Shown: one piece after another, positions 1-48,346 of the stretch
Layout: each line of letters opens with the position of its first letter
Position numbering within the stretch: the first letter of the stretch is position 1
From: Pirellulales bacterium
GTDB taxonomy: Bacteria; Planctomycetota; Planctomycetia; Pirellulales; S012-138
DNA length: 48,346 nt
Direction of reading: 5' to 3'
NCBI GenBank assembly: GCA_028066245.1
Contig: JALCBR010000028.1
Location: 1 to 48,346, forward strand
Translations under genes and position numbers: made by a program
Notes under the pieces: model-generated
Told to the model about the DNA's origin: nothing
Database searches by the model: none
What the model saw: the letters and a program-made list of their open reading frames with translations, nothing else

Positions 1-576
1 CTGTTGACCAGCGCTCAGATGGAAGCCTTTCGTGTGCAGACGGAGCCGGAAGAGATTCGCGAGAGATATGGCGCCAACAACTTCGGCCGCGGTTGCTTGA
101 TGGCACGGCGGCTAGTTGAGCAAGGCGTTCCCTTTGTGGAAGTTGATCTCGGAGGCTGGGACAATCACCAGAATGTCCACGCCACGCTGAGAGATCAGCG
201 CCTGCCCACGCTCGATCAGGCGATGAGCGCGTTGATTCAAGACCTGGATGAGCGAGGATTGTTGGAAACCACGGCCATCATCTGGCTGGGTGAGTTTGGC
301 CGCACGCCACGAATTAACGGCAACGCTGGACGTGACCACTGGGCTCGCAGTTGGAGCGTGGTTGTTGGTGGCGCCGGCATGAAGGGTGGCATTTCCGTCG
401 GTGAAACCAACGACGACGGGACGGAAGTCATCACAGATCCTTACAGTTCACAAGATCTGATGGCCACCATCTGCCAGGCTTTGGGCATTTCGCTGACGCG
501 GACGTTCACCAGCAAGGACGGCCGCCCGATGAAGATCGCCAACAGCGGTAAGGTGATCAAAGAGCTGTTTGCCTAG
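1..576 (+). CDS. DUF1501 family protein, C-terminal part
   Basis: The reading frame is open at the left edge, so this is the last ~191 residues of a longer protein and its start lies outside the window. It has the features of the DUF1501 family, exported proteins related to the alkaline phosphatase/sulfatase fold that are very abundant in planctomycetes: the stretch VDLGGWDNHQN, then LGEFGRTPRIN, then GRDHWARSW. These carry the Asp/His residues that act as metal ligands in the related fold. Family members usually have an N-terminal Tat signal and lie next to a DUF1549/DUF1553 cytochrome-like gene, neither of which is visible here. The substrate is unknown. Stop codon TAG. No clear terminator follows. 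Confidence 0.9.
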   Translation: MLTSAQMEAFRVQTEPEEIRERYGANNFGRGCLMARRLVEQGVPFVEVDLGGWDNHQNVHATLRDQRLPTLDQAMSALIQDLDERGLLETTAIIWLGEFGRTPRINGNAGRDHWARSWSVVVGGAGMKGGISVGETNDDGTEVITDPYSSQDLMATICQALGISLTRTFTSKDGRPMKIANSGKVIKELFA

Positions 577-706
577 CAGCTCATTGAATTGCTTCGTGTC
601 GTGTTCGACCAGTGACGGAGCCGTGACCCAGCGGGAAGAGCGTCACCGGAGCGTGAACTTGCGCGCGGCGCTATGATCGCCCGGCGCCTGCGGCTATTCT
701 TACCCC

Positions 707-1540
707 ATGTCCCGCCCTCTCACTCCGCGCACGCGAACCCTCATGCACCTGGCGCTCATGGGCGCCGCACTGCTCTTTGCCTGTCCGCTGGCCTGGATGG
801 TGCTGTCATCTCTTAAAAGCGGGACCGAGATCGCGGCCAATCCCACCGGTGCATGGCCGGAATCTTGGCAATGGGAAAACTATGCTGACGCTGTGACCGT
901 GATTCCTTACGGAACGTACTTACGAAATTCGCTGGTTTTGTGTGTCGGATGCGTGTCGGGCACGTTGCTGTCCTGTTCGATGGTTGCCTATGGATTCGCG
1001 CGGCTGAAGTGGCGAGGCCGGAAGTTGATGTTCGGTATTTTGATCTCCACGATGTTGCTTCCCTGGCAAGCGACAATGATCCCCCGTTTCCTGCTGCTCA
1101 AGGAAGTTGGGTTGTATGACAGTCTGGCTGCGCTGATCGTGCCGACGTTTCTCGGCGATGCGTTCTACATCTTTCTGTTGCGGCAGTTCTTTCTCACCAT
1201 CCCAGAAGAGTTGAGCGAGGCCGCGCGGCTGGATGGCTGCGGCGAATGGGGAATCTTCGCGCGGATCATGCTCCCGTTGGCCAAGCCTGCATTGGCCACC
1301 GTGGCGCTGTTTCAGTTTGTGGCCTCTTGGAATGATTTCCAAGGTCCGCTGTTGTACTTGAATGATCCCTATCGTTTTCCGTTGGCCTATGGGCTGGAAC
1401 GCTTTGTCAGTTCGTACTCCAGTGAAACACATTTGCTGCTGGCCGCCGCGTCTCTCTTCACCTTGCCAATTGTTGTGCTGTTCTTTTTCACGCAGCGCAC
1501 ATTCATGCGAGGCATCTCCGCCGGTGGTTTGAAGGGATGA
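707..1540 (+). CDS. Carbohydrate ABC transporter permease, MalG/UgpE type
   Basis: This 277-residue inner-membrane protein has about six hydrophobic segments and the cytoplasmic EAA loop of binding-protein-dependent importers at residues ~167-196 (EELSEAARLDG, then LPLAKPAL), where the ATPase docks. Length and the C-terminal pattern ASWNDFQGPLLYL fit the MalG half of a sugar or glycerol-3-phosphate permease (BPD_transp_1). The MalF partner, the substrate-binding protein and the ATPase are not next to it: upstream is a DUF1501 gene and downstream an unrelated exported protein. It is therefore either the last gene of a transporter operon interrupted upstream of the DUF1501 gene or an orphan subunit. 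The first ATG is used; no strong ribosome site is visible. Confidence 0.92.
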   Translation: MSRPLTPRTRTLMHLALMGAALLFACPLAWMVLSSLKSGTEIAANPTGAWPESWQWENYADAVTVIPYGTYLRNSLVLCVGCVSGTLLSCSMVAYGFARLKWRGRKLMFGILISTMLLPWQATMIPRFLLLKEVGLYDSLAALIVPTFLGDAFYIFLLRQFFLTIPEELSEAARLDGCGEWGIFARIMLPLAKPALATVALFQFVASWNDFQGPLLYLNDPYRFPLAYGLERFVSSYSSETHLLLAAASLFTLPIVVLFFFTQRTFMRGISAGGLKG

Positions 1541-1911
1541 ACAGCGCGGGAGGATAAACCAGCCGCGCACCAGACTTCCCCTGTGATCAAAACGCAGGTC
1601 GCATGTGCGTTCCGCAATTCGCGATATGTGTTTTGCTTGTGCCATGTGAAATGTGTGGCTGTATGATCACGCCAAGTGTTTTGCGCGGCGTGAGCATGCC
1701 AGCAATTGCAGCGAAGAAAAAGTTGTTTTCAGCGAATATTCAAACTTGCCAGCGGTGTTTACAAGTTTGCAGCAGAACGCCAACGCGAACAGTTCGTGGG
1801 AGTGTTTTCAACGTGGCCGTGTTGGCCAGCGTCGGCGCTGCGTCTTACGTTTCGGTTGCGTTGTGGAGGGACGCTTGCTGGACGATCCCTACTTGAACGG
1901 AGAATGAAAAC
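1541..1911. other. Intergenic region, nothing recognised
   Basis: About 370 bases lie between the permease gene and the R/G-rich protein gene. Short open frames are present, but none has protein-like composition or a convincing start. The segment presumably holds the promoter of the downstream gene; I could not pick out a clear -35/-10 pair. A GGAG sequence lies about 8 bases before the ATG at 1912. Confidence 0.5.
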
Positions 1912-2796
1912 ATGATGATCCAATTCAAACGGACATTCTGCATCGCCGCGGCCTGTATGGTGGCAGGTTTGCTGAATGGATCCGCCGCGGCTCAGCCGCC
2001 TGATCGCGGCGATGCAAATCGTGATGGTGGTCCCGGTCGCGGTGCACAACAAAGACGTGCAGGCGATGACGACACGGACTCAGGAGCCAGACGCGGTCGC
2101 GGAAGACGCGATGATCGCGAACGCGCAGACCGCGGACGTGGAAGACGTGACGGTGACAACCGCGCCCGTCGCGGACCAAGGCGAGATGGCGCTCAGCGCG
2201 GCGAACGCGGACGAGGTGCTCGGCGTGCTCGCGGGGGACCAGACGCCCGCCGGCGTGGGCCTGGACGTGGAGATGCACGCAAGCGTGATGCAAAACGTGG
2301 CGATTCCAAAAGGCGTGGTGATCCAAAACGCGGGGTCCGTCAGGCACGAGGTCGTCGCCCTCAAGGTCGCGCTGCCCGGGGACGCGGTCGAGCGGAAGGG
2401 CGCTACAGAGCAAACCGCGATCCACAGCCTAGAGGTCGGGGACGGGGTGACTTCCGCAGGCGAGGCCCTCGGCATGAAGACTTTCGCCAGGGCGATTTTC
2501 GCCGGGACAGGAAACGTGGTGGTCGAGATCGCGATCGATTCGGACGTGGTCCGGACCGCAACCGCAAAAACGCAGCCCGCGATACGCGAAAACCCAGACG
2601 TGGCCGTGACGGCGCTGCTCGTGGTCAACGAAGAGGCGGTCCACCTCGAGGCGCGGCAGGTCGTGGCGGCAGAGACCGAGGCCCCGATCGCGATCGCAAA
2701 CGCGGCCGATCGGATGGTGGTCGAGGTGGCTCCGGAGGCGAGTCCACCGAAGAAATCCCTCCTAAACCAGCAGACGCGTCATTGATTCTCGCTTAG
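1912..2796 (+). CDS. Secreted Arg/Gly/Asp-rich low-complexity protein
   Basis: This 294-residue product starts with a good signal peptide: basic MIQFKR, a hydrophobic stretch, and a likely cut after NGSAAA near residue 27. The rest, about 250 residues, is almost only Arg, Gly, Asp, Ala and Lys in irregular RGR, RRD and GRGD-type repeats, ending in a short ordinary tail (PPKPADASLILA). No domain is recognised. Such a basic, disordered exported protein might bind acidic polymers or nucleic acid in the envelope, but that is inference. The frame was chosen over a 269-codon alternative frame on the same strand and long minus-strand frames because only this one has a ribosome site (GGAG before ATG) and a signal peptide; the repeat composition keeps the other frames open. 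A strong terminator follows. Confidence 0.75.
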   Translation: MMIQFKRTFCIAAACMVAGLLNGSAAAQPPDRGDANRDGGPGRGAQQRRAGDDDTDSGARRGRGRRDDRERADRGRGRRDGDNRARRGPRRDGAQRGERGRGARRARGGPDARRRGPGRGDARKRDAKRGDSKRRGDPKRGVRQARGRRPQGRAARGRGRAEGRYRANRDPQPRGRGRGDFRRRGPRHEDFRQGDFRRDRKRGGRDRDRFGRGPDRNRKNAARDTRKPRRGRDGAARGQRRGGPPRGAAGRGGRDRGPDRDRKRGRSDGGRGGSGGESTEEIPPKPADASLILA

Positions 2797-2820
2797 CAGG
2801 ACTTGCTCTATTCAACTTTA

Positions 2821-2857
2821 GCGCGAGCGCCGCGAACGACGGCGCTCGCGCCTTTTG
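2821..2857 (+). terminator. Intrinsic terminator after the R/G-rich gene
   Basis: A perfect 12-bp stem (GCGCGAGCGCCG pairing with CGGCGCTCGCGC) with a 7-base loop is followed by CTTTTGT. It begins 24 bases after the stop of the R/G-rich gene and sits between convergent genes. It could partly serve the opposite strand too, but the T-run is on the plus strand. Confidence 0.8.
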
Positions 2858-2983
2858 TATCTCCCAAACATGGCAGCGAGTGGGTTCCACCACGCCTGCG
2901 AAAGTACTTGCAAAAAAGAAACGGTCGAGCGTCCTTGTGACGCCCGACCGCGAAATTCTGAAATGAACGGCGCTGGCTAATTT

Positions 2984-5900
2984 CTATTTGTCTTCGCCGT
3001 ATTGCCAATCGCCTTCAGCGAGCATCTTCAACGCTTCGTCCACAGCCGTCTTCAGCTCGCGGTCAAAGCCTTGCAGTTCGTCCTTCGGCGAATTTTCGAC
3101 CCATACGTCGGGAGCAACACCAAAGTTCTCCAAGTTGATCCCGTAGTTATTGGGCTGAGAAGGATCATACGTCACCACCAGTGAACCAGGCGTGCGGATG
3201 CTGCCGCCGTTGAGCAATCGGTAACTGCCGGTGGCGATCACCGCGCCATAGGTGGGATTGCCAACGATGCGTCCCAACTTTAGGTCACGGAACCCTTGTG
3301 GAGTGACTTCGCTATCTGAAGCGGAACGCCAGTTGATGAGCATGACTTTAGGCCCAGCAATGGCTTGACGCGGCCGGCGTCCTGCGGCGCGGCCGCCCAG
3401 TCGCGAGTTCCAATACTCATAAGGGCGGCGTTCCAGGATGTCGATCAACTGCTGATCGATGTTTCCTCCGCCGTTGTAGCGGATGTCAATGATCATCCCG
3501 TTCTTGTTCCAGAACTGGTTGATCTCTTGCTCAAACTGAGCCAGCGACGCCTGATTCATCGAACGGATGTGAACGTAGCCGACTTTGCCGCCGGACTCCT
3601 TATCGACAAACTCGCGGTTCTCTTCCACCCACTCCTGGTATTGCAAGTTGCGAACGGAGCCTACGGCGTTAATCCGCACGTCACGCTCATCGACCGGGGT
3701 ATCGCAACGTGAAGACGCCGCAGCGATGGTCACGTCGACGTAATCATTGATCGTCTCGTTGAGCAGCTTGTAGAGATTATCACCGTTGTGGACTTCCGTG
3801 CCTTCGATGGCGAGCAAGAAGTCGCCTGGCTGAATGTTCAACCATTCCTTGTCAGCCGGTCCGTGCCGATAAACGTGCGAGACGCGATAGTGATCGCCTT
3901 TTCCTTCGACTTCAAATCCCAGGTGACGCGTGCTGTACAAAGACGGCATGCGGACGGTCGCTGGCCCGCTGACGCCTGTGTGCGAAGCGTTCAACTCGCC
4001 AATCATCTCATTGCAGAGATCGTACAGATCCTGGTTCTCGCCAACATAGGGGAGCAGCGGCTTATAGCGTTCCTTGGTAGCGTCCCAATCAACGCCGTGC
4101 ATATCCTTATCATAGAAACGGTACTTCATCACCCGCCACGATTCCTCGAAGACCTGTTCCCACTCGGCTTTGTGATCAACGATGACGTTAAAGCGGAAGG
4201 AAATATCCTTGGTGCCGCCGCCAGAAGATGACATGCGGGCGATGCCGCCATCAGAGCGGTAGAAGATGTACTTGCCGTTGGCAGAGAACTCCATTCCGGA
4301 AAAGCTGCCGTCAGCGATTTTCTTCTCACCCCGGCCGTCAACACCAATCGAACGCAGCGCACCGCCACGGGTGAAGAAAATGGTCTTGCCGTTTTTGGCC
4401 AGTTCAAAGCTGCCAACACTTCCACCTGAGGTCAAACGGCGCGCGCGGTCTTTGATGCCTTCCAAGTCAATGTTGACTTCCAGAGCTTTATCGTCCCGCT
4501 CGTCTTCATCTTTGTCAGCGTCATGCTTCTCGTCATCCTGCCCAGTGTCATCTTGACTGGCAGACGCGCGTTCTCGTCGGCTACGTCTGTCGGACTCATC
4601 ACTAGTGGATTTTTTACCCTTGTTCGCGCGCACGAGCGGATCATCGGGGTCTTCCGTCAGTTTGGCCAACGAGACCGCGTAGAGCTGGTTGGAGCCGCTG
4701 CGATTGGACACGAAGATCACGTGTTTGCCGTCACCGGAGAGATAGCCACCGAACTCACGGAAGCGATGATTAGTGACGTTGTATTCCTTCTTTTCCTCGA
4801 TGTTGAACAGGTAGACGTCTGAGTTGAGGTTTTCGTCGCTACGGGAATAGACGATCCATTTGCCATCTTGGGAAAACGAACCTGGATTGAAGCCACCTTC
4901 TTCATTGGCGGCCAATTCATCTGTTTCTCCGGATTCCACGTCTACTAAGAAGAGCTTGTTATCCGCGTCCAGCAGAATGCTCTTGGAATCAGGGCTCCAG
5001 AAATAGTTGCTCTTGAGCGATGCCTGCTTCGTCAGTTGGCGATGCGATTGTTGCTCAACATTGTACAGCCAGATCTCTTCGTCCAGGCTCTTGTCCGAAA
5101 TGTACGCGATGTACTTGCCATCAGGCGACCAACTCTGGCGGCGTTCCCGCCAAGCGGATGATGTGACTTGAACCTTTTCTCCCAGGTCCGCATCAACAGG
5201 TACGACAAAAATCTCGCCATGATAGTCGACGGCTACGCGATCGCCTTTGGGGGATGGCGTGAAGCCGTCTGCGGAGTCTTCAGTAGTGAGAACCTCCCGA
5301 TAGTTGTCCTTGGGGTCAAATGCCAGCTCAAGACTGATCTTCTGTGGATTGCCGCTGGGGACATCCAACCGCCAGATCTCGAATTCATTCTCGTAGACAA
5401 TCTTGCTGCCGTCCGGGCTGATGGACGGATACTGTACGCCGTCTGACTTATGATGCGTAACTTGCTGTGGCTCTCCGCCTGCAGGGTCAATCTTCCAAAT
5501 GTTGAAGATGCTGTCGCGTTCGGACATGAAATAGATCATGCCGTCAGCACCCCACATCGGCATCGCATCTTGAGTGTGTTTACGGAAGTTCTGCAGGTTC
5601 AGGTCTGTGAGTTGACGAATCTCCTTGGACGCCAGGTCTTGCACCCAGATATCGGTATTGCTGTTGCCGCGATAACCTTTTCGCCAGTAGCGGAATCCAC
5701 TGCGATTAAAAGCCACCTGCGTTCCGTCCTGGCTCACCATGCCGGCGCCGGCTCTGTCCATAGGCAGCGGCTGCGGCATGCTGGCATCCAAGGGGACCAC
5801 GTGCAACGGAGAGCCCCAAGGGTTGGCGCCGCTGGTGGAATTGATCAACAGGGCGTCGCCCTCTGGCATCCAGTATTGAAGTGAGTCACCGCCGCTGCTG

Positions 5901-6223
5901 AACGTGATCTGTTGCGGTTCGCCACCTGTGGCTGGGATGACCCATACGTCGCCGTTCCCCAGACGGTTGCTGTTGAACGCGATCGATTGCCCGTCCGGAG
6001 AGAAACGCGGTGATTCATCACGTGCAATGTGCGCCGTCAATCGCACGGGATTGCTTCCGTCTGGGTTTGCAACCCAGATATCGCCGTGGTAGCTGAAGGC
6101 AATCCGGCCATCATTGGCGATGCCCGGATTGCGGGCGAATTTGATCGGCTCGGCGCTCAACGCGCCGCCGCCGATCGTCAGGACGGAGAGCAGCGTGAAA
6201 GCTCGAAACAGGCGAGCGGTCAT
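2984..6223 (-). CDS. Tricorn-like protease, S41 family, exported
   Basis: This 1079-residue protein has a signal peptide (residues 1-23, cut near ALSA) followed by the tricorn layout. TolB/WD40-like beta-propeller repeats (SPDGQSIAF, SPDGKYIAY and similar) fill residues ~25-660. A PDZ-like domain (~765-855, with NIQPGDFLLAIEGTEV) and a C-terminal S41 core follow. Predicted catalytic residues align with those of tricorn: S747-H748 in NASHTG, the nucleophile S969-D970 in RSASDSE, and E1032 in ENFGVAPD. Propeller 2 carries a highly charged insert (~545-600, rich in D, E, K, R), probably a flexible loop. The family degrades peptides; the signal peptide places this copy outside the cytoplasm. AGGAG lies 7 bases before the ATG. 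Monocistronic on the minus strand. Confidence 0.95.
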   Translation of the reverse strand: MTARLFRAFTLLSVLTIGGGALSAEPIKFARNPGIANDGRIAFSYHGDIWVANPDGSNPVRLTAHIARDESPRFSPDGQSIAFNSNRLGNGDVWVIPATGGEPQQITFSSGGDSLQYWMPEGDALLINSTSGANPWGSPLHVVPLDASMPQPLPMDRAGAGMVSQDGTQVAFNRSGFRYWRKGYRGNSNTDIWVQDLASKEIRQLTDLNLQNFRKHTQDAMPMWGADGMIYFMSERDSIFNIWKIDPAGGEPQQVTHHKSDGVQYPSISPDGSKIVYENEFEIWRLDVPSGNPQKISLELAFDPKDNYREVLTTEDSADGFTPSPKGDRVAVDYHGEIFVVPVDADLGEKVQVTSSAWRERRQSWSPDGKYIAYISDKSLDEEIWLYNVEQQSHRQLTKQASLKSNYFWSPDSKSILLDADNKLFLVDVESGETDELAANEEGGFNPGSFSQDGKWIVYSRSDENLNSDVYLFNIEEKKEYNVTNHRFREFGGYLSGDGKHVIFVSNRSGSNQLYAVSLAKLTEDPDDPLVRANKGKKSTSDESDRRSRRERASASQDDTGQDDEKHDADKDEDERDDKALEVNIDLEGIKDRARRLTSGGSVGSFELAKNGKTIFFTRGGALRSIGVDGRGEKKIADGSFSGMEFSANGKYIFYRSDGGIARMSSSGGGTKDISFRFNVIVDHKAEWEQVFEESWRVMKYRFYDKDMHGVDWDATKERYKPLLPYVGENQDLYDLCNEMIGELNASHTGVSGPATVRMPSLYSTRHLGFEVEGKGDHYRVSHVYRHGPADKEWLNIQPGDFLLAIEGTEVHNGDNLYKLLNETINDYVDVTIAAASSRCDTPVDERDVRINAVGSVRNLQYQEWVEENREFVDKESGGKVGYVHIRSMNQASLAQFEQEINQFWNKNGMIIDIRYNGGGNIDQQLIDILERRPYEYWNSRLGGRAAGRRPRQAIAGPKVMLINWRSASDSEVTPQGFRDLKLGRIVGNPTYGAVIATGSYRLLNGGSIRTPGSLVVTYDPSQPNNYGINLENFGVAPDVWVENSPKDELQGFDRELKTAVDEALKMLAEGDWQYGEDK

Positions 6224-6707
6224 AAGCGAGGCTCCTGGAAATAGGGACTTGTGGATGGAGATCGGTCTTCATTCAACCGGAATGGCGACGACATGCACCA
6301 ACGTTCAAATGTTCTTCTGGGATGGGAGATTTTGAATTGCCGTCCAAATCCGTTCTGCACGACAGGCAACAATTCCGAATCGGCCTGCGTCTCGATGGAC
6401 AGATCACCTACGGCGGGCCATCACCGCATTTGATCCCCTTCTAGCGACCTGGCATCCCAGCACCAGCCGCTGGCAACTACTCAACCAGGCGCGGTCACCG
6501 CAGGGGCCAATGCCGGCCTGACCGCTGCCCCGCACGACGGTGAATGATGGACGAAGCGGGACAAAGTTACGCGAAGGAGCCACCTCAAGAGAAGATAGCT
6601 CATGGCGGGGCAATGGGCCCCCTCGCGTCTCTGAGAAATTACGCTCCGGCGAGTACGGAATCAAGCTTTAGGCGAAATTGGCGGAGCTTGTACGGGGAAC
6701 TTTCGCC
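6224..6707. other. Intergenic region with an 8-bp inverted repeat at its right end
   Basis: No convincing gene lies in these ~480 bases. An 8-bp inverted repeat (AGGCGAAA at 6670-6677, TTTCGCCT at 6701-6708) overlaps the stop of the AIM24-family gene. It could form a hairpin at the end of that transcript, but no T-run follows on the minus strand, so it is not called as an intrinsic terminator. The left part should hold the promoter of the tricorn-like gene. Confidence 0.4.
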
Positions 6708-7667
6708 TTACCCATTGTCCCCGTCTAGTACACGGCCGATGCCGCCCAGGATTGAGCCTTCTCCCTTGCCGCCGCTGTCTGATTGAATCCGTCCGGCTAA
6801 GCGACTGAAGGGGAGCGATTGCAGCCAGACATCGCCGGGACCGGTCAGCTTGACAAAGAATAAACCTTCACCACCAAAGAGTGTGTTGCGGACGCCGCCG
6901 ACAAATTGCACGTCGTAGGTGACGCTTGTGGTCATCGCGACCAGGCAGCCGGTATCGACCTTGAGCACTTGTTCGGCTTCCAGTTGCTTGCGGATCAGTG
7001 TCCCGCCGGCATGCACAATAGCCACGCCGTCCCCGATGAGGCGCTGCATGATAAACCCCTCACCGCCAAAGAAGCCTGCGCCGAGCTTCTTCTGAAACGC
7101 GATGCCGACTTGGGTTCCTCGCGCAGCACACACGAAGGAGTCCTTCTGGCAGATCAACTCACCGTTGAACTCATTGAGGTGCATGGGCAACAACTTGCCG
7201 GGATACGGTGAGGCGAAAGCGACGATTTCCCGTCGAGAGCCAGCATTGGTAAAGGTGGTCATGAACAAGCTTTCGCCAGTCATGACGCGTTTGCCCGCGG
7301 TCATCAGTTTGCCGAAGAAGCCCGTCTGCGGTTGGGATGGATCTCCGAACACGGTCTGCATTTCGATCGCAGGCGACATGAACATCATCGCTCCAGCTTC
7401 CGCGACGACCATTTCGCCTGGGTCAAGTGTGATCTCGACGAACTGCATTTCCTCGCCAAAGATCTCATAGTCGATCTCGTCAGAAATTTGTGGCGGTCCG
7501 CTCGACTGATTCGCCGGCGCAAGTGGTTCCATGATCACCTCCTGCCCTCGCTCATCTGCGGATGGGATCTGCACCTCGGTCATACAGCTAGGACATTGTC
7601 CTCGCTCGCCCGATGTTCCCGATGGCACGCGCAACAGCGTTCCGCACGCATGGCAGCGAAATTCCAT
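6708..7667 (-). CDS. AIM24/TIGR00266 family protein with N-terminal zinc ribbon
   Basis: This 319-residue protein begins with a small zinc ribbon (CHAC at residues 5-8 and CPSC about 20 residues later). It continues into a glycine-rich all-beta domain typical of the AIM24/TIGR00266 family (VVAEAGAMMFMSP, GAGFFGGEGFIMQRL, GGVRNTLFGGEGLFFVKL). Family function is poorly known; members are related to mitochondrial AIM24 and to bacterial proteins with a tryptophan-RNA-binding-attenuator-like fold. The frame is open further upstream, but the ATG at 7667 is preferred: GAGGAG lies 7 bases before it, it starts directly at the zinc ribbon, and a longer version would run through the upstream region of rlmN. 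It is divergent from rlmN. Confidence 0.88.
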   Translation of the reverse strand: MEFRCHACGTLLRVPSGTSGERGQCPSCMTEVQIPSADERGQEVIMEPLAPANQSSGPPQISDEIDYEIFGEEMQFVEITLDPGEMVVAEAGAMMFMSPAIEMQTVFGDPSQPQTGFFGKLMTAGKRVMTGESLFMTTFTNAGSRREIVAFASPYPGKLLPMHLNEFNGELICQKDSFVCAARGTQVGIAFQKKLGAGFFGGEGFIMQRLIGDGVAIVHAGGTLIRKQLEAEQVLKVDTGCLVAMTTSVTYDVQFVGGVRNTLFGGEGLFFVKLTGPGDVWLQSLPFSRLAGRIQSDSGGKGEGSILGGIGRVLDGDNG

Positions 7668-7883
7668 GAATGGCTCCTCAACTAAGAGCGAAATCCCAGC
7701 CAAACTTGCACATTCAGCAAGCTCAACCAAAGTTATCAAGCAACAGGGATTCGATCTTGAGGCCAACACATTGGAAAAAACTTTGTCCAGCCGCGGCGCC
7801 TCCCCTGACGCGCCTGCCTTAGTATGTGAAGATAGGTTCACAAATTGCTTCGTAGAACTGCTCCGTGGAATCTTGCCTATCTC

Positions 7884-8933
7884 ATGCTCCCATCGCTGCT
7901 TAATTTGGATGAAGTCCAACTCACTGCCTGGCTGTCGGAGCGCGGCCAGCTTGCCTATCGGGCGGCGCAAATTCGCGAGTGGATTTTCTCCCGTCGGGCG
8001 AGTTCCTTCGCGGAAATGACCAACCTCCCCAAACCGCTCCGCGAGGATCTGGCCGCGGAATTCTGCGTGCTGAGCGGAACGATCACGTCACATCAGCAGG
8101 CGGACGACGGCACAGAAAAACTCCTGCTTCGCCTGACGGACGGCCAAACCGTCGAATGCGTCTTATTGCGGCAGACGAAACTTCGCCGCACCATCTGCAT
8201 CAGCACTCAGGTCGGGTGCGGGATGGGCTGCGTCTTCTGTGCCAGCGGCCTCGATGGCGTCGTCCGGAATTTGACCGCCGCGGAAATCGTCGAGCAGATG
8301 CTGCAACTGCAACGGTTGTTGCCAGCTGAAGAACGGCTGAGTCATATTGTGGTCATGGGCATGGGCGAGCCGCTGGCCAATGTTGATCAACTTTTGATCG
8401 CGCTCCGCACTGCTGGTGACGAGAAGGGGTTGGGCATCAGCGCCAGGCGAATCACGATTTCGACCGTCGGACTGCCGCAGGCATTGCATCGATTGGCCCG
8501 AGAGAACGCGCCGTATCACCTGGCCGTCTCGCTGCATGCACCGGACGATGAACTCCGTACTCAGCTTGTGCCTGTCAACAAGAACACTGGGTTGAGCGCG
8601 ATTCTGGAATCCGCAGATGCGTATTTTGCGGCCACGGGCCGGCGGTTGACCTTTGAGTACGTGCTGCTGGGCGGGATCAATGATGCTCCACAGCAGGCGC
8701 GGGCTTTGGCCAATCTGTTGCGCGGTCGCGAGGCGCTCATCAACCTGATTCCCTATAATCCCGTGGCAGGGTTGCCCTACAAAACGCCGTCGAGAAGGGC
8801 AGTTGACGAGTTTACGGACATCCTCGAACGCGCAGAAATCCGCGTCAAAGTTCGTCGTCGCAAGGGAGATCGAATCGACGCCGCTTGCGGGCAGTTGCGG
8901 AGAAAAGTGGAATCCGGTGTGAGCAAACCATGA
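7884..8933 (+). CDS. rlmN: Dual-specificity RNA methyltransferase RlmN
   Basis: This radical-SAM enzyme methylates C2 of A2503 in 23S rRNA and of A37 in a subset of tRNAs. The 349-residue product contains the CxxxCxxC cluster motif (C112, C116, C119 in CGMGCVFCASG), the GMGEPLANVD motif that follows it in RlmN/Cfr proteins, SxxG/TISTVG segments for SAM binding, and the C-terminal DAACGQL cysteine (~C335) that forms the methylene-carrying intermediate. The size is normal for the family. A TTG start 39 bases upstream is possible, but the ATG at 7884 gives the usual N-terminus. The last four bases overlap the start of the NUDIX gene (ATGA), so the two are probably co-transcribed and translationally coupled. 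Confidence 0.96.
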   Translation: MLPSLLNLDEVQLTAWLSERGQLAYRAAQIREWIFSRRASSFAEMTNLPKPLREDLAAEFCVLSGTITSHQQADDGTEKLLLRLTDGQTVECVLLRQTKLRRTICISTQVGCGMGCVFCASGLDGVVRNLTAAEIVEQMLQLQRLLPAEERLSHIVVMGMGEPLANVDQLLIALRTAGDEKGLGISARRITISTVGLPQALHRLARENAPYHLAVSLHAPDDELRTQLVPVNKNTGLSAILESADAYFAATGRRLTFEYVLLGGINDAPQQARALANLLRGREALINLIPYNPVAGLPYKTPSRRAVDEFTDILERAEIRVKVRRRKGDRIDAACGQLRRKVESGVSKP

Positions 8934-9388
8934 ACAACGGCCAGGCAGCCATGTTCCATTACTTGGCTCGTGCGATCATACGCGACGGCGACCAAGTTCT
9001 GCTCGCCCATTCGCGCGGTGCGAAGAACACATTTCTGCCCGGCGGGCATATTGAGTCTGGCGAGGGAGCACGGCAGGCGCTTGCCCGTGAGGTGCATGAA
9101 GAACTTGGCGTTGAAGCAACAATCGGGCGGTTTATCGGAGCTGTGGAACACGCCTGGGCCAGAGGGCAAACGCATCACTTTGAGATAAACTTAGTATTTG
9201 AAGTCGAGGCTTCAGAACTTCACGCCGCGGCAACGCCCGATGTTGGCTTGGAAGCGGAACCCGGTTTGGAGTTTTTCTGGTCGTCCACACAAGAACTTGG
9301 CGCACACAATTTGCAACCAGCTCCCTTAATCGACTGGCTCAATCGGCCAGACCAGCGGAGTGCTTTGTGGGGTTCGACGATCGAGTAG
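8930..9388 (+). CDS. NUDIX hydrolase
   Basis: This 152-residue protein carries a complete NUDIX box starting at about residue 39 (G-G-H-I-E-S-G-E, then AREVHEELGV), matching Gx5Ex7REUxEExGU, the Mg-dependent site that cleaves nucleoside diphosphates linked to another moiety. The substrate cannot be told from the sequence. The chosen ATG overlaps the rlmN stop codon as ATGA; an in-frame start 45 bases upstream would lie inside rlmN and adds nothing conserved. The pairing with rlmN suggests co-expression but not necessarily a shared pathway. Confidence 0.92.
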   Translation: MNNGQAAMFHYLARAIIRDGDQVLLAHSRGAKNTFLPGGHIESGEGARQALAREVHEELGVEATIGRFIGAVEHAWARGQTHHFEINLVFEVEASELHAAATPDVGLEAEPGLEFFWSSTQELGAHNLQPAPLIDWLNRPDQRSALWGSTIE

Positions 9389-9470
9389 GACGATGTAGCA
9401 ATCGCGAGAGCACCTGTCCGCTCGCCCGAACGGACGCTGTCAAATCATCCGCGATGGGAGGCAATACGTC

Positions 9471-9717
9471 ATGCTCTCAGGCGTACGGGCGAAATTGACA
9501 TTGGTCAAATTTGGAGGGTATTTCTGGTCGCCCTGCGCGCTGCCGAGCGCCATAAGAGGTTGACGGTTAACAGGCTACTGAACGTACCGTCAAGGTTGTC
9601 GGTGAAGTTTGCGGTCCCGTTGCTGGTCCATTGCACGGGCGTGAAGCGTTTGCGCCACCCCCCTGGAGGATGGAAAAATTTGACCAATGTCAATTTCGCC
9701 CGTACGCCTGAGAGCAT
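9471..9717. repeat. 42-bp perfect inverted repeats around 163 bp (MITE-like)
   Basis: Bases 9471-9512 and 9676-9717 are exact reverse complements over 42 bases (outer end ATGCTCTCAGGCGTACGGGC, inner end TTGGTCAAATTT). The 163 bases between contain a smaller inverted repeat (GACGGT/ACCGTC). The layout, long terminal inverted repeats around a short non-coding core, resembles a miniature inverted-repeat element or the remnant of a transposon. No target-site duplication directly flanks the ends. A 70-codon minus-strand frame starts exactly at the right end, but I see no reason to call it a gene. Confidence 0.85.
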
Positions 9718-9775
9718 GGCACGGGGAACGTTGCAACAATTCCATCACGCATCCGCGAAGGGGATGGAACTGCTG

Positions 9776-9880
9776 ATGACCAGAACGCAAATCGAGAACG
9801 TGTTCTCGAACGCTCTGTTGATTTTGGTTATGCTGGCAGTCGGGTGTCGTCCAACACGTCAGCGATATTCAATTGGCTAA
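9776..9880 (+). CDS. Possible very small lipoprotein
   Basis: A 34-residue frame reads as a basic/polar start, a hydrophobic stretch and a lipobox-like LAVGC, followed by only about ten residues. It could be a genuine small lipoprotein or the remnant of a longer one cut by the rearrangement next to it. The start at 9776 is one of two nearby ATGs and has only a weak purine-rich sequence upstream. Low confidence. Confidence 0.3.
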   Translation: MTRTQIENVFSNALLILVMLAVGCRPTRQRYSIG

Positions 9881-9940
9881 CGCTGGCAGCGGAACGTCAA
9901 CAAACGCTTTCACAGCGCATGATCTCGTCAAGAACAAGCC

Positions 9941-10225
9941 ATGAACGACCTATCGCAGAAGTCTCATCGGGCCCGGTCAACGAGCTTGCTTGAACATGCT
10001 ATGGCGGCAGCTTCGTGCTGCTATATCCTCTTCGTCACCCTGCTCTTACCGGTGTTGGAACGAGCGCTCGTTGATCGCTGGTGGCCTTACATCGTCAGTT
10101 CGCTGGTCGCCGTGGTTGGCGTAGGATTGATCGTCGTCCGGAAACGCGCGTTGCTCTGCGTGATGATTCCGTTTTGGTTGTGGACGGCATATGTGATTTG
10201 GCGCATGTACCAACTGCATCGATAG
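9941..10225 (+). CDS. Small membrane protein, unknown function
   Basis: The 94-residue product has about three hydrophobic segments (residues ~20-40, 48-66 and 70-90) rich in Leu, Val, Trp and Tyr and separated by short basic loops (VVRKRALL). This is typical of a small integral membrane protein. No family is recognised. No strong ribosome site precedes the ATG. The membrane-like pattern is maintained through the whole frame, which favours real coding. Confidence 0.6.
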   Translation: MNDLSQKSHRARSTSLLEHAMAAASCCYILFVTLLLPVLERALVDRWWPYIVSSLVAVVGVGLIVVRKRALLCVMIPFWLWTAYVIWRMYQLHR

Positions 10226-10410
10226 CTGATACGCGGCACCGACAGACCAGCGAGATTTTCTGCTGGGATCCGAATACGAGGATCGAACGTCGGTCAGAAA
10301 CGTCCGAACCAACGCGAAGGGCTGGTGATTTCTCACCCGCCCTCGTTGCGTCTGTTCGCTGGCTCGTTTCAATCGTCTGAGCCACAATGATGCTGAACGT
10401 TCTCAGCTCA

Positions 10411-11676
10411 TCACTTGCGGATATACAGCCACACGCCGGCTGCACGCTTGCTTTGCCCTTGGAATTTCATCAATTCCTGCGAGACAGCACGCTGTTTATC
10501 TGTGAGTTCCTTGTACTCCTTGTTGGCTCTCATCTCAGCGATGACTGCCCGGCGAGCTTCCGCGGTTTGGGCTTTGCTGAGCTGATCATCCATCGCCTTG
10601 GAGAACTGTTGAATCTTCTCCGTCACTTCTGTTTGCTGTTTCTGCAATTCTTTGACACGTTGTTGCTGCTCTTCGGTAAGTGATTGGCGTTGGGAATTCC
10701 AATTGGCGTAGCCACCCACCAACAGATCCAGGTCGCCATCGCCATCATAGTCCGCGGCTTCGACATAGCATCCGGTTGAGGGAGCTTTTGCGGCTTGAGG
10801 GTCGGTTGTTTCGCGAGCGAGCAGTGGCTCAGCCGGAGCAAACTCTGGCTTACCGAGCTGACCGGTGTTGCGATACAGATACACGCCACCCCGACTCATA
10901 CCGCCTGTCACAATATCTGTAAGGCCATCGCCATCCCAGTCAACTAACCGTGGGGCGCTCATTCCGCCAGCGACGGCAAACGGCTTATCGCCAAGCATGA
11001 CTTGAATGTTTTCGACATCAAAGACGGGCTTGGCGTTTGTGCCGTTGTTCATACGGAGGTACAGCAGTCCTTTCCTGTAATCACCCAGCAGCAGGTCATA
11101 ATCGCCGTCATCGTCCCAATCGAAGGCGGCAGCGGAGATGCAATGCTGTCCGCCCGATCCTTGCCAGCTTTTGTCGTTGTAGTCCCAAAACTGCGACAGC
11201 AACATGCGGTTGCCTTCGCCGTCAAGAATGTGCGTCGGCTCGCCAAACCCAGCTTCACTGCCATAGGAGATGTGCGGAGATCCGTCGAATGTGCCGGTAA
11301 CGATGTCAGTAAAACCGTCCGCATTGAAGTCCACAAACTGTGGAGTCATGCCAATGCATCACCAGTTACTGAACTTGATATCCTTGCCTTCTGCGGTTTG
11401 CATATTCGCAACCGCTTCCCATTCGGCCTTTCCGTTGACGGAAGCTCGCTCGGCGAACTGCAGGCGGCCCCACAGATCACCGATAACGAGTTCCCTTTTT
11501 CCATCACCGTTGAGGTCCTGCAATACCGGCGATGGGTACGAAACATAGGCAAAGGTTTTCGTGCCAGCGGTGATTTCTACCGGCTGTTCAAACTGCGCGT
11601 CATCCGCGCGGACGTCAACTGCGATCGTCGCCGTGATCGCCAAGGCCACAATCAGACAGACAAATCGGTTCGTCAT
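10411..11676 (-). CDS. VCBS/FG-GAP repeat protein with an in-frame UGA codon
   Basis: One frame of 421 sense codons is broken only by a UGA at 11359-11361, between Trp105 and the Cys-Ile-Gly-Met that follows. Both sides belong to one protein: a signal peptide (residues 1-24, cut near VRA) with GAAAGGAG-like ribosome site before the ATG, then repeated Ca-binding FG-GAP/VCBS motifs on both sides of the UGA (DLNGDGKRELVIGD; DFNADGFTDIVTGTFDG; DWDDDGDYDLLLGD; DWDGDGLTDIVTGG; DYDGDGDLDLLVGG), and a C-terminal charged coiled coil (~315-400). The protein is probably exported and propeller-like. The UGA may be a nonsense mutation, a sequence error or a selenocysteine codon. The alternative, two separate genes, is unlikely because the second would lack a ribosome site and signal peptide. 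Confidence 0.8.
11330..11361 (-). promoter_or_regulatory. In-frame UGA plus short downstream hairpin (SECIS-like position)
   Basis: On the minus strand the UGA is followed after 14 bases by a 6-bp perfect stem (TCCACA / TGTGGA) with an ATT loop at bases 21-23 after the UGA. A bacterial SECIS hairpin sits at about this distance. The loop, however, lacks the G expected near its start in known bacterial SECIS elements and is short, so this is only a candidate. Confidence 0.25.
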
Positions 11677-11981
11677 TGTGACTGATCTCCTTTGATGTTT
11701 GTGAAGTCAGTTTTTTGGGGATTGCGGTAAACTAGCGATGATGAAGGGCGACGTTGTCGCTGGCACAGCGTAGAGACTGGTGGACCGCCGATTCACCCCT
11801 AGAGGATAGATCTGGGCTCAAATTGCCCGCCACTTTCCAGATTCATCCATTTTGATTTTTGACCACAGTGTACGTGATCTGATCCGCTGCAGGAAGAAAA
11901 ACTACGTGATCGGGCGAGTCGTGGTTCTGGAACGTAAAATGCTAGTTAGGTCCTGCTGATCTGACTGTCTGATTACGCCTG
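11677..11981. other. Intergenic region, nothing recognised
   Basis: About 305 bases lie between two minus-strand genes. AAAGGAGATC about 8 bases before the VCBS gene start is its ribosome site. No promoter, terminator or RNA gene could be assigned with confidence. Confidence 0.4.
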
Positions 11982-13652
11982 TCAATTGCCGTAGCGACTG
12001 ATGTCCGGCGTCGAGCCATCAGGCGTATCGTTGCTATCAATATCAAACCAACTTTCTTGGAATTCTACCGTTCGCCGCTCACGGATGGCGACATTGGTGG
12101 TCAATGCGATTACCGCATCAGCCAACGCAACTTCGGGATGGCAGCGTGGCTTGTTTTCCGCGTCGGGGTTTCGAATGCACCAAGCCCAGTGTTCGATCTC
12201 TTCCGTATAGCCGCGGCTGACCGGGCCCGTAAGGGCTGCTTGTGCGACCGCCGCCGCCGGCGAGATGCTGTCCGTCGTTTGCAGAACCGGCTTGCCATCC
12301 GTCTTTTCCACACGGACGCGCGTGTTCACGGAACGATGTGGATAAATCAACGTCTCTTGTTCACGATCCAGGATCAGCGTTCCCTTATCCCCCATGACAA
12401 CTTCGCCATAGCCGCCAAACTGATTACCGTTGATTGAGGAATAGCTGACCACGGTCTTATCTTGCCGGTGCAGCGGGTCAGCTGGATCATAATTTGCGTT
12501 GCCGTACTCATACATGCAGTGGACATGGTCCTCGCAATCGCGGTTGGGCTCAAACAGACTGCGGTGACCTGAGGCACTGACGTTCAACGGGCGTGCTTTG
12601 CCAGCGTCTTCTTCCCGCATCGCGGTCATAAAGATTCCGGCAGCATCCAGTTGATGGCTGCCGAGTTCGGCCATCAAACCACCGCCTGTCCGGTTCCATA
12701 ACCGCCAACGAATGAGTTCTTCCATGCCGCTGAGCTGGTATTCCGGTCCGTCTTCAAAGCCACCGATCTTAATTGTGCGGTCAGCATATCCATAGTCTGC
12801 AGGGGTAATGTTCTTGTCTTCGGCAAGCATCAGTCGCTGAATTTCTGCCGGAGAGAGTTTCCTCTTGCTCTGTCTTTCTTTCAACTTGGCGACCTCTTCG
12901 CCCAGGTCAGATGGGAGCGGAGGGCTCCAACTATCGCGGCCTGGCAGGTTGCCGCGATGCCACTGCGCGCGGATGTGATGAATCTTGCCGAGCAATCCGC
13001 CGCGGATCAGGTTGACCGCATTGTCATACAACACGCTGTAGTGCCGCTGGTGTCCGGTGGCGAGGAGCAAGCCTGTTTGGGCGGCAACGCGGGCCATCTC
13101 CTTACACTCGGCCACACTATGCCCCATGAGTTTTTCTGTGAGTACGTGCTTGCCGGCTTTCATGGCCGCCACCGCAGCTTCTGCGTGCAGATGCAACGGA
13201 AGCGCGATGATCACGGCCTCAACATTGGGGTCATTAATCAGTTCCTGATAGTCACCGGCGTAAACCTTGACGTGCTTCTCCGCTTCTTCCTGCGTCTTCC
13301 AATCGTATTTGGCCATCAAGCCAGGGCGCGCGGCGTTGGCGCCTGGGCTGGAGTGGTCTCCGTGGAAAGTGCGGTGCCGGTTGGAAGGGCGAATATCAGC
13401 GATAGCCACTACGTTGACGAAATTGGGATTGTGCGCGCCGATCAGCACGTTTCCTTCATCGCCAGAACCAATGACGCCAACGCGGACAGGCTCGCTGACG
13501 GTTGGTTCATAGCCGAAATAGTAGGCGCCCAGCCCTGCTCCCGCCGTGACCGCGGTTGCCATGGATCCAATCAAGAAATCTCGCCGTGTCATGCCCAGCA
13601 CGGAGTGGAAATTATCTTTCCCCAGGGCGCGTTGTTCCGGCGTGAGGTTCAT
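11982..13652 (-). CDS. Gfo/Idh/MocA family dehydrogenase with Tat signal
   Basis: This 556-residue protein carries a twin-arginine export signal near the N-terminus (TRRDFLIG at residues 22-29, followed by a hydrophobic stretch). It continues with a Rossmann NAD(P)-binding motif (VGVIGSGDEG, ~58-67), the EK dipeptide of the family at 173-174 (LTEKLMGHS), and the second-domain motif GGGLMAELGSHQLDAAG, whose Asp/His are catalytic in relatives. The family oxidises or reduces sugars, inositols and related compounds; Tat export implies a folded, cofactor-loaded periplasmic enzyme, a pattern expanded in planctomycetes. It has an extra central insert (~245-310). It follows the DoxX-like gene by 56 bases on the same strand, so the two probably form an operon. 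Confidence 0.94.
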   Translation of the reverse strand: MNLTPEQRALGKDNFHSVLGMTRRDFLIGSMATAVTAGAGLGAYYFGYEPTVSEPVRVGVIGSGDEGNVLIGAHNPNFVNVVAIADIRPSNRHRTFHGDHSSPGANAARPGLMAKYDWKTQEEAEKHVKVYAGDYQELINDPNVEAVIIALPLHLHAEAAVAAMKAGKHVLTEKLMGHSVAECKEMARVAAQTGLLLATGHQRHYSVLYDNAVNLIRGGLLGKIHHIRAQWHRGNLPGRDSWSPPLPSDLGEEVAKLKERQSKRKLSPAEIQRLMLAEDKNITPADYGYADRTIKIGGFEDGPEYQLSGMEELIRWRLWNRTGGGLMAELGSHQLDAAGIFMTAMREEDAGKARPLNVSASGHRSLFEPNRDCEDHVHCMYEYGNANYDPADPLHRQDKTVVSYSSINGNQFGGYGEVVMGDKGTLILDREQETLIYPHRSVNTRVRVEKTDGKPVLQTTDSISPAAAVAQAALTGPVSRGYTEEIEHWAWCIRNPDAENKPRCHPEVALADAVIALTTNVAIRERRTVEFQESWFDIDSNDTPDGSTPDISRYGN

Positions 13653-13708
13653 GGAGCGATCCTATGGACGATTGTTCTTTGCGAAGTGTGCGCTAATACC
13701 CGGAGGTG

Positions 13709-14686
13709 TTATCTCTCAGATGATTTCTTGGAGCCAAACAACGGGCCGGTAACCAACGTATGCACGAAGTAGTCCAATCCCCCCCAACGTCCAACTCGTG
13801 TTGTCGCCAGAAAGAACAGGGCCAGCATTTCGATAAACTCTTTGTTGACGAGAAAGGCGTGCCCTGCGGAAGGGTGCGGCTGCGGAAAGATCCACGGCAA
13901 AGCTGGCTGAGCGAGCACAATAGACGCCAGAAATAAGCCGCCACAAAGCGAAGCGAGCCGTGTGAACAACCCCAGGATCAAGCATCCGCCAACCGCAAGC
14001 AGGCCATAGGTGGTGAGGGAGTTGATCCAGTCAAGTTCCGTCCGTGGGGCGGAGAACCCGCCTTGCGACTTCACTTGCTCCGGCGTGGCGCCGGCCATCA
14101 CTTGGTAGCGAATCTTATCGTCCATTTGGTCGATGGCAACGAGCCACGCCGCGGATCGGGCCCTCAATTCATCGCGATGTTTGGCGTGTTGTTCGGCCCA
14201 ATCGGGAATGCCTTGAATCGTGGTGTCCTGAGAATCTGCGCGCCACTTGTTGATCTCCAGAACGTATTTCTCCACCTCCTGAAGACCGACCTCTTCCGCC
14301 AGGTAGGCTTCCAGTTCGCCAACTTTGTTGTCGATCAACTGTTGAGCGAACGACCGTTGTTGATCTTCAAATCCGTAATGCGCACCGACATCTGCGGCAA
14401 ACGCTTCCCAGGATTTCCGCATCGCGGCGATGTTCAATCGCTTGACGCCGTACAGATCTGGAACGGCCCCTTGAAACTGCCACGCGAAGGGACCCTTAGC
14501 CTGACTGAGAAATGATTCTGCCGAGTAGTTGTCGTGTGAGTACTTCCAGTAGCCTTCATAGAAAAAATGCCAACCCACGGCGATGCGGAGCACAACCAAA
14601 AGCATCAAAGAACACGCTCCAAGGCGTTGATATGATGACAAGGTTTGTTCCTGAAATTGGGCAGCAGGATGGGAAGCGGAGGACAA
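13709..14686 (-). CDS. DoxX-like membrane protein with large extracytoplasmic insert
   Basis: The 325-residue protein has a first membrane segment (~25-45, LMLLVVLRIAVGWHFFYEGYWK, including the GWHFFYEG pattern typical of DoxX-type proteins). A long hydrophilic, helix-rich insert of about 170 residues follows, then three more membrane segments (~230-300; YGLLAVGGCLILGLFTRLA). DoxX-family proteins are small four-helix quinone-associated or redox partner proteins; the large insert makes this a planctomycete-style variant. The full-length frame begins with TTG at 14686 without a ribosome site. A second TTG at 14641 has AGGA 7-8 bases upstream and may be the true start. It lies directly upstream of the Gfo/Idh gene, suggesting a membrane partner for that exported dehydrogenase. 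Confidence 0.8.
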   Translation of the reverse strand: MSSASHPAAQFQEQTLSSYQRLGACSLMLLVVLRIAVGWHFFYEGYWKYSHDNYSAESFLSQAKGPFAWQFQGAVPDLYGVKRLNIAAMRKSWEAFAADVGAHYGFEDQQRSFAQQLIDNKVGELEAYLAEEVGLQEVEKYVLEINKWRADSQDTTIQGIPDWAEQHAKHRDELRARSAAWLVAIDQMDDKIRYQVMAGATPEQVKSQGGFSAPRTELDWINSLTTYGLLAVGGCLILGLFTRLASLCGGLFLASIVLAQPALPWIFPQPHPSAGHAFLVNKEFIEMLALFFLATTRVGRWGGLDYFVHTLVTGPLFGSKKSSER

Positions 14687-14873
14687 CCGAGCGGTGCGCT
14701 ACCGAAACAATTGCGCGCGTGGGCCAACTCGTCTCGCCCGTGCAGATGGAGATGGATTGGCTCCTGGTGGGATGTTTAATTTTAGTTGGAACTGTGCCTG
14801 GAAACCACTGTTTGCGGGGACATGCTTGATGGAAGAATTCCCGCGATCCACCTCGATTGAACAACTCTAAGAA

Positions 14874-15398
14874 TTAGTCGGATGGCTCCGCGGCTTGCCG
14901 AGGATTTTCGACCGTGTAGTACACGACCTCGACCCCCGCGTGGTGGTCCATCTTGCGAAACTGCATGCCGAGTTTCTTCATGATGTGGATCGACGGTTGA
15001 TTCTGCGGATAGGCGATGGCAATCAGCCGAGGCAGATTCAACGTGGCGAATGCGTGGTTCTGAACGCATCGAGCTGCTTCGGTCGCCAGTCCGCGTCCCC
15101 AGCATCTCCTGGCCAGCCGCCAGCCGGTTTCCACCTCATCATCCCGGTAGTCGATCAAGCCGCACACGCCGATGACCTCTCCTGAATCACGCATTTCCAC
15201 GGCCCACATGCAGTAGCCGCGCCGGTCCTGTGAGTCCATATGCCGGGCGAGACTCTGCTTTGTTTCCTCAAACGTGAGTGGAATGCCGGTGCCGATATAC
15301 CGCATCACATCTGGATCGGCGTTAATTTCTGCCAGAGCTTCCAGGTCATCATTGTGCCAAGGCCTGATCAGCAGCCGATTTGTCTTCAGAGGGACCAT
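14874..15398 (-). CDS. GNAT N-acetyltransferase, RimJ/RimL type
   Basis: The 174-residue protein begins with the family pattern (TNRLLIRPWHNDDLEALAEI) and has the acetyl-CoA-binding region of GNAT enzymes (RRCWGRGLATEA, residues ~95-107). It ends with the NQPSIHIMKKLGM motif common to RimJ/RimL/ribosomal-protein-like acetyltransferases. The substrate is unknown: it could acetylate a protein N-terminus or a small amine. The gene stands alone, divergent from ftsY. Confidence 0.92.
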   Translation of the reverse strand: MVPLKTNRLLIRPWHNDDLEALAEINADPDVMRYIGTGIPLTFEETKQSLARHMDSQDRRGYCMWAVEMRDSGEVIGVCGLIDYRDDEVETGWRLARRCWGRGLATEAARCVQNHAFATLNLPRLIAIAYPQNQPSIHIMKKLGMQFRKMDHHAGVEVVYYTVENPRQAAEPSD

Positions 15399-15582
15399 CT
15401 GATTTCACGCCGAGCCGAAGATTTCTATTCTGCACGCATTTAAGAAACGCGCCGTTTGCGGATAATAGAGAGCAATCTTGATAGGTCCACGCACGGGCGC
15501 ACGGCAGGAATTCCTGTTGCCCGCCAGTGCGACGCCGTCAACTTCGCCGCAAACACATCTATTGCCTCGGTCATTATCCGCT

Positions 15583-16536
15583 ATGGGCCTCTTCGACAAG
15601 TTCAAAAAAGGCGTCGCCAAGGTCGCCAATGTTGTTCAGCAGGGTACCAAAAAGACCCGTGATGCGCTGAAGACGGATATCCGTGACCTGTTTTCTCGGA
15701 AGGAAGGAAAGCTGCTCGACGAGGATTTCCTCGAGCAGATGATGGAACTGCTTGTCCGCACGGATATGGGATACGCTGCAGCCGACGAAATCGTTGGTGA
15801 GATTCGCAAGAAATTCCAAGCCCGGAAGGTCACGCGAGACGGCGTCATCGACGTGATCAAAGAGAAACTGAACGAACTCCTGCAACAAGACAAGGCGCCG
15901 ATCAATTATGCTGAAAGTGGTCCTACCGTGATCATGGTTGTGGGCGTCAACGGCAGCGGAAAGACTACGACCATCGCCAAGCTGACCCATCATTTCAATG
16001 CTGAAGGGAAGTCTGTGGTGTTGGGCGCCGGGGATACATTCCGCGCCGCAGCGGTTGAACAACTCACAATTTGGGCGGACCGCATTGGCGCGGAGATTGT
16101 CGTCGGCGAACAAGGATCGGATCCCGCGAGTGTAGCGTTTCGCGCGGTCGAGAAAGCCCTGGAGTCGAATGCCGATATCTGCATCGTTGATACGGCCGGT
16201 CGGTTGCAGACACAACAAAACTTGATGCAGGAACTCACGCGGATTCATCGCGTCATCAGCAAACAAGTGCCTCCGCATGAAGTGCTATTGGTGTTGGATG
16301 CAACCACAGGCCAGCCGGGCATTGCTCAGGCCAAGGGCTTCACGGATGCCGTTGAGTGCACGGGGATCGTGCTGGCCAAATTTGATGGCACCGCCAAGGG
16401 CGGAGTTGTCGTACCGATTCGGCAACAAGTCGGCATTCCAGTCAAGTTTGTCGGCCTGGGCGAAACCCCTGCCGACTTGGCGCCGTTTGACTCGCTGAGC
16501 TTTACGCAAGCGCTGTTTGAGGACGACGAGGAATAG
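15583..16536 (+). CDS. ftsY: Signal recognition particle receptor FtsY
   Basis: This SRP-receptor GTPase brings ribosome-nascent chain complexes to SecYEG. The 317-residue product has a short basic N-terminus (MGLFDKFKKG), the helical N domain, and the G domain with P-loop GVNGSGKTTTIAKL (~121-134), DTFRAAAVEQL, DTAGRLQT, the TKFDG-equivalent AKFDGTAKGG, and the C-terminal GLGETPADLAPF typical of FtsY. The acidic A domain of E. coli FtsY is absent, as in many bacteria. The start at 15583 was chosen because the frame upstream of it is not FtsY-like. Apparently monocistronic. Confidence 0.97.
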   Translation: MGLFDKFKKGVAKVANVVQQGTKKTRDALKTDIRDLFSRKEGKLLDEDFLEQMMELLVRTDMGYAAADEIVGEIRKKFQARKVTRDGVIDVIKEKLNELLQQDKAPINYAESGPTVIMVVGVNGSGKTTTIAKLTHHFNAEGKSVVLGAGDTFRAAAVEQLTIWADRIGAEIVVGEQGSDPASVAFRAVEKALESNADICIVDTAGRLQTQQNLMQELTRIHRVISKQVPPHEVLLVLDATTGQPGIAQAKGFTDAVECTGIVLAKFDGTAKGGVVVPIRQQVGIPVKFVGLGETPADLAPFDSLSFTQALFEDDEE

Positions 16537-16695
16537 CCGCATAGATGTCGGCAGTTGCCTCGGAAAATTCGTTGCTCTCACGAGGAAAATGTCGCATGCT
16601 ACGGTGCTGGCTGTTATTCTAAGCAACGGCGTTACCGCGCCATCGGGCACTTCAACAACACTCCGCTTTGTCTTGCTCTCCAAGGACCAGACCCC

Positions 16696-17304
16696 ATGCG
16701 ATCCCTTCTTGTTCCAAGAACATTCGTGCTCGCGGCAGTCAGTGTACTATTTTGCGGCGGTTGCTCTGAAGACTCGGCCGACCCCACAAGTTACAGCGTG
16801 AGTGATGACAACGGTGAGTTCGGCATCAGGCAAGGCATTGACAAATCCTTCCGAATGGCTATCGGCGAAGGGTTTGATGAGACGAAGGATGGAGTGCATC
16901 TGACCCTGCAATGTGACAATGCGACGGGAGCCGTCAAAGGCACCGTTAAGAACACCTGGAATGGCCCCGTGGAAAAGATCACGATTTCCTACAAGCTTTC
17001 CAACGGAGAAAAGTCTGAGCCAATGACGATCGAGAACCTGGAAGCCGGTGGTTCTCAGCCCGTGAGTCTTCCCGTCACAAACTATGAATTCAATCGCTGG
17101 ACGGTCAACTTTGAGGTCGCCGGTGCGACCGGAACAGCGCCAATCGACGGTGGCACGGCGGATGGTGATTCATCCAATGACGCGTCTGGCGATGGTGGCG
17201 CCGACGGTGATGACAAGGCGGGCGACGACAACAAGTCTGGTGACGGTGATGCAAAGGGAGGGGACGCCGGCGATGCCCAAGGTGGCGGTGGCGACGGACA
17301 ATAG
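16696..17304 (+). CDS. Lipoprotein with Asp/Gly-rich C-terminal tail
   Basis: The 202-residue product has a hydrophobic leader ending in CGGCSED, read as a lipoprotein signal with cleavage before the last Cys (~20). A domain of ~120 residues rich in beta-prone sequence follows (VKGTVKNTWNGPVEKITISY), which resembles extracytoplasmic beta-sandwich domains but matches no family I can name. The last ~50 residues are a low-complexity Asp/Gly/Ser/Lys tail (GDGGADGDD and similar) that may bind cations or act as a spacer. The ATG at 16696 is preferred to a start 141 bases upstream because it places the leader at the N-terminus. Confidence 0.75.
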   Translation: MRSLLVPRTFVLAAVSVLFCGGCSEDSADPTSYSVSDDNGEFGIRQGIDKSFRMAIGEGFDETKDGVHLTLQCDNATGAVKGTVKNTWNGPVEKITISYKLSNGEKSEPMTIENLEAGGSQPVSLPVTNYEFNRWTVNFEVAGATGTAPIDGGTADGDSSNDASGDGGADGDDKAGDDNKSGDGDAKGGDAGDAQGGGGDGQ

Positions 17305-17718
17305 CAGCACGGAGAACTCAGCCGCACTGGGCGGAGTTTGGGCTGAACTGCTGTGATCGGTCGGCCATTCTCATCTGTCGGTCACGACAAATCACCATAG
17401 AGTTCGACGTCGCTGTTGTGTCTCGCTGTTTCAGCGTCATCCGTGGTTTGGGCGCGCTAAAGGCCTAGGTCTTGGCTCGATCTCTTGACTCTTGCCTTGA
17501 CTGCCAATATCGAGCTTGGGTCGCCGAATAACCAAGGTAGGTGGCTCGGCCGCGAACGTGGCGGTCCCCACAGGCGAGATTTCGCCCACAAGCTACGATA
17601 AGATCGTTGCGCGACACTGCGCAGGCATCTTCGTCGTTTGCGATGCCCGGGCCCCAAGCAGACACTCAAACGTGTTTCGCCAGTGTGGTCGCGAACATTC
17701 GCCCTGACGGTCATTCTT
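17305..17718. other. Intergenic region before the Mla-like transporter
   Basis: Some 410 bases with no gene I can support. The frame of the transporter gene is open back to 17638 but that part has no family similarity. No terminator with a T-run was found after the lipoprotein gene. Confidence 0.4.
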
Positions 17719-19488
17719 ATGCAGCACGGTTCAGACCACGCCGCCCCGAGTGAAATCGAATCCCCCGCGCAGGAAACATCGCACGGTGGAACGCGGGTGG
17801 AATTGCGAAATCTGACCGTGAAGATTGGCAACACGACGCTGCTCCAAGATGTGAACGCGGTTTTCGTGCCGGGAAAGATCACGCTTATCGTTGGGCCCAG
17901 CGGCGCCGGTAAGTCTGTCCTTTTGCGCGTATTGGCGGGGCTGATCGGTGACCAAAGTCCGATCACTGCCAATGGCGTCCTGCAATTCGGCGGTGAGAAT
18001 CTCCTACGCAGCCGCAGAGCCCGTCCAGTCGGAGTTGTGTTTCAAAGCTTCGCACTGTTTGACGAACTTTCGTCTCTGGAAAACGTCCAGTTTGCCGCTG
18101 CCCATCGCGAAAATCAGCAAATTCCCCACGACGAGTCAATTGAGCCGGAGAAGCTATTGGACGAGCTACGCGTGCCACGCGGTGTGCGAATCGCTCAGCT
18201 CTCCGGCGGTCAGCGACAACGTCTGGCGATTGCGCGGACGCTCTCTTTTAACCCGGCTGTTGTCCTCTATGACGAACCGACGTCTGGTTTGGATGCCGCC
18301 ACAGCCGCGCAAGTTGCGGAGTTGATCTGTTCAACGCACGCAACACATCCGCGAACATCGGTGATCGTCACGCATGATTATGAATCATTGTCGACAATCG
18401 CTGACACGATTTACTTGCTTGATCCCGCCAGTCGATCATTGGAGTTGATTGATCCCACAGATTGGCCGCGCTTGCGCGAACTGCTGCACCCTGTGCGCAC
18501 AATTGCGGAAGAAACGGACAACGTTGCGGACATTGGAGAGTCTGGCAAGGCCAAGCCGCCACCGGACGGGGACTCTACCGAAGAATCGGCAGCAGCCGGC
18601 GATGATTCGTCAAGCGAAACGGAAAACCACAGTCCATCTCCACAGCCTGTCGTTCGTAGGTTCTTTTCGGATACCGTCAAGCGCATCGCGACGCGAACAG
18701 GCGATTTCTTCGCCGTCACTGCCACTGCCGCGGAAGCAGTCTTGCGGCTGCCCGTTTCCTTGCTTCCGCTGTGGAAAAACGCCCGCTGGGGAGCACGCTA
18801 CTTCTTGCACTACCTGCGGTTGGTTGCTGATCCGTCCGCCTGGCTGTACATCGCGATCTCTGGATTGATCATTGGCTTTGTCGGGACATATTTCACGTAC
18901 AAGTTCCTGCCGTATCGTCCGATTACAGAACCGATCCTCAGTGAGAACTTGCTTGCTTCACTGGGTTTTGCGTTGTACCGGATCTTGGTTCCCGTGCTGG
19001 CCACCATTTTGATCGCGGCGCGGTGCGGTGCTGCGGTATCCTCGGACATTGGCGGCAAGGTCTATGGTCAGCAGTTTGATGCGCTGCGAAGTTTTGGTGT
19101 TTCGCCACCACGATACCTCCTCACGGGAACGCTGTGGGCGTTTCTGCTGGGTGGCCCGTTGTTGGTTGGCATCAGCTATGCCGTGGCACAGTTGACAAGC
19201 TTGATTGTATTCACGGCTACAAAGCCGGAGGTTGGACCGCAATTTTGGCGCACCTATTTTCACGCCAGTCTGCATGTTCCAGGGCAATGGTTCTACGCAG
19301 GAACAGCCTGGCTGGCAGCCAAGGTGTTCCTCTGTAGCATCGGCATCGGGATGATCGCGTATTATCGTGGAGCGATGCCCAAGTATTCCACGCGCGACGT
19401 GAGTCGCGGCGTCACCTCCACCATCCTTTGGGCGACGTTGTTTGTCCTAACCGTCCACTTTGCGTTTGCGTTCTTCGAATTCGAGTGA
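17719..19488 (+). CDS. Fused ATPase-permease of an Mla-type lipid ABC transporter
   Basis: The 589-residue protein joins two subunits that are normally separate. Residues ~25-250 are an ABC ATPase of MlaF type: Walker A GPSGAGKS (59-66), LSGGQ signature (161-165), Walker B VVLYDEPTSGLD (~181-192) and H-loop VTHD. A disordered, acidic Ser/Glu/Pro linker (~285-325) follows, then an MlaE/permease domain with about five membrane segments and the cytoplasmic coupling stretch QQFDALRSFGVSPPRYLL, equivalent to the EQIDAL...GVxPxRYL motif of MlaE. MlaFE moves phospholipids between inner and outer membranes. The MlaD (MCE) partner is not in this neighbourhood. The start at 17719 is the first ATG close to the conserved part; a longer start at 17638 is less likely. 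Confidence 0.92.
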   Translation: MQHGSDHAAPSEIESPAQETSHGGTRVELRNLTVKIGNTTLLQDVNAVFVPGKITLIVGPSGAGKSVLLRVLAGLIGDQSPITANGVLQFGGENLLRSRRARPVGVVFQSFALFDELSSLENVQFAAAHRENQQIPHDESIEPEKLLDELRVPRGVRIAQLSGGQRQRLAIARTLSFNPAVVLYDEPTSGLDAATAAQVAELICSTHATHPRTSVIVTHDYESLSTIADTIYLLDPASRSLELIDPTDWPRLRELLHPVRTIAEETDNVADIGESGKAKPPPDGDSTEESAAAGDDSSSETENHSPSPQPVVRRFFSDTVKRIATRTGDFFAVTATAAEAVLRLPVSLLPLWKNARWGARYFLHYLRLVADPSAWLYIAISGLIIGFVGTYFTYKFLPYRPITEPILSENLLASLGFALYRILVPVLATILIAARCGAAVSSDIGGKVYGQQFDALRSFGVSPPRYLLTGTLWAFLLGGPLLVGISYAVAQLTSLIVFTATKPEVGPQFWRTYFHASLHVPGQWFYAGTAWLAAKVFLCSIGIGMIAYYRGAMPKYSTRDVSRGVTSTILWATLFVLTVHFAFAFFEFE

Positions 19489-19641
19489 CACAACGCAGCG
19501 CATTGCCGGAACGTTAAGGTTCAGCGCAGGAGATTGCTCTCCGATACCGTGCCAAGGTCCTTTTTGACGCTCGACAACGGCGGGGAAATGAAACGAAGCG
19601 GTTTCCAGAGGTTTACGGGCATTGCGCTCGACCTGTCTTTG

Positions 19642-19668
19642 TTGACGGTTCCACACGTACTGTACAAT
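19642..19668 (+). promoter_or_regulatory. Possible promoter of the TfoX-C-like gene
   Basis: TTGACG and TACAAT are separated by 15 bases (or TTGTTG and TACAAT by 18). The predicted transcript start would be about 25 bases before the ATG at 19700. The spacing is slightly off ideal, so confidence is moderate. Confidence 0.4.
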
Positions 19669-19699
19669 GCCCAATTATTCGGTATCTGGAGGCCGTCCG

Positions 19700-19963
19700 A
19701 TGGACCTGACTGAACTACCAAACATTGGTGCTACAGTTGCGAATCGTCTACGAGGAATCGGAATCGATTCCCTCGACGATCTCAAGAGAGTTGGTGCGGT
19801 GCAGGCGTATGCAATGATGAAAGAGCAAAACGAGGGCAAGACCCTGCCCGTATGCTATTACCTCTATTCGTTGCAGGGCGCAATAACCGGTGTGCACTGG
19901 GATGCTCTGGGGCAAGAAACTAAGGATGAGTTGCGACGGAAAGCTGAGTCACTAGCGGAGTAG
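19700..19963 (+). CDS. TfoX C-terminal-domain-like protein
   Basis: This 87-residue protein consists of the helix-hairpin-helix-like module found at the C-terminus of TfoX/Sxy (LPNIGATVANRLRGIGIDSLDDLKRVGA, then helices ending in WDALGQETKDELRR). TfoX-C modules occur alone in many bacteria as small proteins, sometimes annotated as competence-related; the role here is unknown. The start is set by TGGAGG 8 bases before the ATG. It stands alone between the Mla-like gene and a convergent acetyltransferase gene. Confidence 0.88.
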   Translation: MDLTELPNIGATVANRLRGIGIDSLDDLKRVGAVQAYAMMKEQNEGKTLPVCYYLYSLQGAITGVHWDALGQETKDELRRKAESLAE

Positions 19964-20234
19964 ATGGTGGTTCATCCGGTGAACGACACTAACGCGAACA
20001 CTCAACCGTGCGGGCATGATGGGATCCAGGGATTGGTTCACCGGCACTCGTGTGTTCGAGTCCTGGCAAAGGCATCTTTTCAACGGCGATGGCTTCAAAT
20101 CGTGACTGTGCCGGTCCACTCCGCGCGCGATGGCGATAATGGTGTTCTTGTGCTCAGGATGTTGGACCAAGCGAAGTCTTGAATCGTGACAAGCCTCCAG
20201 TGAGCACTGGTAGAGCGAGAGCCATCCCGGTGCT

Positions 20235-20798
20235 CTATTCGCCGCTCCAATCTTCTCGCAGGATTGCCATCAGGTGGATGTCGACTAATTCACCGTTCAT
20301 CAACGCGCTTTGCCGTAGGGTGCCTTCTTGGATAAAGCCGACCTTCTCGTAAGATCGTCGGCCGCGCGGATTGCCAGCATTCACGCGAAGCGTGACGCGG
20401 TTCAAGTTCAAATCGCGAAATGCGTATCGCACCATCGACTTGGTCACTTCGGTGCCAAGCCCTTGATTCCAGTCTTTGGAATCGCCAATCAAGATGCCGT
20501 ACTCGCAAAACCGGGCGATCCAATTGATGCCAAATACGCCTGTCGACCCGATCGGCTCTTCTTCACCATGACGCCCGAAGAGCATGCACACGCCGCTGGG
20601 AGTAGGGCCGGTCGGCTTGACCAGCACCGTTTGCAGCCATTCCTTTTCGACGATCTCGCCATAGGGAAACACTCGCGAATCCAAAAAGCTACGGACCTCT
20701 GGGTTGTTTACCCAGCGCGTGAGCAACGGAACGTCCCGCTCTTCCGGAGCTCGATACCATAACTGCTCGCTACGAAGAAAGATCGTCTGGGCGGTCAC
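20235..20798 (-). CDS. GNAT N-acetyltransferase, RimJ/RimL type
   Basis: The 187-residue protein has a GNAT fold pattern: LWYRAPEERDVPLLTRWVNNPEV at the N-terminus, the acetyl-CoA loop around residues ~105-120 (GDSKDWNQGLGTEVTKSMVRYAF), and NAGNPRGRRSYEKVGFIQEG near the C-terminus, typical of RimJ/RimL-like enzymes and SpeG-type acetyltransferases. The start is a GTG with AAGGAG 6 bases upstream. The gene lies 245 bases downstream of the small-ORF unit and its terminator on the same strand, so that unit could in principle act as its leader. Confidence 0.9.
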   Translation of the reverse strand: MTAQTIFLRSEQLWYRAPEERDVPLLTRWVNNPEVRSFLDSRVFPYGEIVEKEWLQTVLVKPTGPTPSGVCMLFGRHGEEEPIGSTGVFGINWIARFCEYGILIGDSKDWNQGLGTEVTKSMVRYAFRDLNLNRVTLRVNAGNPRGRRSYEKVGFIQEGTLRQSALMNGELVDIHLMAILREDWSGE

Positions 20799-21034
20799 GC
20801 CAGGCTCCTTGAGGGAAGTTACATCACTTACACATTGACAGTTTGACGGACGCGCCTCGTCGGTTGATGCCTATTTCATGAGCACCACAGAGCAAATATG
20901 GTTCGGCGCAATCTTCTGTTTGTTGTGACTGTTGTGGCAGGTTCAAAGTGAGAAAGTGAGTTTGTGTGGCACACTGGCTCGTCATGTCCGAATTGCGAAG
21001 TTGGAATCACGCAATGAGTGATTCAGGATGATCC
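20799..21034. other. Intergenic region between acetyltransferase gene and terminator
   Basis: No gene recognised. The AAGGAG ribosome site of the acetyltransferase lies at its left end. TTGACA occurs at 20833-20838 on the plus strand but no matching -10 sequence is found at a proper distance. Confidence 0.35.
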
Positions 21035-21075
21035 AAATAAACGAGCCCCGGTCCCAAAAGCGGAAACCGGGGCTC
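21035..21075 (-). terminator. Strong hairpin terminator or attenuator
   Basis: A perfect 10-bp stem (GAGCCCCGGT 21043-21052, ACCGGGGCTC 21066-21075) with a 13-base loop is followed on the minus strand by GTTTATTTGG. It lies after the two small minus-strand ORFs and before the acetyltransferase gene at 20798. It may end the small-ORF transcript or act as an attenuator. Confidence 0.65.
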
Positions 21076-21114
21076 TGATACTCGTTCGGGATCATACGGT
21101 GATCCTTCCGAGAT

Positions 21115-21160
21115 GGTGGCTGTCAATTGACAGCCCGCCGGCTGTTTACGGGCAGCCACC
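21115..21160 (-). promoter_or_regulatory. Set of mutually exclusive hairpins overlapping the micro-ORF stop
   Basis: Three pairings compete. GGTGGCTG/CAGCCACC (8 bp, 21115-21122 with 21153-21160) closes the whole segment. The 18-base palindrome GGCTGTCAATTGACAGCC fills 21118-21135. CAGCC/GGCTG with a 4-base loop occupies 21131-21144. The 14-codon ORF ends inside this segment (TAA at 21146-21148), so a ribosome pausing on it would change which pairing forms. The pairings are seen in sequence; the regulatory role is inferred. Confidence 0.45.
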
Positions 21161-21190
21161 TCGTTGATTGCAACAACAACCAGATGTCAC
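21146..21190 (-). CDS. Cys-rich 14-residue micro-ORF (possible leader peptide)
   Basis: GTG start, 14 residues, TAA stop; product MTSGCCCNQRGGCP, with three adjacent Cys codons and a fourth Cys. The start is preceded, 7 bases after GGAGG, by the extended Shine-Dalgarno AAAGGAGGTGATCC (21192-21205 complement), which is fully complementary to the 3' end of bacterial 16S rRNA. The GTGA overlap with the stop of the upstream 60-codon ORF indicates translational coupling. A Cys-codon run followed by alternative hairpins and a terminator is the layout of a cysteine-sensing leader peptide; a metal-binding or signalling micropeptide is the alternative. No known family recognised. Confidence 0.5.
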   Translation of the reverse strand: MTSGCCCNQRGGCP

Positions 21191-21369
21191 AGGATCACCT
21201 CCTTTCCAACTAGAACCCGCCAATGCCGCCGGGATTGTCGCCGATGGCAGTTGGCCGCTAGTCCGTCGCGACTGCGTCCGTCACGACCCACTACCTCAAT
21301 GGTGTGGTCTCCCCAGTTTGAAGGCAAGAGAAATCCGCACACCCACGGACGCGACGCGAAGCATTTCAA
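21187..21369 (-). CDS. Small basic protein, 60 residues, unknown
   Basis: TTG start with AAAGGAG 7 bases upstream (21377-21383 complement). The product is 60 residues, soluble and basic in its second half (GRDGRSRDGLAANCHRRQSR), with three Cys residues and no obvious domain. Its stop overlaps the GTG of the Cys-rich micro-ORF as GTGA. The repeated arrangement of ribosome site and 7-base spacing in both ORFs argues that the pair is translated, although I cannot name a family. It could also be the coding part of a regulatory leader. Confidence 0.45.
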   Translation of the reverse strand: MKCFASRPWVCGFLLPSNWGDHTIEVVGRDGRSRDGLAANCHRRQSRRHWRVLVGKEVIL

Positions 21370-21383
21370 GCCGCAACTCCTTT

Positions 21384-21670
21384 CAAATAAGTGATTTGTA
21401 GCTCAAGCAATCTTTCAGGCCTCCATTGTCTGAAGCTGTCATTTCCGCGCGCGAAACTTCGCCAGACAGGCGTCACGTACGTTTCCGCACATGCCAATGT
21501 TGACGTTCCGTCGGTCTGGGTGGGATTCAACGATTTCTGATCCCCTGGTGCGTTGGGCTGCGGCTGAGCGTTCCGCGTGGCACAACTGGTACGTCTTCAG
21601 ATGACGGATATGCTCAATTGGACTGTACAGCCAGTGCATGTTTCTGCTTGAACCTGACAACGACTCACTG
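21384..21670. other. Intergenic region upstream of mnmE
   Basis: Divergent spacer between the minus-strand small ORFs and mnmE. It should contain promoters in both directions; none stands out clearly. The mnmE frame is open to an ATG at 21638. Confidence 0.35.
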
Positions 21671-23083
21671 ATGGATTTTTCTCTGGACGACACGATCGTA
21701 GCCATTGCTTCACCGCCGGGAGGTGGTGTGCGGGGAATCGTGCGTTTGTCGGGACTTGGGACGGTCTTATCTGTCGAGACGTTTTTTACGCCTGAGGTTC
21801 CGGAGGGGAAAACGGGCAAAGGCTCCGCACTTCCCCGGACGACACACGGCCAATTGCGGCTGCCGCAATTTTCGTCACCTGTTCCCTGTACGCTCTACCT
21901 GTGGCCGACGAACCGTAGCTTTACTCGCCAGCCGTCCGCGGAACTGCACACTGTTGGTTCGTCTCCGTTGTTGGACGGAATCGTCCGCGCGTTGTGCGAG
22001 CACGGCGCACGGTTGGCGCGGCCGGGCGAATTCACGCTTCGCGCGTTTCTTTCCGGCCGCCTGGACCTGGCCCAATCAGAGGCCGTGCTGAGCGTTATCG
22101 AAGCTGAGGATGAGCGAGAACTGGGGATGGCGCTCAGGCTGGCTGCCGGCGGACTGAGTGGCCGCATTCAGTCACATCACGAGGCATTGTTGGAACTTCT
22201 GGCACAGCTTGAAGCCGGGTTGGACTTCGTGGATGAGGATATCGAGTTTATTTCAGCCGATGAAACCGCGCAGATGTTGGAGTCCACAGCAGCTTCCGTG
22301 GTGGAGACCTTGGAAGAAATGTCTCAACGCAAGGTGATGGATGATCGCGTGCGCGTGGTCATTGTTGGCGCACCAAACGCAGGCAAAAGCAGCCTACTCA
22401 ATGCCATCGCAGGGCGGGAAGCGGCCATCGTCTCTAACCAAGCTGGCACGACACGCGATTACCTGGAAGTTGAAGTCACGTTGGCGCGAGTTTCGTTGCG
22501 GTTGATTGACACGGCGGGAGTCATGCCTGATGACGAGATAGCCACCAATGGCACTGCCCCCACACTCAACGAAGCCGCACAGCGGCAAACTGCTGCCGCG
22601 GTTTCACGTGCCGATGTTGTCCTTTGTTGTCGCGAAGCGAATACAAACTCAGCAATGCTGGAAGGGTTGCCTGATCAGGCGACCGTGATCAACGTCGTGA
22701 CCAAGTCTGATCAAGTGAAAGCCGGCGACAAGTTTGACCCCAACGAGTTCTCGGACAGCCGTTCAACAGACGTGATCCTCACGAGCACAAAGACCGGCGA
22801 AGGCATTCAAGCACTTTCGGCCGAAATTGCCGTAGCGGCGGCCGGGTTCGCCCGTTCTGAATCGCGGATGATGACTGCGTCCCTGCGGCGTTGTCATGAT
22901 GCACTGGCACGCGGACTAGAAACGATCAAGTCTGCCCAGAGCCATGTTCGTCCAAAGTTGCGTGAAGAACTGCTGGCGGCGGATATCCGTGGGGCTTTGG
23001 AGCAACTCGGCCAAGTCACCGGAGCGTTCTATACGGATGAGCTGCTGGACCGCATCTTCAGCCGGTTCTGTATCGGCAAGTGA
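21671..23083 (+). CDS. mnmE: tRNA modification GTPase MnmE
   Basis: MnmE works with MnmG to modify the wobble uridine (mnm5/cmnm5 U34) of several tRNAs. The 470-residue protein has the N-terminal tetrahydrofolate-binding domain (starting DDTIVAIASPPGGGVRGIVRLSG), a helical domain, and an inserted G domain with P-loop GAPNAGKS (~233-240), GTTRD (~259-263), DTAG and TKSD. It ends in the essential FCIGK, whose Cys is part of the active site. The ATG at 21671 gives the usual short N-terminus; an ATG 33 bases earlier is possible. MnmG is not nearby. Confidence 0.97.
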   Translation: MDFSLDDTIVAIASPPGGGVRGIVRLSGLGTVLSVETFFTPEVPEGKTGKGSALPRTTHGQLRLPQFSSPVPCTLYLWPTNRSFTRQPSAELHTVGSSPLLDGIVRALCEHGARLARPGEFTLRAFLSGRLDLAQSEAVLSVIEAEDERELGMALRLAAGGLSGRIQSHHEALLELLAQLEAGLDFVDEDIEFISADETAQMLESTAASVVETLEEMSQRKVMDDRVRVVIVGAPNAGKSSLLNAIAGREAAIVSNQAGTTRDYLEVEVTLARVSLRLIDTAGVMPDDEIATNGTAPTLNEAAQRQTAAAVSRADVVLCCREANTNSAMLEGLPDQATVINVVTKSDQVKAGDKFDPNEFSDSRSTDVILTSTKTGEGIQALSAEIAVAAAGFARSESRMMTASLRRCHDALARGLETIKSAQSHVRPKLREELLAADIRGALEQLGQVTGAFYTDELLDRIFSRFCIGK

Positions 23084-23400
23084 TAGCAGCACTGTCAATT
23101 GGGAAGCCGCCGGAAGATCTGATCTTCAATCAACTTTCCGTCGTAAGCGAGCCCCGAGCTTTCGTTGCCAGTTCACTTTCCAGGTGAGGTATTTTGCCCA
23201 GGCGCAATTAGATTCCTATTTACCCCGTTTGACCCAACGAATACGCTTTCTAATGATATATGTGTCCAGTCTTGGTCGCGTCAGATAAGCAAAAACGCGG
23301 CCTTGACTCTGACCCAAACATCAAGATCCTGCGTAGCTTCTTGAGCTGCGATATTTGACCATCGCGCTGTTCGCGCCTTCTCCCTTGCCGGAGCTTTGCT
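23084..23400. other. Intergenic region upstream of the TPR gene
   Basis: About 317 bases without a gene. It begins with a TGTCAATTG motif just after the mnmE stop. A TTGACC at 23229-23234 followed by an AT-rich TAATGATATATG stretch could be a promoter for the TPR gene, with imperfect -10 spacing. Confidence 0.35.
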
Positions 23401-24966
23401 ATGCATTGCGAATTCTCACGCGTAGTCGCCACGCTGTTCCTGAGTTTCACTTGCGGGCTTTCACTGCCGGCAAACCTGATCGCGCAGGACAAGCAAGACC
23501 AAGAAAAAGGCGAAGCGGCACTCCAGAAGGCGACCGAAGCCAAGCTCTCGGCGCAATCGCTCACAGACCTTGGCGAGGTTGTCAAGCACTGCGAAGAAGC
23601 GCTCAAAGCCGGACTACGTGATGATGACAAGGAGTTCTGCGAGAGTTTGCTCTCCAGCACATTGCTGGAGCGGGCTCGTGGCATTAGTCAAGCGATTTTG
23701 GCGTCCATCCCACAAAGCCAAGACCAGATGCAGCGTATGGCGCAGTTGCGAGAAATCGCCATCAACGATCTCAAGCGGAGCATCGAGCTGGACGCCAATC
23801 TGGCGGAATCGCATTACCGCTTGGGTCGCCTGTATGCAATGACACAGGGCGATTTAGAGAACGCCAAGAAGGAACTGGATAAAGCGCTGGAGATGGAGTT
23901 CGACGATCCAGCAATGAAAGCCCAAGCTTTCATCGCTCGAGCGGCTGTGGCTGATGACGCGGAACAGAAACAAAAAGATTACGACGCCGCGGTGAAAATC
24001 TTGCCCAACAATGCGCAAGTACTTTCGCTAAGGGCACAACACTACCTGGATGAAGGCAACTACGAAAAAGCGTTGGCCGATGCGGACGCGGCCGTTGAAC
24101 AAGAGGGGGCCGCTCCAGCCGTTCACGAGGTCCGTGGCCGCGCGCTGGTGAACTTGAATCGCTTGGAAGAAGCCGTCAAAGCGTACACCACAGCGATTGA
24201 AATGCAGCCTGCCGCTCCCTTGGCGCTGCTGCAACGGGCGAACATTTACATCATGCTACAGCAAGGCGAGAAGGCCATTGACGATATTAATCGTACGATG
24301 GGCTTTGTCGGACCTAGTCCACAAGTCCTGGCGATGCGGGCCACCGCGTACTTGCAAACTGAAAACAAAGAAAAGGCCCTCGAAGACATTCGCCAGGCGA
24401 TGAACCGGATTGAAAACCCCGGCCAAGGGGATGCCACCACGTTCTTGCGACTTGGGCTCTTGTTGGCTTCTGCCGGTCAGAACAGCGAAGCGATCGAGGT
24501 TTTTAACAAAGTGTTGGAGGCGGACGCCAACAATGTGATGGCGATCGAAGCTCGTGCGGATACGTACCTGAACGTTGGGGATCATAAGTCCGCGATCCCT
24601 GATTACAACCGCGCACTCTCGCTAGACCCTGAGAGCGACCACGTGCTGAACAACTTGGCTTGGGTTCTCTCGACCAGCCCTGATGATGAACTGAGAGACG
24701 GCAAGCGAGCGATCGAATTGGCCACCAAAGCGGCCGAACTCACCGAATTCAAGGAAGCCCATATCCTCAGCACATTAGCTGCCGGCTATGCAGAAGTTGG
24801 GGAGTTCGAGAAAGCCAAGGAATGGTCAGCCAAGGCTGTCGAAAAAGCTGAAGACGACGAGACCCGAGCAAACCTTCAGGCTGAGTTGGACAGCTATGAA
24901 AAGGGTAAGCCGTGGCGGGAACGCCAGGGGGAAGATCGGGCCACCGTGAATGGTGGCAGTGGTTAG
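23401..24966 (+). CDS. Exported tetratricopeptide-repeat protein
   Basis: The 521-residue protein has a signal peptide (hydrophobic stretch at residues ~8-27, cut near IAQ) and then a series of about ten helical TPR units. Typical repeats are AESHYRLGRLYAMTQGDLENA, AQHYLDEGNYEKALADADAAV, GRALVNLNRLEEAVKAYTTAIEM, ARADTYLNVGDHKSAIPDYNRAL and LAAGYAEVGEFEKAKEWSAKA. TPR arrays hold protein partners together; the partner is unknown. The C-terminus is a short hydrophilic tail. The last four bases overlap the stop of the convergent lipoprotein gene (TTAG at 24963-24966). Confidence 0.92.
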   Translation: MHCEFSRVVATLFLSFTCGLSLPANLIAQDKQDQEKGEAALQKATEAKLSAQSLTDLGEVVKHCEEALKAGLRDDDKEFCESLLSSTLLERARGISQAILASIPQSQDQMQRMAQLREIAINDLKRSIELDANLAESHYRLGRLYAMTQGDLENAKKELDKALEMEFDDPAMKAQAFIARAAVADDAEQKQKDYDAAVKILPNNAQVLSLRAQHYLDEGNYEKALADADAAVEQEGAAPAVHEVRGRALVNLNRLEEAVKAYTTAIEMQPAAPLALLQRANIYIMLQQGEKAIDDINRTMGFVGPSPQVLAMRATAYLQTENKEKALEDIRQAMNRIENPGQGDATTFLRLGLLLASAGQNSEAIEVFNKVLEADANNVMAIEARADTYLNVGDHKSAIPDYNRALSLDPESDHVLNNLAWVLSTSPDDELRDGKRAIELATKAAELTEFKEAHILSTLAAGYAEVGEFEKAKEWSAKAVEKAEDDETRANLQAELDSYEKGKPWRERQGEDRATVNGGSG

Positions 24967-25595
24967 TCATCAAGCGCCGGCTTGGTGAGTACGATCTCAA
25001 CCACGATTTGGTCCACCACGTCTCGGGCTATCGCGCCTGAATGACCGGGCGCACTGGAATCAGAGTTGGGTGCAGCGATTTCTGATTGCTCGCGAAAGCG
25101 AATATCTTTGATTGCTGCATTGAAGTTCATGGCCCCAACTACAGGGCGTTCGCCCTCGAAAACGATTACCAGCTTTCCGTGACCGTCCGCAAAATCAATT
25201 TCCTTGCCAACCGGCAACCGCTCTGGTTCCTCGCCTGAGACGTCGAGTTCAGTGTCGAATGGCCATTGGACGACGAGCCCTTTCATACGCTTGATCTGTA
25301 GGTCGCTGGCAAACAGCGCTGCAGCTTTTCCTTCACCGCGCTCTTCTTGGGAGCGGAATTCTTTGACACGGTTGGCAAAGTAGGCGACCGTCTCCGGGAG
25401 GATCAGCAAATGGAATTGCGGGTCAGTGGCCGAAGACCACTTCGAGCGGTCAACGCCATCATCCGCGGAAGCCGTCTGATTGAACGTGTCGAACTGCCCT
25501 TGATCGGATGAATCTTCGGAGCATCCGGCCATCAAGGCAACCACGCATAGGCAATGTCTTAGGCGATTGATCATCGCTTGCTGGGTATGATCCAT
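24963..25595 (-). CDS. Lipoprotein of unknown function
   Basis: From the ATG at 25595 the product is 210 residues. It has a lipoprotein signal (MINRLRHCLCVVALMAGCSED, with LMAGC as lipobox) and a mature part of mixed alpha/beta composition that matches no family I know (VVQWPFDTELDVSGEEPERL; GKLVIVFEGERPVVGAMNF). A start at 25574 would begin directly at the signal and is equally possible; the frame is open further upstream but that part is not signal-like. The stop codon overlaps that of the convergent TPR gene by four bases. Confidence 0.72.
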   Translation of the reverse strand: MDHTQQAMINRLRHCLCVVALMAGCSEDSSDQGQFDTFNQTASADDGVDRSKWSSATDPQFHLLILPETVAYFANRVKEFRSQEERGEGKAAALFASDLQIKRMKGLVVQWPFDTELDVSGEEPERLPVGKEIDFADGHGKLVIVFEGERPVVGAMNFNAAIKDIRFREQSEIAAPNSDSSAPGHSGAIARDVVDQIVVEIVLTKPALDD

Positions 25596-25840
25596 GGGTG
25601 AGAAACTCAAGAGCATCAACCTTAGTCCCAATCGATTCTGATTCTCGCGGGAAAAGAAGTCAAATTCGCGCTGTAGGGCCCGTCCTCGTAGAAGCTGTGA
25701 CCTCGGGGAATCCATCACACTGCCTGAATCGCATCACTCGATGGTCTCCATGGCGACAGCGTAGCATGTGTGGCCAAGCTGCTCGCGCCAGAATGCAGAG
25801 CAACTTGAACCTTCTCAAAGACTGTGTACCGCGGCGCGAA

Positions 25841-25868
25841 TTGACAATCCGCTTTGGCCCGGTACGAT
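25841..25868 (+). promoter_or_regulatory. Promoter, probably of thiC, with a long leader
   Basis: Consensus TTGACA (25841-25846), a 16-base spacer, then TACGAT (25863-25868). A transcript starting near 25875 would carry about 208 untranslated bases before the thiC ATG. I looked for a TPP riboswitch in that leader and did not find its conserved core. Confidence 0.55.
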
Positions 25869-27447
<1,579 letters not shown>

Positions 27448-27757
27448 TCACCGTTCGATAGTTCAGGCTGCACGTCGTCCGCCAGGAGCCTCCAGGCGGA
27501 GTGCAGTCGCCACTCCTGCTTAGCCGTGATTCTTGGCCCCCCGGTCACTGGCAAAGGGGGGGTGGCGCGTCTTGTCAATTGATCTCGGCCCACGCGTGCG
27601 GGTTGCTCGGTAAGATAGCAAACGCTTATGTCCGCCACGGAGCCCGGCTGGGCGATTTTTGGCGAAAGGTCCAGCCAGCTAAGTCCGTCGTACCGGCGGC
27701 CAGTCTTTTGGGCCATGCATTTGAGCGGCCAGCCAATGACGGCAGAAAGTTGACGCC
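27448..27757. other. Intergenic region between thiC and the glycosyltransferase cluster
   Basis: About 310 bases. It includes a TGTCAATTG motif at 27573-27581 and a G-run (27555-27562), but no gene, terminator or clear promoter. A 134-codon minus-strand frame crosses the region but is not protein-like. Confidence 0.4.
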
Positions 27758-29446
27758 ATGGCAAACACGCAGAGGAGTGAATCGGCAGCGACCATCGTTG
27801 GCGACGATGCGCTGACTGCGAGCAACCAGTCAACGACCTTTCGGGGTCAATCTTGGATTCGAATGAGTTCCTTGCTCATTGTTGTCGCTGGCGGTATCGC
27901 TGTTGTCCGACTACTACCTGTCGGTCGGCTTACGGACATGCTCACCGGCGCGATTCAAGATATGGGCGTGTGGGGGCCTGTGCTGTTCGCTGGCGTCTAT
28001 GTCCTAGCCACAGTGTTGATGCTGCCGGGTTCGGCTTTGACGTTGGTGGGCAGCGGAATCTTTGGTTTGTGGTGGGGCTTAGCTTCGGTTTCGGTCGGCT
28101 CCACCGTCGGTGCTGCATGCGCTTTTCTCATTGCTCGGTACGTTGCCCGCCCTGCAGTCGAACGCAAGTTGGCCGGGTCTAAGACTTTCAAAGCAGTCGA
28201 CCGTGCAGTGGAACAGGGGGGATGGAAGATCGTCGCCCTGCTTAGACTCTCGCCTGCCATTCCCTTCAACATTCAGAACTATCTCTATGGGCTCACCGCC
28301 ATTCGCTTCTGGCCCTGCGTGCTGGCAAGTTGGGTGGCCATGCTGCCGGGAACTTTCATGTACGTGTATCTTGGATACGCAGGCGGGGAAGGGGTCGCCG
28401 CCGCGACGGGGGAACAAAGCAAGTCAATGGCCGAATGGGTTTTGTTGGGCATTGGGTTGCTGGCCACAATCGTGGTTACGGTCTATGTCACAAGACTCGC
28501 CCGTCGCGCGATGCAACGCGCGGCCGATTTCAAATCAACGGAAACGGCACTGATTGATGATTCGCCAACTGAGCCCATCAAAGTCAAGCCAGCCAAGCCT
28601 GTGGTAACAGCCGCGTATGTGGTGGTCGCAACTGTTGTGGCTGTGGGCGCTGTCTTTGCCAACATCTATTCCACAAAATTCCAAAGCTTGTTCGGTCCAC
28701 CGCCGGTCGTCAGTCAGGAAACTTACACGGATATTTTGGACGGTCCAAACTTCGATCATTCTCAACTCGATGCGCTGCTCACTCGCTACGTCAACGAACG
28801 AGGCGGTGTCGACTACGCTGGGCTCATGTCGGAACGCAAAGTGCTACAAGCGTACATCGCATCGTTAGGCAAAGCGCCGTTTGCAGAGCTTGACCGAAAT
28901 GAAAAGCTCGCTCTGCTCATCAACGCATATAACGCGTTTACATTAGAGTTAGTCTTAGAACACTGGAATAACGGCCGAATGACATCCATAAAGGATGACA
29001 TTCCCGCCGAGGATCGCTGGGACGTGGAGCGTTGGAAGGTGGGAGGTTCCACATGGTCTCTCAATCAAATTGAACACGATCAGATTCGTCCGCATTTCAA
29101 AGAGCCACGGATTCATTTCGCACTGGTTTGCGCCGCGGTGGGGTGCCCTCCATTGCGTAGTGAAGCTTACACAGCCGAACGTCTGGAAGAGCAATTAGCC
29201 GACCAGACAGAATATGTACATACGCATGATCGCTGGTTTCAATTGGACGCGGATCGCAACCAGGTTAGGCTGACTCAACTCTATACGTGGTACCGCGACG
29301 ACTTTGAACAATCAGCCGGCAGTGTTTTGCAATACGCTGCACAGCATTCGGCAGAGTTGAAGAGGCTGCTTGAAGCTGGCAAAGCCCCACGCAAGGTTTG
29401 GTTGAACTACGAGTGGGCACTCAACTCTCAACAGAACCTGAGATAG
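27758..29446 (+). CDS. VTT/TVP38 membrane protein fused to a DUF547 domain
   Basis: The 562-residue protein has two parts. Residues ~35-240 form a VTT (SNARE-associated, DedA/TVP38-TMEM64) membrane domain with the motif GSALTLVGSGIFGLWWG and the re-entrant-loop stretch LLRLSPAIPFNIQNYLYGLT. A further hydrophobic segment (~290-310) leads into an extracytoplasmic DUF547 domain (~335-550) with NAYNAFTLELVL and VCAAVGCPPLRSEAY, signatures of that family, whose catalysis is not established. DedA/TVP38 proteins are thought to move lipids or to be needed for membrane homeostasis. It is the first gene of a three-gene unit with two glycosyltransferases; together they resemble clusters around rSAM/selenodomain (arsenosugar) genes. 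Confidence 0.88.
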   Translation: MANTQRSESAATIVGDDALTASNQSTTFRGQSWIRMSSLLIVVAGGIAVVRLLPVGRLTDMLTGAIQDMGVWGPVLFAGVYVLATVLMLPGSALTLVGSGIFGLWWGLASVSVGSTVGAACAFLIARYVARPAVERKLAGSKTFKAVDRAVEQGGWKIVALLRLSPAIPFNIQNYLYGLTAIRFWPCVLASWVAMLPGTFMYVYLGYAGGEGVAAATGEQSKSMAEWVLLGIGLLATIVVTVYVTRLARRAMQRAADFKSTETALIDDSPTEPIKVKPAKPVVTAAYVVVATVVAVGAVFANIYSTKFQSLFGPPPVVSQETYTDILDGPNFDHSQLDALLTRYVNERGGVDYAGLMSERKVLQAYIASLGKAPFAELDRNEKLALLINAYNAFTLELVLEHWNNGRMTSIKDDIPAEDRWDVERWKVGGSTWSLNQIEHDQIRPHFKEPRIHFALVCAAVGCPPLRSEAYTAERLEEQLADQTEYVHTHDRWFQLDADRNQVRLTQLYTWYRDDFEQSAGSVLQYAAQHSAELKRLLEAGKAPRKVWLNYEWALNSQQNLR

Positions 29447-29496
29447 CGTAAAGTCCTACCCGAACAACTCACCAAACCAAATATTCAACGTATGTC

Positions 29497-31074
29497 TTGA
29501 ACTCGCGACATTCGTTATCTCGATTCTTTCTAGCCGTCGGGCTGATTGGCCTGATCACGTGGTCCGTGATGCTTGCGCTACTCAGCGATTCCTTCGCATC
29601 GGGAAAGAGCATCCTCGACAAACCGGTCGCAGAGTTCTTTGCTCTCCAGGTAGGCGCCGGCATCATCTATTTGCTCACGCTTGCAGAGCTGCGCCGACAT
29701 TCAACCTGGCTCACTCTCGGTGCTGTGATTTTGTGCGGCTTGACAATACGGTTGGCGCAGTTTCCCGCGCAACCGGTGATGGAAACAGATTTCTATCGCT
29801 ATCTATGGGATGGAGCATTGGCGGCCAACGGTGTCAGTCCGTATGAGTTTTCTCCAGATGACGCGCGGCTGCCACTGAGTGATGAGTTTATCCCTCCGCC
29901 CGTTATCGTGCCGGACGATTCACCTGCTAGCATAAGCGAGGAAACGTCCGCAACTCTAACGGAAAACGTGCCGAGAGTTGTCCGCAACTTGGCGGAAGAG
30001 TCAGGGGGTGTTGTTCACAACGTCAATCACCCTTTTTTGCGAACCATCTATCCACCAACAGCACAGGCGACTTTCGTCGCGGCATACTTTGTCGCCCCTT
30101 TTGACATCATTGGTTTGCGATGGATCTGGCTGGGACTCGACATCGCAATTCTCGGCATCCTCTGTTGGCTGCTACGCGGTGGCAAGGATACGGCGTTTCG
30201 CGCTGGGGTTTACTGGCTCAATCCGCTGCTCGTTAAAGAGGCGTTCAACTCTGCACACATGGAACTGGCGGTCATTGTCTTTGCGCTGTTGGCTTTGTGG
30301 GCGGCGATGAAATATCGCGGCTGGTTGAGCCTAGTTTTGCTTGCGCTGGCGACTGGAGCCAAGATCTGGCCAGTCATTTGGCTGCCGCTGTTCTTCAAGC
30401 GATTGCGCAGGCGTCGTGGACGGATGTTTGTTGGGATATTCCTGTTCGCTGCCGTCGCGGGGCTATTGACATGGCCGATTCTCGACAGCCGACTGGATAC
30501 TAAGAGTGGATTCACTGCCTACGCTGGGACTTGGAAGATGAATGACAGCGTTCACATGGTCATTCATGAAACCTGCAAGTGGGTGACGCCGTCGACGAAT
30601 GCTGAGAGTGACCTGCCCACGAAGAACGAAGGTGACTCAACGCTGCCATGGTTGACGCCGGACATGATGTCAAAATCTATTGCGGGAGTGATCTTGCTGG
30701 CTTTTGTTGGTTGGCTGACATGGCGCATGCGGGATGATGACGACGCTGGGTTCTCCACCACGATCATGGCTTCGACCGCGTGCTTGTTCTTGATTAGCCC
30801 CACGCAATTTCCCTGGTACTTCCTGTGGTTGTTGCCGCTGTTGGCAATTCGTCCCCTGTGGTCGCTTCTGGGTTTAACGGTAACTTTGCCGATCTACTAC
30901 CTCCGATTTCCGATGAAGGCCCTCTCGTTGGAATCGAGTTATGACTACGGTCTGGTGTGGCTGGAGTACGTTCCCATCTGGATTCTTTTGATTTTGGAAA
31001 TCTGGTGGCGTCGGCGACATGCACGACGAGAATCACCTCTCAAGGAGGATGCGTGTATCGCGAAGCACGGGTAG
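29497..31074 (+). CDS. GT87-like polytopic mannosyltransferase family protein
   Basis: The 525-residue protein has about ten or more membrane segments and the family signature ETDFYRYLWDGALAANGVSPYEFSP (Asp-containing first loop, then the G-x-SPY motif) followed by HPFLRTIYPPTAQATF and SPTQFPWYFLWLLP. These features are typical of polyprenyl-phosphate-dependent mannosyltransferases (GT87/DUF2029 and relatives). A disordered acidic segment (~125-165) interrupts the first loop. The frame begins with a TTG at 29497 with no ribosome site; the ATG at 29492 is in another frame and ends at once. Its end overlaps the start of the next gene by 22 bases, showing one operon. Confidence 0.83.
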   Translation: MNSRHSLSRFFLAVGLIGLITWSVMLALLSDSFASGKSILDKPVAEFFALQVGAGIIYLLTLAELRRHSTWLTLGAVILCGLTIRLAQFPAQPVMETDFYRYLWDGALAANGVSPYEFSPDDARLPLSDEFIPPPVIVPDDSPASISEETSATLTENVPRVVRNLAEESGGVVHNVNHPFLRTIYPPTAQATFVAAYFVAPFDIIGLRWIWLGLDIAILGILCWLLRGGKDTAFRAGVYWLNPLLVKEAFNSAHMELAVIVFALLALWAAMKYRGWLSLVLLALATGAKIWPVIWLPLFFKRLRRRRGRMFVGIFLFAAVAGLLTWPILDSRLDTKSGFTAYAGTWKMNDSVHMVIHETCKWVTPSTNAESDLPTKNEGDSTLPWLTPDMMSKSIAGVILLAFVGWLTWRMRDDDDAGFSTTIMASTACLFLISPTQFPWYFLWLLPLLAIRPLWSLLGLTVTLPIYYLRFPMKALSLESSYDYGLVWLEYVPIWILLILEIWWRRRHARRESPLKEDACIAKHG

Positions 31075-33047
31075 CATTGCTGATGCCGGCATTGAACGAA
31101 GAACAAGCCATCGGCGAAGTGCTCTGCGATTTGCCGGATTGGATCGATCGCGTGGTCGTTGCCGATAACGGTTCGACGGACAAGACCGCAGAGATTGCCA
31201 AGTCGCTTGGCGCAGAAGTTGTCTATGAACCAAGACGCGGGTACGGCGCCGCCTGCCTCGGCGGCTTGAACGCACTGTGCCTTGGTGCCACTCCTGAGAT
31301 CGTCGTTTTCATGGACGCGGACCGCAGCGACGCCCCGGAAGACCTGCCGGCTCTCTTGAACCCACTTGTCGACGACAATGCAGACTTGGTGATCGGCTCG
31401 CGCGTGCTAGGTGATTGCGAACCTGGGGCGCTCTCTATGCCGCAACGGTTTGGAAACGCGCTGGCCAGCTCCCTGCTGCGGAAAATATGGGGCGTTCCTT
31501 GTACCGATCTCGGACCTTTTCGTGCCATTCGCTTGGAAGTGTTGAAATCGTTGGAGATGTCGGACCTGGATTTTGGTTGGACGGTAGAAATGCAGGCTCG
31601 CGCAGCGCGGCGCGGACTGCGAATCGTGGAAACACCCGTTGCTTATCGACGGCGGGTAGGCCGGTCCAAGATTTCCGGAACGATTCGTGGTGTGATTGGC
31701 GCGGGCACCAAGATCCTTGGCACGATTGGCCATGAATGGCTGGTCAGCCACCGGGAACGCAATCATCGTCGACGAATGCTGGTCTTTTCTCGCTGGCCAA
31801 CTCCGGGCACAACAAAGACACGAATGATCCCGGCACTTGGAGCTCAGGGGGCTGCCGACTTGCAAGCCGAGATGACGGCACGGACTCTACAAACCGCTAA
31901 GTCGGCAGTTGACTATCCCAGCGATCTCGATGTCCGTTTCACAGGCGGAACGCGCCAGCAAATGTCGGAGCGCTTTGGGCGCAGCCATCAATACCGAGAA
32001 CAAGGGACAGGCGACCTGGGCGATCGACTCAAACGTGCCTTCACGACTGCGTTTGAAGAAGATTGCCGACGTGTTGTCTGTGTCGGTAGCGATTGTCCGG
32101 GCTTAACGACGGAGATTCTCGAGTCCGCCTGGCGGAAGTTGCTTTCACATGATGTTGTTCTGGGCCCGGCTAAGGACGGCGGCTATTACCTGATTGGCTT
32201 GCGCGAGCCGATTCTGGGTTTGTTCCAAGATATTGATTGGGGAACAAGCCGCGTCCTTCAACAAACGCGTGATCGAATCAGATCCAACGGACTGTCCCTC
32301 AGCGAACTGCCACCACTGTCTGATGTTGACCAGCCTGATGACTTGGTCGTCTGGAAAACCATCAAATCAAAGAATTCGATAGCAGATCGCGATTTGCTAA
32401 GCGTGATCATTCCCACACTCAACGCTGAAGCGACACTTCAGGCCGCGATTCAGTCTGCTCAACAAGGTTCCACGGTGGAGATTATCGTCAGCGATGGTGG
32501 AAGCTCGGACGGCACGCTCGACATTGCTCAGCGTCACGGAGTCAGAGTCATCTCGACACGACAAGGGCGGGCGCGCCAAATGAACGCTGGCGCAGAGATA
32601 GCTCGCGGCGAAATCTTCTTGTTCCTGCACGCCGATACACGACTCCCCTTCGGCTACCGCAACTTTGTTGATCGAACGCTACGGTCGGCAGAAAACGTCG
32701 CCGGAGCATTCCGCATGGCGTTTGATAGCAATGCGGTGGGATTGCGCACTATTGAGCTGGGAACCTCTCTTCGCTCACGTCTTCTGCAACTCCCCTACGG
32801 CGATCAGGCAATCTTTTTGCGCCGGGAAATTTTTCAACGCATTGGCGGCTTTCCAGACTTGGACGTCATGGAAGACTATGCCTTCGTCAACAAGTTACGC
32901 ATGCTGGGCAAAATCGCGGTCGCGCAGCTGGCGGCACTCACTTCGGACCGCAAGTACCGGCAGCACGGTTTGGCCCGCACGGTTTTGAAGCATCAGAAAC
33001 TGATTCTCGATTGGCAGACCTCCACAGGCAACACAACTCCTCCTTGA
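31053..33047 (+). CDS. Triple-fused glycosyltransferase (GT2 + DUF2064/TIGR04282 + TIGR04283-like GT2)
   Basis: From the GTG at 31053 (AAGGAGG 4 bases upstream) the product is 664 residues. Module 1 (~8-230) is a GT2 enzyme with VVVADNGSTDKTAEIA and a DADRSD metal site. Module 2 (~242-435) is a DUF2064/CofC-like domain (LVFSRWPTPGTTKTRMIP, CVGSDCPGL, GPAKDGGYYLIGL) as in TIGR04282, rSAM/selenodomain-associated transferase 1. Module 3 (~448-655) is a second GT2 (SVIIPTLNAEATL, VSDGGSSDGT, HADTRLP, ELGTSLRSRLLQLPYGDQAIF) as in TIGR04283, transferase 2. The latter two families are named for arsenosugar biosynthesis and are normally separate genes. The radical-SAM partner ArsS and the methyltransferase ArsM are not in the window. 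Confidence 0.88.
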   Translation: MYREARVALLMPALNEEQAIGEVLCDLPDWIDRVVVADNGSTDKTAEIAKSLGAEVVYEPRRGYGAACLGGLNALCLGATPEIVVFMDADRSDAPEDLPALLNPLVDDNADLVIGSRVLGDCEPGALSMPQRFGNALASSLLRKIWGVPCTDLGPFRAIRLEVLKSLEMSDLDFGWTVEMQARAARRGLRIVETPVAYRRRVGRSKISGTIRGVIGAGTKILGTIGHEWLVSHRERNHRRRMLVFSRWPTPGTTKTRMIPALGAQGAADLQAEMTARTLQTAKSAVDYPSDLDVRFTGGTRQQMSERFGRSHQYREQGTGDLGDRLKRAFTTAFEEDCRRVVCVGSDCPGLTTEILESAWRKLLSHDVVLGPAKDGGYYLIGLREPILGLFQDIDWGTSRVLQQTRDRIRSNGLSLSELPPLSDVDQPDDLVVWKTIKSKNSIADRDLLSVIIPTLNAEATLQAAIQSAQQGSTVEIIVSDGGSSDGTLDIAQRHGVRVISTRQGRARQMNAGAEIARGEIFLFLHADTRLPFGYRNFVDRTLRSAENVAGAFRMAFDSNAVGLRTIELGTSLRSRLLQLPYGDQAIFLRREIFQRIGGFPDLDVMEDYAFVNKLRMLGKIAVAQLAALTSDRKYRQHGLARTVLKHQKLILDWQTSTGNTTPP

Positions 33048-33179
33048 AATTCATAGGGTTGTCTGCTCTCGCAAAGCGGTCATTCTGTCCTCGTGAGGGG
33101 TCTCATGGTGTAGCGTGGGGCATGAACTGAACCGTCTTTATGACGGCTACTTGCAGTGAACGATTGTTGATTGGTTTCA

Positions 33180-34358
33180 TCAGTGAGGTGAAAGCCCTTC
33201 ACGCGAGGAACTGAGAAAACCAATTGGCAAATCAGTCCTGCCTTCCAGCACCAAGTCCGCTAAAGCACGCCCCAGAATGCCGACGAATTTGAAACCATGC
33301 CCGGACAGTCCGGCAGCGAACGCAACGTGTGGTGCTTGCGGATGCAAATCCACGATGAAGTGTTCATCAGGCGTGAGCGTGTACATGCAGACTGTCTGCT
33401 GTTGTAGCTCGATGGAAACACCAGGCAGGTGAGTTTGACAGAAGTTCTGAACGCGACGGAGGTTCTCCTTATCAATGGCTCGATCAAGAGTTGTTGGGTC
33501 GTCAACATCGGCGCCGCCGGAATGTTCGGCGACTTTGACGCTCTTGCCTATTTGTGGAAATGAGTAGAACACTCCGTGCGGAAGTTCAAAGAGCACGGCA
33601 GGGACATCCCGGGAAACTGTGTACCGATCATCCTTGGGCCATAACCAGTACTGCGGCTTCCTGCGGACGGATAAGGCAATCGTGAATAAATTGTCTGCGT
33701 CAGCTAGCCCTTTTGTTTTCCCTAAAGTCTCGCTCGCCCACGCGCCAGCTGCAATGACGAGACGTCTTGCGGAATAAGCTCCAGTGGACGTTGTCACTTG
33801 AACTCCACCATTGCTGATTCGCCAGTCATGCACAGGCTCATTGAAATGAAATTTAACGCCAAGCCGTTGCGCGGCGTCGATCTGCGTTTGCACGCACGCT
33901 TCGACTCGCAAATAGCCCGAATTTCGTTCATAAACTCCTTCGCAACCCTCTGGGACGACAAAGCAGCGCGGCCAGCGTAGTTCGATCTGATCCTCTTGCA
34001 GGTTTTCTACAGAAAGCCCGTGAAGCTTCGCACTGCGGCGAACTCCCTGTAAAACTTGGCCCCCGACTGGTCCAATCTGTAGTAAGCCTGTTTGGACATA
34101 CAGTGGTGGCTGGCCTTTCCCCTCGCATGCTTCCAGCTCACTCCACCAGTGATACGACGCTTGAGCCAGCGGGACATAGTCGGGATGTTCAAAATACGCT
34201 TGACGAATGATCCTCGTTTCCCCATGTGAGCTGCCGCGATCATGGGCAGGGCCAAATCTATCGATCGCCAACACACGCAATCCGCGTCGTGCTAACTCTA
34301 GGGCCGCGGCGCTCCCGACTCCTCCGACACCCAAGACGATGGCATCATAGGGTTTCAC
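33180..34358 (-). CDS. FAD-dependent sarcosine / N-methyl-tryptophan oxidase-like protein
   Basis: The 392-residue protein matches the monomeric sarcosine oxidase/MTOX family (DAO fold). It has an N-terminal FAD-binding GVGGVG (10-15), DRFGPAHDRGSSHGETRIIRQAY, and C-terminal CMYTLTPDEHFIVD, whose Cys324 corresponds to the cysteine that covalently binds flavin in this family, then GLSGHGFKF. It would oxidise an N-methyl amino acid or related amine with release of formaldehyde and hydrogen peroxide; the exact substrate is not predictable. Opposite in direction to the glycosyltransferase cluster and to the S10 operon; it stands alone. Confidence 0.9.
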   Translation of the reverse strand: MKPYDAIVLGVGGVGSAAALELARRGLRVLAIDRFGPAHDRGSSHGETRIIRQAYFEHPDYVPLAQASYHWWSELEACEGKGQPPLYVQTGLLQIGPVGGQVLQGVRRSAKLHGLSVENLQEDQIELRWPRCFVVPEGCEGVYERNSGYLRVEACVQTQIDAAQRLGVKFHFNEPVHDWRISNGGVQVTTSTGAYSARRLVIAAGAWASETLGKTKGLADADNLFTIALSVRRKPQYWLWPKDDRYTVSRDVPAVLFELPHGVFYSFPQIGKSVKVAEHSGGADVDDPTTLDRAIDKENLRRVQNFCQTHLPGVSIELQQQTVCMYTLTPDEHFIVDLHPQAPHVAFAAGLSGHGFKFVGILGRALADLVLEGRTDLPIGFLSSSREGLSPH

Positions 34359-34592
34359 GCCTTATTCCTCCGGTCGGGCTGTTGTTGTGCTTTTCGGGTC
34401 GTCAAAACGTAACTTCGGCCAGCGACGTTGACGAGTACGTGCCCATTGCCGGACCCCAAAAGACATAGAAAATCCTGAGGGCTACTCAGGTTGATCTCTT
34501 GAAAAGCCGGTTTTGAAAGCAAGGTGGGCTGACTTTACCGCTTGCAATATAAACGCCCATGCCAAAGGCCAACATTTTTGCGGTGGGGGCTG
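34359..34592. other. Divergent intergenic region upstream of the S10 promoter
   Basis: The region between the flavoprotein gene and rpsJ. Except for the promoter listed separately it shows no recognised gene or RNA. Confidence 0.35.
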
Positions 34593-34621
34593 TTGACACT
34601 AAATCGGGGAAATTCTAGGAT
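34593..34621 (+). promoter_or_regulatory. Main promoter of the S10 ribosomal cluster
   Basis: TTGACA (34593-34598), spacer of exactly 17 bases, TAGGAT (34616-34621). The -35 is consensus and the -10 matches at four of six positions. The transcript would start near 34628, about 55 bases before rpsJ. Confidence 0.75.
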
Positions 34622-34682
34622 TTGCGTTTCGCCATTTCGGCGGCAAGTTCATTGAGAATCTAGGGTTCTGGGGAAGACTCCT

Positions 34683-35000
34683 GTGGCGATTGAGACCATC
34701 CGTATTCGCATGGAAGCCTATGATCATTCCGTGCTCGACCAGAGTGCGGCGGAGATCGTAGATACTGCCAAGCGGACTGGCTCAGAAGTACATGGGCCTA
34801 TTCCTCTGCCAACCCGAATTGAGCGATATACCGTGCTTTCCAGCCCTCACGTGGATAAAAAGGCGCGGCAGCAGTTTGAAATCCGGACGCACAAACGATT
34901 GGTGGACATCGTTAATTCCACCGCCAAAACGATCGAAGCACTGAACAAGCTAAGCCTTCCCGCAGGCGTTGATATCAAAATCAAAGCCTCAACCAAGTGA
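34683..35000 (+). CDS. rpsJ: 30S ribosomal protein S10
   Basis: The 105-residue product starts with GTG and contains the S10 core ([28 protein letters not shown], then [14 protein letters not shown] and [20 protein letters not shown]). Length is normal. S10 is in the 30S head and, with NusB, also acts in antitermination. It opens the cluster. The 222-base gap to rplC is unusually long. Confidence 0.98.
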
Positions 35001-35222
35001 TGTGGGGATGTTGGCGGTCGCGGTAAGCCGCGGGGGCTGTGCGAGGGTTGGCGTCAGCGCTTGTTGTTTCTGTCAGGAGTTGCGTCCGGTAATCGCAGTT
35101 TTTCAGCAGTAGGAGTGTGGGTTTAGTCCGGCACACTGGAGTTTCAATGTCGCGGAAGTCAATCAGGTAAGCATCGGGATTGCCGGTGTCTCCTGTTTGG
35201 CAGGCAACATGAGGTCAGGGTC
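35001..35222 (+). other. Long rpsJ-rplC spacer, possible leader RNA
   Basis: About 222 bases separate rpsJ and rplC, far more than the other gaps. It contains a small CGCGG/CCGCG hairpin (35019-35032) without a T-run, but no open frame that looks coding. It could be a leader involved in ribosomal-protein feedback or hold an internal promoter; neither is demonstrated. Confidence 0.3.
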
Positions 35223-35912
35223 ATGAGTACTGGAATACTCGGCCGTAAGGTCGGGATGACACAGGTTTATGATGAATCGGGCCGCGCTGTGCCCGTCACG
35301 GTTATCGAGGCCGGTCCCTGTCACGTGTTGCAGGTTCGCACTCGAGAACGTGACGGCTATAACGCCGTTCAGTTGGGCTTTGCTGACAAGCCTCGCCGGT
35401 TGGCTCGTCGTAGTGAACGCGGCCATGTTGCCAAGATTGAGTCTGCCCGCTCCAGGTCTCGCGCGGACGCCGGGGTTGAGGTGGTTGGGAAAGCCGGGGC
35501 TGAGCCCAAGCGGTATGTTCGTGAGTTCCGCGGTGAAGCGGGTGACGCCACGGTCGGCCAAGAAGTCAAGGTCGATATTTTTAGCGAAGAGGACTCCGTG
35601 GATGTCACGGGGACTAGCAAGGGGCGAGGTTTTTCTGGCGTAATGCGGCGGCACAATTTTGCCGGGCAGCGCGCCAGTCATGGCGTCAAGAAAGTGCATC
35701 GCCATCCCGGGGGTACCGGCTGTTCGGCTTATCCTAGTCGTGTTTTCAAGGGCAAGCGAATGGCTGGTCAATACGGTAACGCCAGGTGTACGGTTCGCAA
35801 TCTCAAGGTTGTCGGGGTTGATGCTGAGAAGAATCTGCTGCTTGTCGAAGGTGGTATTCCTGGGCCCAATGGTGGTTTTCTTGTGATTCGCAAGACAAAC
35901 ATGCTCAAGTAA
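35223..35912 (+). CDS. rplC: 50S ribosomal protein L3
   Basis: The 229-residue product has the L3 start (GILGRKVGMTQVYDESGRAVPVTVIEAG), the central SKGRGFSGVMRRHNFAGQRASHG (the methylated-Gln region in other bacteria) and HRHPGGTGCSAYPSRVFKGKRMAGQYG. An extra stretch at ~70-110 makes it slightly longer than the usual ~210. The ATG follows GAGGTCAGGGTC. It is followed immediately by an intrinsic terminator. Confidence 0.98.
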   Translation: MSTGILGRKVGMTQVYDESGRAVPVTVIEAGPCHVLQVRTRERDGYNAVQLGFADKPRRLARRSERGHVAKIESARSRSRADAGVEVVGKAGAEPKRYVREFRGEAGDATVGQEVKVDIFSEEDSVDVTGTSKGRGFSGVMRRHNFAGQRASHGVKKVHRHPGGTGCSAYPSRVFKGKRMAGQYGNARCTVRNLKVVGVDAEKNLLLVEGGIPGPNGGFLVIRKTNMLK

Positions 35913-35941
35913 CGGCGCGCTGTCTTGGCGTGCCGTTTTTT
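35913..35941 (+). terminator. Intrinsic terminator between rplC and rplD
   Basis: An 8-bp stem with one G-U pair (CGGCGCGC / GCGTGCCG), a 7-base loop TGTCTTG and a run of six T directly after. It begins one base after the rplC stop codon, inside the ribosomal protein cluster, so it must be partial, controlled, or overridden by a promoter upstream of rplD. Confidence 0.75.
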
Positions 35942-36007
35942 CGTTGGTGGCTTGAGGCGACGGGATAAACGGTAGTAACTAATCGATCTGTAGAGATCGC
36001 GAGAATC

Positions 36008-36661
36008 ATGGCAACCCTGACAGTCTATGACCGATCTGGCGGCAAGGTTGGCGAGGTCGAGGTCGACCCTGCTGAGTTCGCTCCGCGCATCAATCGGCAA
36101 TTGTTGCACGATGCCGTGGTGATGTACCAAAGCAATCAGCGGATGGGGACCGCCGCCTCGAAGAGTCGGGCTCAAGTCGCTGGCACGACAAAGAAGCTGT
36201 ACCGACAAAAGGGGACTGGCAACGCTCGTGCTGGGTCGCGTCGTACAAACGTGCGTCGTGGCGGTGGGCATGCGTTTGCCAAGCGGACTCGCGATTGGAC
36301 GTACCGCATGCCCCGCAAGGCTTTGCAGTTGGCGACTCGCATGGCAATAGCGGCCAAGATCCAGGATGGCCAGGTCGCTTTGATTGACGAGTTGGCGTTT
36401 GATGTGCCAAGTACAAAGTCGATGGTTGGGGTCTTGCAGGCGTTGAGTCTATGCGGCCAAACGCTCTTGATTTCGACTGACGGCTATGACGTTCAGGTGT
36501 ACAAATCGGCCAGGAATATCCCAGGCGTTGATGTGGCTCCGGTCTCAGATCTCAACGCCTTGAGTGTTTTGAAGCCGACTCAAGTTTTGATGACCAAGAG
36601 CGCGTTTGAATCGTTGCGGTCCAGGGTGGCTGGGGCGGCTGAGTCCGTCGGCGCTGCCTAG
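36008..36661 (+). CDS. rplD: 50S ribosomal protein L4
   Basis: The 217-residue product carries the L4 features: QRMGTAASKSRAQVAGTTKKLYRQKGTGNARAGSRR followed by GGGHAFAKRTRDWTYRMPRKALQLATRMAIAAK, the loop that lines the exit tunnel. L4 is also a known feedback regulator of S10 operons in gammaproteobacteria. The gene lies 66 bases after a terminator, which suggests its own promoter or a regulated read-through; a clear promoter could not be pinned down. Confidence 0.98.
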   Translation: MATLTVYDRSGGKVGEVEVDPAEFAPRINRQLLHDAVVMYQSNQRMGTAASKSRAQVAGTTKKLYRQKGTGNARAGSRRTNVRRGGGHAFAKRTRDWTYRMPRKALQLATRMAIAAKIQDGQVALIDELAFDVPSTKSMVGVLQALSLCGQTLLISTDGYDVQVYKSARNIPGVDVAPVSDLNALSVLKPTQVLMTKSAFESLRSRVAGAAESVGAA

Positions 36662-36699
36662 AGGCTTCGTGTTGGGTCGTTTTCTCCGTTTCGACGGAT

Positions 36700-37041
36700 A
36701 TGTGTGATATGTCAGTCAAGCAAAAGAACGAGAACAAATCTCCTCTCAAGTCCGGTGTCGAGCTTGAGCCGCATCAAGTGATTCTCCGTCCGCTGATTAC
36801 GGAAAAGGGCATGCATCGCTCTGAGCGTAACAATGCTTATGCCTTTGAGGTCAACCGGATGGCAACAAAGACGGAAATTCGTCGTGCGATTGAAGAGCTC
36901 TTTGACGTTCAGGTTGAAAAAGTCTGTACCCAGAATCGTCGGGGTAAGCCAAGGCGCACGAGGTTTAAGTACGGGCTGACCAAAGCGTGGAAGAAGGCGA
37001 TTATTACGCTGCATGACGAGGACACGATCAATTTCTTCTAA
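36700..37041 (+). CDS. rplW: 50S ribosomal protein L23
   Basis: The 113-residue product matches L23: VILRPLITEKGMHRSERNNAYAFEVNRMATKTEIRRAIEELFDVQVEKV and the basic KPRRTRFKYG segment. It docks SRP and trigger factor at the tunnel exit. A start three codons later (36709) is equally plausible: GGAT lies 9 bases before it. The first ~20 residues are a variable charged extension. Confidence 0.96.
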   Translation: MCDMSVKQKNENKSPLKSGVELEPHQVILRPLITEKGMHRSERNNAYAFEVNRMATKTEIRRAIEELFDVQVEKVCTQNRRGKPRRTRFKYGLTKAWKKAIITLHDEDTINFF

Positions 37042-37124
37042 GCAATCGGATCGTGGTCGCATGTCAGTGTGAGCACCGTACGAATTATTCAGGCTAGCAC
37101 AAGAGTTACAAAACCTGCAGTACC

Positions 37125-37982
37125 ATGGGAATTCGCAGATACAAGCCGACCAGCGCGGGGCGACGCGGCGCAAGCGTCAGTGATTTCGCTGAGTTGACGC
37201 CAGGTGCCAAGCCTGAGAAAAGCCTGTTGAGGCCGAAGAAGAGAACGGGCGGTCGGAATTTCCAAGGAAAGATCACTTCACGCCATCGGGGGGGTGGTCA
37301 CAAGCGGCAGTACCGCGTGATTGATTTCCATCGCTCAAAGGATGACATCCCGGCCAAAGTGCATTCGATTCAGTATGACCCCAATCGCACCACTCGAATT
37401 GCCTTGCTGCACTACGCGGACGGTGAGAAACGGTACATATTGGCTCCCGACAAGTTGATTGCCGGGGACGTTGTGCAAAGCGGTGAGAATGCTCCGCCGT
37501 CGCTAGGTAATTGCCTGCCGCTTCGGTTGGTTCCGCTGGGTACGTCCATTCATAATATTGAGCTGCGGCCTGGGCAGGGTGGTGTGATGTGCCGCGCTGC
37601 AGGGACATCTGCCACGCTCGCTGCTCGAGAGGGTACTTGGGCGCAAATTAATTTGCCTTCGGGTGAGATTCGCCGCGTTCCATCGAACTGTCGTTGCACG
37701 ATAGGCTCGCTCTCTAATCCAGAGCACATGAGCATTGTGTTGGGTAAGGCGGGACGCGCAAGGTGGTTGGGGCGTCGCCCTCATGTTCGCGGTACGGCGA
37801 TGAATCCCATTGACCATCCGCATGGTGGAGGTGAAGGTCGCACCAAAGGCGGTCGCCACCCAGTCAGTCCGCAGGGTCGAAGTGCCAAGGGTGGTCAAAC
37901 TCGTAAGCGTGGCAAGCCATCCAATGCTGCGATCGTGCGGCGGCGTCGTTCAAAGCGGTACGGTCAGTTGAAGAAGAAATAA
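37125..37982 (+). CDS. rplB: 50S ribosomal protein L2
   Basis: The 285-residue product contains the L2 features: [41 protein letters not shown], the central [28 protein letters not shown], and the C-terminal [21 protein letters not shown] near the peptidyl-transferase centre. Length is typical. It lies in normal order between rplW and rpsS. Confidence 0.98.
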
Positions 37983-38058
37983 CAGTGAGGGGCGGCTTGA
38001 GTGGTGAGGCGCTCGGCTGCCAGTGGTGTGAATTATTTGTCTTGTGGAGGCATGAGCC

Positions 38059-38331
38059 TTGGGACGTTCGCTGAAAAAAGGTCCGTTTGTCGATCCTAAG
38101 TTGTACTTCAAGGTCGAGAAGCTCAATGAGCGCGGATCAAAGGAGCCTATCAAGACTTGGGCGCGTGCCTGCACAATCATTCCCGACTTTGTCGGCCACA
38201 CGTTCATGGTCCACAACGGGAAGCAGCACATGAAGGTTTTTGTGACTGAAGAAATGGTTGGGCATCGTTTGGGTGAGTTTGCTCCAACTCGAGTGTTTCG
38301 TGGTCACGGTGGTAAGGGCGGTAAACGATAG
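38059..38331 (+). CDS. rpsS: 30S ribosomal protein S19, TTG start
   Basis: The 90-residue product begins [15 protein letters not shown], the exact family start, and ends with HKLGEFAPT-like [19 protein letters not shown]. To start there it must use TTG at 38059; GGAGG lies 8 bases upstream. The ATG seven bases earlier is out of frame. Use of TTG for an essential, highly expressed ribosomal protein is unusual. Confidence 0.97.
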
Positions 38332-38412
38332 AGATTGCGTCCGTTCGGTGCCGGGTTTATCGGCAAGTTCGAGGCAACACTTGGAGTAGCCGCCACGGCG
38401 GAGGAAAGATAG

Positions 38413-38760
38413 ATGGCCTATCGAGCCACACACAAACACGCTCGTATCAGTGCGCGGAAAGTTCGCCCGCTGGCCGATTTGATTCGTGGCAAGCAAGCTG
38501 ACGAAGCGCTATCAATTTTGCGTTATCAGCCGCACCGGGGAGCCAGGTTGTTGGAGAAGGTGCTGAAGAGCGCAATGGGGAATGCGGAGGATCGGCGACA
38601 AACGCAGGTCGGCCGAATGGTTGTGGTCGAGGCTCGCGTAGACGGTGGCCCAATGCTCAAGCGAATTCGACCTCGCGCTCGTGGAATGGCTTATATGATC
38701 CTCAAGCGTATGTCGCACATCCACGTCGCCGTGGATCATCCAGAGGGGACGCAGGCTTAG
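38413..38760 (+). CDS. rplV: 50S ribosomal protein L22
   Basis: The 115-residue product has L22 features (HKHARISARKVRPLADLIRGKQADEALSIL, and the tunnel-loop end LKRIRPRARGMAYMILKRMSHIHV). GGAGGAAAG precedes the ATG. Length is normal for the family. Confidence 0.97.
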   Translation: MAYRATHKHARISARKVRPLADLIRGKQADEALSILRYQPHRGARLLEKVLKSAMGNAEDRRQTQVGRMVVVEARVDGGPMLKRIRPRARGMAYMILKRMSHIHVAVDHPEGTQA

Positions 38761-38824
38761 GGACGCAGGGTTCACGCACACATCGGTTCAAACGCAATCG
38801 CCACCAGGCACGCCGAGTTTTGAT

Positions 38825-39541
38825 ATGGGTCAAAAAGTTCATCCTACAGGCTTTCGCACAGGCGTCATGACCGGCTGGAAAAGTCGGTGGTATGCGTCAA
38901 AGCAGGAGTTTGCGGACCTGTTAGTTGAAGACAAGAAGCTCCGCGATTTCATCAAGAAGAAGAAAGATGCGCAGGGTCGGTCGAAGTATCCGGCTATTGA
39001 TCGCATCGAGATCGAACGCACAAGGGATGAAGTCAAAGTCATTTTGTATTCGGGTCGCCCTGGCGTCATTATCGGTCGCAAAGGACAAGAGGTTGAGTTG
39101 CTGCAGGAGGAGCTGCAGAACTTGGTCGGCCGCCGAATCAATCTGAAGATCGAAGAGATTACGAGACCAGAGATCTTTGCGCAGTTGGTTGCTGAAGATG
39201 TCGCAGAGCAACTGGAACGTCGATCCAGCTTTCGTCGAACCATCAAGCGAGCTCTGGAGAGCACGATGGAAGCCGGCGCCAAGGGAATCAAGATTCAGCT
39301 TTGCGGTCGGTTGGGCGGTGCGGAAATGGCGCGTCAGGAGAAGCAGATCTCCGGGTCCATTCCGCTTTCAACACTGCGAGCCAAGATCGACTATGGATTT
39401 ACCGAAGCCAAGACTGCACAAGGCCACATCGGCGTGCAGGTTTGGATAAATCAAGGTATGTACTTCGAAGGTGACGACAATGGCGATGATGCCCAAGCGG
39501 GTCAAGCATCGAAAAAGCCAAAGAGGACGTATAAAAGGTAA
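38825..39541 (+). CDS. rpsC: 30S ribosomal protein S3
   Basis: The 238-residue product starts MGQKVHPTGFRTGVMTGWKSRW and contains the KH-domain motif (VILYSGRPGVIIGRKGQEVELLQEEL) and GIKIQLCGRLGGAEMARQE. The C-terminal tail is acidic, then lysine-rich (GDDAQAGQASKKPKRTYKR). It overlaps the start of rplP by 62 bases. Confidence 0.98.
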   Translation: MGQKVHPTGFRTGVMTGWKSRWYASKQEFADLLVEDKKLRDFIKKKKDAQGRSKYPAIDRIEIERTRDEVKVILYSGRPGVIIGRKGQEVELLQEELQNLVGRRINLKIEEITRPEIFAQLVAEDVAEQLERRSSFRRTIKRALESTMEAGAKGIKIQLCGRLGGAEMARQEKQISGSIPLSTLRAKIDYGFTEAKTAQGHIGVQVWINQGMYFEGDDNGDDAQAGQASKKPKRTYKR

Positions 39542-39890
39542 TGCCCAACGTGGCAACCGCGTCTCTTTTGGTGAGTTCGCGTTGCAGGGAGTCCAAGGGG
39601 GATGGATCTCTGCTGCCACAATCGAAGCGGGCCGTATCGCTGCGCAACAGTACTTGCGCAGTGAAGGTCGATTGTACATTCGCATCTTCCCGCATAAGTC
39701 CATTACCTCGATTCCGTTGGAAACCCGAATGGGAAAAGGTAAGGGAGAACCGGATTACTGGGCGGCCGTCGTTAAGCCAGGCACGGTGTTGTACGAGATT
39801 GGCGGTGTTTCTGAGGAGGCGGCCAGGCTGTGTTTCGCGCGTGTGGCACACAAGATGCCCATCCGATGCCGTTTCATCAAACGACAGTAG
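39480..39890 (+). CDS. rplP: 50S ribosomal protein L16
   Basis: The 136-residue product has the L16 start MPKRVKHRKSQRGRIKG and RIFPHKSITSIPLETRMGKGKGEPDYWAAVVKPG. The chosen ATG at 39480 has GAAGG 8 bases upstream and gives the usual length; a GTG at 39471 is possible. The start lies inside rpsC in another frame, a 62-base overlap that suggests translational coupling. Confidence 0.97.
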   Translation: MAMMPKRVKHRKSQRGRIKGNAQRGNRVSFGEFALQGVQGGWISAATIEAGRIAAQQYLRSEGRLYIRIFPHKSITSIPLETRMGKGKGEPDYWAAVVKPGTVLYEIGGVSEEAARLCFARVAHKMPIRCRFIKRQ

Positions 39891-39956
39891 ATTTCTGGGC
39901 GTGCGGCATATCAAAGCAATGAGACGCGGCTGGTGGACAAGTGACGAGAGGATGTG

Positions 39957-40154
39957 ATGAAGACGTCTGAACTTCGCGAAATGAGTGACGAGCAAATTGA
40001 GGCCACGATGAAGGAGGCCATCGATTCGATGTTTCGCTTGCGAATTCGCTCGCAGACAGAACGGTTGGATACTCCCAGCGAAAAACGGAAGAACCGTCGT
40101 TTGATAGCGCGGATCAAGACGATTCAAACCGAGCGAGCCAAAGCGACTCAATAG
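39957..40154 (+). CDS. rpmC: 50S ribosomal protein L29
   Basis: The 65-residue product matches L29: MKTSELREMSDEQIEATMKEAIDSMFRLRIR followed by KKNRRLIARIKTIQTER-type helix. AGAGG lies 5 bases before the ATG. A preceding GTG codon adds only one residue. Confidence 0.95.
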   Translation: MKTSELREMSDEQIEATMKEAIDSMFRLRIRSQTERLDTPSEKRKNRRLIARIKTIQTERAKATQ

Positions 40155-40185
40155 AAGAAAGATCAAAGAAGCAGGACCAGCATTC

Positions 40186-40563
40186 ATGCCCAAGAAAGTC
40201 TTTCAAGGCGTCGTGACAAGCGACAGCATGTCCAAGACGCGGCGTGTTGAGATTACACGTCGCGTGATGCATCCGACGTACGGAAAGTACGTTCGCCGTC
40301 GGACGGTATGCTCTGTGCATGATGAAGAGGATGCTTCTCACCAGGGTGACGTGGTGGAGATCATAGAATGTCGGCCAATGTCCAAGGTCAAGCGTTGGAA
40401 GTTGGTCCGTGTGGTCGAGGAAAGTAAATTCCGAGAAGCATCCCGAAAACGCGTCAGCGATGAGGAGCAGGAAGTACGAGAAGTCATTGAGCAAAAGGAT
40501 GCTACAGGTGAAGCCGAGTCTGGTGTCGAGGCAGGCGGGGAAGAATCAGTCGGAACTGAATAA
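40186..40563 (+). CDS. rpsQ: 30S ribosomal protein S17 with acidic C-terminal extension
   Basis: Residues 1-~82 are a normal S17 (FQGVVTSDSMSKTRRVEITRRVMHPTYGKYVRRRT, VEIIECRPMSKVKRWKLVRVVE). About 43 extra residues follow, highly acidic (EEQEVREVIEQ, GEESVGTE), giving 125 in all against ~85 in most bacteria. The tail probably lies on the surface of the 30S body; its role is unknown. The gap to rplN is 146 bases. Confidence 0.96.
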   Translation: MPKKVFQGVVTSDSMSKTRRVEITRRVMHPTYGKYVRRRTVCSVHDEEDASHQGDVVEIIECRPMSKVKRWKLVRVVEESKFREASRKRVSDEEQEVREVIEQKDATGEAESGVEAGGEESVGTE

Positions 40564-40709
40564 TTGTGTAACCGGGTATCGTAAAAAAGAGCGTGTCGTG
40601 AAATGAGATTGGCGGAATAACGTTGACGCGGAAATCCGTTACAGGGAAACGCAAGAGCAAAGCCAGAATCCAGTTGAGCAGTCAAGCGTTGTAAGCAGAG
40701 AATTCAGTC

Positions 40710-41078
40710 ATGATACAAATGCAGACTCGGCTTGATGTCGCCGACAACACAGGTGCCAAGGAGGTGATGTGCATCAAGGTGCTTGGTGGCAGTCGGCGAA
40801 GGTACGCCGGGCTGGGTGACGTCATTATTGGCAGCGTCAAAAAGACCATCGCCGGGAGTGACATCAAAAAAGGCACCGTCATCCGTGGTGTCGTTGTTCG
40901 CTGTAAGCAATCGACGCGCAGGCCTGATGGAAGTTATGTGCGTTTTGACTCCAACGCTCTCGTGATCATTGACACGGACAAGAACCCTCGCGGCACGCGT
41001 ATTTTCGGCGCTGTCGCTCGCGAGTTGCGGGACAGAAGCTTCATGAAGATCATCTCGCTCGCTTCGGAAGTTGTTTGA
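40710..41078 (+). CDS. rplN: 50S ribosomal protein L14
   Basis: The 122-residue product starts [39 protein letters not shown] and ends with [18 protein letters not shown], both classical L14 sequences. Length is exactly that of the family. Confidence 0.98.
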
Positions 41079-41126
41079 ACATTCAGCCTGGGCTCTACAA
41101 AAGCCATTAGATAAGAGTTGACGGAC

Positions 41127-41486
41127 ATGCACATTCGAGTTGACGACACCGTGAAGGTCATTGCCGGGAACGATCGCGGCGAGACTGGTAAAGTGCAGCG
41201 CGTCATTCGGGACAAGGCAACTCGCAAGCCGGTGCGTGTGGTCGTGGAAGGGATGAACCGCGTGTACAAGCATGTGCGCCGCAGTCAGCGAAATCCACAG
41301 GGGGGACGGCTCTCCACTGAGATGCCGATGAGCATTGCCAACGTGCAGCTAGTATGTCCGGTCTGTGGTCAAGCCAGCCGGACGGGGTCGCGGCTTCTGG
41401 ATGATGGTTCCAAGGAGCGGTTTTGCAAGAAATGCGGCAAAGGGATTGGGCAAATCGCACCTCCCCATACCGCTGGTGGCAAATAG
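41127..41486 (+). CDS. rplX: 50S ribosomal protein L24 with C-terminal zinc ribbon
   Basis: The 119-residue product has the KOW motif of L24 (DDTVKVIAGNDRGETGKVQRVI) and HVRRSQRNPQGGRLSTEMPMSIANVQLVCPVC. The C-terminus carries CPVC and CKKC about 25 residues apart, a likely zinc ribbon that is not present in E. coli L24 but occurs in several phyla. ATG at 41127 is preferred over a TTG nine bases earlier. Confidence 0.97.
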   Translation: MHIRVDDTVKVIAGNDRGETGKVQRVIRDKATRKPVRVVVEGMNRVYKHVRRSQRNPQGGRLSTEMPMSIANVQLVCPVCGQASRTGSRLLDDGSKERFCKKCGKGIGQIAPPHTAGGK

Positions 41487-41546
41487 AAGTGCAAAGTTGA
41501 CTTCGCGGGATGGACCGCGGATCCAAACTGAGAGAAAGACGTCGCC

Positions 41547-42089
41547 ATGACGCCCAGATTGCAAGAAAAATATGACAACGAGTTTCGCGGCCAGCTCACT
41601 GAGAAACTGGGGAGAAAGAACCGTCTCTCATTGCCGAAGCTGCAGAAGATCAGCGTCAACATGGGTGTGGGAAGCGCCAGTCAGGACAAGAAGCACCTGG
41701 AAGACGCCGTAAAGATGTTGACCATCATTTGTGGGCAAAAGCCGGCGATTACCGCTGCAACCAAGTCAATTGCTGGATTTCGCTTGCGAGAAGGCATGCA
41801 GATTGGCGCGAAAGTGACGTTGCGCGGAGCTCGGATGTATGAGTTTTTGGACCGTCTGATCGCCATCGCTATCCCCCGGGTCCGTGACTTTCGTGGACTC
41901 AACCCTAAGGCGTTTGATGGAAATGGGAACTACAGCTTGGGACTTTCAGAGTCTTTGGTATTTCCGGAGCTGGATCCGGACAAGTTCACACGGCAACAAG
42001 GAATGAACATCACCCTCTGCATCTCTGGTGGCAACGATTCGGAGTCTCGCGAGTTGCTGCGGATGTTCGGCATGCCGTTTAAATCGTGA
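41547..42089 (+). CDS. rplE: 50S ribosomal protein L5
   Basis: The 180-residue product shows the L5 features KISVNMGVGSA, ITAATKSIAGFRLREGMQIGAKVTLRG, RVRDFRGLNPKAFDGNGNYSLGLSES and the FPE-x-DPDK segment. Length is typical. L5 contacts 5S rRNA. AGAGAAAG lies upstream of the ATG. Confidence 0.98.
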   Translation: MTPRLQEKYDNEFRGQLTEKLGRKNRLSLPKLQKISVNMGVGSASQDKKHLEDAVKMLTIICGQKPAITAATKSIAGFRLREGMQIGAKVTLRGARMYEFLDRLIAIAIPRVRDFRGLNPKAFDGNGNYSLGLSESLVFPELDPDKFTRQQGMNITLCISGGNDSESRELLRMFGMPFKS

Positions 42090-42155
42090 CCTCCGGATAA
42101 TCTCCCATTGCGGTTGCATTTGTGAGTTAGAGCGAAACCAAGAGCACTACAAGAC

Positions 42156-42341
42156 ATGGCCAGCAAATCCAAGATCGCCAAGGCGCTGCGTAAGCCCAAG
42201 TTTACGACTCGGCGTGAAAATCGCTGTAAGCTATGCGGCCGGCCGCGGGCCGTCTACCGCAAGTTCGGCATTTGCCGAATCTGCTTCCGCAAGCTTGCTG
42301 ATGAAGGACTGATCCCCGGCGTGAAGAAATCAAGTTGGTAG
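42156..42341 (+). CDS. rpsN: 30S ribosomal protein S14, zinc-binding (type Z)
   Basis: The 61-residue product is the short zinc form of S14: [39 protein letters not shown] has the CxxC-CxxC ligand set. It is the usual S14 at this position of the spc cluster in many bacteria. A hairpin (CCGCAC/GTGCGG) follows at 42359-42375, with no T-run. Confidence 0.97.
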
Positions 42342-42437
42342 AACGCGGCTTTTTATCACCGCACCGGCCGTGCGGTCAAGCGATCCAACAGAACCCAAGC
42401 GACGCTAAAGTTAAATCGAGCGGAGAATCACGACGCC

Positions 42438-42833
42438 ATGATGACCGACCCTATTGCCGACATGTTGACTCGCATTCGCAACGCAGTGCGCGTCGAGCGA
42501 GGGCAAGTTGAATGTCCGGTCTCCAAGGTCAAGTCCGGCCTGGCCGATGTGCTCAAGCGCGAAGGCTACATCTGGGACTGGGAAGAAGTTGATACCGAGC
42601 CCGTCAAGCAACTTCGCGTCTATCTCAAGTACGGGCCGGAGGGAGAACGCGTGATCCGGCACATCCGCCGTGTCAGCACTCCAGGGCGGCGCGTCTACCG
42701 GGGAGTACGAGAGTTGCAGCCGGTTCTTAATGGACTGGGGATCTCCATTGTGAGTACAAGCCAGGGCGTGATGAGCGATCGCGAAGCCCGGCAGAAGAAA
42801 GTCGGCGGCGAAGTGTTGTGCGAACTGTGGTAG
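42438..42833 (+). CDS. rpsH: 30S ribosomal protein S8
   Basis: The 131-residue product starts MMTDPIADMLTRIRNAVRVERGQVECPVSKVK and ends with GISIVSTSQGVMSDREARQKKVGGEVLCELW, the standard start and 16S rRNA-binding end of S8. In other bacteria S8 represses its own operon. Confidence 0.98.
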   Translation: MMTDPIADMLTRIRNAVRVERGQVECPVSKVKSGLADVLKREGYIWDWEEVDTEPVKQLRVYLKYGPEGERVIRHIRRVSTPGRRVYRGVRELQPVLNGLGISIVSTSQGVMSDREARQKKVGGEVLCELW

Positions 42834-42986
42834 TCACCTCCGGGAGCACCCTCCGGTGTGGAAGGCAAACCATCAACGCCCAAGAAGACACAAGAGTATT
42901 GAGATCCAGAAAGTTTGAAGCCTGGAATTCATCGTCGAAGTAAGAATCCATCAGAGACAAGAATCATCGTAGAGAGATGACCGGAT

Positions 42987-43535
42987 ATGTCCCGCATCGG
43001 TAAGAAACCCGTTTCCATTCCTGACGGCGTCAAAGTGCAGGTCAACGCACAGACGGTCAGTGTTGAAGGGTCCGGCGGAAAGTTGGAATGGACGCATCGG
43101 CCAGAAGTCAGCGTTGATGTTGACTCCGAGGCCAATCAGGTTGTTGTCAGCCGAAAGGGTGATTCCAGCCAGTTGCGCGCCTTGCATGGCCTGACCCGTG
43201 CCCTGATTCAAAACATGGTGGTTGGGGTCACACAAGGATACGAGAAACGGTTGGAAATACATGGCGTGGGCTACCTGGGGGCGATCTCCGGAAACACGCT
43301 TCAGCTTCGCGTTGGTTTTTCCAACGAGGTGCACTTGGAGGTTCCCAAGGGGCTTACGGTCCAATGTCCAGATCAGACCCACATAGTTGTCAAAGGTCCG
43401 GACAAGCAGATGGTGGGTCAGTTTGCTGCGGAGATTCGCGCTGTCCGCAAGCCAGAACCATACAAAGGCAAGGGCATCCGCTATGAAGGCGAACAGATCC
43501 GTCGCAAGGCGGGAAAGACGGCCGCTGGAAAGTAG
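42987..43535 (+). CDS. rplF: 50S ribosomal protein L6
   Basis: The 182-residue product starts MSRIGKKPVSIPDGVKVQV and ends with IRAVRKPEPYKGKGIRYEGEQIRRKAGKTAAGK, as in L6. It contains the two related L6 domains. The gaps before (153 bases) and after (165 bases) are long for this cluster. Confidence 0.98.
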   Translation: MSRIGKKPVSIPDGVKVQVNAQTVSVEGSGGKLEWTHRPEVSVDVDSEANQVVVSRKGDSSQLRALHGLTRALIQNMVVGVTQGYEKRLEIHGVGYLGAISGNTLQLRVGFSNEVHLEVPKGLTVQCPDQTHIVVKGPDKQMVGQFAAEIRAVRKPEPYKGKGIRYEGEQIRRKAGKTAAGK

Positions 43536-43700
43536 TTGGCCGGAGGAACATCGCCACCGCGTTTGCGTGGTCAATATCTCGTCATCAAGCCTGGCAAGTT
43601 CAACTCAACAAGCACAAGAAAACAAGTTCCCAGTTCGGCGTTGGATTCCTGAGCCTCCCACATCCAAGGCGCCATCGCCACAGTTTGAGCGGGTTCTCCC

Positions 43701-44069
43701 ATGGATCATCACAAATCAGTCAATCGCCAAAGACTTCGCCGTCGCCGCCACGTTCGTCGACGCGTGCGAGGATCGGCCGAGCGGCCACGGTTGTCGGTCT
43801 TTCGCAGCCATAAACATATCTACGCTCAGTTGATCGATGACATCGCTGGACGAACCGTTGCTGCGGCAAGTTCCAGAGATAAAGATCTGGCCGGCCAGCT
43901 TTCCTCCGGTGGAAACAAAGACGCAGCTAGCTTGGTCGGCAAAACCCTGGGCGAACGCGGGATTGCCGCTGGCGTCAGCGATGTAGCGTTCGACCGCGGA
44001 AGTTATAAGTATCATGGTCGCGTGGCCGCCCTGGCGGACGGCGCACGGGAAGCCGGGCTGAAGTTCTAG
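43701..44069 (+). CDS. rplR: 50S ribosomal protein L18
   Basis: The 122-residue product has a basic N-terminus ([39 protein letters not shown]) and the C-terminal [26 protein letters not shown] typical of L18, the 5S rRNA-binding protein. Confidence 0.97.
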
Positions 44070-44138
44070 GAACGCGTTCCTGTTCGTACTGTCAGCTATT
44101 CAACTAATTGACGGCAAAATCAAACCACGGAACCTATC

Positions 44139-44615
44139 GTGTCAAGTGAATCAGGAATCATCGAGAAAGTCGTCTTGATCCGCCGCTGTGCGGCTGTGGT
44201 TAAGGGTGGCCGCCGTTTCAGTTTTGCAGCTTTGGTTGTATGCGGTGACGGCAAAGGCAAAGTTGGCTGGGGATACGGTCGTGCCAATGAAGTTCCACCC
44301 TCTGTCGAGAAAGCTACCAAGGAAGCATCGCGTAGTATGATCCCCATCCCCATGGATGGCGGGACCATTCCCCATACCATGAAAGGCCGCTACGGCGCTG
44401 CTCAGGTGATCCTTGTTCCGGCTTCTCCTGGTACGGGAGTCATCGCTGGATCCGCTGTCCGTGCCGTTTGTGAAGCGGCCGGGATTCAGGATATCCTCAC
44501 CAAGAGTTTTGGTTCTAATAACCCCGTGAACCTCGTCAAGGCGACACTTGAAGCCTTGAAGAATGTGCGCACGAAGGCTGAAGTCGAACGCCTTCGAGGA
44601 GTGACCCTGTCATGA
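44139..44615 (+). CDS. rpsE: 30S ribosomal protein S5
   Basis: The 158-residue product starts with GTG and matches S5 ([45 protein letters not shown], and [29 protein letters not shown]). The stop codon overlaps the ATG of rplO by 4 bases. rpmD (L30), which often lies here, is absent. Confidence 0.97.
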
Positions 44616-45115
44616 AACTGCATGACGTTCATCAAGGCGTCCAACGTAACAAAGCCCGCAAGAGAATTGGTCGCGGTCCTGGGTCAGGTCATGGCAAGAC
44701 GGCTGGTCGCGGCCATAAGGGTCAGCGTTCCCGGGCCGGGTTCTCCTCACACTTGGCTTTTGAAGGCGGCCAGATGCCGTTGGCTCGCCGCATTCCCAAG
44801 CGCGGATTCACCAACAGCTTTGCCCGGACGGTTCATGCAGTGAACGTGGCCGATCTGAATGAACGATTCGAGAACGGCGACGAGGTCACCATCGCAACGC
44901 TACGAGAACGCAATCTCGCCAAGCGTCGCTTTGATGAACTCAAAATCTTGGGCGATGGCGAACTGGCCAAAAAGCTCAAAGTGTCCGCCCATAAATTCAG
45001 CAAGTCGGCGGAAGAGAAGATCAAGCAAGCGGGTGGTGAAGTTGTCATCCTCCCCGGTCCAAAACCGGTCGTCAAAAATAAACAGCGAAAGAAGCCGGAA
45101 CCGGCTTCCAGTTAG
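44612..45115 (+). CDS. rplO: 50S ribosomal protein L15
   Basis: The 167-residue product has the L15 N-terminus ([28 protein letters not shown] and [19 protein letters not shown]). It ends with a basic [17 protein letters not shown] tail, slightly longer than usual. It is coupled to rpsE by an ATGA overlap. Confidence 0.97.
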
Positions 45116-45283
45116 GTTTGGCTATAGGCGTGTCGTGCAGATTCCATGGTTCAAGTTGGTCAAAACGCATTGTCGGACACACCTTGATAAGCACAGCGAA
45201 GACAAGACCGATCGGGCGCCTGGGATGGCGCCTCTTTTCAGCGCAATCAATGCCGGAGGCGCGTGACCGTAGCGCGGACCGTT

Positions 45284-46633
45284 ATGTTTGAAAAACTGCG
45301 CGTCATCTTCACCATTCCGGAACTCCGTCAGAAGATCTTGCTGACGCTGTTTTTCCTGGCCGTCTATCGCATCGGCTGGCACGTTCCACTGCCGATCACA
45401 GATATCAACAAAACGCTTCCGGACACCGGCGGCTTTGCCGGAATGTTGGATCAGTTGTCCATTTTTAGCGCCAGTAGTCTTGGGCAGGCGACGATCTTCG
45501 GCCTGGGCATTATGCCTTATATCTCCGCTTCCATTATCTTCCAGTTACTGGCTTCCGTTTGGGGTCCGTTGGAGCGGCTGCAAAAAGAGGGTGAAAGTGG
45601 TCGCAAGAAGATCAACGAGTACACACGCTATGCGACTGTTGTGATCTGCCTGTTCCAGAGCTGGGTTTATATCAGCGTTCTGGCCGGCGCAGGGATTGTG
45701 CGCGAGAGTTTCTTGACCGGCGGCGCAGGAGGTTCGCTGCCCTTTGGTTGGCAGTTGATCTGTGTGATTACGATGACTTGCGGCACCATCTTCTTGATGT
45801 GGCTAGGCGAACAGATCGATCAATACGGCATCGGGAACGGTATCAGCTTGCTCATCATGGCCGGTATCCTGGCCAGAATGCCTGAAGCGCTCATCAAGCT
45901 GTTCACTCCCTTGGTGACTGAGGGTGTCCAACTTAGCGGAGATTCCACGACTGTTGGAATTGACAAGATCATTGTGTTGGCGGCGTTCTTTGTTGCCGTT
46001 GTGGCTGGCGTCGTTTTTGTCTCTCGTGGACAGCGGCAGATACCCACGCAAAGCGCCAAGCATGTTCGCGGCACTAAGGTGTACGGCGGAACTCGGCAGT
46101 ATTTGCCTTTGCGGGTTAATCAAGCTGGCGTCATGCCCATCATCTTTGCCAGTAGTTTGCTGCTGTTCCCGTCGATGATTTTCAGCCAGATCGCTAACTG
46201 GGGGGTGGCAGGGCCGTGGCAATCTCTGGCCCAAGAGTTCGAGCGCGGATCATCTCTGCTCTACAACCTGCTGTATGTCGGAATGATCTACTTTTTCTGC
46301 TATTTCTGGACTGCCATCACGTTTAATCCCAAAGATATCGCCAACAACCTCAAGGATCACGGCTCCTTCATCCCGGGGCTGCGGCCTGGCCGCAGAACGT
46401 CCGAGTACTTGGAGAAGGTTATGCTCCGCATCACATATGTGGGAGCTGGGTTCTTGGCTGCCATCGCCATTATCCCCACCGTTGTGGCAGAGTTCATGTC
46501 CATTGACCTGGCCTTGGCCAGCTTCTACGGCGGAACCAGCCTGCTGATCGCTGTCAGCGTCGCGTTTGATTTCGTGCAGAAAGTCGATAGCCACCTCGTG
46601 ATGCGAAACTACCGAGGTCTTCTGGAAGGCTAG
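45284..46633 (+). CDS. secY: Protein translocase subunit SecY
   Basis: This central channel of the Sec translocon has about ten membrane helices. The 449-residue product starts MFEKLRVIFTIPELRQKILL and has GIMPYISASIIFQLL (plug region), the conserved cytoplasmic loop with QRQIPTQSAKHVRG, and FIPGLRPGRRTSEYLEKVMLRITYVGA before the last helices. The family start is at 45284; a GTG at 45263 is in frame and has GGAGG only 3 bases upstream. SecY lies after rplO as expected; what follows is unusual (rplU). Confidence 0.97.
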   Translation: MFEKLRVIFTIPELRQKILLTLFFLAVYRIGWHVPLPITDINKTLPDTGGFAGMLDQLSIFSASSLGQATIFGLGIMPYISASIIFQLLASVWGPLERLQKEGESGRKKINEYTRYATVVICLFQSWVYISVLAGAGIVRESFLTGGAGGSLPFGWQLICVITMTCGTIFLMWLGEQIDQYGIGNGISLLIMAGILARMPEALIKLFTPLVTEGVQLSGDSTTVGIDKIIVLAAFFVAVVAGVVFVSRGQRQIPTQSAKHVRGTKVYGGTRQYLPLRVNQAGVMPIIFASSLLLFPSMIFSQIANWGVAGPWQSLAQEFERGSSLLYNLLYVGMIYFFCYFWTAITFNPKDIANNLKDHGSFIPGLRPGRRTSEYLEKVMLRITYVGAGFLAAIAIIPTVVAEFMSIDLALASFYGGTSLLIAVSVAFDFVQKVDSHLVMRNYRGLLEG

Positions 46634-46725
46634 CAGCGGAACACTTCAAACGATTGGCCACAAAGATCAAGGCTTGCATAAGCGATAATCAACAGACGAG
46701 AGAGATAGAGATAAGGACCCGGACA

Positions 46726-47040
46726 ATGTACGCCATTTTCAAGGATCATGGTCGCCAGTATCGTGCCAGCGAGGGAGATGAACTCGAACTCGATCTAGAT
46801 AACAGCGTGGCAGTGGGGGATACCGTGACGTTCTCTGAAGTGCTCTGTTGTGGTAGCGATGACGGTGTGAAAGTCGGTTCGCCGCTGGTGGACGGGGCTA
46901 GCGTGACTGCGGAAGTGATCGCTAAATCCCGTGGTCCCAAGTTGGTGATCCAGAAGTTACGCCGCCGTAAAAACTCCCGTCGCAAGACTGGACATCGCCA
47001 ATGGCATAACCGCATCCGCGTGACAAAGATCAGCGGTTAG
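46726..47040 (+). CDS. rplU: 50S ribosomal protein L21
   Basis: The 104-residue product begins MYAIFKDHGRQYRASEGDEL and ends with RRRKNSRRKTGHRQWHNRIRVTKI, typical of L21. Start set by AAGGA 9 bases before the ATG. In most bacteria rplU is paired with rpmA and obg; here it follows secY by 92 bases and is not followed by rpmA. The next gene, rnpB, is convergent. Confidence 0.97.
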   Translation: MYAIFKDHGRQYRASEGDELELDLDNSVAVGDTVTFSEVLCCGSDDGVKVGSPLVDGASVTAEVIAKSRGPKLVIQKLRRRKNSRRKTGHRQWHNRIRVTKISG

Positions 47041-47095
47041 AAACGCAGTCGAATTGCTCTGCTTGGCAATCATTTGGCTACATCTTCTTATAGCC

Positions 47096-47132
47096 GCTCG
47101 GCCAAATGGGATTGCAGTATCAGTGGCCGAGC
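47096..47132. terminator. Possible hairpin between rplU and rnpB
   Basis: A 9-bp inverted repeat (GCTCGGCCA / TGGCCGAGC) with a 19-base loop lies between the convergent rplU and rnpB genes. No T-run follows on either strand, so it is only a possible bidirectional terminator. Confidence 0.35.
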
Positions 47133-47141
47133 CCCAACAAA

Positions 47142-47589
47142 GCCTGAAGTGGACCTATAAGCCGGGTTTTGTCCCCGCGAATTAAATCGCCGAGGGCGAT
47201 CATTTCTCTCAAGCGACGATTGCTCGCCGCCTCACCGTGCGACCGCACGGCAGCGGCCTACCCGGACGTCCCGTTGATTTCAACGCCAGGCCGGACCAGC
47301 CTGGGGACGAAAACGCCACGACGTCCTTATTCGGCCTTGCGCCGGGTGGGGTTTACCTAGCCGAACCAGTCACCTGGCTCGCTGGTGAGCTCTTACCTCA
47401 CCGTTTCACCCTTACCGGGCCGCCGCCGACAAATTGCTTCACCCACGGCTGCCTTAGGCGGTTTGCTTTCTGTTGCACTTTCCCGGGTCTCACGACCGGT
47501 GGGCGTTACCCACCACCCTGTCCTCCGGCGCCCGGACTTTCCTCCGCCGACCAGCATGGCCGACAGCGACCGCCCGGTCCACTTCAGGC
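47142..47589 (-). ncRNA. rnpB: RNase P RNA, bacterial type A
   Basis: This catalytic RNA removes tRNA 5' leaders. On the minus strand the 448-base segment has perfect P1 pairing of its two ends (14 bp, GCCTGAAGTGGACC with GGTCCACTTCAGGC). It also has the conserved P4 region GGAGGAAAGTCCGGGC near the 5' end, GTGCAACAGAAAGCAAACCGCC, the GGTAAGGGTGAAACGGTG segment, and the 3' element ACCCGGCTTATAGG. The order and length are those of type A RNase P RNA. Ends were placed by the P1 pairing and could be a few bases off. Confidence 0.96.
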
Positions 47590-47616
47590 AAATTGGAGGG
47601 ACCAATACACCCAAAC

Positions 47617-47622
47617 ATTATA
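47617..47622 (-). promoter_or_regulatory. -10 box of rnpB
   Basis: The minus strand has a perfect TATAAT 28 bases before the P1 start. No good -35 is found at the usual distance (a TTGAAC lies 23 bases upstream). A transcript starting near 47610 would have a short leader removed to form the mature end. Confidence 0.5.
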
Positions 47623-47747
47623 CGGACACGATTGCATGGCGAGAGGTTCAAAACTCCCGTAGCGAGTTGAGGGTTGTCCGATGTTGCTTGGGATGAAACT
47701 TGAGTTTGCGGAAGAGTTCGCCGCCATCGGGCAATGACTTCTCCGCG

Positions 47748-48083
47748 TCAACCGTTAGCGAAAACCACACCAGGCTCGCCCGCTGAGAGCTCTATACTGG
47801 TGGAGCTCGCCAAGCGGGACAGTGTGTCCCCACACGCGCTCAGGTCGACCTTTGCCAGAATACAAACTTCATCGTCGCGCATGAAGAGATTGACCCACAC
47901 CGGCGCAGGTTGAGTGTTCTCAGGCGGAAGCGGAAGAAACGCCCGATCGATTTCGTTTTCCAGATTGACGTGGAATGTCAATTTCTTGCTGTTGCTCCAT
48001 TGCCTGGCCTTAACCGCCGTTGTAGAGCCGCCCGCCGGACTCCCAGATGTGATTCCAGACGCGGACTTCATGATTGAAAACAC
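47748..48083 (-). pseudogene. Unrecognised coding fragment, frameshifted continuation
   Basis: The frame from ~48020 to 47748 reads protein-like (KLTFHVNLENEIDRAFLPLP, PVWVNLFMRDDEVCILAKVDLS) but overlaps the end of another protein-like frame upstream. The two together look like one gene broken by a frameshift near 48015-48085. The frame itself is open to 48083 but its first part (SGITSGSPAGGS) is probably the wrong frame there. Family unknown. Confidence 0.4.
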
Positions 48084-48346
48084 GAAACGTGGGAATCTTC
48101 TGCGCCGTCGCTAGTTGCGTGCCAAGTCGTCGCGCAACGTTCACCAATGATTCTATTGTCGAATCAACTTGAATTGTCACTCGGCGAATTGTCGACAGAT
48201 GACGGTGTTTGTCGGGCGAATAGACCAACAGGGCCAATTCTGAGCGGTTCGTGTTGGGGTAACCGCGTTTTGTCAACGGCTTTGGTCGATTATGGATCGT
48301 GAGAAATGCAAGAGCATAGACATCATCCAGCAGGACAATCTCTCTC
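48010..48346 (-). CDS. Unrecognised protein, partial at window edge
   Basis: The frame is open from the right edge of the window (translation REIVLLDDVYALAFLTIHNR at the edge) down to a TAA-type stop at 48010, at least 111 residues. It has mixed charged and hydrophobic segments (TKRGYPNTNRSELALLVYS; RVTIQVDSTIESLVNVARR) and no recognised domain. Its N-terminus lies outside the window. It probably continues into the adjacent fragment after a frameshift. Confidence 0.45.
   Translation of the reverse strand, partial: REIVLLDDVYALAFLTIHNRPKPLTKRGYPNTNRSELALLVYSPDKHRHLSTIRRVTIQVDSTIESLVNVARRLGTQLATAQKIPTFRVFNHEVRVWNHIWESGGRLYNGG

Follow-up and report, generated by a model that had tools for sequence, protein, structure and literature searches.

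The poly-Cys leader ORFs of mycobacteria are leaderless attenuators that precede cysteine-related genes. The CC2171 RNA of Caulobacter and other Alphaproteobacteria (RF01867) is a free-standing small RNA in which GAAAGGAGGTGATCC, one base and a GTG start introduce a short ORF. In cyanobacteria, the Downstream-peptide motif, or yfr6, is described as an RNA of ~250 nt with a structured 5' part and a short conserved ORF, marked by synonymous changes and by indels in threes (PMC2864571). The table of the same survey gives the Rhodopirellula-1 motif of Proteobacteria and Planctomycetes a possible cis-regulatory role, marks its RNA nature as uncertain and lists no Rfam number for it (PMC2864571, Table 1). 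Dual-function small RNAs provide further comparisons; Spot 42 encodes the 15 aa SpfP, and rnTrpL the 14 aa peTrpL (both as cited in PMC10117765).

Our study reports on a locus in the window, the whole 48,346-nucleotide stretch of Pirellulales DNA that was analysed, which is, judged from its sequence and that of its relatives, one copy of a free-standing structured small RNA gene of ~255 bases carrying a micropeptide mini-gene. The RNA family to which it belongs spans the Planctomycetota and is apparently undescribed. The gene is flanked by a divergent mnmE and by a GNAT acetyltransferase (20798-20235, Pfam Acetyltransf_3), which lies 245 bases beyond it and was correctly named as the next gene in the initial annotation. 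Its features are as follows.

~21292-21034, minus strand: RNA gene with a promoter-like sequence and its own terminator; it holds a 14-codon ORF behind a very strong ribosome-binding site
21299..21327, minus strand: promoter-like sequence, -35 TTGCCT (21327-21322), 17-nt spacer, weak -10 CACCAT (21304-21299)
21265..21287, minus strand: hairpin H1, GTCGTGAC-[GGACGCA]-GTCGCGAC, whose six stem pairs all vary compensatorily across members
21209..21262, minus strand: long hairpin H2, ACTAG...CTAGT, in the predicted fold, ending just 5' of the Shine-Dalgarno sequence (SD)
21192..21207, minus strand: extended SD GGAAAGGAGGTGATCC, with 15 nt complementary to the genome's own 16S tail
21190-21146, minus strand: 14-codon micro-ORF, GTG..TAA, MTSGCCCNQRGGCP, kept in relatives
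21153..21160, minus strand: 5' strand of P2, GGTGGCTG, inside the ORF, covarying with 21122-21115
21131..21144, minus strand: P3 hairpin CAGCC-[GGCG]-GGCTG, starting one base 3' of the stop codon
21115..21122, minus strand: 3' strand of P2, CAGCCACC, covarying with the 5' strand
21098..21105, minus strand: anti-SD GGATCACC, which repeats part of the 16S tail and can mask the SD at 21199-21192 (helix P1)
21081..21112, minus strand: predicted hairpin P4, CTCG..GGATCA/TGATCC..CGAG, forming when SD pairing is forbidden
21034..21075, minus strand: intrinsic terminator with a 13-bp stem (21075-21043) and the T-rich tail GTTTATTT

The closest precedent is yfr6, likewise a structured RNA that stands free and has a conserved short ORF, although it comes from another phylum and is likened here by its published description (PMC2864571). 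The Rhodopirellula-1 motif shares with the element its occurrence in Planctomycetes and, compared by its table description, may be identical to it (PMC2864571). Spot 42 and rnTrpL, in the form in which they are cited, are alike in being short RNAs with an ORF of 14-15 codons; unlike them, the planctomycete fold encloses both the SD and the ORF and has no conserved attenuated operon behind it. Like the mycobacterial leaders, the element has consecutive Cys codons within a very short ORF, but it differs from them in that it has an extreme SD, stands alone and can dispense with Cys. A search of the literature, including that on CC2171 and on planctomycete RNA motifs, returned nothing on the window's element, and ARAGORN found 0 genes with tmRNA- or tRNA-like ends in the window and 18 loci. 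The SD string is the reverse complement of the 16S tail; an antisense 16S gene was considered and rejected, as Rfam gives no rRNA at the locus and the true 16S tail lies on contig C95.

When the window and members were scanned, none of the 4227 Rfam families scored above its cut-off, and the nearest was CC2171, whose model gave a sub-threshold 19.1 bits for the window and 31.6 bits for the best of ten planctomycete members (L193, E 0.003) against a cut-off of 75 bits. The window shares with CC2171 the arrangement of GAAAGGAGGTGATCC, one base, GTG and a short ORF, followed by a helix that closes near the terminator; in CC2171 the ORF is VSHC.. and the helix is CATTGTC/GACAATG. A genome scan for a full SD one base away from a GTG start, with a Cys codon early in the ORF, gave mostly Alphaproteobacteria among the matches listed, and 10 of 18 such loci that were scanned are themselves Rfam CC2171 (75-91 bits). 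CC2171 differs in lacking the H1/H2 domain (its upstream signal is only promoter-like) and the P3 loop motif; its peptide, of 14-26 residues, is unlike the planctomycete peptides in sequence. When R1, our covariance model of the planctomycete element, was compared with the alphaproteobacterial loci, essentially the SD alone was matched. The CC2171 RNAs are best called analogues of the planctomycete element, possibly distant relatives, the SD carrying most of the score. Among the matches listed, 60 of 79 alphaproteobacterial loci read GTGTCTCA, mostly giving VSHC.., while Bradyrhizobium has VSYxKRCHLAGIAR and Rhodobacterales have VSR(K/E)MLE(R/K)GVG, without the early Cys; in CC2171-type loci CATTGTC, at the start of the ORF, is able to pair with a GACAATG 5' of the terminator. 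A Reyranella locus (L031, 764-900; Alphaproteobacteria) reads ..GATCC-T-GTGACATCC and has the ORF's first bases as in the window, without the P3 motif.

R1 was built from the first ~75 nt of five sequences (the window, L151 and L147-149) and at E<1e-3 found single copies of the element in 88 of the 297 genomes searched in the order and in 43 of 294 from the phylum; a further search around the genome G601 gave 19 of 59. Weak matches of ~26 nt (E 0.03-0.05), probably the antisense of 16S tails, were left out of these counts. The promoter, H1, H2, P2 and the terminator, none of which was modelled, recur around the R1 matches and thus give independent support for the family. The simpler pattern AAAGGAGGTGATCC-N(1-3)-RTG matched in 15 of 397 order genomes, against 0 for the reversed control, and every match, except one at a contig end, was followed by an ORF of 10-16 codons with Cys, most of them with a clear terminator. 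A 186-nt segment of the locus folds at z = -5.2, a value equalled by 0 of 200 shuffles, which together with the phylum-wide conservation places the observation beyond chance. The absence of conservation, which the initial annotation had named as fatal to its proposal, is the opposite of what was found across relatives and the phylum. Still, the distribution is patchy, since the window's own family, in its four other genomes, gave no R1 match at E<1e-3 and only three weak ones at E ~0.04. These four, which belong to other genera, are without a match although the element is present in many further families of the order, a pattern that may reflect patchy loss, strong divergence or transfer. Narrower searches gave little: DNA similarity returned the own genome and a chance 28-bp match, without synteny, in one genome of the family (G003); the plasmid search returned noise; synteny upstream of mnmE was not found within the family; and a literal peptide pattern across the phylum and an SD followed by three Cys codons in the order each matched the window alone, both patterns being too strict. 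A Phycisphaerales contig (L060, 7155-7300) carries a full SD, VIQDCRRGPSR, a CTCGACGGAG hairpin and a terminator, and is a possible distant member.

On the minus strand GGAAAGGAGGTGATCC is followed by T and then by the GTG start. The strong SD, AAAGGAGGTGATCC, and its complementarity to the 16S tail hold up against the genome's own 16S gene, in which 15 nt of the 3' tail (GGATCACCTCCTTTCT, contig C95) are complemented by GAAAGGAGGTGATCC. The genome has five GGAGGTGATCC sites, one being the 16S gene, and among the other four the full AAAGGAGGTGATCC occurs only here. Across the 98 inspected members, AAAGGAGGTG is exact in 75, the longest match to the 16S-tail complement is 7-16 nt, mostly 11-14, and the start mostly stands 7 nt from GGAGG, which is the best spacing. 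An ORF of 10-16 codons is kept in 98/98. In members of the main peptide type, in which frame-keeping indels were scored, the distance from the start to GAGGTGG is 22, 25, 28 or 31 nt, so that indels come in threes and the frame is kept; outside this series stand L251, with an apparently mis-chosen start two bases early, and L201, with a variant motif, and the distant members L255 and L258, of another peptide type, have a distance of 23. Single-base codon differences among 13-codon members are synonymous in a fraction of 0.36 in frame, against 0.21 and 0.26 in the other frames; among 10-codon members, few sequences of one clade type, the fraction is not higher in frame. On the strength of the invariant ORF, the spacing, the indels in threes and the synonymous excess of the 13-codon members, we favour translation of the ORF, with Cys not required. 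The initial description of a 14-codon GTG..TAA frame and, in outline, of a Cys-rich micropeptide gene is thereby upheld, most members having Cys.

The peptides, with a mean GRAVY of -0.41, are mostly hydrophilic, and fall into a V-E-Y-x-C-T-S-Q-R-G-G-x-A type, an M-C-S-x-x-Q-R-W-L-A type and more basic ones. They differ from family to family (MCSGNQRWLV, VEYVCTSQRGGSA, VSNEGRNRRGRV) while P3 and its loop are constant; QRGG and Cys positions are found again in distant families. From one peptide type to another the RNA retains AGAGGTGGC, read in a different frame, and the C-terminal half of the peptide may therefore follow an RNA constraint.

That the ORF lies within a conserved fold is indicated by covariation. 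In a 34-sequence alignment P2 and P3 together have 95.5% of cells paired, and 7 of their 11 pairs show double changes; 0 of 500 shuffles do as well, and slid controls reach 13-53%; separately, P2 has 95% of cells paired over six core pairs, four with compensatory changes, and P3 has 96%, with compensatory changes in 3 of 5 pairs. The P3 loop contacts the loop of H1, through CGC at 21276-21274 in the window. Across members, an H1 loop of xCGC goes with a P3 loop of GGCG and xCGT with GACG; 61 of 62 non-redundant members agree (59 clear and 2 mixed readings), one distant member disagrees, and the CGT/GACG state occurs in several separate families. This nearly perfect covariation is strong evidence for a loop-loop contact between H1 and P3 that would enclose the SD and the ORF. 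In relatives H1 follows a GTCGTGC[nnACGC]GGCACGAC pattern, and its stems, which had been chosen to pair, vary at every position yet pair, swaps of the 3' strand between members lowering pairing to 52%. H2 is likewise recurrent: ACTAGAGGCCCGC...GCGGGNNNTCTAGT is present in most aligned members, and ACTAGA...TCTAGT lies directly 5' of the SD in relatives. At the promoter position TTGC..-17-..ATA(A/T) recurs in aligned members; a strict sigma-70 consensus scan at the locus gave no match, and the start of the RNA is predicted near 21292.

These 5' elements decide the status of a second frame. The initial annotation had two overlapping minus-strand ORFs, and both are present: a 60-codon frame with a TTG start (21369-21187) overlaps the 14-codon ORF at its end as GTGA. 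The longer frame, however, contains the promoter region and the conserved H1 and H2 and has no Pfam match, for which reasons we consider it spurious and not a gene. Translational coupling of the two ORFs falls with it, the frame spanning promoter and 5' domain, as does an RNA beginning with the 60-codon ORF, the predicted start lying inside that frame.

Masking of the SD is a further level of structure. The window SD GGTGATCC is able to pair with GGATCACC, and the masked fold is predicted at -119.5 kcal/mol versus -111.1 kcal/mol for the open fold, 8.4 kcal/mol better. The minimum free energy structure includes P1, while P2, P3 and P4 form when the SD is left unpaired, P4 then being predicted to hold the anti-SD in its own hairpin; similar hairpins are visible in members. 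Across members 82% of P1 cells are paired, and 3 of 500 shuffles reach its covariation score; when SDs were exchanged between members, pairing became worse on average (z = -2.8; 58 of 20,000 permutations did as well, with no control for relatedness). Masking appears moderately well shown in the window's lineage and some related ones. Universal masking was rejected: several lineages show no such pairing, because of which masking is either confined to certain lineages or achieved differently in the others. Three hairpins in which the short ORF ends had been called mutually exclusive, which fits P1 versus P4, and a ribosome versus P2 and P3, but not P2 and P3 themselves, which nest and coexist. 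GC-rich repeats lie 3' of the micro-ORF stop, and the GC-rich terminator and T-rich tail were found as described; terminators with T runs also stand 3' of the element in relatives.

The same layout had been read as that of a leader-peptide attenuator, with Cys-tRNA as the signal and the downstream gene as the target, for which a short Cys-rich ORF, alternative hairpins and a terminator would speak, as would an MFS gene close behind the terminator in one genus. By simple ORF calling, the next downstream gene is on the same strand at 42 of 71 loci and opposite at 29, and checking the downstream gene at each locus, as had been proposed, revealed no recurring family: among 49 downstream and 40 upstream proteins, no Pfam neighbour family has more than four members, and those that recur are common planctomycete families or come from one genus. 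The acetyltransferase is not kept in relatives. Because neighbours are not conserved and the next gene is often opposite, the element is best regarded as standing alone and not as a cis leader or attenuator. The conserved run of Cys codons that an attenuator demands is not seen, Cys occurring in only 82 of 98 members and missing from 16, including several separate lineages (for example MSSGIQRWLV and VESDFSSQQRGGTA), a loss that makes Cys-tRNA sensing unlikely. We therefore hold attenuation to be very improbable. The terminator forms in all three predicted states, with no competing pairing seen. In the genus concerned (L153-L161), the element (VTHGDCTGECSGGFSY) lies between a TPMT-type methyltransferase and the MFS transporter, and local cis effects are possible there because the MFS gene starts shortly after the terminator.

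The gene unit, the ORF, P2, P3 and the loop contact are established by comparison among members; we infer that translation acts as a switch, and that the working product would be the micropeptide, the RNA in its closed form, or the two together. The reading we favour, with a probability of about 0.55, is a micropeptide mRNA or dual-function small RNA whose translation would be gated by its own fold. Transcription from the promoter would yield an RNA comprising the 5' domain (H1, H2), the near-perfect SD, the 10-16 codon ORF, P3, P2 and the terminator. P2 joins the end of the ORF with downstream sequence, P3 stands right behind the stop, and H1 touches P3 by its loop and so closes the fold around SD and ORF. 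In the window's lineage and some related ones the SD can also be masked through P1, by the 16S-tail copy further 3', and P4 would form in the open state instead. To translate the ORF as far as the stop, one base before P3, a ribosome would have to open P2, P3 and the loop contact, so that the RNA would switch between a closed and a translated form.

We prefer this to the reading in which the folded RNA is itself the product, regulatory or ribosome-binding, with the SD docking 30S subunits, the ORF loading and unloading ribosomes and the peptide a by-product. That view, possible though doubtful, gains from RNA elements being better kept than the peptide, whose types differ while P3 and its loop stay, from the retention of AGAGGTGGC across a frame change and from an SD that in many members is far longer than initiation needs; against it, indels keep the frame in the scored main-type members and QRGG and Cys positions recur in distant families. 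Control of the micropeptide gene by a riboswitch, the 5' domain binding a small molecule and setting translation of the ORF, would be analogous to Downstream-peptide/yfr6, which is described as a similarly free-standing RNA, ~250 nt long, whose short ORF is conserved (PMC2864571), and would suit a conserved 5' domain and loop contact beside a maskable SD. We consider it unlikely: in the profile, few unpaired bases of the 5' domain are invariant once the CGC/CGT loop and the helix ends are set aside, fewer than in most metabolite aptamers, and no enzyme gene lies downstream that would point to a ligand. The mRNA of a type I toxin with a masked SD would also be a free-standing unit with a small ORF, but peptides of 10-16 mostly hydrophilic residues are not membrane-spanning, the element is single-copy throughout the phylum and no antisense RNA was seen, so that this identity is scarcely credible.

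A more speculative reading, to which we give little weight, is a ribosome-sensing RNA switch in which free 30S subunits compete with the built-in 16S tail for the SD. Plentiful 30S subunits would lead to translation of the ORF and opening of the H1-P3 contact, while under scarcity the RNA would close and adopt its other working form. If true, the RNA would gauge translation capacity in general, with the micropeptide or the closed RNA as its readout. The element represents a well-supported RNA family in which a covarying fold encloses a micro-ORF, and it comes from a phylum with few studies of small RNAs. CC2171, filed as a small RNA yet having a short ORF and an SD complementary to the full 16S tail, could have its function re-examined as that of a tiny mRNA, and the family allows one to ask directly whether a free-standing RNA can be switched by ribosomes loading on its micro-ORF.
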